64,000 nt of DNA, taken from contig CAIXRH010000084.1 of assembly GCA_903921785.1 (NCBI GenBank), positions 1 to 64,000 on the forward strand, read 5' to 3'. Source of the stretch: an uncultured Pseudomonadota bacterium (GTDB lineage: Bacteria > Myxococcota_A > UBA796 > SXON01). Position numbers and translations under genes: made by a program. The notes beneath the pieces are model-generated. The model was not told the origin of the DNA and did no database searches. It worked only from the letters and a program-made list of their open reading frames with translations. Below are positions 1 to 64,000 of the stretch, piece by piece. Every line of letters begins with the position of its first letter. Position 1 is the first letter of the stretch.

Positions 1-76
1 CGCCGCCGGTGGCGTCACCCGCCCGGTCGCGGCGGCCTTCATCGTCGCCGCCCGAGGTACTGGGTCGTCAGCGAAC

Positions 77-94
77 TCAGCCCGCATGGGCTGA
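77..94 (-). terminator. hairpin downstream of relA
   Basis: A perfect 7-bp inverted repeat, TCAGCCC and GGGCTGA around the loop GCAT, lies about 27 nt past the relA stop codon on the minus strand. No T-run follows, so it may be a weak terminator or a 3' mRNA-stabilising stem. The remaining bases 1-76 show no gene I can support. Confidence 0.4.
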
Positions 95-120
95 CTGCGA
101 CGGCTCGACAACGTGTCCGT

Positions 121-2331
121 TCAAACCGCCGAGGCGCGATCCACCGCGACCACGCCGCGGACACTCTTGAGCTTGCGCACCAGGCCGTCGAGCTCGGCGA
201 TGTCGTGCACGGCCACGCCGAGGTCGCACACGGCGCGGTCGTCTTCATCCTGGCGGACGTCGGCCTTCCAGAGGTTCACCTTCGCCCCGGAGCAGACGCT
301 GGTGATCGCCGCCAGCATGCCTGGGCGATCTTCGAGGACCAACCTCAGGACGCTCTGGTGGGTGGTCTTGGCCGAGGCGTCCCAGCTCACCGGGACGAAC
401 CGCTCGGCGTCGAGGCCCTTCACCTGCGAGCAGTCGGCCTTGTGGATCGACAGGCCACGGCCGCGGGTGATGTACCCGACGATGGGCTCGCCCTTCATCG
501 GCCGGCAGCAGCGGGCGTAGTCCACCAGGATGTCGGTCTCCCCGGAGACGACGATGGCGTTGTCCGCCTGCTTTCGCACCCGCTGGATGAGCGACTGGAG
601 CGCGGAGGGGGCGGGCGCGGGCGTCTCGGTCGGCGGCGCGAGCAGCCGCGCGGCCTCCGTCGGGCTCATGGAGCCGGCGACCACGCGCTCGGCGAGCTCG
701 TCGAGGTCGGCGATCTTGGCGGCTTCGAGGCGGGCGAGGGCTTCTTTGTCGGCCGCGACCCGCTTGAGGTTGGTGCCGAGCTTCCGGAGCGCGCCTTCGA
801 GGATCTCCTTGCCGAGGGCCACGGCCTTGTCGGACAGCGTCTCGCGGAGGCGCTTGCGGATCTTTTCGAGCGCGCGGTGGCTGTGAGCCCACTCCAACCA
901 CTCCCGGCTGGGCTTGGCGTCGGCGCGGGTCATCACCTCGACGGTGTCCCCGGTCTTCACCGAGGTGCGGAACGGCACGAGGCGCCCGTTCACCTTCACG
1001 CCCACCGCGCGGTTCCCCACCTCGGTGTGCACGTGGTAGGCGAAGTCGAGGGCGGTGCTGCCCTCGGGGAGGAGGATCACGTCCTTCCGCGGCGTGAAGA
1101 CGTGGATCGTGGCCGAGAGGTCGGAGCGGGCGGCTTCGAGGAAGTCCGCCGGGTCTTCGATGTCCCGGGCCATCTGGATGAACCCGCGGAGCCGGGCGAG
1201 CTCGGCGAGGTCGCCGTTGGACACGCTCAGGCGGCCGTTCTTGTAGCGCCAGTGGGCGGCGATGCCGGTGTCCGCCACGCGATCCATCGCCTCGGTGCGG
1301 AACTGGATCTCGATCTCCCGTCCGTCGGGCCCGATGACCGTCGTATGCAGAGACTGGTATCCGTTCTGCTTCGGCATCGCGACGTAGTCCTTCATCCGCG
1401 CGGCGACGGGGAAGAACGCGGCGTGGATGAAGCCGAGGGCGACGTAGCAGGTGTCCCGCTCCGGAACGATGACCCGGAACGCGAGCAGGTCGTAGAGCTC
1501 CGAGAGGTCCTTCCCGGTGCGCTGGAGCTTCTTCCAGATGCTGTAGAGGTGCTTCACCCGCCCGGTGACCGTGACCTCCAGCCCGCGGGACCGCAGCGTC
1601 TCTTCGATGAGCGCCTTGGTGACCTCCACGTAGGCCTCGCGCTCCACGGCGTCGAGGTTCACCGCGGCTTCGAGCTCGGCGAACTCCTTCGGGTGCAGGT
1701 ACTCGAAGGAGAGGTCCTCCAGCTCCCGCTTCATCAACTCCAGGCCGAGGCGGTGCGTGAGCGGCGCGTAGATGTCGAGCGTCTCGCGCGCGATCCTCAC
1801 CTGCTTGTCGGGCCGCTGGTGCTGCAGGGTGCGCATGTTGTGCAGCCGGTCGGCGCACTTCACGATGATGACGCGGATGTCCTTTCCGAACGCCAGCACC
1901 AGCTTGCGGAAGTTCTCCGCCTGCTCTTCGAGCTTTCCCTTGTAGGCGAGCTTGCTGAGCTTGGTGACGCCTTCCACCATCTCGGCCACGCTCGCCCCGA
2001 ACCGCTCCGTGATCTCGTTGCCGGTCGCCTGGGTGTCCTCGATCGTGTCGTGGAGCAGCCCCACGGCGATCGTCTCTACGTCCATCCGGATTTCCGCGAG
2101 GATATAGGCTACGTTGATCGGGTGGACCAGGTAGTCCTCCCCGTTCTTCCGCACCTGCCCACGGTGGTGGAAAGCGGCGTAGAGGTACGCCTCGGTGATG
2201 AGCTGGGTGTCCGCCCCGGGGGCGTAGGTCTGCACCCGCCGGAGCACGTCCTCGATCGTCTTCACCGTCTGCCCGCCTTCTGGCACGTCACCCCCACCTT
2301 TCCAGTGTGGCCGTTCCCCGGCCGTTGTCAA
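121..2331 (-). CDS. relA: bifunctional (p)ppGpp synthetase/hydrolase, Rel/SpoT family
   Basis: Makes and degrades the alarmone (p)ppGpp in the cytoplasm. The 736-residue protein has the full long-RSH layout. The N-terminal HD hydrolase has HHRGQVRKNG near residue 55, HDTIEDT at 94-100 and CADRLHNMRTL. The synthetase has RVKHLYSIWKK, a basic RMKD motif typical of bifunctional enzymes, and PKQNGYQSLHT. These are followed by TGS, a conserved Cys-Cys region (CCRPMKGEPIVGYITRG, near 610) and a C-terminal ACT domain. Both catalytic halves look intact. It is last in the minus-strand run rhodanese-like, yicC, gmk, relA, 8 nt after the gmk stop; rpoZ, often found here, is absent. The N-terminal 22 residues are poorly conserved; GTG starts at 2286 (GGTGGGGGT upstream) or 2265 are credible alternatives. 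Confidence 0.96.
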   Translation of the reverse strand: MTTAGERPHWKGGGDVPEGGQTVKTIEDVLRRVQTYAPGADTQLITEAYLYAAFHHRGQVRKNGEDYLVHPINVAYILAEIRMDVETIAVGLLHDTIEDTQATGNEITERFGASVAEMVEGVTKLSKLAYKGKLEEQAENFRKLVLAFGKDIRVIIVKCADRLHNMRTLQHQRPDKQVRIARETLDIYAPLTHRLGLELMKRELEDLSFEYLHPKEFAELEAAVNLDAVEREAYVEVTKALIEETLRSRGLEVTVTGRVKHLYSIWKKLQRTGKDLSELYDLLAFRVIVPERDTCYVALGFIHAAFFPVAARMKDYVAMPKQNGYQSLHTTVIGPDGREIEIQFRTEAMDRVADTGIAAHWRYKNGRLSVSNGDLAELARLRGFIQMARDIEDPADFLEAARSDLSATIHVFTPRKDVILLPEGSTALDFAYHVHTEVGNRAVGVKVNGRLVPFRTSVKTGDTVEVMTRADAKPSREWLEWAHSHRALEKIRKRLRETLSDKAVALGKEILEGALRKLGTNLKRVAADKEALARLEAAKIADLDELAERVVAGSMSPTEAARLLAPPTETPAPAPSALQSLIQRVRKQADNAIVVSGETDILVDYARCCRPMKGEPIVGYITRGRGLSIHKADCSQVKGLDAERFVPVSWDASAKTTHQSVLRLVLEDRPGMLAAITSVCSGAKVNLWKADVRQDEDDRAVCDLGVAVHDIAELDGLVRKLKSVRGVVAVDRASAV

Positions 2332-2339
2332 GACCGGGT

Positions 2340-2981
2340 TCAGCGGCGCGCGGCTTGGATCCAGGATTCCCGCCGAGACCGGCGCAGCAACTCGGCCACG
2401 AGGATCGACTGGAGCTGCCCGTGCGCCGCGTCCAGATCGTCGTTGAGCACCAGAAAGTCGTAGTCACCGGCGGCGGCGAGCTGCTCGTCGGCTTCGCGGA
2501 CCCGCCGCTCCACGATGGAGTCGTCGTCCAGGCCGCGACCGCGGAGGCGCCGCTCGATGGTGACGAGGCTTGGGGGGAGGATGAACACCGAGACGGCTTC
2601 GGTGTGAGACCGGCGCACCTGCTCGGCGCCCTGTACGTCGATGTCCAGCACGATGCTGCGTCCTTCGGCGAGGGCGGCCTCCACGGGCGCGCGGGGCGTC
2701 CCGTAGTAGTTTCCGTAGACCTCGGCGTGCTCCAGGAGCGCGTTGTCGGCGAGGAGCGAGCGGAACTTGTCGTGGTCAACAAAGTGATAGTCGACGCCGT
2801 CCACCTCGCCGACGCGGGGAGCGCGGGTCGTGGCGGACACGCTGAACTCGAGGCCCGGGATCACCCGGAGGGCCTCGCGGAGCAGGGTGGTCTTCCCGCT
2901 GCCGCTGGGGCCGCTGACCACGAAGAGGGCGCCCCGATCGGGCACGGTCCAGCGTTTGAAGAGGGGGTCCAGGCCGATCAT
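2340..2981 (-). CDS. gmk: guanylate kinase
   Basis: Phosphorylates GMP/dGMP with ATP, feeding GTP pools and hence the substrate of the neighbouring (p)ppGpp synthetase. The 213 residues match the usual length. The P-loop is SGPSGSGKTT near residues 23-32. The GMP-binding segment SATTRAPRVGEVDGVDYHF and the lid region with VYGNYYGTPR follow, then the acceptor strand VLDIDVQGAEQV. It starts 4 nt after yicC ends and stops 8 nt before relA, so the four genes are very probably one transcript. Nothing looks unusual in the sequence. Confidence 0.97.
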   Translation of the reverse strand: MIGLDPLFKRWTVPDRGALFVVSGPSGSGKTTLLREALRVIPGLEFSVSATTRAPRVGEVDGVDYHFVDHDKFRSLLADNALLEHAEVYGNYYGTPRAPVEAALAEGRSIVLDIDVQGAEQVRRSHTEAVSVFILPPSLVTIERRLRGRGLDDDSIVERRVREADEQLAAAGDYDFLVLNDDLDAAHGQLQSILVAELLRRSRRESWIQAARR

Positions 2982-2985
2982 CGCC

Positions 2986-3858
2986 TCACTCCACGTTCGC
3001 GACCTGCTCGCGCATCCGCTCGAGCACGCTCTTGAGCTCCACCACCCGCGCCGACACGGGCTGCTCGCTGGCCTTGCTGCCGAGGGTGTTGACCTCCCGG
3101 TGCATCTCCTGGAGCACGAAGTCCAGCTTTCGTCCGACGGGCTCGTCGGCGCTCAGCGCCGCGTCGAACTGGTCGGCGTGGGAACCGAGGCGAGCGAGCT
3201 CTTCGCTGATGTCCGCCTTATCAGCCAGCAACGCTGCTTCCTGGGCGATCCGCGTGGGCTCCACGCGATCTCCGAGGAGCCGCGCGACGCGCTCCTGCAC
3301 CCGGGCCTGCAAGCGCCCCACCACGCCCTCCATGGCGGCCTCGATCTCCCCGCAGTTGCGGCGAAGCTCCACGAGGTGCCGCACGAGGTCCCGGGCCAGG
3401 GCCGTGCCCTCCGCGCTGCGCATCGTCGCGAGGTCCTCCAGGGCGGCGCCGACGGCCAGCTCCACGAGGTCCCACTCCGCGAGCGCATCGGCGTCATTGT
3501 CGGTGGTGACCAGCACGCCGGGTTGGCCCAGGATGAACGCCAGGGGAACCTCGGAGGCATCCCGCTGCATTCGGTGGGCCACCTCGTGGATCGCCAAGCG
3601 GTATTGCTCCACCAGCCGTACGTCCGCCATGACGCGCGTGCCGCCCTCGGTGCAGGTGCGCCGAACGGCGACCTCCAGCCGGCCGCGCGACACGGCGTCC
3701 TTCACCAGGTTGTTCACCCGGGCTTCGAAGGCGTTGTACTCCCGAGGGACGCGCACCTGCACGTCGCGGAAGCGGTTGTTCACCGACTTGATCTCCACGA
3801 CCACGGTCGTGGCGCCGTTGGCCGCTTCGCCGCGGCCGAAGCCGGTCATGCTGTTCAT
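2986..3858 (-). CDS. yicC: YicC-family endoribonuclease-like protein
   Basis: YicC-family proteins are RNA-associated; E. coli YicC has been linked to endoribonuclease activity and small-RNA turnover. The 290-residue product begins with the family signature MNSMTGFGRGEA, followed by VVEIKSVNNRFRDV, and ends in the DUF1732-type helix containing LDFVLQEMHREVNTLGSK. I chose the ATG at 3858 over a longer reading because the family begins exactly there, a GGGGGG ribosome site lies 5 nt upstream, and the ATG overlaps the previous stop as ATGA. yicC next to gmk is a common bacterial arrangement. Confidence 0.93.
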   Translation of the reverse strand: MNSMTGFGRGEAANGATTVVVEIKSVNNRFRDVQVRVPREYNAFEARVNNLVKDAVSRGRLEVAVRRTCTEGGTRVMADVRLVEQYRLAIHEVAHRMQRDASEVPLAFILGQPGVLVTTDNDADALAEWDLVELAVGAALEDLATMRSAEGTALARDLVRHLVELRRNCGEIEAAMEGVVGRLQARVQERVARLLGDRVEPTRIAQEAALLADKADISEELARLGSHADQFDAALSADEPVGRKLDFVLQEMHREVNTLGSKASEQPVSARVVELKSVLERMREQVANVE

Positions 3859-4187
3859 GCGGACCCCCCTTGCAGCCAGGTGCTCTCCACGCCCCACGCC
3901 GCGAGGCGCTCGGCTGCTGCGCTCGCAGCGCGCCCGCCATCGCCGGGAGAGACGACGCACACCGGGCCCCGTAGCTCCCTCCACCGCTCGATCGGCAGCC
4001 GGGAAGCGCCCGGGAACGCCGGACCTTCGCCCACCTGCACCAGAGTGGCCCCGAACGGGGGACTCACCACCACGCGGGGCACCCGCACGGGCGGCGGCGC
4101 GGACGGACGCTCGGGCTCCGCGCGTGGCGGTTCGGGCCGGGCGGTCGGCGGCCGGACGAGGAGGCGCAGGCGGTCGCGGAGGCCCAT
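3855..4187 (-). CDS. small rhodanese-like protein, catalytic Cys missing
   Basis: A 110-residue protein with an Arg/Pro-rich N-terminus (residues 1-35). Its C-terminal half resembles the end of a rhodanese domain: GPVCVVSPGDGGRAASAAAERLAAWGV... then LQGG mirrors the rhodanese pattern VvvyC-x(4)-R-S-x2-Aa-x2-L-x3-G-x6-L-x-GG. At the active-site loop the expected Cys is Ser (SPGDGGR); the only Cys is two residues inside the preceding strand. I infer a degenerate, non-catalytic domain. Its stop overlaps the yicC start as ATGA, which supports a real, translationally coupled gene at the head of the operon. Function unknown. Confidence 0.6.
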   Translation of the reverse strand: MGLRDRLRLLVRPPTARPEPPRAEPERPSAPPPVRVPRVVVSPPFGATLVQVGEGPAFPGASRLPIERWRELRGPVCVVSPGDGGRAASAAAERLAAWGVESTWLQGGSA

Positions 4188-4248
4188 GGCGCGCGTGACT
4201 AATCCGCTTGCGGCGGCCGCGCGCCCCCTCGCGCGCTACGCGGGTCCG

Positions 4249-5193
4249 ATGTGGTGGCTGCTCGCGTGTACGACCGCGCCGGACCCGGCGCCTGCCGTCG
4301 ACCCCGAAGCGGTCCTCGCGGCGTTGGACCTCGGCGCCCTCACCGTGGACCGCGACGTGGTCGCCGACCCTGGCCGCCTTGATGACGGCGAGTGGGTGGG
4401 GGACACCCTCGAGGACGGCGTCACCCTGAATGGGGCGCCGCTACAGGACGGTCGGGCGCAGCTGTCCCTGCCGTGGGGGCGGAGCGTGGTGCGGGTGCGT
4501 CGGTCGTGCGGCGAGGTTGCGGTGGGGGTGGAGGTGGGCGCGGCGGCGGTGGTGTCGGTCCCGTTTCCGGCGTGCGCCGCGGCGAGGGCGGGACAGGCCT
4601 TGCCGTCAGGCGTGATGGTGGACCGGTGGGAGCGCACCTGGGGTGAGGTGGCGTCGCTGGCGCGGCTCGGGGTGATCCCGCCGGTTGCGCCGCCGCCCCC
4701 GGGGGAGGAGGCGGCGCCGGCCCGCTACGTCGACCGCGCCACGGCGGAGGCGGTGTGTGCCTTCTGGGGCGGTCGCCTGCCCACGGTGACCGAGTGGCGC
4801 GCCGCGGGCGGCGGGGAGGCGCCGAGGTCGGATCCGGGGGGGCCGCTTGCCGTGGACGACCCGGGAGCATCTGAACGTTTCGCGGCGTCGGGCGCCGGAG
4901 ACCTCGATGGCGGCGTGTCGGAGTGGGTCGCCGACGCCGCGGCGAGCGTGCAGATCGTCAGCGTGGCGGGGGGGGCGGAGGGAGCGGCGGGCGCCGCGGA
5001 GGAGGGGGGCGACGCCGGAGTCGGCGGCCGCGTCAGCCCGACGGCGTCTCCGTCCGAACGCGACGCGACCGGCTACGCCGTGGTCGTGGGTGCGAGCTGG
5101 CTTCGCGCGGATCCGCTGCGCATCGTCCCCGCGTCGGCGCGCACCGACGAGATCGGCTTCCGCTGTGCCTTCTCGAGGCCAGCTCCACGGTGA
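4249..5193 (+). CDS. lipoprotein with formylglycine-generating-enzyme (SUMF1/FGE-sulfatase) fold
   Basis: Probable outer-envelope lipoprotein of 314 residues. The lipobox is at the very start (MWWLLAC), giving an unusually short, uncharged signal peptide. An in-frame ATG at 4186 would add an Arg-containing n-region and is a real alternative. The C-terminal half has the FGE-sulfatase pattern in order: ATAEAVCAFWGGRLPTVTEWRAA, a GVSEWVAD segment (family: vwEWv-D), VGASW (GGSw) and the terminal IGFRCAF. Such domains occur in sulfatase-modifying enzymes and in many myxobacterial surface proteins with no proven modification activity, so activity is not assumed. A Gly/Ala/Glu-rich insert (about 240-265) looks like a disordered loop. 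Divergent from the rhodanese-like gene. Confidence 0.78.
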   Translation: MWWLLACTTAPDPAPAVDPEAVLAALDLGALTVDRDVVADPGRLDDGEWVGDTLEDGVTLNGAPLQDGRAQLSLPWGRSVVRVRRSCGEVAVGVEVGAAAVVSVPFPACAAARAGQALPSGVMVDRWERTWGEVASLARLGVIPPVAPPPPGEEAAPARYVDRATAEAVCAFWGGRLPTVTEWRAAGGGEAPRSDPGGPLAVDDPGASERFAASGAGDLDGGVSEWVADAAASVQIVSVAGGAEGAAGAAEEGGDAGVGGRVSPTASPSERDATGYAVVVGASWLRADPLRIVPASARTDEIGFRCAFSRPAPR

Positions 5194-5225
5194 GGGCGGC
5201 GGCGTCGGGTCCCCACCCGCCGTGG
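5185..5225. terminator. stem-loop between two convergent genes
   Basis: CCACGG and CCGTGG pair across 5185-5225, with inner GGCGG/CCGCC pairing. The left arm includes the end of the FGE-like gene and the loop falls in the 33-nt gap before the convergent lipoprotein gene. It could terminate transcription from both sides. Confidence 0.35.
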
Positions 5226-5226
5226 G

Positions 5227-6075
5227 TCAGCAGCTGCCCTTCTCTCCGTCCGTGCAGCTGTAGCTGCAACTGCCGTCGTCTTTCACGGTGTAGTCGCAGT
5301 CGAACGAGTCGCTTCCGCAGTCGTAATGGGCCGCGCCGGCTCCCGAGTATTCCCGCGCCTCGGTGACGTCGCAGACGGACTTGCCGTTCTGGGTGATGGC
5401 GTAGTCGGAGGTGTAGCTGCCGTCCAACGCGGTGTGGGAGGTGCCGGCGTAGTCGTACGGGTCGCCGGTGACGGTGAACTCCCGATCGGAAGTGCCATCC
5501 GGGTGATCCACGACGTGCTCGTCGTCTCCTTCGGCCACATAGTCCGTGGTTCGGGTGAGGTCGTCGGCGAGGGAGCCGGACCAGTCGGCGCTGTCGCTGG
5601 CCACGGTCCAGTCGAAGCTGTGCGCCGACCACGTGCCGCTGAGCTCGGTGAACGTGGGCTCGTCGGCCGTGGCGTCCCAGCTCCACTGCGTCTCCGCGCA
5701 GCCCTCCCGAAGCACCCGGTTGCCGGTGCTGGAGCTGTTCCCGAGCATGTCGGTGGTCTGGACCGTGAACTCCACGTCGAGGTCGCCGTTGTGCCAGGCG
5801 GTGCCGAAGCCATCGGAGACCTCCGACGAGTCGAGCCAGTACTCGTCCGCGAAGGCGACGCTCCAGGCGAAGTCGCCGGTGGCGGGGTCGTAGTTGCCGC
5901 TGAGGCCGGTGCGGGGCTCGTCGGCGGGGTCGAGGTCGAAGCTGCCGTCGCCCGGGCCGGAGAGGACCCAGGACTCCAGGTCGTCCGCCCAGGTGTAGGG
6001 CTCGGCGGCGCAGGCTGGGCGCTGGTCGATCCAGGTGGGGTCCAGGGTGTCGCAGCCGAGGAGCAGGAGCAGCAC
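5227..6075 (-). CDS. predicted lipoprotein of unknown function
   Basis: A 282-residue acidic, Ser/Thr/Asp-rich secreted protein. I place the start at the GTG at 6075 because GGAGG lies 4 nt upstream and translation then begins directly with a hydrophobic stretch ending in the lipobox LLLLGC (mature N-terminus CDTLDPTW). The longer ATG reading at 6138 adds a Pro/Arg-rich leader with no signal-peptide logic. The body is built of beta-strand-like alternating segments with pairs of Cys (DCGSDSFDCDY and SCSYSC near the C-terminus) that could form disulfides. I recognise no family. It is convergent with the FGE-like gene and lies downstream of addA on the same strand with an 89-nt gap. Confidence 0.75.
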   Translation of the reverse strand: MLLLLLGCDTLDPTWIDQRPACAAEPYTWADDLESWVLSGPGDGSFDLDPADEPRTGLSGNYDPATGDFAWSVAFADEYWLDSSEVSDGFGTAWHNGDLDVEFTVQTTDMLGNSSSTGNRVLREGCAETQWSWDATADEPTFTELSGTWSAHSFDWTVASDSADWSGSLADDLTRTTDYVAEGDDEHVVDHPDGTSDREFTVTGDPYDYAGTSHTALDGSYTSDYAITQNGKSVCDVTEAREYSGAGAAHYDCGSDSFDCDYTVKDDGSCSYSCTDGEKGSC

Positions 6076-6164
6076 GCAGCCTCCACGAGGGGGGCAGGAG
6101 CTAACCGGCCGGCGTCGGGGCGGATAGGTCAACGGCACGGTGGGGGTGGCGGGACCGGTCGACG

Positions 6165-9100
6165 CTACGTGCGCGTCGCCGCCAGCGCGTGGAGGCCTTC
6201 GACCAGCGCCTGACGGTCGCCCTCGGTCCAGTCCGGGAGCCGCACCAGGGTGCCGGTGCGGGTGAACAGGACTCCGGCGCGAACGACCTCGCCCTGGGCG
6301 TTGGCGGCGAGCACCCGGCTGGCGGCGAGGCTGTACGCGAGGAGCTGCGTTCGATGGCGGCTGGCGGTCTCCAGCGGCGCGGGGCCGGGGTCCTCCGTTT
6401 TGTAGTCGACGACCATCCAGCCGGCGGGGCCATGGGCCCCGGCCAGGTCCCGGCAGAGGCGATCGATGCGGCCTTCGACCCGGATTCCCCCGAGGTCCAA
6501 CCGCATGGGGAGCTCAGCCGCCCCCTTCGCGTCGAGCACGGCGAGCAGGTCGGGGCTCTCGCGCATCGCGCGGAGCTGCGCCAGCACCGACGGCCAGGCC
6601 TCCCGGACCTCCCCTACGCTGAGCCCCTCCGCGATGCCCTCGGCGCGCCACCGGTCGGCGGCGAGCGCCTCCTCCCACAGACACTCATCCTCCAGGAGGC
6701 CGTGGATCACCAGGCCGCGAGCGATGGCCACCGCGCGGCGCACGCGCGCCCGCTCGGGCTCGGCGGTGTCGACGGGGAGCGGCTCCTTCGGTGGGGTGAA
6801 CGCGGGTTCGGCCGGCGGCGCCAGCAGCCCGGCAGCCCGGAGCTGACGCTCGACGGAGCTGGCGCCGATCACCCACGTGGTGCGGGTGGGGATGGGCGCG
6901 AGGTCCGCCGCCGAGGGCCCAGCGGGATCGGCCGCGGTGCGGGCCGGCAGGTCGCTGCCGGCTGGCCGATCCACCGGCTCCATCGTCTCGCGGAAGACGA
7001 GCCCCTCGGGCGGGAGCTCCCCGAGCATGTCGAAGAACGACCCCGGCTCTCCACCGGTCTTCTTCTTCTTGGGTTCGTGCGCCACGAGCAGCAGGTGATC
7101 GCGGGCGCGGGTGCAGGCGACGTAGAAGACCCGACGCGACTCCGCCAGCTCCAGCTCCGCCACCCGATCGCGGGCGCGGACCAGCCCCGCTGGCGTGGCC
7201 CGGCCGATGACCGGGCCATGGAGGTCGGGCACGGCCAGGGCGAATTCCCAGCCTCCATCGTCTTCTCGGGCGAGCACGATCCGCTCGCGGCCGGCGCTTC
7301 CCCGCAGCGGCGACCCCAGCTGTGGCAGGATCACCACCGGCCACTCCAGCCCCTTGCTGGCGTGGATCGTGAGCAGCACCACGCGCACGCCGCTGTCGGG
7401 CAGCACGGCCTCGGCTTCGCGGACGTCGTCGGCCGCACGATCCAGCGCGTCGCGCGCGAACGCCTCCGGAGAGACGCCGGCACTCGCGGCTTCGTCGGCC
7501 CGCGCGAGGAGCTGGGCGACGTTCGCCTCGGCGCGCCCGTCGGGGGTGGCGAGGGTGAGCACCCAGGGCGCCCGCGCTTCGGCCAGGATGGCCTCCAGGA
7601 GCCCGGCCACGCTCCGCTTGGGCAGCTCCTCCCGAAGCCGGGCGAAGGCCGCCCACGCCCGCACGAGCTCCGCTTCTCCGGCGAGTTCTGCTGGCGCCGC
7701 TCCTTCGGCGAACGTGGGCAGCCGACCGGTGCGGGCGAGCAGGGCCAACGCGCGATCGGGCACCCCGAACAGCGGCGAGCGGAGCGCCCCGACCGTGGCC
7801 GCGGGATCGCCGGTGGCCAACGCCCGGAGGCTGTGCACGAGGTCGAGCACCTCGGGGCGGCGCCAGAACCCGGAGCCATCGGCCACGAGGCAGGGCACCC
7901 CGGCCTCGGTGAGCGCGGCTTCGAACATCGCGAGGTGACGACGGCGATGCACGAGGATCGCGATGGGCGGCTTGGGGTGCTGGCCGACGTCGGCGTACGC
8001 GGTGCCGGCCCAGGGGCCGGTGGCGCCCAGCACCCGATCGCGGATGGTCTGCGCGATCCATCGGGCTTCACGGGCGGCCTTCTCGGTGCTGCCGAGGTCG
8101 CCCGCCGGCGCGAGCGCGGCCACCACGGACCCGCCTGGGCGGGCGCTCGCGGCCTTCATCGGATCGTACCCCACGTGCCACAAGGCGGTGCTCCCCGGCG
8201 GACGGGAGAGGATGGACCCGAACGCGTGGTTCACGAAGTCGACGATCTCCGGCCGGGAGCGGTGGTTGTCGGCGAAGACGCAGCCGTTGGCCATGGTGCG
8301 GCGGGCTCGCTCGAACACCGCGACGTCTCCGCCACGGAACCCGTAGATGGACTGCTTGGGGTCGCCCACCACAAAAAGCCGGTCGCTCGGGCCCTCTGCG
8401 CGGGTGATCGCGGCGACGATCGCCCATTGGTCGACGTCGGTGTCCTGGAATTCGTCGACCATCACGTAGCGATGGCGGGCGTGGAGCGTGCGGGCCAGGC
8501 CGCCTTCGACGACGGCGCGGCGGGCACGGGCGATCATCTCGGCAAAATCAAGCTCGGCGGCGGCATCAAAGCCGGCCACGAGGCGGCGCTCGGCCTCGAG
8601 GACCAGGCCCGCGAGGGCGTGGCGCACCTCGGCCAGGGTGCGGTCGTGGCGCGTGGGCACCCGCCCGCTCCGGAGCACCTCCTCCTCCCACTGCGCGAAG
8701 TGTTCGGCGACCAGCTCAAGCTCCGCCTTCACGGTGCGGAAGGTGGCCCCGTACAGGTCCTTCTTGCCGATGGAGGTGTGGTGCGTGATGTCCCGGAAGC
8801 CGCCGCTCCGGTTCTGGAGCGCTCCGAGCGCGTTGCGCCACCGCTCGCTGAGCTCCAGCGGGTCTCCGGAGGGGGCTGCCCGGACCGCATCGAGCACCGA
8901 CGCGAGCTCGGTGAGCCAGTCGGTTTGCGCGCCACCCGTGGCTCGGAGCACCCGCGCCGCGAGGGCGGACCACTCCTCGAGCCGCTCCCGGAGCACGTCC
9001 TCGTTGACGCCGTACTTCGACAGGATTTCCGTATCGGATTCTTGGGTCGCCGCGTAGCGGAGGAAGGTTTCCCGGAGCTCACCACGGCGCCCGAGCAGTG

Positions 9101-9722
9101 ACTGGACGGCCTCGGCGAGCGGGCGCGCTCCGCCGAACGCGGAGAGGAGCAGGGGCACCTGGGCGACCCCGGCGTCGAGCCAGGGGAGCACGGTGTCGAG
9201 CGCGGCCTGGTGCATGCGCAGGGCGGATCCCGGCTCATCGAGCGCCGTGGCGCCGGGGGACGTGCCGGTCTCCGCGGGGAATTCGCGGAGGAGCCGGGAG
9301 CAGAACCCATGGAAGGTGTGGATCGTGGCGCCGGGGAGGCGATCACGGACCAGGCGCCAGGCCCGCTCCCGCTTCTGCAGGGACCCGCGGGCCGAGGGGG
9401 GCGCGGTGCGTGCGGCCTCGGCCAGCGCGGCCACCATCGCTTCGACCATCGTGCCGCACCGCTCGCGCATCTCGGTGGCGGCGCGCTGGGTGAAGGTGAG
9501 GACGAGCACGGCGTGGGGCGGAGGAGCCTCGCCGCTGCGCTCGATGAGCGTGTGCAGGAGCAGCACATAGCGGGCGGCGAGCGTGGAGGTCTTGCCGGCG
9601 CCGGCGCCCGCGACGACCGCGAGCTCCGCGTCGTGCGCCAGCGCCAGCGACTGCTCCGCGCTGAGCTTCGCGAAAACCGGGGGGCTCCCTGGCTCGGCGC
9701 CCAGCGTGACGGCGGCGCTCAT
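6165..9722 (-). CDS. addA: AddA-like UvrD-family helicase with C-terminal PD-(D/E)XK nuclease
   Basis: ATP-dependent helicase-nuclease subunit for processing double-strand DNA ends before RecA loading. The 1185 residues show superfamily 1 motifs in order: P-loop AGAGAGKTST at 39-48, LTFTQRAATEMRER, DEFQDTD near 420, GDPKQSIYGFRGGD, DNHRSRPEIVDFVN, TIHASKGLEWPVV and FYVACTRARDHLLL. The last 120 residues carry an AddA/RecB-type nuclease (VEGRIDRL, VVDYKT, QLLAYSLA). The ATG at 9722 overlaps the addB stop as ATGA; a longer upstream reading lacks this logic. Together with the next gene it forms an AddAB-type pair; recBCD-type genes are not seen, and recD2 elsewhere in the window is a separate helicase. 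Confidence 0.93.
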   Translation of the reverse strand: MSAAVTLGAEPGSPPVFAKLSAEQSLALAHDAELAVVAGAGAGKTSTLAARYVLLLHTLIERSGEAPPPHAVLVLTFTQRAATEMRERCGTMVEAMVAALAEAARTAPPSARGSLQKRERAWRLVRDRLPGATIHTFHGFCSRLLREFPAETGTSPGATALDEPGSALRMHQAALDTVLPWLDAGVAQVPLLLSAFGGARPLAEAVQSLLGRRGELRETFLRYAATQESDTEILSKYGVNEDVLRERLEEWSALAARVLRATGGAQTDWLTELASVLDAVRAAPSGDPLELSERWRNALGALQNRSGGFRDITHHTSIGKKDLYGATFRTVKAELELVAEHFAQWEEEVLRSGRVPTRHDRTLAEVRHALAGLVLEAERRLVAGFDAAAELDFAEMIARARRAVVEGGLARTLHARHRYVMVDEFQDTDVDQWAIVAAITRAEGPSDRLFVVGDPKQSIYGFRGGDVAVFERARRTMANGCVFADNHRSRPEIVDFVNHAFGSILSRPPGSTALWHVGYDPMKAASARPGGSVVAALAPAGDLGSTEKAAREARWIAQTIRDRVLGATGPWAGTAYADVGQHPKPPIAILVHRRRHLAMFEAALTEAGVPCLVADGSGFWRRPEVLDLVHSLRALATGDPAATVGALRSPLFGVPDRALALLARTGRLPTFAEGAAPAELAGEAELVRAWAAFARLREELPKRSVAGLLEAILAEARAPWVLTLATPDGRAEANVAQLLARADEAASAGVSPEAFARDALDRAADDVREAEAVLPDSGVRVVLLTIHASKGLEWPVVILPQLGSPLRGSAGRERIVLAREDDGGWEFALAVPDLHGPVIGRATPAGLVRARDRVAELELAESRRVFYVACTRARDHLLLVAHEPKKKKTGGEPGSFFDMLGELPPEGLVFRETMEPVDRPAGSDLPARTAADPAGPSAADLAPIPTRTTWVIGASSVERQLRAAGLLAPPAEPAFTPPKEPLPVDTAEPERARVRRAVAIARGLVIHGLLEDECLWEEALAADRWRAEGIAEGLSVGEVREAWPSVLAQLRAMRESPDLLAVLDAKGAAELPMRLDLGGIRVEGRIDRLCRDLAGAHGPAGWMVVDYKTEDPGPAPLETASRHRTQLLAYSLAASRVLAANAQGEVVRAGVLFTRTGTLVRLPDWTEGDRQALVEGLHALAATRT

Positions 9723-12700
9723 TCGGCCTCCGGGGCCGAGAACGGCGTTTGGATCGAGGGGGTGGGCGCGGCGAGCGCGGCGGTGGCCCGCGCTTCGTCC
9801 CATCGGCAGTAGTTGGCGTGGGGGCAGTATTCGCAGCCGGCGAGGCTGGGTTCGGCCACTGTGGGGTGAAAGTGACCGGCGGCGAGCCGCTCGGCCGAGG
9901 CCACCAGCCAGCCGTCGAGCGCGGCGCCGAGGGGGCCCTCCGTCTCGAGGAACTGAACGCGGGAGCCGGCAATCTCCGCCACGAGGTCCCCCGGACCGGC
10001 CCAGGCGCCGCGCTGAACGTCGCCCGGGGCGCGGACGCCGGCGTACCCCGCGAGCACGCGGGGGCGGGCCGCGGTGGCCAGCGCCCGCCCGTAGAGCACC
10101 CCTTGCACCTTGAGCGCGGCCCGGACCTTCTTGACCGGCACCTGTCCGGTCTTGTGGTCGAGGACCAGGAGGGCATCCTCCCTCAGCTCATCCACCCGAT
10201 CGACCCGGCCGGCGAGCTTCAGCGGCCCTAGCGAGAACCTCAGCTTCTGCTCCACGGCCACGACGGTCGTCGGCGGCGCCGCGGCCTCCTGGTCGAGCCA
10301 GCTCCGCAAGAGCCCGGCCTGACCTCCATCGACGAGCCCGGACGCCCACTCCCGTATCACCCACGCCCGTTGCGACGGTCGGAGCCGCTTGATCTCGTCG
10401 TTCGTTTCGACGGCGGCGTGGGTGGCCTCGGCCAAGAGCCGGGCGAGGGTCTGGCGCTTGGACGGGTCTTGCTCCTGCAAGGAGGGGATCCCGTTGGCGA
10501 TCGCGGCGAGGAGGAAGTTCTGGAGGACCTCGTGGAGCAGCGAGCCGTGGGCCATGGGGGGCAGGTCGGGGTCCCACGCCTCCTCCTCCTCCACCCCCAG
10601 CACCTGCCCATAGAAGAACCGGGCGGGGCAGGCGAGGAACGTCTCGAACGCGGTGACCGGGATGGCGCCGGAGCGGGGTGGGGCGCCGGTTTCCCCATCC
10701 CAGACGCCGAACGTGGAGCCCCGACGGGCGAGCAGCGGGGCGGCGCGTGCTTCGAGGTCCTCCCCGAGCATGGCGAGCCACGGCGGGGCGCCGAGCCGCG
10801 CGGCGTGCCTCGCCCACTCGGCCACGCCGTACCGACCCTCCGGGGACTGGGCGACGACCACCCGATCCCGAAGGGGGCCCGACGCGGTACGCACCGCGAG
10901 CAGCTCCTCCACCACGGGCGAAGGCAGCACGAATTTCCGCCCGCGCATGCGCGGCCAGCTCAGGTGCAGCTCATTCCCGGGGGTGTTGAGCGCGTTGCGC
11001 AGCGCGGAGCCGAGGAGGTACCGGGCCTGGGCCACCGAGTCGGTGAGCTCGAGGGCCTCGCGGCAGCCGGCGTCGTACACCCAGTCATCTACCTGGGCGG
11101 CCGGGAAGTCCTCCGCCAGGAGGCCGCCGATGAACGAGACAGGGGGGTGCACGCCCCGCAGCTCCAGCATGCCCACGACGGGCACCGCACCTTCGCGGCC
11201 GCGCCCCTCCCGCACCGTGGCGGCGGCGAGGCGATCGAGGAGCAGCTCGGTGAGCGCGGCCGCGCTGAGCTCCACTCGCGCGGCGAAGACCGCCTCGCTC
11301 AGCGACTCGGCAGCTTCGAGCACCTTCTCGGCGCCGGAGGCGCTCTGCTCTCCCGGGCGGCTCCCTGCGCCCGCGCCTGCCAAGCTGGCGGCGAACGAGG
11401 GGGCGGCGGCGATGGCCCCGGGGGTGGCGGGCGGAGCCTCGTCGGCGCGCACGAGTCTCCAGGCCACGGCCAACGCGCGCAACGCGGCAACCCAGGTCGG
11501 CGCGTCCGCCGCTTCGGCGAGCGCGCGGAGCGGGGCGAGCGCGGCGGTGAGCGCCGGCGCAGCGTCGGGTGCGAGCTCCGCGAGGCGCTCGGCCCAGGCG
11601 GCGCCTGGCGCCCGGGTGAGGCCGGCTTCCCGAGCGAGGCGGGCGAGGCGGAAGCCGACGGTGGGGGAGGGGGCTCCGGCGACGGATGTATCAAGTGCTT
11701 CAGATGTATCCGCTGGCTCCGTTGGCTCGGCGCTGCCCGCAGGCAGGATGAGCGCCCCGGGGGCGTCGGCCAGGGCATCGAGCACCAAGATCGGGTCGGA
11801 GAGCCGGGCGGAGGCGCGCAGCGCGCCGGCGAGGGCGCGGGCTCCCGGACGCGCAAGCAGCGGCTCCCCGCGCGACACCTCGAACGGCACCCCGACCTCC
11901 CCGAAGATGCGCCGCACCAGCCCGGTGTAGGTAGGCAACCCGGGGAAGGCGACACAGAGATCGGAGGCGGGGGTGCCGCGATGGAGGCGCTCGCGGACGG
12001 CGTGGGCGATCGCCCGCACCTCGCTCTCCGGATCGGGCCAGCTCGTGAGGTGCAGCCCTTCGGCTTCGGCTTCGGCGGGGGTGCCCCAGACATCCGTCGG
12101 GTCGGCCCGTTCGATGGCCGCGAAAAGCGGGCCCTGGGCCGCGCCCCGGGCATACTCGGCGCCGGCGACGACCACATCCGCGCCGTACTCGGCGATGAGC
12201 CCCTCGAAACAGGCGCGTCGGGCGCGGGCAGTGGCGGTGAGGGTGGGGGACACCCGCTCCCCTTCCTCGGGGACCCCAAAGTAGCGGCCCTCGGCGGACT
12301 CCCCGGACACCAGCCCGCATTCGAAGCTGATCACGACGTGGGTGCCGGCGGCGGCCCAGGCTCGGGCGAGCGCCACGAGCACGGACCGATCCAGCGGCGG
12401 GGGGTTCAGCACGTCGTCGATCACGACCAGGCCGGTGCGACGGAGCCAGTGCAGGAGCGGCTGGGAGGGGGCCTCCAGCGCCCCGATGAGGGCATGGAGG
12501 GCCGAATGGCGGGTGCGCCGGGCGCCATCGGCATCGAGGGCGGTGGCCAGGGTGCGCAGCCAGGGCTCCAGCCGGGCGCCCCGAGGCCCGGGGAGCGTGG
12601 GACGATCCGCCGCCTCCCATGCGGTGAACGCGCGTGCCAGGTGGGGCGCGGCGCGGGCCGGGGTACCTGCGCCGCGGAGCCAATCGGGCGGCTCCGCCGC

Positions 12701-12997
12701 CAACGCCGCGACCACGCGCGGCACGATCGCCCCCTCGGACCAGATCGCCCGCCCGCCGACGTAGCGCCCGGCGAGGCGCGCCTCGAGCTCCGCGAACGTG
12801 GCGACCTCCGGCGGGAAGCTCGCTTCGTGGCGGTACTGGACGAACTCCTCCTCCACCACCCGCTTCTTCCGCGCCGAGTCGGTGACGAAGAGGAAGTTGG
12901 GCCGCCCGAGCGGATCGGTGCCCGAGTAGGATTCGACACGGAGGGCCCGCCGACGGCGATCGCGGGTGCGCCCGAGCAGGAGGGTGATGGTCGCCAC
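9719..12997 (-). CDS. addB: AddB-like helicase/nuclease subunit with Fe-S cluster motif
   Basis: Partner of AddA in the recombinational-repair helicase-nuclease. The 1092-residue protein starts ITLLLGRTRDRRRR where AddB has its nucleotide-binding-like segment (the canonical P-loop is not clear). It ends in a RecB-like nuclease: TAFETFLACPARFFYG (near 785), GSLLHEVLQNFL, LAGRVDRVDEL, LVLDHKTGQ and a terminal CEYCPHANYC cluster (about 1053-1062). One early Cys plus three late Cys is the AddB-type 4Fe-4S arrangement. A short Asp-Thr-Ser segment, PADTSEALDTSVAG (about 428-441), resembles the linkers of local lipoproteins and uses atypical GATACA codons. First gene of the pair; its start faces the sdpR operators across 141 nt. 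Confidence 0.88.
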   Translation of the reverse strand: MATITLLLGRTRDRRRRALRVESYSGTDPLGRPNFLFVTDSARKKRVVEEEFVQYRHEASFPPEVATFAELEARLAGRYVGGRAIWSEGAIVPRVVAALAAEPPDWLRGAGTPARAAPHLARAFTAWEAADRPTLPGPRGARLEPWLRTLATALDADGARRTRHSALHALIGALEAPSQPLLHWLRRTGLVVIDDVLNPPPLDRSVLVALARAWAAAGTHVVISFECGLVSGESAEGRYFGVPEEGERVSPTLTATARARRACFEGLIAEYGADVVVAGAEYARGAAQGPLFAAIERADPTDVWGTPAEAEAEGLHLTSWPDPESEVRAIAHAVRERLHRGTPASDLCVAFPGLPTYTGLVRRIFGEVGVPFEVSRGEPLLARPGARALAGALRASARLSDPILVLDALADAPGALILPAGSAEPTEPADTSEALDTSVAGAPSPTVGFRLARLAREAGLTRAPGAAWAERLAELAPDAAPALTAALAPLRALAEAADAPTWVAALRALAVAWRLVRADEAPPATPGAIAAAPSFAASLAGAGAGSRPGEQSASGAEKVLEAAESLSEAVFAARVELSAAALTELLLDRLAAATVREGRGREGAVPVVGMLELRGVHPPVSFIGGLLAEDFPAAQVDDWVYDAGCREALELTDSVAQARYLLGSALRNALNTPGNELHLSWPRMRGRKFVLPSPVVEELLAVRTASGPLRDRVVVAQSPEGRYGVAEWARHAARLGAPPWLAMLGEDLEARAAPLLARRGSTFGVWDGETGAPPRSGAIPVTAFETFLACPARFFYGQVLGVEEEEAWDPDLPPMAHGSLLHEVLQNFLLAAIANGIPSLQEQDPSKRQTLARLLAEATHAAVETNDEIKRLRPSQRAWVIREWASGLVDGGQAGLLRSWLDQEAAAPPTTVVAVEQKLRFSLGPLKLAGRVDRVDELREDALLVLDHKTGQVPVKKVRAALKVQGVLYGRALATAARPRVLAGYAGVRAPGDVQRGAWAGPGDLVAEIAGSRVQFLETEGPLGAALDGWLVASAERLAAGHFHPTVAEPSLAGCEYCPHANYCRWDEARATAALAAPTPSIQTPFSAPEAE

Positions 12998-13063
12998 CCC
13001 CGTCCGCTAACCGGAGCGATCTGGGCGACAGGCCAAAAAATGGCTGGATCAGGCACGAGCTCC

Positions 13064-13085
13064 TATTTCGTTCATCACCGAAATA
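13064..13085. promoter_or_regulatory. palindromic operator, distal copy
   Basis: A 22-bp near-palindrome with perfect 7-bp arms TATTTCG and CGAAATA around 8 nt. A second copy begins exactly 51 bp downstream. The site lies in the 141-nt divergent region between addB and sdpR. Inferred as a binding site for the ArsR-family regulator encoded downstream. Confidence 0.55.
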
Positions 13086-13114
13086 CTCCTTGCCGTGCGA
13101 CACCGCGGCGCCTA

Positions 13115-13136
13115 TAGTTCGGTCGCTGCCGAAATA
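13115..13136. promoter_or_regulatory. palindromic operator, proximal copy, at the sdpR start
   Basis: Second 22-bp copy, arms TAGTTCGG and CCGAAATA; the inner core TTCGG-N6-CCGAA (13118-13133) is a perfect palindrome. It ends 2 nt before the sdpR ATG, so repressor binding here should block transcription initiation. ArsR-family repressors typically bind such 12-2-12-like inverted repeats at their own promoters. Confidence 0.6.
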
Positions 13137-13138
13137 GT

Positions 13139-13420
13139 ATGGCCCTCACCGACCTCTTCACCGCCCTCGCCGACCCCACGCGCCGCGAAATTCTCGCCCT
13201 CCTCCGGGAAGGCGACTTGAGCGCCGGGGAGATCGCCGAGCGATTCCCGTTGGCGAAGAGCACGTTGAGTGGACATTTCTCGGTGCTCCGGGACGCGGGG
13301 CTCGTCGTGAGCGAGCGCCAGGGCACCCGGATCGTGTACTCGGTCAACCAGTCCGCACTCGAAGAGGGGCTGGAGCTCGTGCTCCGGCTGCTCGGGCCGC
13401 GGGCGATGGAGGAAAAATGA
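13139..13420 (+). CDS. sdpR: ArsR-family transcriptional repressor, SdpR-like
   Basis: A 93-residue winged-helix repressor: TALADPTRREILALLREGDLSA is the classic ArsR N-terminal segment, the recognition helix is FPLAKSTLSGHFSVLRDAGL, and the wing is ERQGTRIVYSV. It lacks the metal-binding ELCVCDL motif, consistent with the non-metal SdpR branch. Four-nt overlap (ATGA) with the SdpI-like gene reproduces the Bacillus sdpRI operon logic, in which the membrane immunity protein sequesters the repressor. The two palindromes upstream are the probable autoregulatory sites. Confidence 0.88.
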   Translation: MALTDLFTALADPTRREILALLREGDLSAGEIAERFPLAKSTLSGHFSVLRDAGLVVSERQGTRIVYSVNQSALEEGLELVLRLLGPRAMEEK

Positions 13421-14070
13421 AGGGCATTTCTGTGCTCCCGTGGCTGCTCGTCGCGGGGATGTGGGGTGCGGCCGCCTGGCTCTGGCGGAGCGCCCCGGAG
13501 AGCATGCCGGTGCATTGGAACCTCGCCGGCGAGCCCGATCGGTGGGGCGGCCGTGCGGAAGGGCTCCTGGGCCTGCCGGCGATCCTCACGGTGTTGCTCG
13601 TCGGGTTCCAGGGGATCCCGCGGCTGGATCCGGGGCGGAACAACTGGGCGCAGATGCGCGGCGCGTGGAGCGGCTTCCAGGTCGCGTTCGTGCTGTTCAT
13701 GGCGGGCGTGTACGCCGCCGCGCTCGGGGCGTTCCCCATGCCGGAGACCCTGCCTTGGTTGCTGGGCGGGCTCTTCGTGGCGCTCGGCGCCGTGATGGGG
13801 AAGATCCGCCCCAACTTCTTCTTCGGCATCCGCACACCGTGGACGCTCACCAGCAAGCGGGCGTGGACGCGTACCCACCGCCTCGGCGGCTTCGTGTTCA
13901 TCGCCGTGGGGCTCGTGGGCATCGTCGCGGGGCTCCTCGTCCCGCCGGCGGCGCTGATCGTGGACGTCGGGGGCATCCTGCTCGGGTCCGCGGCGCTCGC
14001 CGTGTACTCGTGGCGGGTTTGGCTCGCCGACCCGGACCGGATCGAGCCGGCGGGGACGCGCCCGGAATGA
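13417..14070 (+). CDS. sdpI: SdpI-family integral membrane protein
   Basis: 217 residues with about six hydrophobic segments. The N-terminal part has the family (DUF1648-like) feature of a Pro-His-Trp-Asn/Gly motif after the first helix (MPVHWNLAGEPDRWG). The SdpI core has GIRTPWTLTSKRAWTRTHRLGG, an almost exact match to the conserved cytoplasmic loop of the family. In Bacillus SdpI gives immunity to the SdpC toxin and transduces the signal to SdpR; no sdpC-like gene is visible here, so the signal is unknown. Translation is coupled to sdpR. Confidence 0.9.
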   Translation: MKGISVLPWLLVAGMWGAAAWLWRSAPESMPVHWNLAGEPDRWGGRAEGLLGLPAILTVLLVGFQGIPRLDPGRNNWAQMRGAWSGFQVAFVLFMAGVYAAALGAFPMPETLPWLLGGLFVALGAVMGKIRPNFFFGIRTPWTLTSKRAWTRTHRLGGFVFIAVGLVGIVAGLLVPPAALIVDVGGILLGSAALAVYSWRVWLADPDRIEPAGTRPE

Positions 14071-14199
14071 CAGGAGGGCTCGGCGGCGACCTGCACCGGA
14101 GCGCTGACCGGGTCTTGAAGCTCGACCGCGCGCTCGTTGTCGGTGGGTTGAAGCGCCGAGGGTGGGGATGCGCCTCGTGATTGTGAATAAGGCGCCGCG

Positions 14200-17100
14200 G
14201 TGACCCGCCCGCTCTCCGTCCTCTTCGCGCTCGTCCTTGGCTGTAACGGCTCAGGGGGCCCCGCCGTCGACGCGTCCGATTCTGCGGAGACGCGTGATAC
14301 ACGCGATACATCCGACAGCGGCAGCGCGACACCCGGACGCGTGCGGATCACCGAAGGGATGACCGACAACGAGGACACCCTCGAGGATGCGGCGGGAGAG
14401 ACACCCGATTGGATCGAGCTGTACAACCCGGGCCCGTCTGCGGTGGACCTCGGCGGGTGGACGCTGATGGACGGGGACCACACGGCGGTGCTGGAGGCCG
14501 GCGAGCTCCCGCCCGGCGGCTTCGTGGTGGTGTTCGCATCGGGAGAGGCCTCGACGGCGACGGAGCGACATCTGCCCTTCAAGCTCTCGGATGAGGGGGC
14601 TGTCGTCCGGCTCCTTGCTCCCGACGGGGTGGTGGTGGACGAGCTGGTCGTCCCGGCGCTGCGGGAGGACACCTCCTGGGGGCCTGAGCAGCCGGTGGCG
14701 GAGACGGTCGTGGTGGACGTGGGGAGCGCTGCGGTGGCCTCCGGTGCGCCGCCGGAGGGGTGGACCACCCCGACGTTCGACGATTCTTCCTGGAGTCCGG
14801 TGACCCTCGGCGTCGGCTTCGATGGGGCAATCGCCAGCGGTGACCCCACGAATGTGGCCCTCGGCCAGCCCACGACGCAGAGCTCCGACGGCTACGGGTA
14901 CACCGGGGCCCAGGCCGTGGACGGGGAGCCGAGCACCTTCTCCCACACCGGCGACGCCGACCTCGCCCCGTGGTGGGCGGTTGATCTCGGGGGCACCTGG
15001 TCGATCGACGAGATCTCGATCTACAACCGTGCGGACTGTTGCGGCGATCGGCTCTACAACCTCACCGTGCGTGTCATAGACGCGACGGGTGCCGAGGTCT
15101 GGGCTTCGGATGTTCTCAATCCCGTCGTCGAGGGCGCCACGCCGGGCTCGCCGGGGAGCGTGCTCCTCGCCGCTCCCCCGACGCCGGTCGTGGGGAGCGC
15201 GGTGCGCGTCGAGAAGACCGCGGTTAACGGGGCGTACAGCAGCGAGTGGATGTCGTTGGGGGAGGTGGAGGTCCGGGCGGTCGCGGCCGCTCCGTACGGC
15301 TCGTGGATCACCAGCGACGTCGGGGACCTGGTCGGCGACGCCACGCTCGCGGTCCGGGTGCCGATCGACGTGGACGAAGCTCCCGATCGGGCTCGGCTCG
15401 ACCTACGGTACGACGACGGCGTGCGGGTGTGGCTGGACGGGGAGCTGCTCCTGGAGGCCAACGCGGGCGACGGGGCGGCGCTCGGAGAGCACCCGGGTAC
15501 CGCGCTGGAGAGCTTCTCCCTCGACGCTTCGGCCTTCACCGCGGGGAGCCACGTCCTGGCGTTTGAGATTCAAAACGTGGCGATCGGCGATGACGATCTG
15601 CTGCTGGTCCCCACGCTCACCCTCCAGCGGTTTGATACATCTGATACACCGGCGATGTTCGCGGTCGCCACGCCCGGGGAGCCGAATGGCTCGGGCGTGG
15701 ACGGGCTGGTGGAGGCGCCGATCGCCGCTCCGGAGCGCGGCTTCTTCGACGCTCCGACCGAGGTGACGCTGACCGCGCCCACCCCCGGGAGCACGTTGGT
15801 CTACACCCTGGACGGCAGCGCCCCGACGGCCGACCACGGGCGTCGGGTCGAGCCCGGCGACGTGTCCGCCGTCGCGAGCACGACCGTCCCGATCACGACG
15901 ACGTCGCTGGTGCGCGCGGTGGCGCTTCGCGAGGGTTGGGCGGACTCGGACGTCGTGACCGACACGTACCTCTTCCTGGACGACGTGATCGCCCAACCGG
16001 CCCTGCCTGCGGGGCTCCCCGCCACGTGGGACGGGATCTCCGAGGCCCCATACGCGGGTAACTACGAGATGGACCCCGAAGTGGTGGACGACCCCGCCTA
16101 CCACGACGACCTGCTGGCCGGGCTCCGGGAGATCCCCACGCTCTCGGTGGTGATGGACCCCGCGGACCTCTGGGACAGCGCCACGGGCTTGTACATCAAC
16201 AGCGCCGAACGGGGCGATCAATGGGAGAAGCCGGCGTCGGTGGAGCTCATCCTCCCAGACGGCACGACCGGCTTCTCGGAGACCTGCGGCATCCGGGTCC
16301 ATGGGTACGGGTGGCGGTATCACAGCTCCACGCTCAAACACTCCTTCCGGCTCGAGTTCTCGGACAAGTACGGCCCCTCGAAGCTGCACTACCCGCTCTT
16401 TGCCGACTCCCCGGTGGAGCGCTTCGACAGCGTCGTGCTCCGCGCGGGCGGCAGCAAGACCTGGCTCGACTTCCGTGACCCGGCCAACGCCCAGTATCTC
16501 CACGATGCGTTCGCCCGCGACACCGCCCGGGACATGGGCAAGCTGGACGGGCACGCAACCTACGTTCACCTGTACCTCAACGGCCTCTACTGGGGGCTGT
16601 ACAACCCGGTGGAGCGCCCAGAAGCCGGGTTCGGAGAGGAGTATCTGGGGGGCGACGATGACGAGTACGACGCCATCAACCGGCGCACGACCACCAACGA
16701 GGCCATCGATGGTACCCTCGACGCCTACCTGGAGCTCCTCGCCCGCGCGGACGCGGACCTCTCCACGCCCGAGGGGCTGGCGTCGGTCGAAGACATGCTG
16801 GATCTGGATGATCTCATCGACTACATGCTGATCCATCAGTACATGACCAATCGCGATGGGCCGTGCTGCTTCGAGAGCAACAACATGCGCGGGCTCCGGC
16901 GTCGGGCGGAGGGGGAGCAGTTCCGCTTCTTCGTGTGGGACATGGAGTACTCCCTCTGGGATGCCACGGACGACACCAACGTGGACATCGACGTGGCCGG
17001 CTCCATCTCGCACGTCTACACCCGGCTCCGGCAGAATCCGGACTTTCGCGCTCGCTTCGCAGCTCGGGCGCGGATGCACCTCACGGGCGACGGCGCGCTC

Positions 17101-17316
17101 ACACCGGCTGCGGCTGAAGCCCGCTACGCCGCCCGCGCCGAAGAGATCTTCGATCCTCTGGTCGCTGAGTCCGCCCGCTGGGGGGACACCTACCGGGCCA
17201 CTCCCTACACGCGCGACGTTGAGTGGCAGGCCGAGTACGATCGGCTGATGACGGAGTATTTCCCCCGCCGCACGGACGAGCTGATCGCCCAGCTCACGGC
17301 GGCGGGGTTGTACTGA
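14200..17316 (+). CDS. CotH kinase-fold multidomain lipoprotein
   Basis: A 1038-residue surface lipoprotein. GTG start; signal sequence ends in the lipobox LVLGC; an Asp/Thr/Ser linker follows (about 25-45). Domains in order: lamin-tail domain (about 48-160, with DWIELYNPG and LGGWTL); an F5/8 type C (discoidin) domain (about 220-360, with QAVDGEPST and WWAVDLGG); a chitobiase/beta-hexosaminidase C-terminal domain (about 518-590, LVYTLDGSAPT); and a CotH kinase domain (about 640-980, with GIRVHGYGWRYHS, LYLNGLYWGLYNPVERP and FFVWDMEYSLWD). Spore-coat CotH is a protein kinase; in non-spore formers the domain is common in secreted proteins with unproven targets. Two Asp-Thr stretches use GATACA codons unlike the rest of the gene. 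Confidence 0.87.
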   Translation: MTRPLSVLFALVLGCNGSGGPAVDASDSAETRDTRDTSDSGSATPGRVRITEGMTDNEDTLEDAAGETPDWIELYNPGPSAVDLGGWTLMDGDHTAVLEAGELPPGGFVVVFASGEASTATERHLPFKLSDEGAVVRLLAPDGVVVDELVVPALREDTSWGPEQPVAETVVVDVGSAAVASGAPPEGWTTPTFDDSSWSPVTLGVGFDGAIASGDPTNVALGQPTTQSSDGYGYTGAQAVDGEPSTFSHTGDADLAPWWAVDLGGTWSIDEISIYNRADCCGDRLYNLTVRVIDATGAEVWASDVLNPVVEGATPGSPGSVLLAAPPTPVVGSAVRVEKTAVNGAYSSEWMSLGEVEVRAVAAAPYGSWITSDVGDLVGDATLAVRVPIDVDEAPDRARLDLRYDDGVRVWLDGELLLEANAGDGAALGEHPGTALESFSLDASAFTAGSHVLAFEIQNVAIGDDDLLLVPTLTLQRFDTSDTPAMFAVATPGEPNGSGVDGLVEAPIAAPERGFFDAPTEVTLTAPTPGSTLVYTLDGSAPTADHGRRVEPGDVSAVASTTVPITTTSLVRAVALREGWADSDVVTDTYLFLDDVIAQPALPAGLPATWDGISEAPYAGNYEMDPEVVDDPAYHDDLLAGLREIPTLSVVMDPADLWDSATGLYINSAERGDQWEKPASVELILPDGTTGFSETCGIRVHGYGWRYHSSTLKHSFRLEFSDKYGPSKLHYPLFADSPVERFDSVVLRAGGSKTWLDFRDPANAQYLHDAFARDTARDMGKLDGHATYVHLYLNGLYWGLYNPVERPEAGFGEEYLGGDDDEYDAINRRTTTNEAIDGTLDAYLELLARADADLSTPEGLASVEDMLDLDDLIDYMLIHQYMTNRDGPCCFESNNMRGLRRRAEGEQFRFFVWDMEYSLWDATDDTNVDIDVAGSISHVYTRLRQNPDFRARFAARARMHLTGDGALTPAAAEARYAARAEEIFDPLVAESARWGDTYRATPYTRDVEWQAEYDRLMTEYFPRRTDELIAQLTAAGLY

Positions 17317-17326
17317 GGGGTGGGCC

Positions 17327-18214
17327 TCAGATCACGGCGCCGAAGAGCTTCACCGCGCGGAGCTCGGTGTAGCTGCCGGAGCCGAGGCTGCCGTCGTTGC
17401 GGGCTTCAATCCGCAGGTAGCGGGTGAGGGTCGCGGTGTCGCTGGACAGCACCGTCGGACTTCCGACGGTGAGGCCGGTGCCATCGATGTCGGTGCCGGC
17501 GCCGATCGCCTCGAAGTCGCCGATGGGCGTCCACCCGGTGTCGTTCCAGGCGGGGGCGTTGGCCCCGAGGTCTGGATGGCTGGAGATCCGTACGGAGGTG
17601 GTCTTGCCGTCGGAGAACATCTGGAAGATGTGTGCTTCCATGAAGTCGATCGCGACACACGATTCATCGGCACATGCGTCGATCACCAAGACGCCGGTGA
17701 TGTCGGTCGAGCCCTGCCACGTTGCGCCCGAGCTGCCGCTGGACTTGCTGCTGATGTCGGGATCGTCGGTGGTGGGACTCTCATCGCAGAGCGGGTGCTG
17801 CGGGGCCCAGTACGCGTCGGTGCAGCCGAGGGAGAGGTCGTCGTTGTAGACGTAGTCGGGGTACTCGGTACCATCGAGCGTGAGGTAGGCGTGGATGGCC
17901 ACGACGGACGCGGCGCCGCCAGTGAACGTGCCGTTGAGCTGGTTGAGCGCGCTGCCGTTGGGGGTGGGGTCGTCCGCGTCGGGGAGGCCATCGCCGTCCG
18001 CATCGACGAGGGCGGTGTCGGCCGTGTCGGCGGTGTCGCTGCCCGTGTCTGCCGTGTCGGTGTCGCCGCTGGTGTCGGTGTCGCCGCTGGTGTCGGTGTC
18101 GCCGCTGGTGTCGGTGTCGCCGCCGGTGTGTGCGGGGTCGCCGCTGTCGGTCGGGTTGGTGGTGCCGCAGGCGGAGAGCAAGGCGAAGAGGAAGAGCGAC
18201 GAAGAAACGTGCAA
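17327..18214 (-). CDS. Asp-Thr repeat lipoprotein with discoidin-like C-terminus
   Basis: 295 residues. TTG start is implied (no nearby ATG/GTG gives a signal peptide); LFLFALLSAC is the lipobox. Residues about 22-68 are a low-complexity linker made of repeated GDTDTS units, coded by a DNA tandem repeat, followed by a thrombospondin-3-like calcium motif DADGDGLPDADDPTPNG. The C-terminal 90 residues (WTPIGDFEAIGAG then YLRIEARNDGSLGSGSYTEL) look like an F5/8 type C-like carbohydrate-binding domain. Inferred to be surface-anchored and adhesive. Convergent with the CotH-like gene, only 10 nt apart. Confidence 0.78.
   Translation of the reverse strand: MHVSSSLFLFALLSACGTTNPTDSGDPAHTGGDTDTSGDTDTSGDTDTSGDTDTADTGSDTADTADTALVDADGDGLPDADDPTPNGSALNQLNGTFTGGAASVVAIHAYLTLDGTEYPDYVYNDDLSLGCTDAYWAPQHPLCDESPTTDDPDISSKSSGSSGATWQGSTDITGVLVIDACADESCVAIDFMEAHIFQMFSDGKTTSVRISSHPDLGANAPAWNDTGWTPIGDFEAIGAGTDIDGTGLTVGSPTVLSSDTATLTRYLRIEARNDGSLGSGSYTELRAVKLFGAVI
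18054..18125. repeat. four 18-bp tandem repeats coding for a GDTDTS linker
   Basis: Four consecutive 18-bp units on the plus strand, each GTGTCGGTGTCGCCGCTG (the last differs at one base), run from 18054 to 18125. Read on the minus strand they encode the repeated six-residue unit in the linker of the 17327-18214 lipoprotein. Near-identity at DNA level suggests recent expansion and likely length variation between strains. Confidence 0.9.
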
Positions 18215-18309
18215 GGGTGCCCCGGGGCGGTGGTGAGCTCGGCGGCGCCTATCCCACCGTGGGGCTCCGAGCGATCTTCACTTCTGTCGCGCCACCGATC
18301 TTCGCGTCC

Positions 18310-18969
18310 TCACGGCGCGTTCGCCGCCCCCGGCGTCACGTTCTCGGTGATCACCCACTCGACGCCGCCATCGGGAATCCGTGCGGCGGAGACCTCGGTG
18401 GCCATCCCGGTGAACTCCACCTGGTCCAGCACCTCAGCGGCCCCGTCGGGGTCCTGAAGGAGGAGCACCCGGTCCCCGGCCGACTGCAGCGTGAAGAGCG
18501 CGTGGAAGTCGCCCTGTTCGGGGGTGCCGTCGCACCACACCGTGAGGAAGGCGCCGGGCTCCAGGACCTGCCCCGCGGGGAAACGGTACTGGCCGAGGTT
18601 CTCGGTGTCGTCGGTGAGGGAGGCGTTGCTGAGATCGGCGGCTTCCCCGCCGGCATTGTAGAGCTCGACGAAGTCGTCGAACTCGCCGTTTTCATCGGCT
18701 GCCTTGGTGTCGTTGCTGGTCATGTACTCGTTGAGGACCACCCGGGCGGGCTCCGGCGGGTCCCCCGAGTCGGATGTATCCATTGTATCGGCTGTATCGC
18801 TCGCGGAGTCGGCGGTGTCGGCTCCGCCACCGGTGTCTACGGCCGAGTCTCCGGGGGTGGCGGCTTCGTCGAGCACGCACCAGTCTCCCTCGGCGTGGGT
18901 GCCAGGGCCACAGTAGTAGCGGGGAGCGCAGCCGAGGGTGACCAGGCAGAGGAGCAGGAGAGGGCGCAT
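18310..18969 (-). CDS. lamin-tail-domain lipoprotein
   Basis: 219 residues: signal MRPLLLLCLVTLGC with lipobox, a short Cys-containing segment (YYCGPGTHAEGDWCVLDE), an Asp-Thr-Ala/Ser linker (about 40-72), then a single lamin-tail (LTD) domain: VVLNEYMTSND, EFDDFVELYNAGGEAADLSN, YRFPAGQVLEPGAFLTVWCDG and LLLQDPDGAAEVLDQVEF. LTD domains in bacterial secreted proteins are often linked to nucleases or CotH proteins and probably mediate binding. Downstream of the MYXO-CTERM gene on the same strand. A TACACT -10-like box lies 6 nt upstream of its ATG, suggesting its own leaderless promoter. The linker contains three GATACA codon pairs. Confidence 0.8.
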   Translation of the reverse strand: MRPLLLLCLVTLGCAPRYYCGPGTHAEGDWCVLDEAATPGDSAVDTGGGADTADSASDTADTMDTSDSGDPPEPARVVLNEYMTSNDTKAADENGEFDDFVELYNAGGEAADLSNASLTDDTENLGQYRFPAGQVLEPGAFLTVWCDGTPEQGDFHALFTLQSAGDRVLLLQDPDGAAEVLDQVEFTGMATEVSAARIPDGGVEWVITENVTPGAANAP

Positions 18970-18975
18970 GCGGAG

Positions 18976-18981
18976 AGTGTA
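18976..18981 (-). promoter_or_regulatory. -10-like TACACT box 6 nt before the start codon
   Basis: On the minus strand TACACT is followed by 6 nt and then the ATG at 18969, so a transcript starting at the normal distance would be leaderless. The box sits inside an inverted repeat (18971-18993, CGGAGAGT and ACTCTCCG around 7 nt), which could instead be the terminator of the upstream gene; both readings are possible. Confidence 0.4.
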
Positions 18982-19002
18982 CCGTACTCTCCGCCCGCTG
19001 CC

Positions 19003-20145
19003 TCAGCGTACCCGCCGCCGCCGGGCCAGCGCCGTTGCCGCGAGGAAGATGGCGCCGAGCGGGGGAACGGCGCTCGTGGAGGCGCACGCGCACTCCTTCT
19101 CGTTCCCCGCTCCGCCCGCGGCCGTGTCCTCCCCATCGCCCCCGCCGCCGCCCGAGTCGTCGGGCGCCGCGGTGTCGGGAATCCCGTCGTCCCCGCCGGA
19201 CGCGCCATCCGCGAGGTGCACGAGCCGCACGCGCGGCTGGACGTCCCGGTCGTAGGCGACCAGCACGTCGTCGCCCTGTCGGGCGAACCAGGGCCGGTTG
19301 TCCTGGCCGCCGGCGCTGTTCACCTCGATCTGGTCCACCACCTGGAAGTCGGCGTCCAACGCGGCGAGCCACACGTCGCCGAAGGGGGTGTTGGAGGTGG
19401 TGGTGAGGTAGGCGAGGAGCCACCCGTCTCCCAGTTTCTGGATGCGCTGGGGCCAGACCACGGAGTCGGTGCTCAGGGTCACGTCCACGCTGTCGACCTC
19501 GTTCCAGTCCAGATCGAACTCGTGGACCGTCACGCCATGGGCGCCCGGGCCGCCGCCATCCACCACGAGGCTCGCCCCCTCCTCGCCATACTCGGCGGTG
19601 GAGGCTCCTTCTGCTGCGATGCCGGGAATGTCGATGGCCTCGCCCAGCTCGCCGCCCGCCAGGGGTACGAACTCCGCCGCCCCGTTGCCGCCCACCGCGC
19701 CGGCGAAGATCCCGCCCTCGGCGGCAGCCGTGCACACCGGCACCATGTCGTTGTGCTTGTGCGTGCTGTCGCGCTCGGCGACGGTGACGTTCCAGAGCGG
19801 GTTGAGCTCGCTGTCGAAGCGCCAGGCCTGGGCGGAGTCGTCGAACGCGTCGAGGGTGTAGCTGCCGATGAGCAGCCAGCCGCCGTCGGCGCAGCGTTCG
19901 ATCTGTGCATCCTGGATCTTCGCGATGTGGCTGAGCTGAACGCGGTCTCGATCGCTGTAGCCGGTGAGATCGGCGCCGATGTCCTCCATCCAGCCGTCGC
20001 CGCCCGCCACCTGGAAGAACCAGTAGCCGGCATCGGTGGAGTGCACCCGCGCCCAGGTGCCGCCCATGCCGAGGGTGACCTCAGCCTCGACGGAGTCAAA
20101 AACATCGCCTGCGCGCGCGGCGCTCAGCAGCAGCAAGAAGGTCAT
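19003..20145 (-). CDS. secreted protein with MYXO-CTERM-type sorting tail
   Basis: 380 residues. A short signal peptide (MTFLLLLSAARA then GDVF) starts it. The body has repeated beta-propeller-like strands (WLLIGSYTLDAF, WLLAYLTTTSN, VLVAYDRDVQPRV). An Asp/Ser/Gly linker leads to a tail typical of MYXO-CTERM proteins: Cys pair CAC, a hydrophobic helix PPLGAIFLAATAL and a terminal ARRRRVR cluster. Such tails are processed by a myxosortase and anchor proteins at the myxobacterial surface, so this gene is the best taxonomic marker in the window. I chose the ATG at 20145 because a signal peptide follows directly and a GAGGG site precedes it. Substrate or function unknown. Confidence 0.82.
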   Translation of the reverse strand: MTFLLLLSAARAGDVFDSVEAEVTLGMGGTWARVHSTDAGYWFFQVAGGDGWMEDIGADLTGYSDRDRVQLSHIAKIQDAQIERCADGGWLLIGSYTLDAFDDSAQAWRFDSELNPLWNVTVAERDSTHKHNDMVPVCTAAAEGGIFAGAVGGNGAAEFVPLAGGELGEAIDIPGIAAEGASTAEYGEEGASLVVDGGGPGAHGVTVHEFDLDWNEVDSVDVTLSTDSVVWPQRIQKLGDGWLLAYLTTTSNTPFGDVWLAALDADFQVVDQIEVNSAGGQDNRPWFARQGDDVLVAYDRDVQPRVRLVHLADGASGGDDGIPDTAAPDDSGGGGGDGEDTAAGGAGNEKECACASTSAVPPLGAIFLAATALARRRRVR

Positions 20146-20162
20146 GGGGGCCCTCGCGAGGC

Positions 20163-20168
20163 AGTGTA
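20163..20168 (-). promoter_or_regulatory. -10-like TACACT box upstream of the MYXO-CTERM gene
   Basis: TACACT on the minus strand ends 17 nt before the ATG at 20145; predicted transcription would begin about 10 nt before the start codon, leaving room for the GAGGG ribosome site. Confidence 0.35.
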
Positions 20169-20253
20169 CCCGACCCGGCGCTGTCGTGCAGTTCCGGCGC
20201 AGCGTCACGGTGGGGCGTCGCTTCGGGGCCGTGGGCGGGCTAGGGGAGGGGGC

Positions 20254-21084
20254 GTGCCCGTCGTCCGCCTCGTGCCCACCCTGTCTCGCCCGCCATGGGG
20301 GGGCTTTCGCCTTGGTGCCGAGCTCGGCAAGGGGGAGGGGAGTATCGGCGAGTCTTGGGAAGTGTGGCGGGAGAATAGGGTGATCGGAGACTCGGCGCGC
20401 CTCGGCGATCGGGTGGACTTCCCGCTCCTCGTGAAGTTGCTCGACACCCGGGCCCTGCTCTCGGTGCAGGTGCATCCCGCCGACGTGGACGCTCGGCTTC
20501 GTGCAGGCGCCCCCCACGGAAAGGCGGAGGCCTGGGTGGTGCTCGCTGCCGAGCCCGGCGCTCGCATCGCATACGGGCTCTCCCGGGAGCTCACCGAAGC
20601 GGAGCTCCGTGAACGAGCCGGCTCGGGGGCGATCGAGGCGGATCTGGCCTGGATCGAGCCCCAGCCCGGCGACGTAATCGACGTGCCGCCAGGCACGATC
20701 CACGCCATCGGGCCGGGCCTGCTGCTGTACGAGGTGCAGGAGCCGATCGACCTGACCTGGCGCCTGTACGACTGGGGCCGGGGTCGCGAGCTCCATCTCG
20801 ACCACGCGTGCGCCGTGGCCATCCGCGCCCCCCAGCCGTCCCCGTACCGGGCGTCGGTCGCGGTGGCGCCGGGCATCGATCGGCTCTTGGAGACCCGTCA
20901 CTTCGTGGTGGATCGGGTCCAACTCCCGGCGCGACGGCGGGGCTGGGAGGCGATCACCGTGATCGAGGGCAGCGCCCACGTGGAAGGGCACACGGTGCCG
21001 CGCGGAGGCACCGTATTGGTGCCTCCCGAGGGCGCGCTTCTCGAGGGGGAGGGGGTGGTGCTGGCGGCGCGTCCCGGCGCCTAG
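20254..21084 (+). CDS. manA: mannose-6-phosphate isomerase, type I
   Basis: Interconverts fructose-6-phosphate and mannose-6-phosphate, supplying mannose for surface polysaccharides. The 276-residue length is that of the short type I enzymes. Metal and substrate motifs are clear: LLSVQVHPADVDA (Gln and His ligands), HGKAEAWVVL (Glu ligand), PPGTIHAIG (His ligand) and the following YEVQEPIDLTWRLYDWGR. GTG start at 20254 follows GGGGAGGGGG closely. Its TAG stop shares bases with the convergent regulator's TAG inside a CTAG palindrome, leaving no intergenic DNA between them. Confidence 0.92.
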   Translation: MPVVRLVPTLSRPPWGGFRLGAELGKGEGSIGESWEVWRENRVIGDSARLGDRVDFPLLVKLLDTRALLSVQVHPADVDARLRAGAPHGKAEAWVVLAAEPGARIAYGLSRELTEAELRERAGSGAIEADLAWIEPQPGDVIDVPPGTIHAIGPGLLLYEVQEPIDLTWRLYDWGRGRELHLDHACAVAIRAPQPSPYRASVAVAPGIDRLLETRHFVVDRVQLPARRRGWEAITVIEGSAHVEGHTVPRGGTVLVPPEGALLEGEGVVLAARPGA

Positions 21085-21524
21085 GACGCCGCGAGATCGG
21101 CGAGGCTGGTCTCGGCAACGAGGGTGCGGAGGCCGGCGGACGCGGCGGTCCATGCGTGGTGCAGCGCGCATGGCGCATCGGGAGTGCACGGGCGCGCGCC
21201 CATGGTGCAAGGCGGCTTTCCCCCAGCGCTGTCGGCGGTTGGAAAGTGTCCGATCACCTGGGCGATGGTGATCCGCGCCGCGGTTCGGGCGAGTCGGTAT
21301 CCCCCGTAGTGGCCCTTTTTGCCCTCCACGATCCCCGCGGCGACGAGGGTGGTGAGCAGCTTCGCAAGAAACGGGGCAGGGGCGTGGGCCTCCGCCGCGA
21401 GGTCCGCCAGGGGGACAAACGACTCTCTCGGGTGGCGAGCCAGGGTTGCGCAGCCGGAGAGCGCATAACGCTGGGCCAACGTGAGGGTCGCGACGCAGGC
21501 GGTGACGGAGGAGGAACGCGACAT
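21081..21524 (-). CDS. Rrf2-family regulator with Fe-S (IscR/NsrR-like) cysteines
   Basis: 147-residue winged-helix regulator. TLAQRYALSGCATLARHP gives the N-terminal helix, LADLAAEAHAPAPFLAKLLTTLVAAGIVEGKKGHYGGYRLAR the recognition helix and wing, both strongly Rrf2-like. Near residues 105-121 three Cys are spaced C-x6-C-x5-C with a His three residues after the last, close to the IscR/NsrR cluster ligands (C-x5-C-x5-C or C-x4-C-x5-C). Rrf2 proteins with such clusters sense nitric oxide or iron-sulfur status. It is divergent from the nos operon, so I infer it is a nitrogen-oxide-responsive regulator of that operon. Start ATG at 21524 has GGAAG upstream. Confidence 0.85.
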   Translation of the reverse strand: MSRSSSVTACVATLTLAQRYALSGCATLARHPRESFVPLADLAAEAHAPAPFLAKLLTTLVAAGIVEGKKGHYGGYRLARTAARITIAQVIGHFPTADSAGGKPPCTMGARPCTPDAPCALHHAWTAASAGLRTLVAETSLADLAAS

Positions 21525-21605
21525 GTTTCTTCCGGCATGCAAGCGGCGGGCCACGCGCGCGCCGCGGGGGAAGGGCAGCGATCGCCCAGTCGTGGATCGG
21601 GCCGT

Positions 21606-21636
21606 GCCATTTATCACAGGCGGGGCGTGAAATGGC
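21606..21636. promoter_or_regulatory. inverted repeat upstream of the nosZ promoter
   Basis: Perfect 7-bp arms GCCATTT (21606-21612) and AAATGGC (21630-21636) around 17 nt, centred about 82 bp upstream of the sigma-54 core. The position suits an upstream activator site for a sigma-54 enhancer-binding protein or the Rrf2 operator. Which protein binds cannot be told from the sequence. Confidence 0.4.
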
Positions 21637-21702
21637 CCAACCATCACACCACTAAACGACCGCGTAATCGCTTGATAGTGAAAAAATGTAGGAATGACGC
21701 TG

Positions 21703-21718
21703 TGGCATGCCCCTTGCA
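21703..21718 (+). promoter_or_regulatory. sigma-54 (-24/-12) promoter of the nos operon
   Basis: TGGCATGCCCCTTGCA matches the sigma-54 consensus TGGCAC-N5-TTGCA at 15 of 16 positions that matter, with GG and GC exactly 10 nt apart. Predicted transcription starts near 21729, 16 nt before the nosZ ATG at 21745, which excludes the longer upstream reading of nosZ. Confidence 0.82.
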
Positions 21719-21744
21719 TTGACGCCGAGCCACCCGAGGTTCTC

Positions 21745-23697
21745 ATGCTGGCGCCTTCCCTCCTCCTCCTCCTCGCTTCCTGCCAGAACGGGGAGGCACC
21801 CCCTCCCGCCGCGACGTCGAGTGGCGGCGGGGGCGACCTCGCGGCGGTGATGGCCGAGCGCGGCCTCACCGAGGACGACGTGCTCGCGGCCGCCAAGACC
21901 TACGCCCCCTCCGGCAAGCTCGACGACTACGTGATCTTCGCCTCCGGCGGCCACGGCGGGAACATCATCGTGATCGGCGTGCCGAGCATGCGGATTCTCA
22001 AGTACATCAGCGTCTTCGGACCGGAGCCCTGGCAGGGCTACGGCTACGGCGGCTTGAGCGACGACGTGCTCTACACCCAGGGCGCGCAGGGTGGCAAGGA
22101 GATCTCCTGGGGCGACGTGCATCACCCCAACCTCTCCGAGACCGCCGGGGACTACGACGGCAACTTCCTGTTCGTGAACGACAAGGCCAATGCCCGCGTG
22201 GCCGTCGTCGACCTCAAGGACATGATGACCAAGCAGATCGTCGCCAACCCCTTGGTGATGTCCGACCACGGCGGGGCGTTCGTCACGCCGAACACGGACT
22301 ACGTGGTGGAGACGAGCCAGTACGCGGCCCCGCTCGGGAACGAGTACGCCACGATCGACAAGTACCAGACCGACTACCGCGGCGCGGCGGTGTTCTGGAA
22401 GTTCGACAAGACCAAGGGGCGGATCGACGAGGCGGCGAGCTGGGCCGTGGAGCTTCCTCCGTACGCCCAGGACCTCGCGGACGCCGGCAAGCTCGGCAGC
22501 GACGGCTTCGTGTACATCAACTCCTGGGACACCGAGATGTCCGCGGGCAGTGAAGGCAAGGGCAAGCCGTTCATGGAGTCCGGCGCGAGCCAGAACGACA
22601 TGGACTACCTCCACATCATCGACTGGAAGAAGGGCGAGGCCCTGGTGGCGGCCGGCAAGACCAAGGTGATCAAGGGCATGCGGGTGATCCCGCTGGACGT
22701 GGCCGCGGCCGAACACGTGCTGACGTTCGTCGGAGAGCCGAAGAGCCCCCACGGCTGCGACGTGACACCGGATGGTTCGGCGGTGGTGGTCGGCGGCAAG
22801 CTCGACACCCACACCACGCTCTACGACACCGCGAAGATGAAGGACCTCATCGCCAAGGGCCAGTTCACCGGGAAGGACCCGTACGGCGTGGACATCCTCG
22901 ACTTCCAGTCGGCGATCCGTGGCCAGAAGGAGATCGGCCTCGGCCCGCTCCATACCGTGTACGACGACAAGGGCTACGCGTACACCTCGGTGTTCCTCGA
23001 CAGCACCGTGGTGAAGTGGAACTACAAGAACCTGGACGAGCCGACCGAGTCGCTCGGCGTGCAGTACAACATCGGCCACATCACGGCCGCAGAGGGTGAC
23101 ACGGTGTCGCCGGACGGACACTACGTGGTTGCGATGAACAAGATGTCGCAGGACCGGTTCACCAACATGGGGCCGCTCCTGCCGCAGAACTTCCAGCTCA
23201 TCGACACCAGCGGGCCGACCATGAAGGTGATCGCCGACATGCCGATCGGCCTCGGCGAGCCGCACTACGCCCAGATGATCAAGGCCGACAAGCTCCACAC
23301 CATCACCGCCTACACGCCTCCGGGCATCAACCCGTACACCGACCAGAAGTCGGAGTTCGCGGTGGCCTCCGGCGAGGAGCGCATCGTCCGCAACGGCAAG
23401 AAGGTGGACGTGTACATGAGCGTGATCCGCTCCCACTTCACCCCGGACAACATCGAGGTGAACCAGGGCGACGAGGTGACCATCCATCTCACCTCCTTGG
23501 AGCAGGCGCTCGACCAGACGCACGGTTTTGCGGTGGACATGTACAACATCAACGTCTCCATGGAGCCGGGGAAGTACGAGGAGATCACCTTCAAGGCCGA
23601 TCGTGCCGGTGTGTTCCCCTTCTACTGCACGGAGTTCTGCTCGGCGCTGCACCTCGAGATGATGGGCTACCTCCTCGTGAAGCCCGAAGGAGCCTGA
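21745..23697 (+). CDS. nosZ: nitrous oxide reductase, clade II, predicted lipoprotein
   Basis: Reduces N2O to N2 in the periplasm. The 650-residue protein has the seven-bladed propeller with CuZ His ligands in order: DVHHPNLSET, DHGGAFVTPN, SPHGCDVTPDG, LGPLHTVYDD, IGHITAAEGD and LGEPHYAQM. A C-terminal cupredoxin follows, with CuA motif CTEFCSALHLEM near 632. There is no Tat twin-Arg motif; instead a Sec-type, lipobox-ended leader (SLLLLLASC) predicts a lipid-anchored enzyme. Sec export and the downstream cytochrome/NosB-like genes place it in clade II, known from Anaeromyxobacter and other non-classical denitrifiers. Start set by the sigma-54 promoter and a GAGG site. Confidence 0.97.
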   Translation: MLAPSLLLLLASCQNGEAPPPAATSSGGGGDLAAVMAERGLTEDDVLAAAKTYAPSGKLDDYVIFASGGHGGNIIVIGVPSMRILKYISVFGPEPWQGYGYGGLSDDVLYTQGAQGGKEISWGDVHHPNLSETAGDYDGNFLFVNDKANARVAVVDLKDMMTKQIVANPLVMSDHGGAFVTPNTDYVVETSQYAAPLGNEYATIDKYQTDYRGAAVFWKFDKTKGRIDEAASWAVELPPYAQDLADAGKLGSDGFVYINSWDTEMSAGSEGKGKPFMESGASQNDMDYLHIIDWKKGEALVAAGKTKVIKGMRVIPLDVAAAEHVLTFVGEPKSPHGCDVTPDGSAVVVGGKLDTHTTLYDTAKMKDLIAKGQFTGKDPYGVDILDFQSAIRGQKEIGLGPLHTVYDDKGYAYTSVFLDSTVVKWNYKNLDEPTESLGVQYNIGHITAAEGDTVSPDGHYVVAMNKMSQDRFTNMGPLLPQNFQLIDTSGPTMKVIADMPIGLGEPHYAQMIKADKLHTITAYTPPGINPYTDQKSEFAVASGEERIVRNGKKVDVYMSVIRSHFTPDNIEVNQGDEVTIHLTSLEQALDQTHGFAVDMYNINVSMEPGKYEEITFKADRAGVFPFYCTEFCSALHLEMMGYLLVKPEGA

Positions 23698-23698
23698 G

Positions 23699-24148
23699 AT
23701 GTTCACCTTCGTTCTCGCCTTCACTGTCGCCTGCTCGTCGGGCCCTGCGCCGGCCCCGTCCACGGGGGCCGCCCCCAAGGTGGCGGCCCCCGTGGCCGCG
23801 GTTGTCGTCGGTCCCGAGGGGCCCACGAAGATCGCCATCCCGGCGATCGACGCGGTGTCCACCGATCCTGCGGTGGTGACGGCGGGGACGAAGGTGTTCA
23901 CCGATCGTGGGTGCGGCGGCTGCCACAAGTTCGGCGAAAAACTGGTGGGTCCCGATCTCAAGGGCGTGTTCAGCCGCCGGCAGATCCCCTGGGTCGAGCG
24001 CATGATCACGGACCCGGCCGTGATGGTGAAGGAGGATCCGCAGGCCAAGGAATTGTTCCGCTCGCTCATGGTGGAGATGCCGAAGCAGGGTGTGCCGCCC
24101 GAAGACCTGCCGGCGCTGCTCGCGTATCTGAAGTCGCAGGGGGGCTGA
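23699..24148 (+). CDS. lipoprotein monohaem cytochrome c, nos-associated
   Basis: 149 residues. The signal FTVAC gives a lipobox, a Pro/Ala-rich tether runs to about residue 55, then a class I cytochrome c domain with haem motif GCGGCHKFG (Cys-x2-Cys-His, near 73-77) and a likely axial Met in MVEMPKQGVPPEDLPALLAYLK. It begins 1 nt after the nosZ stop. Clade II nos clusters typically encode one or two such cytochromes (NosC) that carry electrons from the quinol pool to NosZ, and a lipid anchor on both partners would keep them on the same membrane face. Confidence 0.88.
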   Translation: MFTFVLAFTVACSSGPAPAPSTGAAPKVAAPVAAVVVGPEGPTKIAIPAIDAVSTDPAVVTAGTKVFTDRGCGGCHKFGEKLVGPDLKGVFSRRQIPWVERMITDPAVMVKEDPQAKELFRSLMVEMPKQGVPPEDLPALLAYLKSQGG

Positions 24149-24149
24149 G

Positions 24150-24815
24150 GTGTCCGGGTCCATCGCGGAGAAGATCCGCGCGTTCGAGCGGGGGCGCCGT
24201 CGGGCCGTGGTGCTCCTCGGCGTGCTCGCCGCCGCCTGTTTCGTTGCCTCGTTCTTCCTGCCCTGGTGGAACTTCCAGCTCTTCGCGCCGCAGTACCCGA
24301 AGGGGCTGACCCTGGTCATCCACCTCACCGGTGTGGAGGGCGATGCGGCGGAGATCGACACCATCAACCACTACATCGGGATGCACTCGCTGGCGGACAG
24401 CGCGCTCCTGGAGCGGGCGGCCAGCCACTGGATCGTCGGCGCCACCGCCGGGCTCGTCGTGGCCGCGGTGCTCCTCGCTGGCCGGAAGCTCAACTGGCTC
24501 GGCCTGGCGATCGGGATGGGGCTGCCCCTGGGCTTCGTCGCGGACACGACGTATTGGATGTATCGCTCGGGTCATGATCTCGACAAGCGGGCGCCGATCC
24601 ACCTCAAGCCCTTCATGCCCGCGGTGATCGGCGATGGGAAGGTCGGGCAGTTCCTCACCCAGGCGTGGCCGGCTTGGGGCTTCTGGCTCGCGATCCTCGG
24701 GGTCGTCCTCCTCGGGGTCGCCACCTGGCAACGAAACCGGGTGTGTCGGGTGTGTCCGCGTCACGCCACGTGCGGAGCCCTGTGTCCGCACACGGTGCTC
24801 GGGAACCCGGCATGA
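24150..24815 (+). CDS. NosB-like integral membrane protein
   Basis: 221 residues with four predicted helices (about 18-38, 94-112, 116-134, 182-202). The GTG start lies 1 nt after the cytochrome stop. A conserved-looking periplasmic segment INHYIGMHSL follows helix 1. The C-terminus carries four Cys, CRVCPRHATCGALC, which could bind a metal or cluster. Position between nosZ/cytochrome and nosD matches the NosB membrane protein of clade II clusters, but NosB is poorly conserved and its role is unknown, so the family assignment is inference. Stop overlaps the nosD start as ATGA. Confidence 0.6.
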   Translation: MSGSIAEKIRAFERGRRRAVVLLGVLAAACFVASFFLPWWNFQLFAPQYPKGLTLVIHLTGVEGDAAEIDTINHYIGMHSLADSALLERAASHWIVGATAGLVVAAVLLAGRKLNWLGLAIGMGLPLGFVADTTYWMYRSGHDLDKRAPIHLKPFMPAVIGDGKVGQFLTQAWPAWGFWLAILGVVLLGVATWQRNRVCRVCPRHATCGALCPHTVLGNPA

Positions 24816-26098
24816 TCCTCCTGGCCCTCACCCTGGTCCTCGCCGACGATCACGACGCTCCCGCCGTGGCGCCGGTGGTCCTGGCGGGGAGCGCGCCGAT
24901 CCCGGTGGGGCCGCCCCGCACCGTGGAGGTGGCGCCAGGGCAGGATGTCAACGCCGTCATCGCGACCTTGCCGGCGGGGAGCACCGTGGTGCTCCTCCCG
25001 GGTGACCACGCGGGTCCGCTCCGCGTGGACCGTCCGCTCACCGTGACGGGGCCGGCCCGGGTGGTCGGCCCGGGGCACGGCTCGGTGGTGCTCGTGGGCG
25101 CCTCGGACGTGACCCTCCGCGACCTTGAGATCACCGGCAGCGGTCTGGACGCCACCGCGGGCGATGCCGGCGTGGTCGTGAGCGGTGACCGCTTCACCCT
25201 CGACGGCTTGCGCGTCGTCCATACGTTTCTCGGTGTCGATCTTCGCCAGTCGAGCCACGGGACGGTGCGTGGCTGCGACATCGTCGGTCGGGAGGACGGC
25301 CCCATCGGGACCCATGGCGACGGCATCCGCCTCTGGGAGTCTGACGGCAACCAGGTGGTGGGCAACCACCTGGAGCACGTTCGCGACATGGTCGCCTGGT
25401 ACAGCGAAGACAACACCTTCGCCGAGAACCACGTGGAGCATTCCCGGTACGGGCTCCACCTCATGCACGCGGAAGGGAGTCGGATCCACGGCAATCGTTT
25501 CGAGCACGACGTGGTCGGCATGTTCGTGATGTACAGCCGCGACGTGGAGATCGTGGACAACCTGGTGGTGTCCTCCGACGGGCCCGCGGGGATGGGGATC
25601 GGGCTGAAGGAGAGCGACGGGTTGACCGTCACCGGCAATCGCCTGCTCGCCTCCACGGTGGGAATCTACCTTGACAGCAGTCCGAACCGTCCCGACAGCT
25701 ACGCGCGGTTCTCGGGCAATCTGCTGGCTTATGACCACACCGGCCTCCGCTTCCACAGCCCGCGCGAGGGTGCGAGCTTTGAGGCAAACGACCTCCACGA
25801 GAACGCGCGCGGCGTGATCGTCGATGGGGGTGGGCAGGCGGGGTCCGTCCATTTCAGCGGCAACCGCTGGAGCGACTACACCGGCTACGATCTCGGCGGC
25901 GACGGGGTGGGCGACGTGCCCTACGCACCACGCTCTTTGGCGAGAAGCGTGGTCGATCACCATCCCGTCGCTGCTTTCTTCGATGGCACGCCCGCCGCGG
26001 CGCTGCTCGATCTGCTGGCGGCGGCCTTCCCGATGTGGGCGCCGCCGCCGCTCGTTCACGATGACGCGCCCCGGATGGGGCGGCTGGCGGGAACATGA
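24812..26098 (+). CDS. nosD: NosD periplasmic beta-helix protein
   Basis: NosD is needed for assembly of the copper-sulfide CuZ site together with the NosFY ABC transporter. The 428 residues begin with a short signal (MILLALTLVLA then DDHD). They then form a right-handed parallel beta-helix of repeated N-x-(V/I)-x-G-N turns (GNQVVGNHLEHV, GSRIHGNRFEHD, GLTVTGNRLLAS), ending with the family segment GNRWSDYTGYDLGGDGVGDVPY. ATG at 24812 overlaps the previous stop; the nosF start overlaps its own stop. Confidence 0.93.
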   Translation: MILLALTLVLADDHDAPAVAPVVLAGSAPIPVGPPRTVEVAPGQDVNAVIATLPAGSTVVLLPGDHAGPLRVDRPLTVTGPARVVGPGHGSVVLVGASDVTLRDLEITGSGLDATAGDAGVVVSGDRFTLDGLRVVHTFLGVDLRQSSHGTVRGCDIVGREDGPIGTHGDGIRLWESDGNQVVGNHLEHVRDMVAWYSEDNTFAENHVEHSRYGLHLMHAEGSRIHGNRFEHDVVGMFVMYSRDVEIVDNLVVSSDGPAGMGIGLKESDGLTVTGNRLLASTVGIYLDSSPNRPDSYARFSGNLLAYDHTGLRFHSPREGASFEANDLHENARGVIVDGGGQAGSVHFSGNRWSDYTGYDLGGDGVGDVPYAPRSLARSVVDHHPVAAFFDGTPAAALLDLLAAAFPMWAPPPLVHDDAPRMGRLAGT

Positions 26099-26820
26099 AC
26101 GTCGCGATTGAACTGCGTGATCTGCGAAAGGACTACGACGGCCGGGCCGTGCTTCGGGGGATCAGCCTCACGGTGCAGCCCGGTGAACGCGTGGCCCTCG
26201 TCGGCCCTAACGGTTCTGGTAAGACGACGCTTCTGCGCGCTGTGTTGGGCTTCGTGCGGGCCGAAGGCTGGGTGCGGGTGGACGACCACGATCCGTGGCG
26301 GGACCACGCGGCCGCGATGCGCTCGGTGGCCTACGTGCCGCAGCGTGCGCCGGCGCTCCCCGCGCCCGTCGGCGAGCTCGTCACCGCCTGGGCGCAGCTC
26401 CGCGGCGCGCCTCGCACCGCCTTGGAGTCGGCCGCCCGTTCGTTCGGACTGGACGTGCACGCCTTGGGCGGGGTCCGATTCTCGGCGTTGTCGGGTGGGA
26501 TGCAGCAAAAGCTCCTCGCGGCGATGGCGCTGGCCAGCGCAGCCCCGATCCTCTGCTTCGACGAGCCCACCGCGAACCTGGATCCCGAAGCGCGGGCGGT
26601 CTTCTTGGACGCGCTCATGGCACGTGCTCCGCGCCCGACGATCCTCCTCTCTTCCCACCGGATGGAGGAGCTCAGGGACCTCGTGGACCGCGTCGTGGTG
26701 CTCGCGGACGGGGAGGTGCGCTTCGACGGGCGGCTCGACAGCTTCCTCGCCGAGCCCGGCCTCGCCGGAGCTTCCGGGGTGGCCCGCGGTGCCCTCCTCC
26801 CGTTCCGGAGTCCGCAATGA
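26095..26820 (+). CDS. nosF: NosF ABC transporter ATP-binding protein
   Basis: Cytoplasmic ATPase of the NosDFY maturation transporter. 241 residues: Walker [10 protein letters not shown] near 38-46, Q-loop [10 protein letters not shown], signature LSGGMQQK (the common Q after SGG is replaced by M), Walker [16 protein letters not shown], and the switch His in [10 protein letters not shown]. Overlaps nosD and nosL by 4 nt each, so subunits are made in a coupled way. Confidence 0.95.
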
Positions 26821-27194
26821 TGTTTGCCTTCCTCCTCGCCTGCACACGAGACCCGAGCGCTCCGCCCACGGTGAACTACGATCTCGACGCGTGCACCGAC
26901 TGCGGCATGCTGGTGAGCGATCCGGCCTACGCCGCGGCGCTCGTGACCAAGGACGGGAAGACGCTGGTCTTCGATGACCCAGGGTGCCTGTTTCACTACA
27001 TGGTCACCCAGGCGCCGGCGGTGAGCGCGATGTGGTTCCACGACGCCGCGGACGATCGTTGGCTTCGGGAGGACGCCGTCGCGTTCGACCCCACCGGGCA
27101 CTCGCCGATGGGGAGCGGGCTTCGGCCGGTCCTCGCCGGTACTCCCGGTGCCCTGACGGTCGGCGAGGCTTCTTCGAAGGCGGTGTCCCCATGA
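26817..27194 (+). CDS. nosL: NosL copper-binding lipoprotein
   Basis: 125-residue outer-membrane lipoprotein that in known systems delivers Cu(I) to NosZ. Its signal peptide is only MMFAFLLAC. The NosL signature DACTDCGMLVSDPAYAA (Cys-x2-Cys-Gly-Met) and the FDDPGCLFHYM segment are intact. ATG at 26817 overlaps the nosF stop; a second ATG follows immediately at 26820. Its place between nosF and nosY, rather than after nosY, is a mild rearrangement of the usual DFYL order. Confidence 0.93.
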   Translation: MMFAFLLACTRDPSAPPTVNYDLDACTDCGMLVSDPAYAAALVTKDGKTLVFDDPGCLFHYMVTQAPAVSAMWFHDAADDRWLREDAVAFDPTGHSPMGSGLRPVLAGTPGALTVGEASSKAVSP

Positions 27195-28012
27195 ACTTCG
27201 CGCTCGCCCGCCTCGAGGCCCGCTCGGTCATCCGGGCGCGGTGGTTCTTCGCGTCGATCGTCCTCTCGGCGTTGCTGGTCGGGTTCTTCCTGGTCGTGGC
27301 CGCCCGGGAGAGCTCGGTTCTGGGGTTCACCGGCTTTGGCAAGGTGATGGCGGGCGTGGTGCAGGCGTCGCTGCTGCTCGTGCCGCTCTTGGCGCTGGCC
27401 AGCACGGCGCAGGCGGTCACCGCCGCACGCCAGGCGGGCGTGCTCGAGTGGTACATGTCGCAGCCGGTGAGCCGCAATGCCTGCTTCGGCGCGTTGTTCT
27501 TTCCTCGGCTCGCGGCGCTCGTGCTCCCGGTTGTGGTGAGCCTCCTCGGGCTCGCCGGGGCGGCGGCGGCCCTCGGTCAGCCGGTGCCCATCGGGCTCGT
27601 GCTCACGTTCCTCGGGGTGCTCGTCGGTCAGGCCCTGGCCTTCGGGGCCCTGGGGATGTGGGTGAGCACGCTCGCGCGCGCACCCGAGCAGGCGCTGCTC
27701 GGGGCCGTTGCGGTTTGGATGGGCGCCGCGATCCTCGTGGACTTCGTGCTCCTCGGCGTGCTCCTGCGCTGGGATCTGCCGCCGATGATGGTGTTCCTCC
27801 TCGCGGGCCTCAACCCGATGCAGGACGGGCGCATCGCCGTGCTCGCCGCGGTCGACCCGCAGCTGGGGGTCCTCGGTCCGGTCGGCACGTGGGCGGTGGC
27901 GACGCTCGGCGCGCCAGCGACGCTGGCGATCACGGTGGGTTGGCCCTTGGTGCTGGCCCTGGTGTTCAGCCTGCTCGCCCGACGGACGTTCGCGCGGCGG
28001 GACGTGCTGTAG
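27191..28012 (+). CDS. nosY: NosY ABC transporter membrane subunit
   Basis: 273 residues with six hydrophobic segments typical of ABC-2 permeases; TAARQAGVLEWYMSQPVSRNACFGALFF is the conserved region before helix 3 (family: G-x-LE-ll-sqPvsR). Pairs with NosF and interacts with NosD across the membrane. ATG overlaps the nosL stop as ATGA. Last gene of the operon; a hairpin follows at 28021. Confidence 0.93.
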   Translation: MNFALARLEARSVIRARWFFASIVLSALLVGFFLVVAARESSVLGFTGFGKVMAGVVQASLLLVPLLALASTAQAVTAARQAGVLEWYMSQPVSRNACFGALFFPRLAALVLPVVVSLLGLAGAAAALGQPVPIGLVLTFLGVLVGQALAFGALGMWVSTLARAPEQALLGAVAVWMGAAILVDFVLLGVLLRWDLPPMMVFLLAGLNPMQDGRIAVLAAVDPQLGVLGPVGTWAVATLGAPATLAITVGWPLVLALVFSLLARRTFARRDVL

Positions 28013-28020
28013 GCCCTGGC

Positions 28021-28037
28021 GCCTCCCTCGGGGAGGC
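28021..28037 (+). terminator. hairpin after nosY
   Basis: Perfect 7-bp stem GCCTCCC / GGGAGGC with a 3-nt loop, 8 nt after the nosY stop. No T-run follows. The rest of the 154-nt convergent gap to the fasciclin gene shows nothing else recognisable. Confidence 0.45.
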
Positions 28038-28166
28038 TGCCGTCCCGGCGGGTTGGTTGGCCCGACGCGCCATTCTCCCCCCGGCGGCTCCTCGACCGCG
28101 GCGGGTCCGGGGGGGAAGGCCGGTGGCGGCGCCACCAGCCCCCCGTCATTCCGGGCTGCCGTGCGG

Positions 28167-28724
28167 TTATTTCGCCGGGGGCAGCAGCACCTTGTCCACG
28201 ACGTGGACGACGCCGTTGACCGCGTGGATGGACGCGACGATGTGGGCATCGTCCACCATCACCGATCCGTCCGCGGCGACGTGGAGGGTGACCTTGGTGC
28301 CGTCGGCCATCGCCAGGGTCTGCCCGTCCTTCATGTCCTTGGTGTCCACGATCGGGACCGCGGCGTGGTGCTGCACGATCGACACGAGCTTCGTCTTGTT
28401 CTCCGGCTTGAGCAGGTCGTCGACCGTGCCGGGGGGCAGGGCGTCGAACGCCGCGTTGGTCGGAGCGAAGACGGTGTAGATGCCGCCCGGGCTGCCCAGG
28501 GCGTCGGCCTTGCCGGCGGCCTTCACGGCCGCGACGAGGGTGGTGTGGTCCGGGGAGCCGAGCGCGACGTCCAGCACGGTCTTCTCGGCGTCCGCCTTGG
28601 GCACGACGGGCTTGGGGGCGGGGGTGGCGGCGACCCCCTTCGGGGTGCTCGGCGCGGGGGCGGGCGCGGGCCCGGAGCAGGCGCAGAGCCAGAGAGGGAT
28701 CAGGACGGTGAGTCGGAGGAGCAT
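28167..28724 (-). CDS. fasciclin (FAS1) domain lipoprotein
   Basis: 185 residues. The ATG at 28724 has GAGG upstream and starts a lipobox signal (IPLWLCAC); a longer ATG at 28748 would precede the predicted transcription start and is rejected. An Ala/Pro/Lys tether leads to one complete FAS1 domain: TTLVAAVKAAGKADAL, YTVFAPTNAAFDALPPGTV (H1 box), LVSIVQHHAAVPIV and VVHVVDKVLLPP (H2 box). FAS1 domains mediate adhesion. It is convergent with the nos operon yet carries the same kind of sigma-54 promoter, hinting at co-regulation. Confidence 0.92.
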   Translation of the reverse strand: MLLRLTVLIPLWLCACSGPAPAPAPSTPKGVAATPAPKPVVPKADAEKTVLDVALGSPDHTTLVAAVKAAGKADALGSPGGIYTVFAPTNAAFDALPPGTVDDLLKPENKTKLVSIVQHHAAVPIVDTKDMKDGQTLAMADGTKVTLHVAADGSVMVDDAHIVASIHAVNGVVHVVDKVLLPPAK

Positions 28725-28751
28725 GCAGGCCTCAGGTGCGCGATACATCCA

Positions 28752-28767
28752 TGCAAGTATCGTACCA
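28752..28767 (-). promoter_or_regulatory. sigma-54 promoter of the fasciclin gene
   Basis: Minus strand TGGTACGATACTTGCA: GG and GC are separated by exactly 10 nt and the -12 element TTGCA is perfect. Predicted start near 28741, 17 nt upstream of the ATG. A 9-bp palindrome TTGAATCAA (28794-28802) lies just upstream and could be an activator half-site. Confidence 0.7.
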
Positions 28768-28946
28768 TTCTTGTTGTATAGAAATGATTATCGTTGAATC
28801 AAACGAGTAGTAAATCGCGTAATTGTTCGGGGGCTGTGTGGGCTTGTGAACACCCCCCGAGGGGGAATTGCCCCGCCTCCGTCGGAGTCAGAATTCTGAG
28901 CGCGGTGACTCAAGCGATCCCCGCTCCCGGCCGAAAGGAGGTCACC

Positions 28947-30560
28947 ATGCGCAACACCGGCTCCGTCACCCAGGTTGACCACCCCCTTCACGACGACGAT
29001 CTGCTGATCTCCCGCACCGATGTGCGCGGGGTGATCACGTGGGCCAACGAGGGATTTTGTAGGGTTGCCGGCTACTCCGTCGACGAGCTGGTGGGGCGGC
29101 CGCACAACCTGGTCCGGCACCCGGACATGCCTCGGGGAGCCTTCGCGGACCTGTGGGCGACGGTGAAGGAGGGCAAGGCGTGGCGGGGTATCGTGAAGAA
29201 CCGCTGCAAGAACGGCGATCACTATTGGGTCGAGGCGGACGTGACGCCCATTCGTCGTAACGGCGAAGTCGTCGGGTTTCTCTCGATCCGGGGTCAGCCC
29301 GATGTCGCCGAGCGGCGTGGGGTCGAGCCCGTGTACGCGAAGATGATCGAGCAGGAGGCGGTGGGTGGGCTCAAAAAGCCGGGTCGCGTCGCGCGCGTCC
29401 TTGGCTGGTCGATGCCAGCCGGTGGGCGAGCCGCGGTGCCGGTGCTGGCGCTCGGCCTCACCGTGCTGAGCCAGGGCCTGCTCCCCGTGATGCTCACCCG
29501 CGGCTTCGGCGTCGTGGCGACGTGCATGGCGCTCTGGGGCATCCGCGAGTTGGTGCTCCCCGTGCGCTCCCTGAGCGAGGTGGTGCGCTCGGCGGACCTT
29601 CACGCGCGGGTGCCGGTGATGGGCGCGGGCCCGATCGCGGAGCTCGGTCGCGGCTTCAACATCATGCAGCAGCGGTTCCTCCGCATCGTGCGGGAGTTTG
29701 GTCGACAGGGGCGTGCGCTGAGCAGCTCGGTGCGTGAGCTTCGGGCGGCGAACGACGACCTGAGCAGTCGAACCGAACAGCAGGCCGCAAACCTGGAGGA
29801 GAGCGCGGCAGGAATTGAGGAGCTCAGCGCCAGCGTCGAGGTGACGGCCCGCCAGGCACGCAACGCTGCCGATGTGGCGCGTCAGGCTCGGGACGGCACC
29901 CAGGCCGGGCGCCGCGCCTTCGTCGACCTCGCGGCGAGCGTGAAGGCGATGCATGAGGCCTCGGCCCAGGTCGGCGAGATCATCGGGATGGTCGATGAGA
30001 TCGCCTTCCAGACCAACCTCCTCGCGCTCAATGCCGCCGTCGAGGCGGCGCGCGCTGGGGAGCACGGCCGCGGCTTCGCGGTGGTGGCCAACGAGGTGCG
30101 GGCGCTGGCGCTGCGGAGCTCCGGCGCCTCCAAGCAGATCCGCGAGATCGTGAGCCAGAGCCAGGAGCGGGCCTCCGCGGGGGTGGGGGCGGCCGAGGGC
30201 GCCGCGTCCCGGATCGTCGCCGCCGCTTCGCAGTCCGAGGAGGTCTGCGCGCTCATGGAGACCATCGCGGACGCCACGCGGGAGCAGAGCCGCGGCTTGG
30301 GCGAGATGAGCAAGGCGGTTGCCCAGCTCGATCAGATCACCCAGCGCAACGCCGCCGCGGTGGAGGAGCTCGCCGGCGGCGCCGTGGACCTCGAGCGCCA
30401 GGTCACCGAGATGCTCAACCTCGTGGAGTGTTTCGAGGCCACGGCGCCCGCGGCTGCGGGCGGGACCGCGGCGAAGGTCACCCTCGGTGGGCGCGGAGCG
30501 GCTCCCGGCGGCGCGGGCCGTCGGTCCGCCCCCGCGGGGGGAGGCGAGGTGAGGCTGTAG
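28947..30560 (+). CDS. Aer-like PAS methyl-accepting chemotaxis protein
   Basis: Energy or redox taxis receptor, 537 residues. N-terminal PAS (about 20-120) of the Aer type: [38 protein letters not shown] and [14 protein letters not shown] hydrophobic hairpin (about 150-195) serves as the only membrane anchor, so sensing is cytoplasmic; a HAMP-like stretch follows. The signalling tip [20 protein letters not shown] with [16 protein letters not shown] (about 351-390) is perfectly conserved. A consensus AAAGGAGG site sits 5 nt before the ATG. Next to the nos region, it may link motility to electron-acceptor supply; that link is inference. Confidence 0.93.
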
Positions 30561-30598
30561 GGAGCACCGCCCCCACCGCGCCCACCACCGGAGCGCCG

Positions 30599-31843
30599 TC
30601 AGAACATATGGTCGAACACCACGTAGACCCCGGGGTTCGGCACGGGGGTGCGTGAGCCGTTCGGCTCCTCCACCTCGTCCAAGCCCAGCGCCACGTCGAG
30701 GCGGCCGACGAAGGTGCCCTCGACGATGGGGTGGATGCCGACGCCGAGGCCGGGGTGGAGCGGGAAGTCGCCGACGGGTTCGGTGCCCCAGACCATCCCC
30801 AGGTCGAAAAAGGGGACGACCTGCCAGCGGAGCTCTCGATGGAGCACCGTCTGGCTGCCGACGTCGATCCGCAGCTCGTTGTTCCACACGGCCTTGTCCA
30901 GGTCGTGGTAGCGGCCGAAGCTCACTCCGCGGAGCGTGTCGCTGCCGCCGAAGCCCATCATCGGGGTGAGGCCGCCCCACGTGTTCAAGTCGTAGAACGG
31001 CACGTCGCCGAACATGGCCTCGCCCATCAGCCGGCTGCCGAGCACGACCTTCGGCCCGAGCGTCCAGAACGCGCGGGCGCTGGCGAACACCGCGACCCAC
31101 TCGGCCTCCGCCGCGCCGATGCGGGGCATGCCGCGCACGCTGAGCTCGAGGAGCACGCCCCGGTCGGGAGTGAGCTCGGGCTCACGAGTGTCGAACAACA
31201 CGCCGATTCCAGGTTGAACACCGAACCCGGGCACCATGCCCAAGGGGGCCTCCTCGGCGAGCAGGGAGCCGGAGTAGGTCTCTACGTCCGACCATCGGCC
31301 CGCGAGGAAGGTGAACCACGCCCACGGACCGCCGAGCTCGCCGCGCAGGGTCAGCCGGGCGAAGGGCTGGATGAGGGTGTAGCGATATCGTTTGTCGGCA
31401 TTGGCGGAGGTGCCATCGACGACGCCGCGGTCGAGGGTCGTGGCGTTCCCCATGCCCCAGTAGCCGTCGTTCAGCCACTGCCGATAGGCGAAGTGGCCGG
31501 TGAGCCGGAGCGTGTGTTTCGGACCCAACCCGGGCGCGTCGAACCGGACACGGTGGTGATGGTAGCCGTTGGTGGTGAGGAACGCCTGGGTGACGAAGGC
31601 GAGCTGGTAGGGTGAGTAGCCGGGCTTGTACCAGTCGAGCTCGGCACGGGCCCCGGCGCCGAACCCGTCGTCGACGTCGTAGCTTGCGTTGGGGATCGCC
31701 ACCCAGGTGAAGCGGGTCTCGGGCGGCGCGGGCGGGGCGGCCGCTTCGGTTGGCGGGGGCGCGGCTGCCGGGACGGTCGGCGGCGTCGCCTCCGGCTCCG
31801 CGCGGGCCGGCTGGGCGAGCGCGAGCAGCAGCGCCAGGCTCAA
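30599..31843 (-). CDS. Omp85-family outer-membrane barrel without POTRA domains
   Basis: 414 residues; signal peptide SLALLLALAQPARA, a Pro/Ala linker, then a 16-strand-like barrel related to the bacterial surface antigen (D15) domain, with GFGGSDTLRGVSFGRYHDL (Omp85 lid-loop region), NNELRIDV and a terminal Phe after YVVFDHMF, the outer-membrane beta-signal. No POTRA repeats fit in the N-terminal 40 residues. The start is a TTG whose second and third bases begin the upstream gene's TGA stop (TTGA overlap), so it is coupled to the radical SAM gene. Role unknown; possibly transport or insertion of a product related to that enzyme. Confidence 0.77.
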   Translation of the reverse strand: MSLALLLALAQPARAEPEATPPTVPAAAPPPTEAAAPPAPPETRFTWVAIPNASYDVDDGFGAGARAELDWYKPGYSPYQLAFVTQAFLTTNGYHHHRVRFDAPGLGPKHTLRLTGHFAYRQWLNDGYWGMGNATTLDRGVVDGTSANADKRYRYTLIQPFARLTLRGELGGPWAWFTFLAGRWSDVETYSGSLLAEEAPLGMVPGFGVQPGIGVLFDTREPELTPDRGVLLELSVRGMPRIGAAEAEWVAVFASARAFWTLGPKVVLGSRLMGEAMFGDVPFYDLNTWGGLTPMMGFGGSDTLRGVSFGRYHDLDKAVWNNELRIDVGSQTVLHRELRWQVVPFFDLGMVWGTEPVGDFPLHPGLGVGIHPIVEGTFVGRLDVALGLDEVEEPNGSRTPVPNPGVYVVFDHMF

Positions 31844-33903
31844 ACGGCCACCAACCCGGCGCGGCGCACGGCCTCGAGGAGGCGATCGAGGCCCTTGGGG
31901 CCGGTGGCGCGGACCTCCTCCCAACTCAGCGGCGGCTCGCCGGGGCGGGCGGCCATCAAGACGTCCCCGAGCCAGTCGAGCGCCGGTTGGGGACCGCGGA
32001 GCGTCAGCGGGCCGTCGATGCCGTGGAGCACGAGGCCGTCGTCGTCGACGAGGGGGTCTCCGCCCAGCCACACCAGCCGGCCGCCGAACGGGGGCGGCGG
32101 TTCGGCGAGGGCGCGCGCCACCCGGTCGGGCGGTTCGGTGGCCACCGGGGCGCCGCGGCCGAACCAGCTCGCCGCCGAACGATCGAACCCTCTCCCAGAC
32201 TTGTAGGCCTCGAGCGCGCGCACCAGCGGCGAGTCGAAGCGGTCATGGTCGGCGCCGAGCGGGTCGAGGTGGGGGACGTCGTTGCGGGCGAAGCTGGGGG
32301 CTTCGGGTGGGACGGTGACGCCGTAGGCCGCGGGGTTGGCGTAGACCGGCGAGTGGCGCGTGAGCACGAAGCGGTGCCAGAAGGCGCTGCGGAGCGCGCC
32401 GGCCGCGAAGAGCTGGCGGACGAGCTCCAGGCTGTCCACCGTCTCCTGCTCGGTCTCGGTGGGGAACCCGTACATCAGGTAGGCGTGGACGAGGACCCCG
32501 GCGTCGGTGAACGCGCGGGCGGCGCGCGCCACCTGCTCCACCGTGACTCCCTTCTCCATCCGGGCGAGGAGCCGGTCGCTCGCCACCTCCAGGCCCCCGG
32601 TGACCGCGACACAGCCCGAAGCGGCGAGGAGGCGGGCGAGGTCGGGCGTGAACGCCCGCTCGAAGCGGATGTTCCCCCACCAGGAGATCGCCTCCCCCTG
32701 GGCGAGGAGCTCCAGGGCGAAGTCGCGGAGGCCGCGAGGGGGCGCGGCTTCGTCGACCAGGTGGAAGCCGCGTTGGCCGGTGGTGCGCACCAGCTCGCCG
32801 ACCTGCTCCACCAGCGAAGGCGTGGGCGTGGGGTCGAAGCGCGCGATGTAGTCGAGGTGGACGTCGCAGAAGGCGCAGCGCTTCCAGTAGCAGCCGTGCG
32901 CGATGGTGATCTTGTTCCAACGCCCGTCGGACCACAGGCGGTGGGCGGGGTTGGGGCTGTCCACGAGGTTGAGGTAGGGGTCGAGCCGGAGGCCGGCGTA
33001 GTCCGCCGCTCGGGCGGGCTTCACCTCGACGGGCGGGGCGTCGTGGCGGCCGGCCGCCGTGAGGGTGCGGTGGCGACGGTCGGGGCCGCCGGACCGGTGC
33101 TCAAGGATGGCGAGCAGCGGGCCTTCGCCCTCGTCGAACGTGAGCGCGTCGACGCACGACCACAGCGCGGGCTCGTCGACCTCGCGCAGCTCCGTGTTCA
33201 CGTAGCCGCCGCCCATGACGATGTATTGGCCGCGCGCCCGGAGGCGCTTCCCGATTCGGAGCGCGGCGTAGAGGTTCCCCGGGAAGGGCACAGACAGGCC
33301 CACGACGGGCGTGGTGATCGTGTCGGTCAGCTCGTCGAGCCAGCCGTCGAGCAGGGTGGTGCGCTCCAGGCGCTCCGCGATCGGCGCGAAGGGGACCGCG
33401 CCGGCGGCGAGGTGATGCTGGTAACGGGCGAGGGCGAAGCCGTCGTCGATGCAGGCGGTGACCAGATCGGCGACGTCGCTGAGCCAACGGGTGGCGAGGT
33501 GCCGGGCGGCGTCGTCCTGGGCGTCGGGGCCGAAGCCGGAGAGGTCGACCTCGGCGCTGCGCGGCCCACGGGGGAGCCAGGGGGTGCCGAGGATGCGGGG
33601 GCCGAGGCCACGGTCTCGCCCCTGGAGGAAGGCGACCACGCCCTCGATGGCGGTCTCGTAGTGGCGACGAAGCGCGAGCGCACGCCAGGCGGGCTCGGGG
33701 AGGTCGTCGCGATCGGCGATCGAGTCGAAGATCGCGGCGAGGCCGTCGCGGCTGTAGACGCGGAGGGCAAGCTCGATGCCGAGGTCCCGTTGCGCCACCT
33801 CCAAGCCGACGCTGCGGAGGAACCGCGCGAGGTAGCTGATCGAGGGGTACGGGGTGTTGAGCTGGCAGAGCGGCGGGAGCGCCAGGGTGATCGCGATGGG
33901 CAC
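31840..33903 (-). CDS. B12-binding-type radical SAM protein
   Basis: 687 residues. The N-terminal 280 residues contain a B12-domain-like Rossmann segment (PVVGLSVPFPGNLYAALRIGKRLRA then IVMGGGYVN, about 196-235). The radical SAM cluster motif is GCYWKRCAFCDVH (C-x4-C-x2-C, near 338-346, the spacing used by this cobalamin-dependent subgroup), followed by ISWWGNIRFE, GGLEVASDRLLARMEKG and YLMYGFPTETEQET. Chemistry in this group is mostly methylation or rearrangement of unactivated carbons; the substrate here is unknown. Upstream gene ends 6 nt before; downstream barrel gene overlaps. Confidence 0.88.
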   Translation of the reverse strand: MPIAITLALPPLCQLNTPYPSISYLARFLRSVGLEVAQRDLGIELALRVYSRDGLAAIFDSIADRDDLPEPAWRALALRRHYETAIEGVVAFLQGRDRGLGPRILGTPWLPRGPRSAEVDLSGFGPDAQDDAARHLATRWLSDVADLVTACIDDGFALARYQHHLAAGAVPFAPIAERLERTTLLDGWLDELTDTITTPVVGLSVPFPGNLYAALRIGKRLRARGQYIVMGGGYVNTELREVDEPALWSCVDALTFDEGEGPLLAILEHRSGGPDRRHRTLTAAGRHDAPPVEVKPARAADYAGLRLDPYLNLVDSPNPAHRLWSDGRWNKITIAHGCYWKRCAFCDVHLDYIARFDPTPTPSLVEQVGELVRTTGQRGFHLVDEAAPPRGLRDFALELLAQGEAISWWGNIRFERAFTPDLARLLAASGCVAVTGGLEVASDRLLARMEKGVTVEQVARAARAFTDAGVLVHAYLMYGFPTETEQETVDSLELVRQLFAAGALRSAFWHRFVLTRHSPVYANPAAYGVTVPPEAPSFARNDVPHLDPLGADHDRFDSPLVRALEAYKSGRGFDRSAASWFGRGAPVATEPPDRVARALAEPPPPFGGRLVWLGGDPLVDDDGLVLHGIDGPLTLRGPQPALDWLGDVLMAARPGEPPLSWEEVRATGPKGLDRLLEAVRRAGLVAV

Positions 33904-33909
33904 CGCGGA

Positions 33910-34578
33910 CTAGCCGGGGAGGCGGAGGTAGCGGCCGTGGGCCGGCGCGCGGGCGCTCACCCGGATGCGACGGGCCTCGACGTCCACCGTCTGGCCGGGG
34001 AGGAGGGTGGCCACCGGGCTCTGCCCGGCGTGCACCGTGAGCTCGCCCGCGAGGCAGCGCACCCGATAGGCCCGGGCGCGGGTGCCGACGAAGAGCACCT
34101 GCCCGAGCTCCTGCTCCGGCGCGGGGGACAGCGTGATCTCGCCGAGGGGTTCGCCGAGGTCTCCCCCTCGGGGGCGCCCGATGCGCAGCACCTTCACCGG
34201 GTGCGTGGACGCGGGGCCGGGGGACACATCCGGGTCTGCCGCGTGGGGGTGGGTGTCGGGGTCCCCACAATCTTCTTCGGCGAGGCGCAGCTCGGGCCGC
34301 GGGCCTTCGCCAATGGGCGCGTCGTGGGCCAGCCCGCCATCGACGAGCCGCACGGCGGGCGGAGCCCCAGCCGCCTCCTCCGTGGGATCGGCGATGCGCA
34401 ACGCGTGCACCTCCACCCCACGGAGCGGCAGCCCGCCGAGCGCTCCGAGGACCTCTCGAAGGCTGCCCAGCAGGGCCTCGCGATCATCGCCCTCGACGAC
34501 TTCGAGCTCATCCAGGGCATCCGAGACCTGGCCGAGCACGTCATCGAGGTCGTCAGGGTCGCGCGGCGGTCGAGGCAT
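33910..34578 (-). CDS. protein of unknown function
   Basis: 222 residues, acidic N-terminal half (DDLDDVLGQVSDALDELEVVEGDDREALL forms a probable helix pair), a low-complexity Pro/Asp/His linker (about 100-125), and a C-terminal beta-rich domain (VLRIGRPRGGDLG, VLFVGTRARAYRV, GQTVDVEARRIRVSA) that could be a small sensory or carbohydrate-like fold. No signal peptide. A TTAAGG box lies 8 nt upstream of the ATG. It ends 6 nt before the radical SAM gene and is probably its operon partner. I do not recognise a family. Confidence 0.65.
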   Translation of the reverse strand: MPRPPRDPDDLDDVLGQVSDALDELEVVEGDDREALLGSLREVLGALGGLPLRGVEVHALRIADPTEEAAGAPPAVRLVDGGLAHDAPIGEGPRPELRLAEEDCGDPDTHPHAADPDVSPGPASTHPVKVLRIGRPRGGDLGEPLGEITLSPAPEQELGQVLFVGTRARAYRVRCLAGELTVHAGQSPVATLLPGQTVDVEARRIRVSARAPAHGRYLRLPG

Positions 34579-34610
34579 CGCCGCCGCGCCTTAACCCGGT
34601 GTCGTCCCGA

Positions 34611-35024
34611 TCAGCGACGACGACGGCGCGACTTCTTCGCTCCGCCCTTCTTCCCTTCGAAGTTGCGCCGCCACCACTGGGCCGCGCCCTCGGCGGTCTT
34701 GATGTCGAAGAGCTTGGCGAGCTCGGTCCAGTCGGCGCCACGCGCGATGGCCTCCTCACCCTGCTTGAGCCGCTCGGCGCGCCAGGCCTTGCGGGCCTCC
34801 CGCTGCTTCTCCCGCTCCTCCGAGCGGTTCTTCGTCGCCTGCTTGCGCATGAGCGGGTAGGTCAGGCCGTTGGCCTTGGCCCAGCGACGCGCCTTGGCGC
34901 GAAGCGCGTCGGAGGACAGACCCTCCTTGTCGGCGAGCTTCTTGAGCGTCTTCTCGCGCTTACGGGGCGCTTCGTTGCGCTCGTTCATCTTCTTGAGCAG
35001 GTTGAACAGTTCTTCGCCGGTCAT
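34611..35024 (-). CDS. small, highly basic helical protein of unknown function
   Basis: 137 residues, rich in Lys/Arg/Ala/Glu, almost entirely predicted helical, with a KKSRRRRRR-type tail at the C-terminus. The segment KTLKKLADKEGLSSDALRAKARRWAKANGL resembles a helix-turn-helix, and WTELAKLFDIKTAEGAAQWWRRNF a second one, so nucleic-acid binding is plausible. ATG at 35024 is preceded by GAGG and by a 5' leader that can fold (35055-35078, TTAGG and CCTAA with inner AGGGA/TCCCT pairing). Not a recognised histone-like family. Confidence 0.65.
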   Translation of the reverse strand: MTGEELFNLLKKMNERNEAPRKREKTLKKLADKEGLSSDALRAKARRWAKANGLTYPLMRKQATKNRSEEREKQREARKAWRAERLKQGEEAIARGADWTELAKLFDIKTAEGAAQWWRRNFEGKKGGAKKSRRRRR

Positions 35025-35054
35025 CTGAACCTCGTGGGTTGAGAAATGCGTTCC

Positions 35055-35078
35055 TTAGGGAGGTTTTCCCTTTCCTAA
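35055..35078 (-). promoter_or_regulatory. inverted repeat in the 5' leader of the basic protein gene
   Basis: TTAGG...CCTAA with an inner AGGGA/TCCCT pairing lies 31-54 nt upstream of the ATG at 35024. It may be an operator or a leader stem; the surrounding 149-nt gap is otherwise featureless and noticeably AT-richer than its neighbours. Confidence 0.3.
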
Positions 35079-35173
35079 CTACAGTGGGCGTCCTGCCCGT
35101 CTATCCGCGATTCTGCGCCTGATCGATGTAGCAAATTGTCGCAGGTGAGGCAACACCCCCTCCTGCGGACGGA

Positions 35174-36643
35174 TCACTCCCAGGCGATTCGCCAATCTCC
35201 AATCCGAAAGCTTGTTGCGCCCTGAATAATCCGATGCAGACCCGGGTCAGTGGGCCGGCCGTTGATCTCGGCGCCCTTCGCGCGAATCTGTACGTCGGCG
35301 TACAGATTCCACAGGGGGCGCTTCACCCTGAGGATGATCGTGCTTTCTTCCGCAGCGCCGAGGCGCACGACGCCGTCCGTTCCCAGGACGATGGCGGCCT
35401 CCTTCCGATCCGCGATTTCCAGGGTCTGGCGGGGGCCGCCCCGGTAGCGTGCGGTCAGCACGCCGCCGAGGCGGAGCGGCAGGCGCTTGCCCTGGATGAA
35501 CACAGCCAGAAGGCCGGTTCCGAAGAACACGCCCACCAGTACGGAGATCGCCGCGGGGAGCGGAAGGCCGTAGTGGCGGTGTACCGGAACCGTCACCGTG
35601 GTGGACAGATCTCGTCGCGACCCCTCAATTCCCCAGATCGCGAGGGCCTCGGCGGGCTCCAGGCGGCCCTGTCCGGAGACTGTGACTTTCACGTCAAGCG
35701 TGTCGGAGCGGGGGAGGAGCGACCAGGGGGGGGCGGGCACCGCCAGGTCGATCGGGAGGATGGCGTCGGGGGCGAGGAGCACGCTCTCCCCCGCGGGGGT
35801 GGTGGCTCCCGTGAGCACGAGGTGCTCCACCCGCAGGTCGAGCACGCCAGCCGTGTTGTGCAGCGCGAGCTCGGCGTGGCCGGCGGCGTCGGCGGGGGTC
35901 TGGAGGGTGGCGGTGAACGTGGCGGTGTGCGCGTCGAGCTCGGCGGCAGGCTGCGGGCGGGTGGCGTGCAGCCGGGCCCGGAAGTTCTGCAGCCACGCCG
36001 CCACCCCGTCGGTGACCAACTCCCCGCCGAGCTCCTTCATCGCGGTGGAGGCGCCCGCGGTGTACACCGGGGTTTCCCCTGCCTTCACCGGGAACCAGTG
36101 CAGGGACAGCCGGCCCTCGGCCATCGGCGTTGCCGCCGCCTCGCCGATCTTGTGCTGATCCTTGATCGGCCCGCAGCCGCGCGAGCTCATCGACCAGGGG
36201 CTGAGCACCGACGGTGCGTGGCAGAAGTTGCTGACCGTGAAGACGTGCTGGAACGCGGGCGCCCCCGGCGCGGCGAGCTCGGTGGCCAGGGTGGAGAGGC
36301 CCGCACCCAGGTCCCGGTCGTAGCCGCTGGGGAGCTCCAGCGTCGTGAGCCGGGCGACCAACGCCGCGCGACCCGCCTCGGTGACGACGGTGCGCGGCAC
36401 GGCCACGAACGGGCGCGTGTGAAACGCGATGACCTCGATGGAGTCTCCCGCGGGGACCGCCTGGGCGAGCGCCGCGATCTCTACCCGAAGACCATCGGCA
36501 GTGGCCTTCATGGCCTCCGACGTATCCAGCAGGAATACGTAGCCAATCGCCGGGACCCGCGCGTTGACCCGGGCAAGCGCCGCCTCCGTCGCCTCCGGGG
36601 AGGGCGCGGCGAACGTCGGCGCGAGGAGCAGGGCGGGCCACAT
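35174..36643 (-). CDS. von Willebrand factor A domain membrane protein
   Basis: 489 residues. Signal MWPALLLAPTFA, then a vWA domain with MIDAS start FLLDTSEAM (Asp-x-Ser-x-x; the second Ser position is Ala) and the usual beta/alpha pattern to about residue 215. A beta-sandwich region follows (about 230-350). A single transmembrane helix (AAISVLVGVFFGTGLLAVFI, about 365-385) leads to a C-terminal beta-rich cytoplasmic domain of about 90 residues, FHA-like in strand pattern but without the canonical Gly-Arg...Ser motif. I picked the ATG at 36643 because the signal peptide begins there. Ligand unknown. Confidence 0.78.
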   Translation of the reverse strand: MWPALLLAPTFAAPSPEATEAALARVNARVPAIGYVFLLDTSEAMKATADGLRVEIAALAQAVPAGDSIEVIAFHTRPFVAVPRTVVTEAGRAALVARLTTLELPSGYDRDLGAGLSTLATELAAPGAPAFQHVFTVSNFCHAPSVLSPWSMSSRGCGPIKDQHKIGEAAATPMAEGRLSLHWFPVKAGETPVYTAGASTAMKELGGELVTDGVAAWLQNFRARLHATRPQPAAELDAHTATFTATLQTPADAAGHAELALHNTAGVLDLRVEHLVLTGATTPAGESVLLAPDAILPIDLAVPAPPWSLLPRSDTLDVKVTVSGQGRLEPAEALAIWGIEGSRRDLSTTVTVPVHRHYGLPLPAAISVLVGVFFGTGLLAVFIQGKRLPLRLGGVLTARYRGGPRQTLEIADRKEAAIVLGTDGVVRLGAAEESTIILRVKRPLWNLYADVQIRAKGAEINGRPTDPGLHRIIQGATSFRIGDWRIAWE

Positions 36644-36710
36644 CGGGCCGGCCACCCTACTGCCCGGCCCCGTCGCCGGCAAGCCCTGGGGCATTCATGC
36701 GACAGATCGG

Positions 36711-36730
36711 GTGGGGCACGCGCACCCCAC
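36711..36730. promoter_or_regulatory. inverted repeat upstream of the amidase promoter
   Basis: GTGGGG (36711-36716) and CCCCAC (36725-36730) around 8 nt, about 58 bp upstream of a sigma-54 core. Possible activator site; it does not match the arms of the repeat upstream of nosZ. Confidence 0.3.
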
Positions 36731-36778
36731 TGTCCGGTCGTAAGGACGAGAATCGCAGGATTATGTAGGTTGTACGGA

Positions 36779-36794
36779 TGGCACGGCGTTTGCG
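36779..36794 (+). promoter_or_regulatory. sigma-54 promoter of the amidase gene
   Basis: TGGCACGGCGTTTGCG has a perfect -24 element TGGCAC, 5 nt, then TTGC, with GG and GC 10 nt apart. Predicted start near 36805; the ATG at 36819 then has a 14-nt leader containing GGAG. This fixes the start of the downstream lipoprotein. Confidence 0.78.
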
Positions 36795-36818
36795 TATGTC
36801 CGTGGCGCCGGAGTTCCG

Positions 36819-38255
36819 ATGCTCACCTTGCTCTTCGCCGCTGCCTGCTCTCCCGTCGAAGCCCCGACCGCCGTGAACGACGCGCTCGACGAGGCGTCGG
36901 CCGAGTACGACGTGCCCCGCGATCTCCTGGCCGCCACCGCCTGGTCGCTCTCCCGCTTCGACCAGCGGGATGGCGCGCTGAGCACCGAAAACGGCATCGG
37001 CGCGATGGACCTCCGGGACGATGCCCGCTTCCCCTCGTTGAGCGAAGGCGCCCGCCTCGCCGAGCTCGGGGAGGGCGCGGTCACCGACGACGTCCGCAGC
37101 AACCTCCTCGCGGGCGCCGCGCTCCTCCGTCAGCGGGCGGACTTCGAGGCGGATCGTACCGGCGAGGAGGTGGACGACATCGAGGAGTGGTACCCGGTCG
37201 TGGCCGCCTTCTCCGGCGCTGACGACCCGCTCGTCGCCTACGGGTTCGCGGATCAGGTCTTCGACGTGATGCAGGCCGGCTTCGTCTACACGCTCGACAG
37301 CGGCGAGGTGGTCGAGCTCATCCCGGAGCCGATGCTCTGGCGCCACCAGGACATCCGGGGCTCGGGGCTCGCCAACAAGTGGGTGCCGGCGTCGAGCAGC
37401 AACTACACCGACGACAACCGCTCCTCGATCACCCAGGTGGTCATCCACACCACCCAGGGCAGCTACTCCGGCTCGGTCTCGTGGTTCCAGAACGCCTCGG
37501 CCGCCGTCAGCGCCCACTACGTCGTTCGCTCCAGCGACGGCGAGATCACCCAGATGGTGCAGGAAGAGGACATCGCCTGGCACGCCGGCGACTGGACCAC
37601 GAACCAGAACAGCATCGGCATCGAGCATGAGGGCTACATCGAGGACCCGGGCAAGTGGTACACGGACGCGATGTACCGCAGCTCCGCCGCCCTGGTGCGG
37701 GACATCTGCGACCGCAACGGGATTCCCAAGGACCGGAGCCATGTCATCGGGCACAACGAGGTGCCGGGCTGCAAGGGCGGCTCGGGCGGCGGCTCCGGCT
37801 GCCACACCGATCCGGGGAGCGGCTGGGACTGGAACTACTTCATGTCGCTGGTCACCGGCAGCGGCGCCGGCTCGTCGAGCCTCGGCGGCACCGGCCTCGC
37901 GGACGGCAGCTACGCCGGCCACTTCACCGCGACCGTCAACGCGTCGAGCTACGGCGTGACCGACACCTGCGAGGGGGACCTCAGCGGCGCCGCGGCGGGC
38001 GGTCAGCTCTACCTCTCCGGCACCTGCCGCCTGAAGAACCACCCCGACGCCTCCGGCGACATGAAGGTGACCTGGACCGGCGCAGCGAACGGCGACACGA
38101 TCAGCGGGCAGATCCTCGCGGATGGGCGCAGCGCCAACTGGGACGGGACGCTCAACAAGGACGGCACCGTCTCTACGCACACCGTGGGCTCCTCGGACGT
38201 GGGCGGCGACGTCGGCGTGCTCGGGTACGACGTGAGCTGGAGCGTGAGCCAGTAG
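36819..38255 (+). CDS. N-acetylmuramoyl-L-alanine amidase lipoprotein
   Basis: 478 residues; cuts the amide bond between MurNAc and the peptide stem of peptidoglycan. A very short lipobox signal (MLTLLFAAAC) whose start is fixed by the promoter. N-terminal 130 residues contain a lytic-transglycosylase-like segment (YDVPRDLLAATAWSLSRFD, ENGIGAMDL). The Amidase_2 domain (about 195-345) has VVIHTTQG (Zn-ligand His), SAHYVVRSSDGEITQMV, NSIGIEHEGY and GCHTDPG (second Zn His). The last 115 residues form a beta-rich domain, perhaps substrate-binding. Sigma-54 control suggests use in a specific state such as starvation, lysis of prey or development. Confidence 0.9.
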   Translation: MLTLLFAAACSPVEAPTAVNDALDEASAEYDVPRDLLAATAWSLSRFDQRDGALSTENGIGAMDLRDDARFPSLSEGARLAELGEGAVTDDVRSNLLAGAALLRQRADFEADRTGEEVDDIEEWYPVVAAFSGADDPLVAYGFADQVFDVMQAGFVYTLDSGEVVELIPEPMLWRHQDIRGSGLANKWVPASSSNYTDDNRSSITQVVIHTTQGSYSGSVSWFQNASAAVSAHYVVRSSDGEITQMVQEEDIAWHAGDWTTNQNSIGIEHEGYIEDPGKWYTDAMYRSSAALVRDICDRNGIPKDRSHVIGHNEVPGCKGGSGGGSGCHTDPGSGWDWNYFMSLVTGSGAGSSSLGGTGLADGSYAGHFTATVNASSYGVTDTCEGDLSGAAAGGQLYLSGTCRLKNHPDASGDMKVTWTGAANGDTISGQILADGRSANWDGTLNKDGTVSTHTVGSSDVGGDVGVLGYDVSWSVSQ

Positions 38256-38579
38256 CCCGGTTCAGCGGTCTACAGGATCGATACCGGTCCCCGGCGCCGC
38301 TGAGCGAGCCCGTGCAAAACCCCCAGGTGGGCTTCGCGACGTCGGGCGAAAATCCTGTCCTTGTTCGCCGACGGTACAAGGTGAGGTGACGCGGCGGGTG
38401 ACGCCACTGGCGGCGGGCCGAGCTCGCCGAGGGCCCGTCGCCCGTGGCGGCAGGACCCAGCGCTTACGCTCACTGTTTCCGAGGCCACAAGGGCTCGACT
38501 CACGACGTCTTGAATCCCGCCTCCCGGGCGCCGTGTCCTCGCCGGGCGAGCGGGGATCCCGATCGGTCGGCATTGCGCC
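38256..38579. repeat. intergenic region with dispersed repeat, copy A
   Basis: This 324-nt gene-free stretch holds copy A of an intergenic repeat (about 38276-38553). Shared blocks with copy B: GCTGAGCGAGCCCGTGCA at 38299-38316, a 20-bp block at 38356-38375 beginning TGTCCTTGTTCGCC, and the end block around CGTCCTCGCCGGG-type sequence at 38527-38553. Contains CCTTGT/ACAAGG and CTCGCC/GGCGAG stems. Short ORFs inside it have no start-site support and are explained by the repeat. Confidence 0.75.
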
Positions 38580-39803
38580 GTGATAATGGCCCCCGTGGCC
38601 GGACGTTGGCGGAGACTGCTGTTTTCGGCCGTGGTGTTCACCGGGGTGGTGGGCGCCGCGGAGGCGCTTTGCCGCGCCCTGCCGTTCCAGGCGAACATCC
38701 AGGGGGTCTACCGGACCGGCTTCACCGGCTGTTGGCTCACGGAGTCCGCGGGGACGGTCACGCTCTGCGAGGCGGACAGCGGCAAGTGGGGCCCGCAGAC
38801 CTTCCCCGCCGCCCGGGGCGACGGGTGCCGCGTGATGTTCCTCGGTGGTTCGTCGGTGCGCCTGCCCGGCCACCGGGGATGGCCGGAGCGGGCCACGGTG
38901 GGCGACGTGCCGGTGGAGGTGGTGAACCTCGGCGTTCCCGGTGCCACCTCCCTGGCCACGGCGCTGCGGGGGAAGGAGGCGTTGGCGTACAAACCGGACG
39001 TGCTCGTGGTGTACGAGGGCCACAACGACTTCGCCCAGTGGTCGTTCGGCTCGGGCGAGCCGGTCGTGCAGCGGGACCTCCGCACCGCCGGTCTCGTGCT
39101 CCAGCTCGAACGATCGGCGTTTTTCCGGACGCTCACCTGGGCCTCCGAGCGGTGGACGCCCGAGCGGAAGCGCGAGCAGGTGGAGGGGCTGCGGGTCTCC
39201 GCGGCGGTGGTGACGGCGGAGGAAGCGCCGGTGGTGGCGAAGGAGCTGCAGGCGAACTTCACCGCCCTGGTGGAGGCGGCGAAGGGGAGGGGGGTGCCGG
39301 TGATCCAGGTGGTCCCCATCTCCAACCCCGGGAAGTCGCCGATCGCCACGCTGATGGACATGGACCCGGACCGCGGCCGGCGGGTCGACCAGGCGGTGAT
39401 CACGGCCGACCAGTTCCTCGAACTGAAGGACTACGCGGGCGCGCTCCTCGGCGCGGACGCGGCGCTGCGCGAAGACGCCCACCACGCGGGGGCGTGGTGG
39501 GTGAAGGCGCGGGCGTTGCAGGCGCTGGGGCGGGGTCCCGAGGCGGTCGAGGCCTACGGAGAAGCACGCACCTGGGACGCGATCCCGCTCCGGAGCACCC
39601 CGGCGGTGGACGACGCGATCCGCGCGGTCCCTGCGGACGAGATCGTGGACCTCCCGAAGCTCCTCGCCGAGGACGACGGCCTCGTCTCCGACACGCTGTT
39701 CACCGACATGGTGCACTTCAGCGACCTGGGGCACGCCACGTTGGCCTCCACGATGTCGCCCTTCATCCAGGCGAAGTGCGCGGAGGCGCTGGCGCGGCGC
39801 TGA
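38580..39803 (+). CDS. membrane-anchored SGNH hydrolase-like protein
   Basis: 407 residues. N-terminal signal anchor (LLFSAVVFTGVVGAAEAL). Catalytic blocks of the SGNH fold are present: FLGGSSVRL (block I Ser), NLGVPGATS (block II Gly), YEGHNDF (block III Asn) and DMVHFSDLGH (block V Asp and His). Between blocks III and V lies a TPR-like helical insert (DQFLELKDYAGALLGADAALRED). Likely an esterase or O-acetyl-transfer enzyme acting on a surface glycan or lipid. Start is GTG at 38580 or ATG at 38586; neither has a good ribosome site. Flanked on both sides by the intergenic repeat. Confidence 0.8.
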   Translation: MIMAPVAGRWRRLLFSAVVFTGVVGAAEALCRALPFQANIQGVYRTGFTGCWLTESAGTVTLCEADSGKWGPQTFPAARGDGCRVMFLGGSSVRLPGHRGWPERATVGDVPVEVVNLGVPGATSLATALRGKEALAYKPDVLVVYEGHNDFAQWSFGSGEPVVQRDLRTAGLVLQLERSAFFRTLTWASERWTPERKREQVEGLRVSAAVVTAEEAPVVAKELQANFTALVEAAKGRGVPVIQVVPISNPGKSPIATLMDMDPDRGRRVDQAVITADQFLELKDYAGALLGADAALREDAHHAGAWWVKARALQALGRGPEAVEAYGEARTWDAIPLRSTPAVDDAIRAVPADEIVDLPKLLAEDDGLVSDTLFTDMVHFSDLGHATLASTMSPFIQAKCAEALARR

Positions 39804-39857
39804 GCGGGCGCCGCGTCCTCGCCGGGCGAGCGGAACTCAGGGGCAGACCGTATCAGC
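39804..39857. repeat. dispersed repeat, short copy C
   Basis: The block GGCGCCGCGTCCTCGCCGGG (from 39807) and the following GAGCGGAACTCAGG...CAGACCGTATCAG match the right end of copies A and B. The preceding GCTGAGCG resembles their left end, as if the interior had been deleted. It overlaps the SGNH stop and the 3' end of the convergent thioesterase gene. Confidence 0.6.
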
Positions 39858-40284
39858 CCCGCTTGCGCAGGTGAAAGTCCACGGTGAGCTCGGCCACCAG
39901 GACCCCGGCTTCGTCGTGCAGGGCCACGGCCATGGGCACGTCCACCTTGCCGTCGCGCTCGACGCCCGCGACCGACGCGAGCACCTGCTCCTCGGAGAGC
40001 GTCGCGGTGGCGCTCACCGCGGTGGCGCCGGGCTTGCGGTAGCGGATGGCGAGGCCCTTCGCGAGCAGCAGGTAGCCGCCGGTGCGCGGCTCGTTGAGCA
40101 GGGCGATCCCCGCCGCGGTTTCGCCGACGAGCACCAGGGCTGCCGCGTGCACGGTGCCGACGTGGTTCTGGTTCTTCCGCTCGTTGGGGATGCGGACGAT
40201 CACCCGGTTCGGGGACGCCTCCACGATCTCGAGGTCGGCGCGGTGGGCGAAGGGGACGGTGGCGAGGAGCTCGGCGGGCGACAT
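39853..40284 (-). CDS. hotdog-fold thioesterase, PaaI/DUF4442-like
   Basis: 143 residues. The hotdog helix and following strands read NQNHVGTVHAAALVLVGETAAGIAL, where the His and the Glu/Asp-type position of PaaI enzymes sit; AIRYRKPGATAVSATATL is the second conserved strand. Such enzymes hydrolyse acyl-CoA thioesters; substrate not predictable. A TTAGCC box lies 7 nt upstream of the ATG, compatible with a very short leader. Divergent from rlmN. Confidence 0.85.
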   Translation of the reverse strand: MSPAELLATVPFAHRADLEIVEASPNRVIVRIPNERKNQNHVGTVHAAALVLVGETAAGIALLNEPRTGGYLLLAKGLAIRYRKPGATAVSATATLSEEQVLASVAGVERDGKVDVPMAVALHDEAGVLVAELTVDFHLRKRG

Positions 40285-40371
40285 CCGCGGCGGCTAACGC
40301 GCCGGCCACGGTCGTACCGGCTCCGGGCGGGCGCGTCGGGCCCGCGCCGGATACCACCCGGACGGACCGCC

Positions 40372-41520
40372 ATGCCCATCTTCACCCGCGCCGACGGGCG
40401 CATCGATCTCAAAAGCCTCTCCCTCCCCGAGATCGAGGCCGCGCTCACCGGGCTCGGCGGCGAACGGTTCCGGGCGCTCCAGGTCTACAAGTGGCTCTGG
40501 CAGCGCGGCGTACGCTCGTTCGACGAGATGACCAACGTCGCGAAGGTCGTACGCGCGAAGTTGGAGGAGCACTACTACATCTCGTTCCTCGAGGTGGTGG
40601 CGGTGCAGAAGTCCATCGACGGGACGCACAAGTTCCTCTGGCAGACCGAAGACGGCCACAAGATCGAGTCGGTGCTCATCCCCGACGATGAGCGCAACAC
40701 CCTGTGCGTGAGCACGCAGGTGGGCTGCGCGATGGCGTGCACCTTCTGCCTCACCGGAGACCTCGGCCTGCGCCGCCACCTCCGCCCCAGCGAGATCGCG
40801 AACCAGCCGCTGCAGGTGCGCGAGAAGCTCGATGCGACCTACCGGATCACCAACGTCGTGATGATGGGGATGGGCGAGCCCCTCCACAACATCGACAACC
40901 TGATCCCCGCGCTGGAGATTTACCTCGGCGAGCAGGCGCTCAATTTCTCGCATCGAAAGGTCACGGTGAGCACGGTCGGCCTCGTGCCCCAGATGCAGCG
41001 GCTCGCGGACGCCCTGCCGGTGAACCTCGCGGTCTCGCTCAACGCGACGACCGAGGAACAACGCCGTCAGGTGATGCCGATCACCCGCAAGTACCCGATG
41101 GAGGAGCTGCTCGCGGCGTGCCGCACGCTCCCGCTGAAGGCGACCAAGCGCATCACCTTCGAGTACGTGATGATGGCGGGGTTCAACGACTCGATGGCGG
41201 ACGCGCAGCGGCTGGCGAAGCTCATGCGCGGCATCAAGTCCAAGGTGAACCTGATCCCGTACAACGAGAACCCGGATCGGGACATCAAACGCCCGCCGGA
41301 CGCGGTGGTCAAGGCCTTCCAGCACCACCTCGTCACCCACGGGATCCAGGCCAGCGTGCGGGTGACCCGGGGGCGCGACATCTCGGCGGCGTGCGGGCAG
41401 CTCGGCAAGGCCGACCCCACGAAGTCCACGGTGGAGGAGGAGAAGATCGCCGCCATCCGCATCCGTCGCGAGGGCGAGGGCTACGACGCCAGCCGGTTCG
41501 CGTTCGACGACATCGTGTAG
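40372..41520 (+). CDS. rlmN: dual-specificity 23S rRNA (A2503)/tRNA (A37) methyltransferase
   Basis: 382-residue radical SAM enzyme that places a C2 methyl on A2503 of 23S rRNA and A37 of some tRNAs. The cluster motif is CAMACTFC (C-x3-C-x2-C). The methyl-carrying Cys is in GRDISAACGQL near the C-terminus, and VVMMGMGEPLHNIDNL, FSHRKVTVSTVGLVP and VNLAVSLNAT are all family-typical. The A2503 Cfr variants usually differ in these segments, so RlmN is preferred. ATG chosen at 40372; an upstream ORF extension is non-homologous. Confidence 0.96.
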   Translation: MPIFTRADGRIDLKSLSLPEIEAALTGLGGERFRALQVYKWLWQRGVRSFDEMTNVAKVVRAKLEEHYYISFLEVVAVQKSIDGTHKFLWQTEDGHKIESVLIPDDERNTLCVSTQVGCAMACTFCLTGDLGLRRHLRPSEIANQPLQVREKLDATYRITNVVMMGMGEPLHNIDNLIPALEIYLGEQALNFSHRKVTVSTVGLVPQMQRLADALPVNLAVSLNATTEEQRRQVMPITRKYPMEELLAACRTLPLKATKRITFEYVMMAGFNDSMADAQRLAKLMRGIKSKVNLIPYNENPDRDIKRPPDAVVKAFQHHLVTHGIQASVRVTRGRDISAACGQLGKADPTKSTVEEEKIAAIRIRREGEGYDASRFAFDDIV

Positions 41521-41526
41521 AGGGGC

Positions 41527-41553
41527 GGGCGGCGCTCCACCCTCTTGCCGCCC
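41527..41553 (+). terminator. hairpin after rlmN
   Basis: GGGCGGC (41527-41533) pairs with GCCGCCC (41547-41553) across a 13-nt loop, 7 nt after the rlmN stop. No T-run follows. Confidence 0.4.
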
Positions 41554-41693
41554 GGACCGGTCGGCGGTCGAGGAGCCGCTGGCGGCGAGAATGGCCCGTC
41601 GGGGCAGGGCGGCCGCCGCGGCGCCGAGGACGCCGCCTCTCCGGCGGTTCCCTGGCGGTGCGGGCGCCCGACGAGTCCGGGCCCGGGGACGTT

Positions 41694-41713
41694 GCAGGGG
41701 GCGGGCCCCCTGC
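41694..41713. repeat. strong GC palindrome in the 289-nt gap after rlmN
   Basis: GCAGGGGGC and GCCCCCTGC, perfect 9-bp arms around 2 nt. It sits midway in the gap between rlmN and the next lipoprotein gene; REP-like or a second terminator. The rest of the gap (41554-41693, 41714-41790) shows no gene. Confidence 0.4.
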
Positions 41714-41795
41714 CCCACGATCCACAATGGCGTACCGCGGACCCCGCCCGCCTCGCTGCCGACAATCCGCTGCGGCGCGCGCGCTCCGCCTCGGC

Positions 41796-41801
41796 TACAC
41801 T
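41796..41801 (+). promoter_or_regulatory. -10-like TACACT box 8 nt before the start codon
   Basis: GGCTACACT followed by 8 nt and the ATG at 41810, so transcription would start at or next to the start codon. No convincing -35 is visible. Same pattern as at 44127, 47685 and 49550. Confidence 0.4.
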
Positions 41802-41809
41802 GCGCCCGC

Positions 41810-42535
41810 ATGCGTACCCTCCCCCTGCTCGTGGTCCTCCTCGCCGCCTGCGACAGCACGTCCGACAAGACGGGCACCATCCCCGTCGACACGTCGGAAG
41901 ACGGCGACACCAGCGATTCCGCCGTCAAGCCGCCGGACATCGTCCTGGGCGACCCCTACGTGGTCATGGTGGGCGCGAGCTCGCCGGGCAGCTTCAGCTC
42001 CACCTGCGCCCTCGACCTGGAGCTCAAGAACGTGAGCGACGGGGCCGTGGCCGCCAAGCTGGAGCTCGACTCCAAGGGCTGCGACTGGACCGGCGCCGAC
42101 CTCACGGGCGGCGTGCAGTACCGCGGCACCTTCAACGCGACCGGCTGCAACGCCGGCGGCGACAAAGCCTACGACGTGCAGACCTTCTCCGGCCAGGAAG
42201 GCTTCATGTTCGTGATGTGGTACTCCGGGGTGAACATCGGCTACAGCCAGCTGGAGCAGGGCACCGAAGAGGGCGACTTCACCGGCGGCGAAGCCCACGT
42301 CACCGTGTCCAACGCCTACCCTGACTCCAACGTGCAGTCGATCGCGTCGAACCTCGGCGTCACCGCCACGCTCGAGACCACCGACGCATCCGGCAACATC
42401 TACCTGGTGACCTGGACCTCCGAGCTCAACGTCGGCGAGGTCCTCAGCGCCTTCACCACCCAGGCCGGCGCCGACTTCGTGGCCGGCGAGCCGACCTGGA
42501 TCCAGAAGCCCAGCTGGTGGCCGAAATGCGGTTGA
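41810..42535 (+). CDS. lipoprotein of unknown function, tandem paralogue 1
   Basis: 241 residues: lipobox VVLLAAC, an Asp/Thr/Ser tether (about 16-45), then a beta-rich domain with two Cys pairs. It shares the order of landmarks with the next gene: a Ser-Thr-Cys strand (FSSTCALDLEL), a central FSGQEGFMFVMWYSG, an aspartate-rich segment, and a C-terminal GEPTWIQKPSWW. I infer the two arose by duplication. No recognised family. The start lies at a GGCTACACT box and has no ribosome site. Confidence 0.75.
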   Translation: MRTLPLLVVLLAACDSTSDKTGTIPVDTSEDGDTSDSAVKPPDIVLGDPYVVMVGASSPGSFSSTCALDLELKNVSDGAVAAKLELDSKGCDWTGADLTGGVQYRGTFNATGCNAGGDKAYDVQTFSGQEGFMFVMWYSGVNIGYSQLEQGTEEGDFTGGEAHVTVSNAYPDSNVQSIASNLGVTATLETTDASGNIYLVTWTSELNVGEVLSAFTTQAGADFVAGEPTWIQKPSWWPKCG

Positions 42536-43179
42536 TCGTCTTCGTTCCTCTCGTCCTCGTCGCCTGCGCCACCGACGCCGAGCCCACCGACACCGGCGAA
42601 CCCTGGGTGGCCCCGCTCGCGGCGCCGTTCGTGGCGATCACCGCGAGCACCTTCGATGGGGCCTTCCGCTCCACGTGCACGATGGCCGGCTCGGTGATCG
42701 ACGCCGACGGCAACGAGGTCTCCGCGATCACCCTAAATCCGGCCGACGGCGGGTTCTGGGCGGGCGTGGCGCTCGATCCGGGCGAACAGCGCAAGATCGT
42801 CCTCTCGTGGAACGACTGCGTGAACAACGACAACGGCACGGGCGAGTTCACCTCGGGCGTCTTCTCCGGTCAGGACGGCGACCTGTTCGTCGCCCACTAC
42901 AACGGCTCCACCTCGGGCCTGGAGTGGATGGTGCAGGGCACGGATCACCTCGGCGGCGAGGTGCACGCGCAGTTCGACCCCGACGTGACCGTCGCCGACA
43001 TCGATGACTTCGTGGCCGGTCTCGGCCTCGCGAGCGAGCCCGATCCCGACGACGCGAGCTTCCGCTTCCTGAGCTGGACGGACACCACCAGCGTCGTGGA
43101 GGTGCTCGCTTCGCTCCGCAGCAACGAGAACTTCTTCTGGGGCGAGCCGGCCTGGGTGGCGCAACCGTCCTGGTGGTAG
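42526..43179 (+). CDS. lipoprotein of unknown function, tandem paralogue 2
   Basis: 217 residues. ATG at 42526 lies inside the end of paralogue 1 (10-nt overlap, different frame), so translation is coupled. Lipobox VLVAC. Shared landmarks with paralogue 1: FRSTCTMAGSV, FSGQDGDLFVAHYNG and the terminal GEPAWVAQPSWW. The repeated Trp-Trp end is striking and probably structural. No family recognised. Confidence 0.75.
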   Translation: MRLIVFVPLVLVACATDAEPTDTGEPWVAPLAAPFVAITASTFDGAFRSTCTMAGSVIDADGNEVSAITLNPADGGFWAGVALDPGEQRKIVLSWNDCVNNDNGTGEFTSGVFSGQDGDLFVAHYNGSTSGLEWMVQGTDHLGGEVHAQFDPDVTVADIDDFVAGLGLASEPDPDDASFRFLSWTDTTSVVEVLASLRSNENFFWGEPAWVAQPSWW

Positions 43180-43263
43180 TCGGCGGTTCGGTAGCCGTTC
43201 CGTAGGCCGAACGCGCGCGCGGCGTCGGGGAACCTGATAGCCTCGCCGGCACTCGGAGCGACC

Positions 43264-44124
43264 ATGCGGATCGGGGTCATCGGCGGCAGCGGCATCTACG
43301 CGATGGAAGGGCTGGAGAACGTTCGGGAAGAGCGGGTCTCGACCCCGTTCGGCGACCCGTCGGACGCCGTGATCCTCGGCACCCTCGGCGGCGTGGAGAT
43401 GGCGTTCTTGCCCCGCCACGGGCGCGGCCACCGGTTCAACCCCACCGAGGTGAACTACCGCGCCAACATCTACGCGCTGAAGACGCTCGGTGTGGAGTGG
43501 CTCATCTCGGTGAGCGCGGTCGGCTCGCTCAAGGCGGAGATCGTCCCCGGGCACGTCGTGGTGGTCGACCAGTACATCGACCGCACCGTGAACCGGAAGA
43601 GCACCTTCTTCGAGGATGGCATCGTGGCCCACGTCGCCTTCGGCGATCCGGTCTGCCCCACCCTGCGCGGCATCCTCCTCGAGTCCGCGCGGGCGGCGGG
43701 GGGCACGGTGCACGACGGCGGCACGTACGTGTGCATGGAAGGCCCGGCGTTCTCCAGCAAGGCGGAGTCGAACCTCCACCGGAGCTGGGGCGCGAGCGTC
43801 ATCGGCATGACCAACATGCCGGAGGCGAAGCTCGCCCGTGAGGCCGAGATGTCGTACGCATCGCTCGCGATGGCCACCGACTACGACTGCTGGCACCCCG
43901 ACCACGACCACGTCACCGTGGACCAGGTCATCGCCGTGCTCCACGCGAACGCTTCGCTCGCTCGCCAGGCGATCATCAACGCCGTGCCGAAGATCGTCGC
44001 GTATGGCAAGCCGTCGCCGCAGTCCTCGGCGCTCGCCATGGCGATCATGACCCAGCCGACGCTGATCTCCACCGAGACGCGTCGCCGGCTCGCGCCGCTG
44101 ATCGGGAAGTACCACCCGGCGTAG
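43264..44124 (+). CDS. mtnP: S-methyl-5'-thioadenosine phosphorylase
   Basis: Cleaves methylthioadenosine to adenine and methylthioribose-1-phosphate in methionine salvage. 286 residues of the trimeric nucleoside phosphorylase family: IGVIGGSGIY at the N-terminus, LPRHGRGHRFNPTEVNYRAN (phosphate site), and YVCMEGPAFSSKAES followed by GMTNMPEAKLAREAEMSYA, whose Asp-free base pocket (NMPEA) marks MTAP rather than purine nucleoside phosphorylase. First gene of a run through recO. Confidence 0.94.
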   Translation: MRIGVIGGSGIYAMEGLENVREERVSTPFGDPSDAVILGTLGGVEMAFLPRHGRGHRFNPTEVNYRANIYALKTLGVEWLISVSAVGSLKAEIVPGHVVVVDQYIDRTVNRKSTFFEDGIVAHVAFGDPVCPTLRGILLESARAAGGTVHDGGTYVCMEGPAFSSKAESNLHRSWGASVIGMTNMPEAKLAREAEMSYASLAMATDYDCWHPDHDHVTVDQVIAVLHANASLARQAIINAVPKIVAYGKPSPQSSALAMAIMTQPTLISTETRRRLAPLIGKYHPA

Positions 44125-44126
44125 GT

Positions 44127-44132
44127 TACGCT
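44127..44132 (+). promoter_or_regulatory. -10-like TACGCT box 6 nt before the start codon
   Basis: GGTTACGCT followed by 6 nt and the ATG at 44139, overlapping the mtnP stop region. Suggests an internal, leaderless promoter for the TPR lipoprotein. Confidence 0.38.
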
Positions 44133-44138
44133 CCGGGG

Positions 44139-44885
44139 ATGAAGCGCCTGCTCCTCGTCGCCCTCGCCGTGGCCGCCTCCGGCTGCATCACCGAGCGTCG
44201 GATGGAGCGAGCCCACGCGCAGGCCGATCTCGGGATCGCCTACTTGCAGGAGCACAACCCGGAGGGGGCCATCACCGCGCTCCGGGAGGCCGTGCGGCTG
44301 GACCCGCGCAACTGGCACGCCCGCAACGCGCTGGCGATGGCCTACTCGGCCAAGGGTCAGCCCGACCTCGCCGAGAAAGAGTTCAAGGCCGCCCTCGCGG
44401 TGGATGGCAAGCAGGGCGAGTTGTTGCTCAACTACGGCGCCTTCCTCGTCACCGTGGGGCGCCCCAAGGAGGCCATTCCGGTCCTTGAAAAAGCGCTGGA
44501 AGACCTCGAGTATCGCAACCCGGCGCTGGTGATGTCCAACCTGTCGCGCGCCCACCTCGACGCCGGGGAGCCCGAGAAGGCCCTCGCCCGCGCTGAAGAG
44601 GCGCTCCGCCGCGCGCCGAAGCTCTGTCCCGCGCGGTTCCACGCCGGGCTGGCCCACGAGGCGCTCGGCAACACCGACGCCGCGCTGCGCGACTACGCCT
44701 CCCTCGCCGAGGAGTGCCCGAGCGAGTCGCTCGGCGGCTGGCTGCGCACCGGCTGCATCCTCGCCAACCTCGGCGACGCCCCGGGGGCCTCCGCCGCGCT
44801 CCGTCACGTCACCGAAGGCGCCGCGGACTCTCCCATGGCCACCGAAGCGCGCGCGTGCCTCGCCAAGGCGGGCCCCAATGGCTGA
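44139..44885 (+). CDS. TPR lipoprotein, PilF/PilW-like
   Basis: 248 residues: signal LLLVALAVAASGC with lipobox, then five to six TPR helices pairs from residue 25 (AQADLGIAYLQEHNPEGAI, ARNALAMAYSAKGQPDLAE, LLLNYGAFLVTVGRPKEAI and so on). Length, outer-membrane lipobox and repeat layout fit PilF/PilW, the pilotin for the type IV pilus secretin; other pilus genes are not in the window, so a general TPR scaffold cannot be excluded. Overlaps the next gene by 8 nt. Confidence 0.8.
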   Translation: MKRLLLVALAVAASGCITERRMERAHAQADLGIAYLQEHNPEGAITALREAVRLDPRNWHARNALAMAYSAKGQPDLAEKEFKAALAVDGKQGELLLNYGAFLVTVGRPKEAIPVLEKALEDLEYRNPALVMSNLSRAHLDAGEPEKALARAEEALRRAPKLCPARFHAGLAHEALGNTDAALRDYASLAEECPSESLGGWLRTGCILANLGDAPGASAALRHVTEGAADSPMATEARACLAKAGPNG

Positions 44886-45654
44886 TGATCTCCGCCGCAT
44901 CCGTGAAGAACAGGGGATCACCTTGGAGCAGGTGTACGAGCGTACCCGCATCCCGGTGAAGTGGCTCGATGCCCTGGAGCGGGGAGACACCGCGGCGTTC
45001 CCGCCCGGGCCGTTCCTTACCGGGTACACCCGCCAATACCGAACGTTCCTCGGGCTCTCTCCGGTGGCGGCCCCCAGTCCGTCCGGGCCCTCGCGGCCGC
45101 TGGAGCTCCCGGACCCGCCGGTGCGTCCGCGCGCGGCAAAACCGGCCGAAGCGTCCGGCGAGGCGTCCGCCCCCGTGCCTCCGCCGCGCCGCCCACGCGA
45201 GCCCGACGTGGCGCCGGATCCGGTCGGTCAGGTGCGCCGCACGCACGAAGAGTCCACGATCACGCTCACGTCTCCGCGCGCGCGCATCGCTCGGGTCGGG
45301 CGGATGGGGGCCGCGGGCCTCGTGCTGGCCGGGTTGTTGTTGGGCGGCCTGTGGTTCGCCCAGCGGGTCACGCCCGACGAGGCGGACGGTGGCCTCGACC
45401 AGCCGCCCGACCAGGTGCTGCTCATCACCTCCGCGAGCGGCGTGCACGCCCGCGTGGAAGCCGACGGCCGGGAGCTCTACAACGAGGCGCTCCCGCCGGG
45501 GCGGCAGATGAAGTTCGCGGCCCAGGATCGGCTCTCCGTGGAGCTGGAGGCGCTCGACGGGGTGAGCCTCGTCTACAACGGCCGCACGCTCAAGCCGCTC
45601 GGCGCCCAGTCCCGCGCCCGCCGCCTGGTCTTCCTCGACGATCACGGGAGCTGA
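44878..45654 (+). CDS. rodZ: RodZ-like HTH membrane protein
   Basis: 258 residues with the RodZ architecture: N-terminal HTH_25 domain (LRRIREEQGITLEQVYERTRIPVKWLDALE, then PGPFLTGYTRQY), a Pro/Ala-rich linker, one transmembrane helix (MGAAGLVLAGLLLGGLWFA, about 142-160) and a C-terminal DUF4115-type beta domain. RodZ links MreB to the membrane during elongation and cell-shape control; some homologues serve pilus or transcription functions, and the adjacent PilF-like gene leaves that open. Confidence 0.8.
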   Translation: MADDLRRIREEQGITLEQVYERTRIPVKWLDALERGDTAAFPPGPFLTGYTRQYRTFLGLSPVAAPSPSGPSRPLELPDPPVRPRAAKPAEASGEASAPVPPPRRPREPDVAPDPVGQVRRTHEESTITLTSPRARIARVGRMGAAGLVLAGLLLGGLWFAQRVTPDEADGGLDQPPDQVLLITSASGVHARVEADGRELYNEALPPGRQMKFAAQDRLSVELEALDGVSLVYNGRTLKPLGAQSRARRLVFLDDHGS

Positions 45655-45655
45655 G

Positions 45656-46969
45656 GTGGCCGACACCCTCCTCGGCCAACGGGTGGACGCGATCCGTCGC
45701 CTCGCCCGCCGGGGGCACACCGCGCCGCTCGCCAAGGTGGTGGCCAAGGCCCGCGCCGAGGACATCGCGGCGGTGATCGAGCACCTCACCGCGACCGAGC
45801 AGCGCCTCGTCTTCGCCCAGGTGAAGGAGGAGCGCGTCGCCGCAGACGTGCTCTCCCGCGTCCACGGGGAGGAGCTGCTCCACCTGGTCTCCGAGCTCGC
45901 CGCGGATCGCCTCGCCGGCCTGCTCAGCCACCTCGCGGCCGACGACCAGACCGACCTCCTCGGGCGCCTCCCAGAGGAGACCCGCGCGGCGGTGCTCGCG
46001 CTGATGAAGGGCGACGCGCGCGAAGAGGTCGAGGAGCTCCTCGGCTACGCCCCCGACTCGGCGGGCGGCATCATGTCGCCCTCGGCGTTCACCCTCCACG
46101 AAGGCACCACCTGCCGGGATGCGATCGCCGCCGTGCAGCGCGCGAGCGACCACCACCTCGTGTACTACGCCTATGTGGAGAGCGAAGCGGGCCAACTGGT
46201 CGGCATCGTGTCGCTGCGCGGGCTGCTCCAACACCCGCCCTCCACGAAGCTGGGCGAGATCATGTCGCGGGACGTGATCAGCGTGCGCCCCGAGGTGGAC
46301 CAGGAGGAGGTCGCGCGGATCGCCAGCCGCTACGACCTCTACGCCGTCCCTGTCGTGGACGCGCAGGGACACCTCCTCGGCATCGTCACCATCGACGACG
46401 TGGTGGACGTGCTCCGGGAAGAGTCGGGCGAGGACCTCCTGATGATGGCGGGGGTGCGGGACGCGGAGGTCACCCTTCGGGCGACGGTCCGCCGGCTCCC
46501 CTGGCTCGCGGTGCCGCTGGCCGGCGGGCTGGTGGTGGCCGAGCTGCTGCGGTTCGTCGGGGCGCCGGCCGGCCTGATGCTGCTGCCGGCCCTGGTCTTG
46601 CTCGAAGCGAGCGTGGCGGTGCAGGCTGTCGCCCTGATGCTCCGGCGTCTCGGCACCGGCCGCCTCGACGGCGGAGCCGTTCGCGCCGTGCTCTCCGAGG
46701 TGCTCCGTTCCGGGCTCCTTGGGCTCGTGCTGGCGGCGGCCGCGGCCGGGTATGCGTCGGTTCGGGCTCCGGCCGCCACGCTCTCCCTTCCGCTCTCGCT
46801 CACCGCCGGCCTGGCGATCGCCGGCGGCCTGGGCGCGGGGTTGCCCGTGTTCTTCCGCCGGGTCGGCTGGGATCCCGGCCTCGCCACCGCGCCCGCCGTC
46901 GGCACGCTCGCCACCGTGTGCGGCGTGGCGACGTGGGTCGGGCTCGTGCAGCTCCTCCCAGGTCCCTGA
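45656..46969 (+). CDS. mgtE: MgtE-family transporter with altered pore motifs
   Basis: 437 residues in MgtE order: helical N-domain (about 10-130), two CBS domains (about 135-255; IMSPSAFTLHEGTTCRDAI, IMSRDVISVRPEVDQEEVA) and five transmembrane helices. Two signature sites differ. The usual Gly-Gly-Asn-x-Gly-x-Gln segment reads LEASVAVQ, and the selectivity Asp of the last helix (family: T-x-x-D-x-x-G) is Thr in GTLATVCGVATW. Mg2+ selectivity may therefore be lost or changed. GTG start 1 nt after the rodZ stop. Confidence 0.85.
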   Translation: MADTLLGQRVDAIRRLARRGHTAPLAKVVAKARAEDIAAVIEHLTATEQRLVFAQVKEERVAADVLSRVHGEELLHLVSELAADRLAGLLSHLAADDQTDLLGRLPEETRAAVLALMKGDAREEVEELLGYAPDSAGGIMSPSAFTLHEGTTCRDAIAAVQRASDHHLVYYAYVESEAGQLVGIVSLRGLLQHPPSTKLGEIMSRDVISVRPEVDQEEVARIASRYDLYAVPVVDAQGHLLGIVTIDDVVDVLREESGEDLLMMAGVRDAEVTLRATVRRLPWLAVPLAGGLVVAELLRFVGAPAGLMLLPALVLLEASVAVQAVALMLRRLGTGRLDGGAVRAVLSEVLRSGLLGLVLAAAAAGYASVRAPAATLSLPLSLTAGLAIAGGLGAGLPVFFRRVGWDPGLATAPAVGTLATVCGVATWVGLVQLLPGP

Positions 46970-46972
46970 TCC

Positions 46973-47692
46973 ATGCGGGATCCCGGCCGTGAACGCCAGG
47001 CGCTCGTGCTCTCGGCGTCTCCCTACGGCGACGACGACCGCATCCTCCGCCTCCTCGTCCCGGAGGACGGGCGGGTAGGCGCGTTCCAGCGCGGCGGTCG
47101 CCGCAAGCCAGCCGGCCTGGACGTCGGCGTGCGCGCGTTGGTGCACCTGCGCGCGCGGACCGGCGGCCTGGAGACGCTCGGCGCGGTGACGGTGGAGGAC
47201 GCCCGCGTGCACCTGCGCCGCGGCTACGGTCGCCTGGCCTTCGCCCAGCTCGGGTGCGAGCTGGTCGGCGCTTTCTCCCGCGAGGGCCACCCGGAGCCGA
47301 AGTTGTTCGGCCTCCTGGAGACCTTCCTCCTGCTCCTCGACGCGGTCCAGACCGACCCCTCCGCGGCGTTCCTGGCGGCGATGGAGCTCAAGGTGCTCAC
47401 CTTCGCGGGCGTCGGCGCCGCGTTCGACCGCTGCGCCGTGTGCGGCCTGCCCCCGGAGGCGGAGATGAACTTCGACGCCGAACATGGTGGCGCCCGTCAC
47501 GTCGGCTGCGGCGGCGGGAGGCTGGTGCCCCTCGCCGCGTTGGCGGAGCTGGAGCTCCTGCGCCGCACGCCGCTCCGCGAGCTGGTCGACCACCCGGGCG
47601 GAGAGGGGTCGGAGCCGATGGCGGCGGAGTTGGTCCGCGCCCAGCTCGGCCGGGAGCTCGGGGCCCGGGCGCTCCTCACCGGGCTACAGTAG
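46973..47692 (+). CDS. recO: DNA repair protein RecO
   Basis: 239 residues; mediates RecA loading in the RecFOR pathway. N-terminal OB fold (ALVLSASPYGDDDRILRLLVPEDGRVGAFQRGGRR) is family-typical; the zinc region CAVCGLPPEAEMNF...GCGGGRLVPL follows after the helical part. Gives the strain RecFOR-type repair next to AddAB. Starts 3 nt after the mgtE-like stop. Confidence 0.9.
   Translation: MRDPGRERQALVLSASPYGDDDRILRLLVPEDGRVGAFQRGGRRKPAGLDVGVRALVHLRARTGGLETLGAVTVEDARVHLRRGYGRLAFAQLGCELVGAFSREGHPEPKLFGLLETFLLLLDAVQTDPSAAFLAAMELKVLTFAGVGAAFDRCAVCGLPPEAEMNFDAEHGGARHVGCGGGRLVPLAALAELELLRRTPLRELVDHPGGEGSEPMAAELVRAQLGRELGARALLTGLQ
47685..47690 (+). promoter_or_regulatory. -10-like TACAGT box 6 nt before the start codon
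   Basis: GGGCTACAGT overlaps the end of recO; 6 nt later comes the ATG at 47697. Suggests a leaderless transcript for the lipoprotein pair. Confidence 0.4.
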
Positions 47693-47696
47693 GACG

Positions 47697-48362
47697 ATGT
47701 TCGTGTGGCTCCTCGCCGCTTGTACCAGCGCCACCTCGACCGCGGACACGGTCGCGTGGGCCGGCTGGGTCTACACCGACGGGCAGACGGTGGAAGAGGC
47801 CAAGATCACCGACGGCGCGGTCACCGTCTGGCCCGAGCCTCCCGCCGCCGACGGGCAGATCGCGGCGGCCCAGCCCTACCCCGACTACCCCGGCTATTGG
47901 TCGGCGGACGTCCCGCCTTCGACGCCGGTCAACGTCCGGATCACCGCGCCGAACACCCGCCCGACCGTCTGGGCCGGCGACACCCCGGCGGCGGACGGCA
48001 GTTGGTTCTCGGGCGCGCTCTTCGGCGCCAGCGACCGGTGGCTGGAGGATGTCTTCGACGCCCTGCTGGTCAACGGCGACGAGTGGGTGGCCGTTCCGCT
48101 CCGCGGCGACGTGCTCGTGCTCGGACAACCGGTGAACGACGAGGTCTTGTGCGAGGACCTGCTGGTGGACGGCGTGCACCCGAGCTGCTGGCGGGTCGGG
48201 GACGATGGAGCGCCCGAGGCGGTGCAGACCGGTCCCGTCACCTGGTTCGCCGCGAGCGCCGCCCCGGGCGCGGTGGAGCTCCAGCTCGGCGCGTCGGTGG
48301 AGACCTGGTACGCCGACGGCGGCGATGTGGTGATGGCCTGGTACCTCTCGGAGGCTGAGTGA
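47697..48362 (+). CDS. small lipoprotein of unknown function
   Basis: 221 residues. Signal is only MFVWLLAAC. The mature protein is beta-rich with strands of Val/Trp (WAGWVYTDGQTVEEAKI, VTVWPEPP, VDVP-like repeats), resembling a carboxypeptidase-regulatory or Ig-like fold, with two Cys (VLCEDLL, PSCWRV) that may pair. Overlaps the next gene by one base. Function not recognised. Confidence 0.72.
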   Translation: MFVWLLAACTSATSTADTVAWAGWVYTDGQTVEEAKITDGAVTVWPEPPAADGQIAAAQPYPDYPGYWSADVPPSTPVNVRITAPNTRPTVWAGDTPAADGSWFSGALFGASDRWLEDVFDALLVNGDEWVAVPLRGDVLVLGQPVNDEVLCEDLLVDGVHPSCWRVGDDGAPEAVQTGPVTWFAASAAPGAVELQLGASVETWYADGGDVVMAWYLSEAE

Positions 48363-49063
48363 TGTTCTGGTTGTTCCTGGCGGGTTGTGATGAGCCCTTG
48401 GGGAGCGTGCAGTTCTCCGGCATGGTGCAGGACGCCCCGGGCAACCTCGGCGGTGCCGTCGAGGGCGCGACCGTGACGGCGCAGAACCGCTCCGGTGAGG
48501 TCACGGGCACCGACGAGACGGACGCCGACGGGGCCTTCAGCGTGACGGTGGGCGCGGGCGTCTCGATGTTCATCACCGTGGCCGCCAGTGGCTACGTCAC
48601 CACCTCCTTCTCTGGCCTCGCCGGGACCGAAGACTTCGACGCCGACACGGGGTACCCCTGGATCGCCACCGAGGACTGGGTCGCCACCCAGCGCGCTTTC
48701 TTCGACGGGTGCCCGAACGCCACGACCGAGGGCACGATGGTGCTCGGCCAGTCACTGGTCTACGTCCCGAATTCGAACGATCCCGGCTCCTGGCCGGCGC
48801 TCTCGGGGGTGGAGATCCACGTGCTCGGGAGCGACGGGGTCACCTACTCGGCCTGTTACCTCGACGACGACAACGTCTCCGCGCCCACGGCCACCAGCAC
48901 GGGCGGGACGGGGAGCTACGCGGTGTTCGGCGTCCCCGCGGGTGGCATCGACGTCACGGCGGACGCCATCCGCGGAAATGGGGAGATGGGGACGGACGTC
49001 TTCGAGTTCATCGCCCCGGAAGGGGGGCTCATCCCGATCTTCCCGACCGCGATCGCCATCTGA
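48362..49063 (+). CDS. lipoprotein with carboxypeptidase-regulatory-like domain
   Basis: 233 residues. Signal MMFWLFLAGC is again minimal. N-terminal half matches the CarboxypepD_reg-like pattern: GMVQDAPGNLGGAVEGATVTAQNRSG, TDETDADGAFSVTVGAG and ITVAASGYVTT. A second similar segment (SGVEIHVLGSDG, GTGSYAVFGVPAGGIDVTA) follows. Such domains are structural modules in surface proteins. Translation coupled to the preceding lipoprotein through TGATG; GTG at 48359 is an alternative start. Confidence 0.74.
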   Translation: MFWLFLAGCDEPLGSVQFSGMVQDAPGNLGGAVEGATVTAQNRSGEVTGTDETDADGAFSVTVGAGVSMFITVAASGYVTTSFSGLAGTEDFDADTGYPWIATEDWVATQRAFFDGCPNATTEGTMVLGQSLVYVPNSNDPGSWPALSGVEIHVLGSDGVTYSACYLDDDNVSAPTATSTGGTGSYAVFGVPAGGIDVTADAIRGNGEMGTDVFEFIAPEGGLIPIFPTAIAI

Positions 49064-49158
49064 GCCCTTGCCCGCGCCGGGCCTGCGGAGTTAGGAGCCG
49101 ACCACAACGCGCGGCGATCCTCAGCGGCGCGCAGACCTCCCCCTCCCCGGAGTCCCTC

Positions 49159-49452
49159 ATGGGCACGATCAGCAAGCCCGACGCCAACCCGATCCTGCTC
49201 GCCGTCCTGAACCTCGTGTTCGCCGGCGGTCTCGGCTACTTCCTGATGGGCCAGAAGAAGAAGGCCTACATCACGTGGGGCATCATCCTGGGTGTCTCCA
49301 TCATCTCCTGCGGCTTCCTCTCCATCATCGCGGTGTTCGCGTGGGTCACGGCCTACGACGCCTACCTGCTCGCCCAGAAGCTCCAGAGCGGCCAGACGAT
49401 CGGCGAGAACGAGAACGGCCTGTCGTTCCTCAACGCCATCTTCAAGGACTGA
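49159..49452 (+). CDS. small TM2-like membrane protein
   Basis: 97 residues. AVLNLVFAGGLGYFLMGQKKKAYITWGIILG resembles the TM2 domain pattern (G-x-F-yLGq-kk), followed by a second helix SIISCGFLSIIAVFAWVTAYDAY and a hydrophilic tail. ATG at 49159 preceded by GGAG. A 12-bp terminator hairpin follows. Function unknown. Confidence 0.75.
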   Translation: MGTISKPDANPILLAVLNLVFAGGLGYFLMGQKKKAYITWGIILGVSIISCGFLSIIAVFAWVTAYDAYLLAQKLQSGQTIGENENGLSFLNAIFKD

Positions 49453-49484
49453 TCGCGCGCCGGGGTCCGCCCCGACGTCGATAT

Positions 49485-49519
49485 CGAAGCCGCACCGGGG
49501 CCTCCCTGGTGCGGCTTCG
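49485..49519 (+). terminator. strong rho-independent-type terminator
   Basis: A perfect 12-bp stem, CGAAGCCGCACC and GGTGCGGCTTCG, around an 11-nt loop, then TCGTTTC. It lies 33 nt after the TM2-like gene and is the clearest terminator in the window. Confidence 0.75.
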
Positions 49520-49549
49520 TCGTTTCAAGGGACCGGAAGACGCCGCCGC

Positions 49550-49555
49550 GATACT
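49550..49555 (+). promoter_or_regulatory. -10-like GATACT box 8 nt before the start codon
   Basis: GCGATACT followed by 8 nt and the ATG at 49564. Together with the upstream terminator this marks a new transcription unit. Confidence 0.4.
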
Positions 49556-49563
49556 TCGGCGCC

Positions 49564-50592
49564 ATGGTGATCCCTCCCGCCATCGGCGCCGCGGACGACC
49601 TTCACGCCTGGATCCTCCGGGGCTGGGTGGAGGCCGGCGTCCCCGACGTCACGCTCGGCGGCGCGCCGGGGGCGGGCGGGGTCTTCTCGGCGGAGAACGT
49701 GGTCGCCGACGGGGGCGTCGAGGGGCTGGAGCTTCGCTTCCCGGGGTTCGATCCCGGGGAAGAATGGGTCTTCTCCGCCGTGGTCGCCGGGGCCTCCGTG
49801 CACGTCGCCTGTGCCGACACGCTGTTTTCTCACGCCTACGCCGGCGTTCCTCCCCGCGAGCTCGGCCGGCGCATCCTCGCCGACGCCCGCGCCCACGTGG
49901 ACGCGTTCACCGCGTGGCGCGGCCAGGGGGGCCAGCCCGGGCTCGGTGAACAGCGGGCGATTCGCCTGCCTCGGGGCACCGCCGCCAGCCGCGCCCTCGT
50001 GAACCTCCTGGAACGTCGGTACTCCGCCGGCCAGACGCTGGTCGACGGCCCCGCCAACGGATGGTGGCTCGAGGCGCACGCGCCCACCGGCCTGGGGGGC
50101 CAGATCACCACCGGCGCCGGGGTGGACCCGACCTACCGCCTCCGCGGCGAGGTCCCCATCCACGAGCGCCCCGAGTATCGGGAGTACGCCGCCGCGATGC
50201 GTTCCTGGGGCACCTGGCTCATCGGGCTGTCCGTGGCGGCGATGATCGCCGCGGGCTTCGCGCTCACCTACTTCGGCTACAACGTCTTCACCCAGCGTGC
50301 GGACATCCTCCTCACCCGCGGGCTGGACCTCACGAGCATCCAGACCTTCGCCACGCAGAACGCCTGGCCGCTCCTCTCGTTTCTCACCTCGGGCCTGTTC
50401 TCCGCGTGCTGGTTGCTCGCCGGGCTCCGCTTACGCGCCCTCGCCAACCGCACCCTGATCCGCGTGCTCCTCGGGATCACGATGCTCCCGTGCACCGGGG
50501 TCTGCTGCTTCGTCGGGGCGCCGGTGGGCGGCTGGGTCCTCTACCGCCTCGGCGACGAGAAGGCGCCCGCGGTCTTCGGCGCCGGCAAGTAG
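49564..50592 (+). CDS. membrane protein of unknown function
   Basis: 342 residues. The first 215 residues are soluble and mixed alpha/beta with no signal peptide. Three to four hydrophobic helices follow (WLIGLSVAAMIAAGFALTYFG, PLLSFLTSGLFSACWLLAG, ITMLPCTGVCCFVGAPVGG). It ends 2 nt before the recD2 start. I recognise no family; the Cys pair in the last helix (CTGVCC) is unusual. Confidence 0.72.
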   Translation: MVIPPAIGAADDLHAWILRGWVEAGVPDVTLGGAPGAGGVFSAENVVADGGVEGLELRFPGFDPGEEWVFSAVVAGASVHVACADTLFSHAYAGVPPRELGRRILADARAHVDAFTAWRGQGGQPGLGEQRAIRLPRGTAASRALVNLLERRYSAGQTLVDGPANGWWLEAHAPTGLGGQITTGAGVDPTYRLRGEVPIHERPEYREYAAAMRSWGTWLIGLSVAAMIAAGFALTYFGYNVFTQRADILLTRGLDLTSIQTFATQNAWPLLSFLTSGLFSACWLLAGLRLRALANRTLIRVLLGITMLPCTGVCCFVGAPVGGWVLYRLGDEKAPAVFGAGK

Positions 50593-50594
50593 GC

Positions 50595-52742
50595 ATGGCG
50601 GCGTACGCCGAGCGGGTGGAGGGGGAGCTCACCGACTTCGTGTTCCGCTCGGAGGACGGGGGGTTCGCGGTCGCCCGGGTCACCACGGCGACCGGGGAGG
50701 TCACCGCGGTGGGGGCGCTGGCGCACGTGAAGGAGGGCCAGCGGGTCGTCGCCACGGGGCAGTGGCAGCAGGACCTCCGCTTCGGCCCGCGGTTCAAGGT
50801 CGAGACGGTGCTGGTGGAAGAGCCGCGCACCCTGGCCGGCCTGGAGCGGTTCCTCCAGAGCGCCGTGCAGGGGGTGGGTCCCGAGCTGGCCCGGCGCATC
50901 GTGGACCACTTCGGCCTGGACACGCTGCGCATCCTCGGCGCCGAGCCGGAGCGCCTCTGCGAGGTGGACGGCGTCGGCCCCAAGACCCGCGAGAAGATCG
51001 TCGCCACCTGGGTCGCCGAGCGCGCGGGTCGCGAGCTGGAGGTGACGCTCCGCGGCCACGGCCTCGGCGCCGCCGCGATCCGCCGCGTGCTCGGCACGTT
51101 CGGCATGGGCGCGATGGACGTGGTGAGCCGTCAGCCCTACCGGTTGGTCGAGGTGCCCGGCATCGGCTTTCGTACCGCCGACGCGATCGCCCGCGCCCAC
51201 GGCGTGAGCCGCACCGCGCCGGAGCGGGTGCAGGCGGCCGTGGACTTCGCGCTGAAGACCGCCGAGGACGAGGGCAACTGCTCGCTCCCCGAAGCCGCGC
51301 TCATCGAGCGCCTCGTCAGCCTCGACGTTGACCGCGCCGCCGCGATCGCCGGAGTGGACGACGCCGCCGCGATGCGCCGGATCGTCCGCCATCCGGCCGC
51401 CGAAGAGGGGGATCGCCCGATCTACCGCGCCCCGATGGACGAGCTGGAGTCCCGGGTGGCCCGGCGCGTGGCCACGCGGAGCGTGGGCACGGGGCCGCCG
51501 CCGGACGACGTGGAGGAGGCCGCGCGGGCGGTGGGGATCGCGCTGGCGCCGGGGCAGATCGCGGCGGTCGAGGCGGCGTTCACCGCCCGGATCATGGTGA
51601 TCACCGGCGGACCGGGCACCGGCAAGACCACGCTCGTGCGCGTGCTCGCGGAGCTGGCGCGGCGCCGCAAGGAGACGTGGGCGTTCGCGTCGCCGACGGG
51701 CCGCGCTTCACGGCGCTTGAGCGAAGCGTGCGGGCAGGAGGCGAAGACGCTGCACCGGCTCCTGGAGTGGGGCGGTGAAGGGGGTTTTGGCCGCGACTCG
51801 GCCCGGGTGCTCGAAGCGGAGACCGTGGTCGTCGACGAAGCCTCGATGGTGGACCTTGCGCTCTTCGACGCGCTCCTGGACGCGCTGGCGCCCCACGCGA
51901 GGTTGATCCTCGTGGGTGACGTGGACCAGCTCCCGAGCGTCGGCCCCGGCCAGGTCTTGCGCGACCTCATCCACGCGGGGACGGTGCCGGTGGCGCGGCT
52001 CACCCACGTGTACCGGCAGGCGGCCGAGAGCGCGATCGTACGCAACGCCCACCGGATGCTCGTCGGCGAGGTGCCGATCTCCGCGGAGAAGGAGGAGGGC
52101 GCCCGCGACTGCTTCGTGCTCAACCGCGAAGACGCCGAGGACCTCGCGAAGCTGGTGCTCACCGTGGTGACCGAGCGCCTCCCCAAGAACGGCTTCGACC
52201 CCCGCCGGGACGTGCAGGTGCTCACCCCGATGCACGCCGGCCCGCTTGGGACGATCGCCCTCAACCAGCGGCTCGGCGCGGCGCTCAACCCGGATGGCGC
52301 GGAGATGGTCCGGGGAAACCGGCGCTTCCGGGTCGGCGACCGGGTGATCCAGACCAAGAACGACTATGACCTCGAGGTGTTCAACGGGGATGTCGGGCAC
52401 GTCGTGGGCGTCACGCCCGCCACGCTTGAGGTCTCCTTCGAGGGACGCCTCGTCCCCATCCCGGCGGACGCGCTCGACAGCCTGGAGCTGGCGTGGGCGA
52501 TCTCCATCCACAAGAGCCAGGGCAGCGAGTACCCGGCCGTGGTGATGGTGCTTTACACCGGTCACTTCGTGATGTTGCGGCGGAACCTCGTCTACACCGC
52601 GCTCACCCGCGCCCGGCGCTTCGCGGTCATCGTCGCGAGCCCCCGCGCCCTACGGATGGCGGTTACCCGGGCCGGGGTTGACGAACGCCATACCGGCCTC
52701 GCCCGTCGACTCGGATACCTTTCCCGCCCCATGGAGCCCTGA
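50595..52742 (+). CDS. recD2: RecD2-type SF1B DNA helicase
   Basis: 715-residue 5'-3' helicase. N-terminal OB/HhH region (FLQSAVQGVGPELARRIV, VDGVGPKTREKI, VPGIGFRTADAIA) distinguishes RecD2 from RecBCD RecD. Helicase motifs: ITGGPGTGKTT near 335-344, VVDEASMVDLALF, GDVDQLPSVGPGQVL, LTHVYRQ, SIHKSQGSEYPAV and YTALTRARRF. RecD2 acts outside RecBCD in mismatch and replication-stress repair, consistent with AddAB being the end-resection enzyme here. Stop overlaps the next start (TGATG). Confidence 0.95.
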   Translation: MAAYAERVEGELTDFVFRSEDGGFAVARVTTATGEVTAVGALAHVKEGQRVVATGQWQQDLRFGPRFKVETVLVEEPRTLAGLERFLQSAVQGVGPELARRIVDHFGLDTLRILGAEPERLCEVDGVGPKTREKIVATWVAERAGRELEVTLRGHGLGAAAIRRVLGTFGMGAMDVVSRQPYRLVEVPGIGFRTADAIARAHGVSRTAPERVQAAVDFALKTAEDEGNCSLPEAALIERLVSLDVDRAAAIAGVDDAAAMRRIVRHPAAEEGDRPIYRAPMDELESRVARRVATRSVGTGPPPDDVEEAARAVGIALAPGQIAAVEAAFTARIMVITGGPGTGKTTLVRVLAELARRRKETWAFASPTGRASRRLSEACGQEAKTLHRLLEWGGEGGFGRDSARVLEAETVVVDEASMVDLALFDALLDALAPHARLILVGDVDQLPSVGPGQVLRDLIHAGTVPVARLTHVYRQAAESAIVRNAHRMLVGEVPISAEKEEGARDCFVLNREDAEDLAKLVLTVVTERLPKNGFDPRRDVQVLTPMHAGPLGTIALNQRLGAALNPDGAEMVRGNRRFRVGDRVIQTKNDYDLEVFNGDVGHVVGVTPATLEVSFEGRLVPIPADALDSLELAWAISIHKSQGSEYPAVVMVLYTGHFVMLRRNLVYTALTRARRFAVIVASPRALRMAVTRAGVDERHTGLARRLGYLSRPMEP

Positions 52743-53926
52743 TGCTGCTCGCCGTTTCGCTCGCCTTCGCGTTCGACACGAAGAAGATCCCCACGCAGGA
52801 CCTGTACATGGACGACGGGCAGCGGAAGGAGTTCGCCTCGACCGTCGAATTCGCCGTGGTGGGCAACGTCCGCGCGGCCAAGGCCGGCGAGGCCGAGGCC
52901 ACCAAGCGGGTGGCGGTGAAGGGCGCCCAGGCCGCCGTCCTCGGGGACATCTCCAAGACGATCCAGGAGGGCCGCACCGAGTTCATGGTGCTCCTCGGGA
53001 ACCTCGTCCCCGGCTCGTCCCTGCCGGCCTGGAAGTCCTGGGCGAAGCAGTGGGTGTCGGTCATCAGCGGCGGCGAACCCCCGGAAGACGGCAAGATGCG
53101 CACGCGCGTGCTCCCGGTCCCTGGCGCGGACGACGCCCTCGATGACGACCGTTACGCCGGCTTCGGCGCCGCGTTCCCCGGAGTTGGCGCCGACATCGGC
53201 TTCAACCGCGTGGCGACCTGGTACAGCGTGGACCTCGCCGTGGGCGGCCACACCTGGCGTTTCCTCACGGTCGACACCAACCGCGCCGCCCTTGGCTCGC
53301 GTTGGGAAGAACAGAACGCCTACCTGGAGAAGACGCTCGGCGAGCAGGATGCGTACGACTCCCTCGTCGTCTTCATGTACGACCCGCTCATCACCCTCGG
53401 CCTCGGCCGGGTGAGCAACCTCGACGAGTCGCCCAAAGAGCTCCTGGAGACGATCGACGGGGCCACCCGGATCGGCGCGCTCAAGGCGGTGTTCGCGAGC
53501 GGCACGGCCAGCAACGAGGTCTTCCTCCCGCACGGCAAGTTCGGTGAGATGTACATCAACACCGGTGGCGGCGGCGTCCCGGCGGACACGATCGAACGCT
53601 GGGGCCACGCCGACGCGGCCGGGCTGCACGACGTGAAGCTCGAGACCACCTTCGACTTCGCGATCCTCCGCGAGTTCGAGCGTCAGGCGGAGGTGCGCAA
53701 GTGCTCCAGCGTCGCGCTCGACCACGCCAAGTCCGACCAGTCCTGGAAGGGCTTTCCGGGCGCGTTCGAAGCGAGCTGCATGCCGCTGGTCGGCTGGTGG
53801 GATGTCTCGCTCACGGGCGAGAAGATGCAGCTCAACTATCGGCAGTTGCAGCCCGACAACTCGCTCAAGTCCATCTACACGGCGGACTACACCGGCAAGA
53901 AGAACGGCTGGGCGATCGGGAAGTAG
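52742..53926 (+). CDS. exported calcineurin-like phosphoesterase fold protein, metal motifs degenerate
   Basis: 394 residues. Short signal (MLLAVSLAFA then FDTKK). The strand FAVVGNVRAAK occupies the place of the metallophosphoesterase GDxH motif and MVLLGNLVPGSS that of GDxx; both metal-binding Asp are Asn and the His is Arg. The later WRFLTVDTNRAALGSRWEEQNAYLEKTL matches the family segment before the third block (LDTN...G...Q..WLe). I infer an inactive or repurposed member. Coupled to recD2 by a 1-nt overlap, though no functional link to DNA repair is evident. Confidence 0.7.
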   Translation: MLLAVSLAFAFDTKKIPTQDLYMDDGQRKEFASTVEFAVVGNVRAAKAGEAEATKRVAVKGAQAAVLGDISKTIQEGRTEFMVLLGNLVPGSSLPAWKSWAKQWVSVISGGEPPEDGKMRTRVLPVPGADDALDDDRYAGFGAAFPGVGADIGFNRVATWYSVDLAVGGHTWRFLTVDTNRAALGSRWEEQNAYLEKTLGEQDAYDSLVVFMYDPLITLGLGRVSNLDESPKELLETIDGATRIGALKAVFASGTASNEVFLPHGKFGEMYINTGGGGVPADTIERWGHADAAGLHDVKLETTFDFAILREFERQAEVRKCSSVALDHAKSDQSWKGFPGAFEASCMPLVGWWDVSLTGEKMQLNYRQLQPDNSLKSIYTADYTGKKNGWAIGK

Positions 53927-53966
53927 CGCCGGCGCGGCCACCCGATCCGATCGCGGCGCCCCTCGG

Positions 53967-53982
53967 GCCCGCGGGAGCGGGC
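53967..53982. terminator. hairpin between convergent genes
   Basis: GCCCGC and GCGGGC around GGGA, in the 129-nt gap between the phosphoesterase-like gene and ndh. The gap contains other GC-rich self-complementary tracts and probably terminates both units; no gene seen. Confidence 0.4.
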
Positions 53983-54055
53983 GGCGGCGCCCGCCCGCCG
54001 AGGCGCAAAAGACTACCGTCAAATCCCGATCGCCCGGCCGGTCCCGCCCGGCGCC

Positions 54056-55357
54056 CTACCCGAGCTCCGGATCCAGGTCCTCCGCCCGCAACATTCGCCG
54101 GCGTTCGTGGATCTGGCTGGTGTCGTGGAGCACGAAGAGCCCCTTGATGACGTCGGTGGCCACTTCGAGCTGCTTGCGGAAGCCCACCATCGCGAACAGG
54201 TAGTAGAACGCCCAGAAGTACCAGGCGAGCTGGCCCGAGACCGGCAGGCCCATCACGCTGGCGACGGTGCTGTGGCGCCCGAGGCCCACGATGTAGCCGA
54301 GGTCGCGGTAGCGCAGCGTGCGGTCCGCGGCGCGTCCCTCCAGCGCGGAGAGCAGGTTCGCGGCCACCACCCGGCCACTCTGGAACGCACCCTGGGCCAC
54401 CTGGGGGATGGCGCGGCCGTCGGCGTCGGTCCAGTCGGCGGCGTCGCCCACGGCCCACTCGGCGGCGCCGATCCGCCCGTGCGCGTCGACCTTGAAGCGG
54501 CCGGAGCGACCGAGGGGGAAGGGCCAGGGCGTGTCGGCGGAGGGGCCGCGGATTCCGGTGGTCCAAACGAGGGTGTGGCCGGGGATGACCGAGCCGTCGT
54601 CGAGGGTGACGCGCTCCGCGTCCACGCTGGCGACGCGACGGTGCAGGACGACGTTGACGCCGAGGGACCGAAGGTGCTTCTCGGCGACGGAAGCGTGGGT
54701 TTCGCGGAGCCCGCCCAGGAGGCGCTCCCCGCCCTCCACGAGGTGCACGGACACCAGGGAGAGCGGAACCCGAGGGTAGAGGCGCCGCATCGTCCGATGG
54801 AACATCTCCATGAACGAGGCGCACACCTCCACGCCGGTGATGCCGCCGCCGGCGACCACGAAGGTGAGGAGCTGCCGCCGGACCGCGGGATCTTCGGCCT
54901 GGTCCGCCAGCTCCCACATCTCCACCAGGTGGGCGCGGAGCCGGATGGCGTCCATCAGCGTCTTGAACGGGAAGGCGTTGGCCTCGGCGCCGGGGATGCC
55001 GAACCAGTTGGTGGAGGCGCCGGCCGCGAGGACGAGCTGGTCGTAGTGGAGCGAGAGGCCGTTGTGGAGATGGAGGGTGCGCGTCTCGGGGTCCACGGAA
55101 CGGAGCTTGTTCCGGATGAACCGGATGCCCCGCGGCGCGCAGAACGCGCGGAGCGGGTAGACGACGTGGCGGGTCTCCACTGCGCCGGTGGCGACCTCGG
55201 GAAGCAGAGGATTGAACTGGAAGAAGTTCTCCTTGTCCACGAGCGTGAGCCGGAGCTTCCCCGCCTTGTGGGCCCGGGTGAGCGCCTTGCAGACCTCCAG
55301 CCCGCCGAAGCCCCCGCCGACCACGACCACCTCGGGGACCGCGCCGGAAGCGCTCAT
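54056..55357 (-). CDS. ndh: type II NADH:quinone oxidoreductase
   Basis: 433 residues; non-proton-pumping NADH dehydrogenase on the inner face of the membrane. Two dinucleotide folds: VVVGGGFGGLEVC for FAD and FVVAGGGITGVEV for NADH; NFFQFNPLLPEVATGAV, LVWTTGIRG and WAVGDAAD are family-typical. The C-terminal amphipathic part (about 375-410, WYFWAFYYLFAMVGF) provides membrane attachment. ATGA overlap with the upstream hydrolase gene. Can supply quinol for N2O respiration, a plausible but untested link. Confidence 0.92.
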   Translation of the reverse strand: MSASGAVPEVVVVGGGFGGLEVCKALTRAHKAGKLRLTLVDKENFFQFNPLLPEVATGAVETRHVVYPLRAFCAPRGIRFIRNKLRSVDPETRTLHLHNGLSLHYDQLVLAAGASTNWFGIPGAEANAFPFKTLMDAIRLRAHLVEMWELADQAEDPAVRRQLLTFVVAGGGITGVEVCASFMEMFHRTMRRLYPRVPLSLVSVHLVEGGERLLGGLRETHASVAEKHLRSLGVNVVLHRRVASVDAERVTLDDGSVIPGHTLVWTTGIRGPSADTPWPFPLGRSGRFKVDAHGRIGAAEWAVGDAADWTDADGRAIPQVAQGAFQSGRVVAANLLSALEGRAADRTLRYRDLGYIVGLGRHSTVASVMGLPVSGQLAWYFWAFYYLFAMVGFRKQLEVATDVIKGLFVLHDTSQIHERRRMLRAEDLDPELG

Positions 55358-56211
55358 CGCCCCTCCTCGACCCAGCGCCGCACCCGGGCGACCAGCTCAC
55401 CTTGGCGGTCGAGCTGCGGGCAGTGGCCCCACTCCAGCGGCTCTTCCACCACCCCACGGAGGTGGGCGCGGAAGAAGTGCAACGAGGTGTTCGGGAGCAA
55501 CCGCTCCTTCCGCCCCCAGAGCAGGAGCGAAGGTGCGGGGATCACAGCCATGGATTCGGGGGTCATCGCCTGATCGGTGCGGAAGCGGGACACCAGGTGG
55601 CGTATCGCGGGATCCCGGAAACGCCGGAGGATTTCCGGGGCGATCAGGCGGGCGTACGCGACGGGCTTCGCGTACAGCCGGTCGACGAACGCGGTGGCGG
55701 CGCGGACATCGGCGAGGTCGAACAGCGCGCGGAGCTCGGTGATCTCGGCCTCGGTCCACGGGGCGCCGGCGGGGGAGACCAGGAGCAGGTTCTTCACCCG
55801 CTCGGGGTTTTTGGCGGCGAAGTGCAGCGCCAGGGCGCCGCCGAGGGAGTTGCCGAGCACCACCGCGGGCTCGGCGATCTCCGCGCGTAAAACCTCCTCC
55901 ACCGCCTGGATCATCGCCTCGGGCTCGAGCTCGGCGGGGGCATCGCTCCAGCCATGCCCGAGGTTGTCCATCGCGAAGATCCGGCCCGCCGAGCGCCGAA
56001 GGCCGAAGAAGAGCGGCCACCAGGAGGTGCTGTTGGCCACGATCCCGTGGAGCAGGACCACCGTCGGCTTTCCCGGCGTCCCCCGCCAGTCGTACACGCA
56101 GATCTGCCCGACCGAGGTCGACACCTGCCGGAGGGAGACGCCGCCGAGGCGAAGCGCGAGCCGCAGCCCCCACTCCACCAGCCGCAGCAGCCGGCCCGGC
56201 TCAGATGACAA
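55354..56211 (-). CDS. alpha/beta hydrolase
   Basis: 285 residues. Oxyanion segment VVLLHGIVANSTSWWPLF, nucleophile elbow GNSLGG, and catalytic His in EWGHCPQLD; an acid is expected near LLLWGRKERLLP. Substrate unknown; the cap region has an aromatic/Leu-rich stretch. Overlaps ndh downstream (ATGA) and the flavoprotein gene upstream by 11 nt. Confidence 0.88.
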   Translation of the reverse strand: MSSEPGRLLRLVEWGLRLALRLGGVSLRQVSTSVGQICVYDWRGTPGKPTVVLLHGIVANSTSWWPLFFGLRRSAGRIFAMDNLGHGWSDAPAELEPEAMIQAVEEVLRAEIAEPAVVLGNSLGGALALHFAAKNPERVKNLLLVSPAGAPWTEAEITELRALFDLADVRAATAFVDRLYAKPVAYARLIAPEILRRFRDPAIRHLVSRFRTDQAMTPESMAVIPAPSLLLWGRKERLLPNTSLHFFRAHLRGVVEEPLEWGHCPQLDRQGELVARVRRWVEEGR

Positions 56212-57418
56212 GGGTCTCCGCGTGGCCGATCTCGCGGTCCACCCGGAAAGCGCCGACGGGGACGGGCTCGCCGAGCGCGGTCACGTGGTCGACGTCGCGG
56301 CCGGCTTCCGCGAGCGCGGTGGCCACGAGGGCAGTGAACGGGCCGAACATCGCGCCGTGGCCGGAGAAGCCGACGAGGCGCACCAGGTTGGGCACGGCCG
56401 GGTCGTAGCCCAGGTAGGGGTTGTGGTCGGGCGTCGTGCCGTAGTAGCCGGAGGTCGTGGCGGTGATCCCCGCGAACTCCCCGAAGGCGGGCACAGCCTC
56501 GGCGAGGGTGGCCCAGGCCTCGAACGCGGCGGAGTCGGTGCCGGTCTTGTGGAAGTACTTCGGCTCGATCCGGTCCTGGTCTTCGTAGGTGAAGTCGGGC
56601 TCGGGGCGCGCGGCGTGGGCCCAGCCCATCAAGAGCGAGTCGGCGTTCTCCGGGCGACAGTAGGCGCCGCTCGGGGCGATGATGAGCGGCATCTGCTGCA
56701 TCTCGGCGCCGGAGAGGCTGCCGGCACGCTCGGCGAACCAGAGGTACCGCTTGAGCGGCGCGATGGGCAGCTCGGTGGCGCCGAGCACCTGGGCGAGGCG
56801 AGGGGACCAGGCGTTCGTGGCGTCGAAGAACAGGTCGCCTTCGAAGCGGCCTCGGGGGGTGAGCAGCGCGGTGAGGCGCCCGCCGGCGTGCTCCGCGCCC
56901 GTGACGGGCGCCCGTTGCACCAGGGTGGCCCCGAGACGCTGCGCGGCGGCCGCGGCTTCGTTGTACACCGTCGCCGGGTACAAGAACCCGTCGGACGGGC
57001 ACCAGGTGCCGCCGAGGACGGCGTGCCGGTCCACCCAGGGGAACTGCTCGATCAACGCGGCTTGATCGAGGAGGGCGACGTCGAGCCCGCAGCCCTGCTG
57101 CATGCGCACCCGGGCGCGCGCGGCCTGCACCTCCTCGTCGGTACCGAGCAGGAACAGGTACCCGTTCTGGGCGATCGGCGATTCGGTTCCCCCGACGATC
57201 TCCGTGAACCGACGGTAGTAGTCGACCGAGAACCGCATGCCGCGGACGGTGCCCGGCGTGGAGAACTGCTGGCGGATCCCCGCGGCGGTGCGACTGGAGC
57301 TGCCAGCGCCGACGTGTTCTGCTTCCAGGAGCACGACCTCCCACCCGCGGGTGGCGAGGGCGTGGGCCACGAGCGTGCCGGTGATCCCGGCCCCGACGAT
57401 GACGGCGCGCTGCTTCAC
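56201..57418 (-). CDS. FAD-dependent oxidoreductase, D-amino-acid/glycine oxidase-like
   Basis: 405 residues. GTG start with GGAG 5 nt upstream. FAD site AVIVGAGITGTLVAHALA, then the conserved AGSSSRTAAGIRQQF; substrate-side DGFLYPATVYNEAAAAAQ, DATNAWSP, and C-terminal GFSGHGAMFGPFTALVATA are characteristic of the DAO family (sarcosine/glycine/D-amino acid oxidases). The precise amine substrate cannot be told. Divergent from the membrane protein at 57497. Confidence 0.88.
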   Translation of the reverse strand: MKQRAVIVGAGITGTLVAHALATRGWEVVLLEAEHVGAGSSSRTAAGIRQQFSTPGTVRGMRFSVDYYRRFTEIVGGTESPIAQNGYLFLLGTDEEVQAARARVRMQQGCGLDVALLDQAALIEQFPWVDRHAVLGGTWCPSDGFLYPATVYNEAAAAAQRLGATLVQRAPVTGAEHAGGRLTALLTPRGRFEGDLFFDATNAWSPRLAQVLGATELPIAPLKRYLWFAERAGSLSGAEMQQMPLIIAPSGAYCRPENADSLLMGWAHAARPEPDFTYEDQDRIEPKYFHKTGTDSAAFEAWATLAEAVPAFGEFAGITATTSGYYGTTPDHNPYLGYDPAVPNLVRLVGFSGHGAMFGPFTALVATALAEAGRDVDHVTALGEPVPVGAFRVDREIGHAETLVI

Positions 57419-57496
57419 GGAGGCTCCGGAGGGCGGCCACCTAACGCTCCGAGTGGCCGGCGTCCGTGCGGCGACGCGCGGCAGCGGCTACGCTCT

Positions 57497-58009
57497 GTGG
57501 GCTTGTTCCCTTCCGCCCGTCAGCTCCTCCTCATCTGCCTCGTGTGGGCGGTGATCGCCTGGTACACCCTCGCAGTCTGGGCGATGAAGGCGACGGATGC
57601 CGACGTGGGCGGCGCGTTCGGCCACTACTACGCCATCCGTGCGCCGCTGGTGGGCGCGATCATGGGGCTGGTGTGGTCGCCGGTCTTCGCGCTCGGCTAC
57701 CATCCGACGCGGCTGCGCACCGCACACGACGAGGGACGGGACCTTTTTGCGGAGGACTCCGCGTTCCGCCATTGGTTTCGCTTCCTCCGTGGCGCGTTCG
57801 TTGGCCAGTTCGTGGGCGCGAGCATCAGCTTCGTGCTCTTGTTCCTTTGGCCGAACGAAATGCAGAACACCCGGATGGATGCCCTGAAGTGGGCCGCCGC
57901 GTTCTGGAAGCTCTACTGGTACATGTTCGTGCCGGCCGCCGGGGTGGCGGGGGCGCTGAGCGTGTGGATGGCGCTGCGCCACCGGGAGCGGCCGCCTTCG
58001 GGGCGTTAG
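57497..58009 (+). CDS. four-helix membrane protein of unknown function
   Basis: 170 residues with four hydrophobic segments (LLLICLVWAVIAWYTLAVWA, PLVGAIMGLVWSPVFALGY, FVGQFVGASISFVLLFLW, LYWYMFVPAAGVAGALSVW). GTG at 57497 or TTG at 57503 may be the start; a TACGCT box at 57489-57494 lies just before. No family recognised. Ends 25 nt before gpmI. Confidence 0.65.
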   Translation: MGLFPSARQLLLICLVWAVIAWYTLAVWAMKATDADVGGAFGHYYAIRAPLVGAIMGLVWSPVFALGYHPTRLRTAHDEGRDLFAEDSAFRHWFRFLRGAFVGQFVGASISFVLLFLWPNEMQNTRMDALKWAAAFWKLYWYMFVPAAGVAGALSVWMALRHRERPPSGR

Positions 58010-58034
58010 AGCGGGGGGCCCGAGGTTCTCCACC

Positions 58035-59619
<1,585 letters not shown>

Positions 59620-59630
<11 letters not shown>

Positions 59631-60630
59631 TCTTCGCTCTGACACCGTCACCCGGCCCACCGCGGCCATGCGCCGCGCGATGGCCGACGCCGAGGTCGGC
59701 GACGACGTCTTCGGCGAGGACCCCACGGTGAACCGGCTGGAGGCGCGCGTGGCCGAGCTGCTCGGGAAGGAGACCGCGATCTTCGTGCCCAGCGGCACCA
59801 TGGCGAACCAGATCGCGATCCGCGTGCTCACCGAGCCGGGGGACGAGGTGATCCTCGAGGCCGACGCGCACCCGTTCCACTACGAAGCCGGCGGCGCCGC
59901 GGTGATCGCCGGGGTCACGCTGCGGCTGGTCGCGGGCGTGCGCGGCGTGCTCGACCCGGCGGTGGTGCGCGCGGTGGTCCGGCCGCCCAACGTTCACCAC
60001 GCCCCGCCGCGGCTGCTCTCCGTGGAGAACACCGCCAACCGCGGTGGCGGCACCGTGATCTCCGTGGAACGCTGCGTGGAATTGGCGAACGTCGCCCGCG
60101 ACGCGGGCATGCACTCCCACCTCGACGGTGCCCGGCTCTGGAACGCCCACGTCGCCACCGGCCGCCCGCTCGGAGAGTTCGCGGGGCCGTTCACGGTCGC
60201 CAACGTCTGCTTCAGCAAGGGGCTCGGCGCGCCGATCGGCTCGGTGTGGACGGGGCCACGGTCTCTGGCAGAGAAAGCTCGGCGAACGCGGAAGATGCTC
60301 GGCGGCGGCATGCGGCAGGCGGGGATCCTCGCGGCGGCCGCGCTCCACGCCCTCGACCACCACGTGGCCCGGCTCGCGGACGACCACGCTCGCGCCCGCG
60401 CGCTGTGGGAGGGGCTCCGGGCCGCCGGGCTGGACGTGGAGGCCGCGCCCGAGACGAACATCGTGTACGTCCGGGTGGCCGACGCGCCGGTGTTCGCGAA
60501 CCGCCTCGGCGAAGCGGGCGTTCGCGTGGTCGCCGTCGCCGCGGACCGGGTGCGCTTCGTCACCCACCTGGACGTGGACGATGCGGGGATCACGTACGCG
60601 ATCTCGGTTTGTGCCCGGCTGGTCGGCTGA
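59620..60630 (+). CDS. ltaE: low-specificity L-threonine aldolase
   Basis: 336-residue fold-type I PLP enzyme cleaving L-threonine/allo-threonine to glycine and acetaldehyde. [10 protein letters not shown] at the N-terminus, the PLP-phosphate-binding [23 protein letters not shown] (PLP-binding Asp) and the Schiff-base Lys in [12 protein letters not shown] are all present. ATG lies inside the gpmI end in another frame, so the two are co-translated. Confidence 0.93.
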
Positions 60631-60903
60631 TCCGGTCTGACCCTGATGAAGATCGATCGCTCGTCGCGGCGACGCTGAGCGAGCCCGTGCAGCAAGCCCG
60701 AAGTGGGCCAGCCCCGGCGGGCTTCCCGGCGTCGCGTGAAAACGTTGTCCTTGTTCGCCGACGGTGCAGGATGAGATGACGGGCCCGAAGTGGGCCAGGC
60801 GTGTGACGTCGCCAACGGCGGGAATCCCGCCAACCCAGCGCCGCGTCCTCGCCGGGTGAGCGGATACCAGGGTCAAACCGTCTGATCTCCAGAGGACACC
60901 GGT

Positions 60904-60932
60904 GGCGACCGCCCGGCCTGCGGCCGGTCGCC
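60904..60932. terminator. hairpin in the ltaE downstream gap
   Basis: GGCGACCG and CGGTCGCC, perfect 8-bp arms around 13 nt with further internal GGCC pairing. With the next stem it forms a bidirectional terminator region between ltaE and the convergent gene. Confidence 0.5.
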
Positions 60933-60945
60933 GGGCTCTCTCTGC

Positions 60946-60960
60946 GGCCCCTGCGGGGCC
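60946..60960. terminator. second hairpin in the ltaE downstream gap
   Basis: GGCCCC and GGGGCC around TGC, a perfect 6-bp stem 13 nt after the first hairpin. Confidence 0.4.
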
Positions 60961-61011
60961 TCCGTTCGATCCCTGTCGCGGCGCCGCCGCAGCCGTGGTC
61001 GTCCGGCGGGG

Positions 61012-61689
61012 CTACCCGATGCCGAACTGGTCCTGGTCGAGCAGCGCGAGGTCTGCGTGGTTCCAGGAGGGCTTCAGGAGCATGTAGGCGAAGGTGGTCT
61101 CGGCCGGGATGGTGACCGTGGACGAGTTCCCGCCGGAGCCCGCGACGGAAGCCGTGGCGGTGAGGTCCACGGCGCCGGTCTTCATCGAGGGCGTGAGCGA
61201 CAGCCCGCCGCTGGAGGTGAGCTTGTCGGCGAGCGTCGCCTCCATCACCACCCAGATCTCGTTGCAGATCCGGGCGCTCGGGCCGCACGCCTTGAACGTG
61301 GCGAGCCGCTCGGCGTCGGCGATGAGCGCCCGCTTCATGTCGTTGGCCTCGACGATGATCTTCACCAGCCGCAGGTGTCCGGTGGACGAGAACGCGGTCT
61401 TGGTGTTGGCCGAGGCGGCGATCTCGGCGGGGGTGGCTCCGATCGCGGCCGTCACCTTCGCGGAGAGGGTGGTGTCGAAGGTGGAGTCGCTGGTGAAGTC
61501 GATCGCCACCGCCGGGAGCGTGCGGGCGTCGAACGGGCCCGCGACGGTGTCTTGCACCACGAGGTGGGGGGTCACCAGCACGTTGCCCTTCTGGCCAAAC
61601 GAGCCGAGGAGCACATTCTCGGCGCCACCCCGGAAGTAGTGGAGGCCCTCGAAGATGAACTGGGCAGGGTGCAGCGTGGCGGTGGGCAT
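61012..61689 (-). CDS. 225-residue protein of unknown function, possible gasdermin-like pattern
   Basis: No signal peptide. The N-terminal third reads ENVLLGSFGQKGNVLVTPHL; the middle has FDTTLSAKVTAAIGATPAEI, strand HLRLVKIIVEA, and a helical ALIADAERLATFKACG; then NEIWVVMEATLADKLTSSGG, AVDLTATASVAGSGGN and STVTIPAETTFAYMLLKP. The order of the last blocks (VV-x-E-x-L-x-x-x-K, Gly/Ser-rich hairpins, VTIP-x-x-T-x-FA) recalls the two pore-inserting hairpin regions of gasdermins. The N-terminal Cys used for palmitoylation in characterised bacterial gasdermins is absent, and no protease gene is adjacent. Start ATG at 61689 follows GGAG. The gasdermin reading is a hypothesis at about 0.3; the gene itself is well supported. 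Confidence 0.75.
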   Translation of the reverse strand: MPTATLHPAQFIFEGLHYFRGGAENVLLGSFGQKGNVLVTPHLVVQDTVAGPFDARTLPAVAIDFTSDSTFDTTLSAKVTAAIGATPAEIAASANTKTAFSSTGHLRLVKIIVEANDMKRALIADAERLATFKACGPSARICNEIWVVMEATLADKLTSSGGLSLTPSMKTGAVDLTATASVAGSGGNSSTVTIPAETTFAYMLLKPSWNHADLALLDQDQFGIG

Positions 61690-61766
61690 GGCGTCTCCAC
61701 GTGGGAGTACGGAGGCTACCACACCCCGGGACCTGCGCCCTCGACCGACCCGTACGACCGAGGGGT

Positions 61767-62078
61767 TCAGCCCTGAGGAAGCCCACTCGCGAGTGCCTTC
61801 TTCACGATCCGTAGCTCGCGCTGCTGACCGCGCGCCCGTGCCTGACGCACCAGCTCCTCTCGTGTGCGCGGCGTCGCCCTCGTGGTGAGCCCATCGCGCA
61901 CGAGCCCGCGGGTGACCGCCGCCACCTGCTCCACCGCAGCGGCGAACGCCGCCTCGTTCTCCTTCGACGGTCGGGTGGTCCCCGACACCTTCCGGACGTA
62001 CTGCAACGCCGCGGCCGCGATCTCCTCATCGGTGGCAGGCGGCGCGAAGTTGAACAACGGCCGGATGTTCCGACACAT
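61767..62078 (-). CDS. DUF2277 family protein
   Basis: 103 residues opening with the DUF2277 signature MCRNIRPLFNFAPPATDEEI, then AAALQYVRKVSGTTRPSKENEAAFAAAVE and a basic C-terminus. Role unknown in any organism as far as I know; a Cys at position 2 is conserved. Start overlaps the end of the surface-protein gene as ATGA, so it is translationally coupled to it; the 225-residue gene follows after 77 nt. Confidence 0.9.
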   Translation of the reverse strand: MCRNIRPLFNFAPPATDEEIAAAALQYVRKVSGTTRPSKENEAAFAAAVEQVAAVTRGLVRDGLTTRATPRTREELVRQARARGQQRELRIVKKALASGLPQG

Positions 62079-64000
62079 CAGAAGCCGCCGAAGCCCAAGG
62101 TGTACACCGTGGAGCCGCTGCCCCAGGCGAGATCGTCCCAGCCGTCGCCGTCCTGGTCGCCGATGAAGTCGAGGCTGAACTTGCCGCCCGCGACGGTCAG
62201 GTCCGCGTCGTTGTTGGTGGCGCTCCCGCTCAGCGGCCCCCAGAAGATGCGGCCGGTGTTGTCGCCGGCGCCGGTGCTCAGGGAGCTGCCGACCCGGGTG
62301 TAGTAGCCGTGGGCGAAGCCGAGGTCCGCGTCGCCGTCCTGGTTCACGTCGTGCGCGGTGAGCCAGCCGCCCACCCGATCGTTGGCGTCCACCCCGACGA
62401 TCGCTGCCGTGGCGGAGGTGTACGCGATGCTGCCCGCGGAGGGCCCGTTGAACACGAAGATCGCGCCCGCCGCGGTGGTCGCGCCCGAGGCGTACTGCGG
62501 CGAGCCGATGTAGAGGTCCATGGCGCCGTCGCCGTTGTTGTCGCCCGCCGCGACCGAGTAGCCGAACCAGCCCGAGGCCCCCGAGTACTTGGTGTCGGCG
62601 TCGGTGAGCGCGAGCGTCCCGGTGATCGGCCCGTCGTACACGTACACGGCGGCGGTGCCGCGGGAGCCGATGCTGAGGTCCTCGGTCCCGTCCCCGTTGA
62701 CGTCGGCGGCGAGGAGCGAGGTGCCGATGCGATCCCCATAGGCGGCGCCGTTGATGGTCGCCAGCGGCGCGGCCGTGGCGAGCCCGCCGGTCGCCGCGCC
62801 GGACTCGATCCACACCACGCCGGAGTACGCCACGGCGCCCGTGCCGGCCTGCGCGGCGATCACCGCCTCGCCGATGTTGTCGCCGTTCTGGTCATCGAGG
62901 AGGGCGACCTCGTCGGCGATCCAGGAAGAAGCAGCCCCGTCCCAGCGGGCCTGGGCGGCCGAGACGCTGGTGTCGGAGAGCGCACCTGTGAACAGGTACG
63001 CGGCGCCGGCGCTGGCCCCACCGTCCGCCGCGTCGGGCGCGCCGACGAGCAGGTCCGCGTAGCCGTCGCCGTCGATGTCCCGCGCGGCGAGGGAGTGGCC
63101 GAAGCTCCCCGCGATGTCGTCGTCGGCGACCTCGATGTCGGACGCCATGTCCACCGTGCCGGTGGACGGGCCGCGGACGACGAAGACGGCGCCGTAGTCG
63201 TCCGCCGCGGAGGCGGCGCCAGGGGGCGCGTACTCGATCGAACCCCAGAAGGCGTCGTCCACCCCGTCGTTGTCGGCGTCCGCCCAGGCCAGGGACTGGT
63301 AGTTCCATGTGTTCAGCGAGCGTGAGGCGTCGGCGTCGCTCGTGGCGATCGAGCTGCCCCAGGTGTCGCAGGTGGCGAGGGCGGCGGCTTCGGTGCCGGA
63401 GCAGTCGTTGACCACGCCGTCCCCGCAGACCTCGGTCGCGCCCGGGTAGACGCCGACGTTGGTGTCGTCGCAGTCGTCGCCACTGCTGGTGGAGCCGGAG
63501 GGCGCCGTGCAGGCGGTGGTGGAGGTCGTCGCGTCGCCGTGGCCGTCGCCGTCGGCGTCGGTGTACCAGGTCGACGCGCCCACGCCCTCGTCGACCGTGC
63601 CGTTGCAGTTGTCGTCTACGCTGTTGCACGCCTCGGTGGCGCCGGGGTGGACGGAGGCGCTGGTCTCGTCGCAGTCGCCGCCGGTGGAGACCCAGGTTGC
63701 CCCTGGATCGGTGCAGGCCACGCTGGGGCTCCCGGTGTCTCCGTAGGTGTCCCCGTCGGTGTCCTCGTACCAAGTGACCGCGTCCACCGCGCTGTCGTCG
63801 ACCACGCCGTCACAGTCTTCGTCGACGAGGTCGCAGGTCTCGGTGGCGCCGGGGTGGATCCCCGAGTCGCCGTCGTCGCAGTCCGTGGAATTACTCACGT
63901 AGCCGGCGGCGGCGAAGCAGCTGGTGGTGGTGACCGCCAGGTCCCCGAAACGGTCGCCGTCGGTGTCGGCGTAGAAGGTGGCCTTGTCGGTGGCGTTGTC
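62078..64000 (-). CDS. MopE-type metal-binding and FG-GAP repeat surface protein (5' end outside window)
   Basis: The frame is open to the right edge, so the N-terminus is missing; 640 residues are visible. The N-terminal visible part has repeated MopE/copper-binding-type units: CDDGDSGIHPGATETCDLVDEDCDG, CDETSASVHPGATEACNSVDDNCNG and CDDTNVGVYPGATEVCGDG, each preceded by a DTDGDxYGD-type calcium motif. The rest contains about seven FG-GAP/VCBS propeller repeats (DIDGDGYADLLVGAP, DVNGDGTEDLSIGS, DNNGDGAMDLYIGSP, DQDGDGWDDLAWGS). Typical of large, secreted myxobacterial surface or adhesion proteins. Confidence 0.9.
   Translation of the reverse strand, partial: DNATDKATFYADTDGDRFGDLAVTTTSCFAAAGYVSNSTDCDDGDSGIHPGATETCDLVDEDCDGVVDDSAVDAVTWYEDTDGDTYGDTGSPSVACTDPGATWVSTGGDCDETSASVHPGATEACNSVDDNCNGTVDEGVGASTWYTDADGDGHGDATTSTTACTAPSGSTSSGDDCDDTNVGVYPGATEVCGDGVVNDCSGTEAAALATCDTWGSSIATSDADASRSLNTWNYQSLAWADADNDGVDDAFWGSIEYAPPGAASAADDYGAVFVVRGPSTGTVDMASDIEVADDDIAGSFGHSLAARDIDGDGYADLLVGAPDAADGGASAGAAYLFTGALSDTSVSAAQARWDGAASSWIADEVALLDDQNGDNIGEAVIAAQAGTGAVAYSGVVWIESGAATGGLATAAPLATINGAAYGDRIGTSLLAADVNGDGTEDLSIGSRGTAAVYVYDGPITGTLALTDADTKYSGASGWFGYSVAAGDNNGDGAMDLYIGSPQYASGATTAAGAIFVFNGPSAGSIAYTSATAAIVGVDANDRVGGWLTAHDVNQDGDADLGFAHGYYTRVGSSLSTGAGDNTGRIFWGPLSGSATNNDADLTVAGGKFSLDFIGDQDGDGWDDLAWGSGSTVYTLGFGGF

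Follow-up and report, generated by a model that had tools for sequence, protein, structure and literature searches.

The nos operon in this DNA, which comes from an uncultured myxococcus-like lineage, is very probably, from nosZ through nosY, transcribed from a sigma-54 promoter whose -24/-12 element, TGGCATGCCCCTTGCA, occupies positions 21703 to 21718 on the + strand of the window, the window being the whole 64,000-nucleotide stretch that was analysed. The element fits TGGCAY-N5-TTGCW with zero mismatches, its GG at 21704-5 and its GC at 21716-17 lying 10 nt apart, as an earlier reading made from the sequence only (hereafter the sequence-only reading) had described. The distance to nosZ given there, 27 nt, had to be corrected, as the end of the element is separated from the nosZ ATG at 21745 by 26 nt. 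From the spacing of the element, transcription of nosZ is predicted to start at 21729. The canonical sigma-54 promoter is TGGCACG-N4-TTGCW, and the nosZ element matches it in its core, in the GG/GC spacing and in the G that follows TGGCAY. It differs from this canonical form by a T instead of a C at the sixth base, and by its target gene, as nosZ was not previously listed among those of -24/-12 promoters, as far as we found.

Seven genes on the + strand would be placed under this promoter. The first, nosZ (21745 to 23697), encodes a clade II (Sec-type) nitrous oxide reductase of 650 aa, with a score of 796 bits against TIGR04246 (cut-off 625). It is followed by a c-type cytochrome gene (23699 to 24148; PF00034, E 1.1e-8), a gene for a predicted membrane protein of 221 aa without Pfam or NCBIfam match (24150 to 24815), the maturation gene nosD (24812 to 26098; TIGR04247, 321 bits, cut-off 300), an ABC ATPase gene (26095 to 26820; PF00005, E 1e-24) named nosF by its position, a nosL-like lipoprotein gene (26820 to 27194), without NCBIfam match and assigned by its position and a CxxC motif, and a nosY-like ABC permease gene (27191 to 28012), also named by position. 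By inspection, the NosZ N-terminus is a lipoprotein-type signal, MLAPSLLLLLAS followed by C, with the lipobox LLAS ahead of that C. Lipobox-like N-termini were found in most NosZ relatives; their similarity, together with a GAGG upstream, backs the nosZ start at 21745. With NosZ and NosD over their cut-offs and a lipobox-type signal, both the clade II assignment of the operon and the lipobox proposed by the sequence-only reading were borne out. No nosR-like reading frame was recognised by inspection in 21000-28012.

As the TGGCAYN5TTGCW core has only 11 specified positions, and its reversed control pattern gave 3 perfect matches in the genome, the possibility of a chance match was weighed. A perfect match occurs a single time in the 64-kb window, at 21703-21718, and dinucleotide shuffling of the 220-nt nosZ intergenic region, repeated 3000 times, produced none on one strand. 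In the whole 7.48-Mb genome, 26 perfect sites were counted, against the 3 of the reversed pattern, and a start codon lies 21-36 nt downstream of 17 of them. This indicates that perfect matches are mostly promoters with short leaders, of which the nosZ site is typical. The genes that follow perfect sites include several lipoprotein genes and one Crp/Fnr regulator; another such site precedes, by 61 nt, the start of a type IV pilin gene, which is a usual kind of sigma-54 target. When one mismatch was allowed, no genome-wide enrichment was seen (157 sites versus 269 in the reversed control), so that weaker sites need backing from position and from conservation or repetition. The sigma-54 machinery is present: rpoN is found at one locus in the genome (PF04552, 207 bits, E 5e-61), and 24 full-length enhancer-binding proteins (bEBPs) are encoded, plus weaker matches.

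Conservation was then assessed in NosZ relatives collected from whole genomes and a contig collection. After orientation and removal of duplicates, 91 sequences remained, and the DNA preceding their start codons was searched. The close set comprised 13 sequences, the window's own included, whose NosZ is at least 73% identical, and the site was sought 15-70 nt before the ATG. All 13 had the element, 26-49 nt before the nosZ start, with no mismatch in 7, one in 5 and two in 1, and no reversed or complemented control was found in the same upstream stretch with up to 2 mismatches (0/13). When 12 of the 13 sequences were aligned on the element, its fixed columns were 87% identical, compared to 28-29% for the 100 nt upstream, which is the background level. 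The G after TGGCAY, which is outside the search pattern, was invariant in the 12 aligned relatives. Because of the shared ancestry of the related genomes, the 13 sequences do not count as independent cases, although similarity among them has fallen to background in the DNA flanking the element. A chance match is already contradicted by this conservation, at a near-constant distance to the start codon in DNA that is otherwise unalignable, and we consider it exceedingly improbable. Absence of the element from close relatives, which the sequence-only reading had named as evidence against the promoter when it suggested searching genomes with this nosZ, was looked for and not seen. The comparison lends good support to the sigma-54 nosZ promoter which that reading had put forward, and we regard 21703-21718 as a strong, well-supported candidate. 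In the same alignment, a C located 7 nt after the element, about -4 from the predicted start, is found in 12/12 sequences, in flanking DNA that is otherwise unconserved.

On the NosZ tree the element is clustered, its distribution needing 8 changes versus 22.8 in shuffles. Three element-bearing clades were distinguished: the window's own, one of Archangium-like genomes, and one of marine or sediment genomes, in which the form of the element is close to TGGCTTANTTATTGCA. In the window's own clade, only L040 and L097, whose NosZ are ~70% identical to that of the window, lack the element, and L035 has a weaker form.

An alternative is that the main nosZ promoter is a sigma-70 promoter under Crp/Fnr or Rrf2 control, the -24/-12 element being secondary, poised or blocking. 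Described nos operons are indeed under FNR/DNR/NnrR/FixK control (PMC1274295, PMC5582078, PMC11539149), a half FNR site, TTGAT, is present at about 21673, and an Rrf2 gene is divergent to nosZ, such genes being, according to PMC6264515, enriched in clade II nos scaffolds. However, no sigma-70-like hexamer pair was found in 21000-22000, the FNR box TTGAT-N4-ATCAA was not found upstream of nosZ with up to 1 mismatch, and the best FNR match there, 12 nt ahead of the nosZ ATG, deviates from the box at 2 positions. No block upstream of nosZ other than the -24/-12 element is strongly conserved, and we judge the sigma-70 alternative improbable. Among the relatives, an FNR box with up to 1 mismatch was found in 5 of the 59 lacking the sigma-54 element versus 1 of the 26 having it (control pattern, 0); these small numbers only hint that FNR-type and sigma-54 control replace each other.

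If transcription proceeds from the sigma-54 promoter, as we favour, the transcript would start near 21729, with a leader of about 16 nt holding only the ribosome-binding site. RpoN-RNA polymerase would wait at 21703-21718 in a closed complex, and a bEBP encoded elsewhere in the genome would bind upstream in the intergenic stretch, hydrolyse ATP and open the complex. Low oxygen or nitrogen oxides may be the trigger for this bEBP, and the divergent Rrf2 protein would probably add a redox or NO input.

The nos operons controlled by FixK2, NnrR, DNR or FNR share with this one the enzyme and the expected control by low oxygen; what sets this one apart is its -24/-12 element together with the lack of a good FNR box. 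The nos operons of Bradyrhizobium (PMC5582078) and Accumulibacter (PMC6446978) were tied to FNR/FixK-type boxes, inspection of the Bradyrhizobium nosR promoter gave no -24/-12 element (PMC5582078), and a Crp/Fnr regulator was linked to the Nitrosophilus nos operon by expression analysis (PMC11539149). The combination of a sigma-54 promoter with a bEBP has a parallel in nitrogen oxide metabolism, in the NorR systems. NorR regulons nevertheless concern NO detoxification, with nosZ under DNR-type FNR-like sites (PMC1274295), and the nosZ described here has no linked NorR gene. The clade II nos clusters of PMC6264515 resemble the present one in having nosZ with a cytochrome c gene, an Rrf2 neighbour and no nosR; we saw no promoter type described there, and a conserved sigma-54 element is added here. 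The sequence-only reading knew of no established sigma-54-dependent nosZ promoter, and we likewise found no report of one in the open-access literature, which is part of the whole. It is hence provisional to describe this as a familiar promoter type in front of a gene for which sigma-54 control is not known. The greenhouse gas N2O has its main known biological sink in NosZ, and little is known about clade II nosZ activation beyond a few model organisms. Under a sigma-54 promoter, nosZ would be switched on and off tightly at the expense of ATP, and the prediction is that these bacteria adjust N2O reduction to signals different from those of FNR-type systems. Control in uncultured N2O reducers could then be predicted from a simple sequence marker, the -24/-12 element.

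The divergent gene (21081 to 21524, - strand) encodes an Rrf2-family regulator of 147 aa (PF02082, 86 bits; TIGR00738, 89.8 bits, over cut-off). Among NCBIfam models this protein passes the superfamily model only, being below the equivalog cut-offs for IscR (53 of 207.6 bits) and NsrR (21 of 182 bits). Its three Cys, arranged as CX6CX5C, could hold an Fe-S cluster. A weaker -24/-12-like element with one mismatch, TGGCCCGCCGCTTGCA (21538 to 21553, - strand), faces rrf2; as one-mismatch sites are not enriched genome-wide, it is only suggestive of a promoter. A possible extension of our main reading, which we rate somewhat short of even, is that rrf2 and nosZ are both sigma-54 genes, with divergent promoters and one shared activator site. 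A one-mismatch element also faces a divergent rrf2 in the close relatives L037 and L038, ending in L038 27 nt before the likely TTG start of the gene, and an equally good one-strand site was found in 1.1% of shuffles. L037 and L038 are however near-copies and count as one further case, and in the window the element ends 13 nt before the annotated rrf2 ATG, which leaves almost no leader; the absence of genome-wide enrichment of such sites also weighs against divergent promoters.

The sequence-only reading had also pointed to a palindrome near the nosZ promoter, upstream of the element. The inverted repeat is present, with 7-bp arms GCCATTT (21606-21612) and AAATGGC (21630-21636) separated by 17 nt, but a role in control was not supported. 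Shuffling the intergenic region produced at least one repeat with 7-bp arms and a gap of up to 20 nt in 27% of cases, and the other 90 nosZ upstream regions all lacked the 21606-21636 repeat. It was rejected on these grounds as a conserved operator, and is probably due to chance or, at best, a lineage-specific activator site. An NsrR-type operator was also rejected, the 17-nt gap of this repeat being unlike the spacing known for NsrR operators.

For 11 relatives, the 180 nt preceding the element were searched for a shared activator site. Nothing above shuffles was found apart from a TGTG-N8-CACA dyad, a weak signal seen in 4 of the 11; 2 of 60 shuffle sets gave as many. The activator itself was sought by co-occurrence, three genus members with nosZ and three without it being compared for their bEBPs. 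No bEBP tracked nosZ among these six members: wherever a bEBP of this genome had orthologues in the nosZ+ trio, nosZ- members had them too, except for L064 and L079, whose orthologues were each found in G007 alone. The activator may therefore be among the bEBPs common to the whole genus. One bEBP of the genome (G000:C197:4711-7298; L062, L017, L018) has a PAS-like N-terminus with C-x5-C-x2-C-x3-C, and is encoded near two divergent perfect -24/-12 elements placed before a rhodanese-like gene and another gene.

In the Archangium-like genomes, which form a separate NosZ clade, a bEBP gene was found directly upstream of nosZ (L106, L109, L111, L114 and L124). The element lies there 34-46 nt before the nosZ ATG, with two mismatches in L106 and one in the four others, and a hemerythrin-like gene (weak Pfam matches, one just under cut-off) stands between the bEBP gene and nosZ in L106 and L111. 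Four conserved Cys are found in the short N-terminus of these nos-linked bEBPs, which may make them Fe-S or metal sensors. In L109 the bEBP is without the GAFTGA loop and, judging from this, may be inactive. In the window's own family, no match to this Cys4 nos-type bEBP was found at 1e-90.

The genome also contains norCBQD, named from the reading frames by inspection. Directly after norD lies a perfect -24/-12 element (G000:C74:8869-8884; L008, L257), and a Crp/Fnr gene follows 24 nt on. The orthologue of this Crp/Fnr gene in G002 (L260) has its own perfect element, about 15 nt before the likely ATG; no element was found for the orthologues of G005 and G017, where the gene appears to sit behind other genes. 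No NirK or NrfA match over cut-off was obtained in the genome, and the cytochrome d1 model gave one partial match of 30.7 bits, just over cut-off, leaving the presence of NirS doubtful. A far-reaching and rather unlikely generalisation would be that, in a broad part of Myxococcota, sigma-54 is the standing control of N2O respiration. In such a scheme nosZ would be fired by a bEBP, in one clade by the dedicated nos-linked Cys4 protein with a redox- or NO-sensing role, and the Crp/Fnr gene on the norCBQD side would be sigma-54-dependent, which would place sigma-54 above FNR-type control.

Some further features were observed around nosZ in the window and in its relatives. In L037 and L038 (and in L094 and L161), GTCGCA-N10-TGCGAC lies midway between the divergent rrf2 and nosZ -24/-12 elements. 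A conserved inverted repeat, TGCGTGCGGC-GAATT-GTCGCACGCA, was found about 150-170 nt before nosZ in the Polyangiaceae-like L042, L045 and L105, 86-110 nt before a weaker -24/-12-like site, and is a possible activator site. In the window, the nos cluster is closed by a gene for a fasciclin-domain lipoprotein (28167-28748, - strand), and in L042, L045 and L105 the end of a fasciclin-like protein is encoded directly upstream of nosZ.
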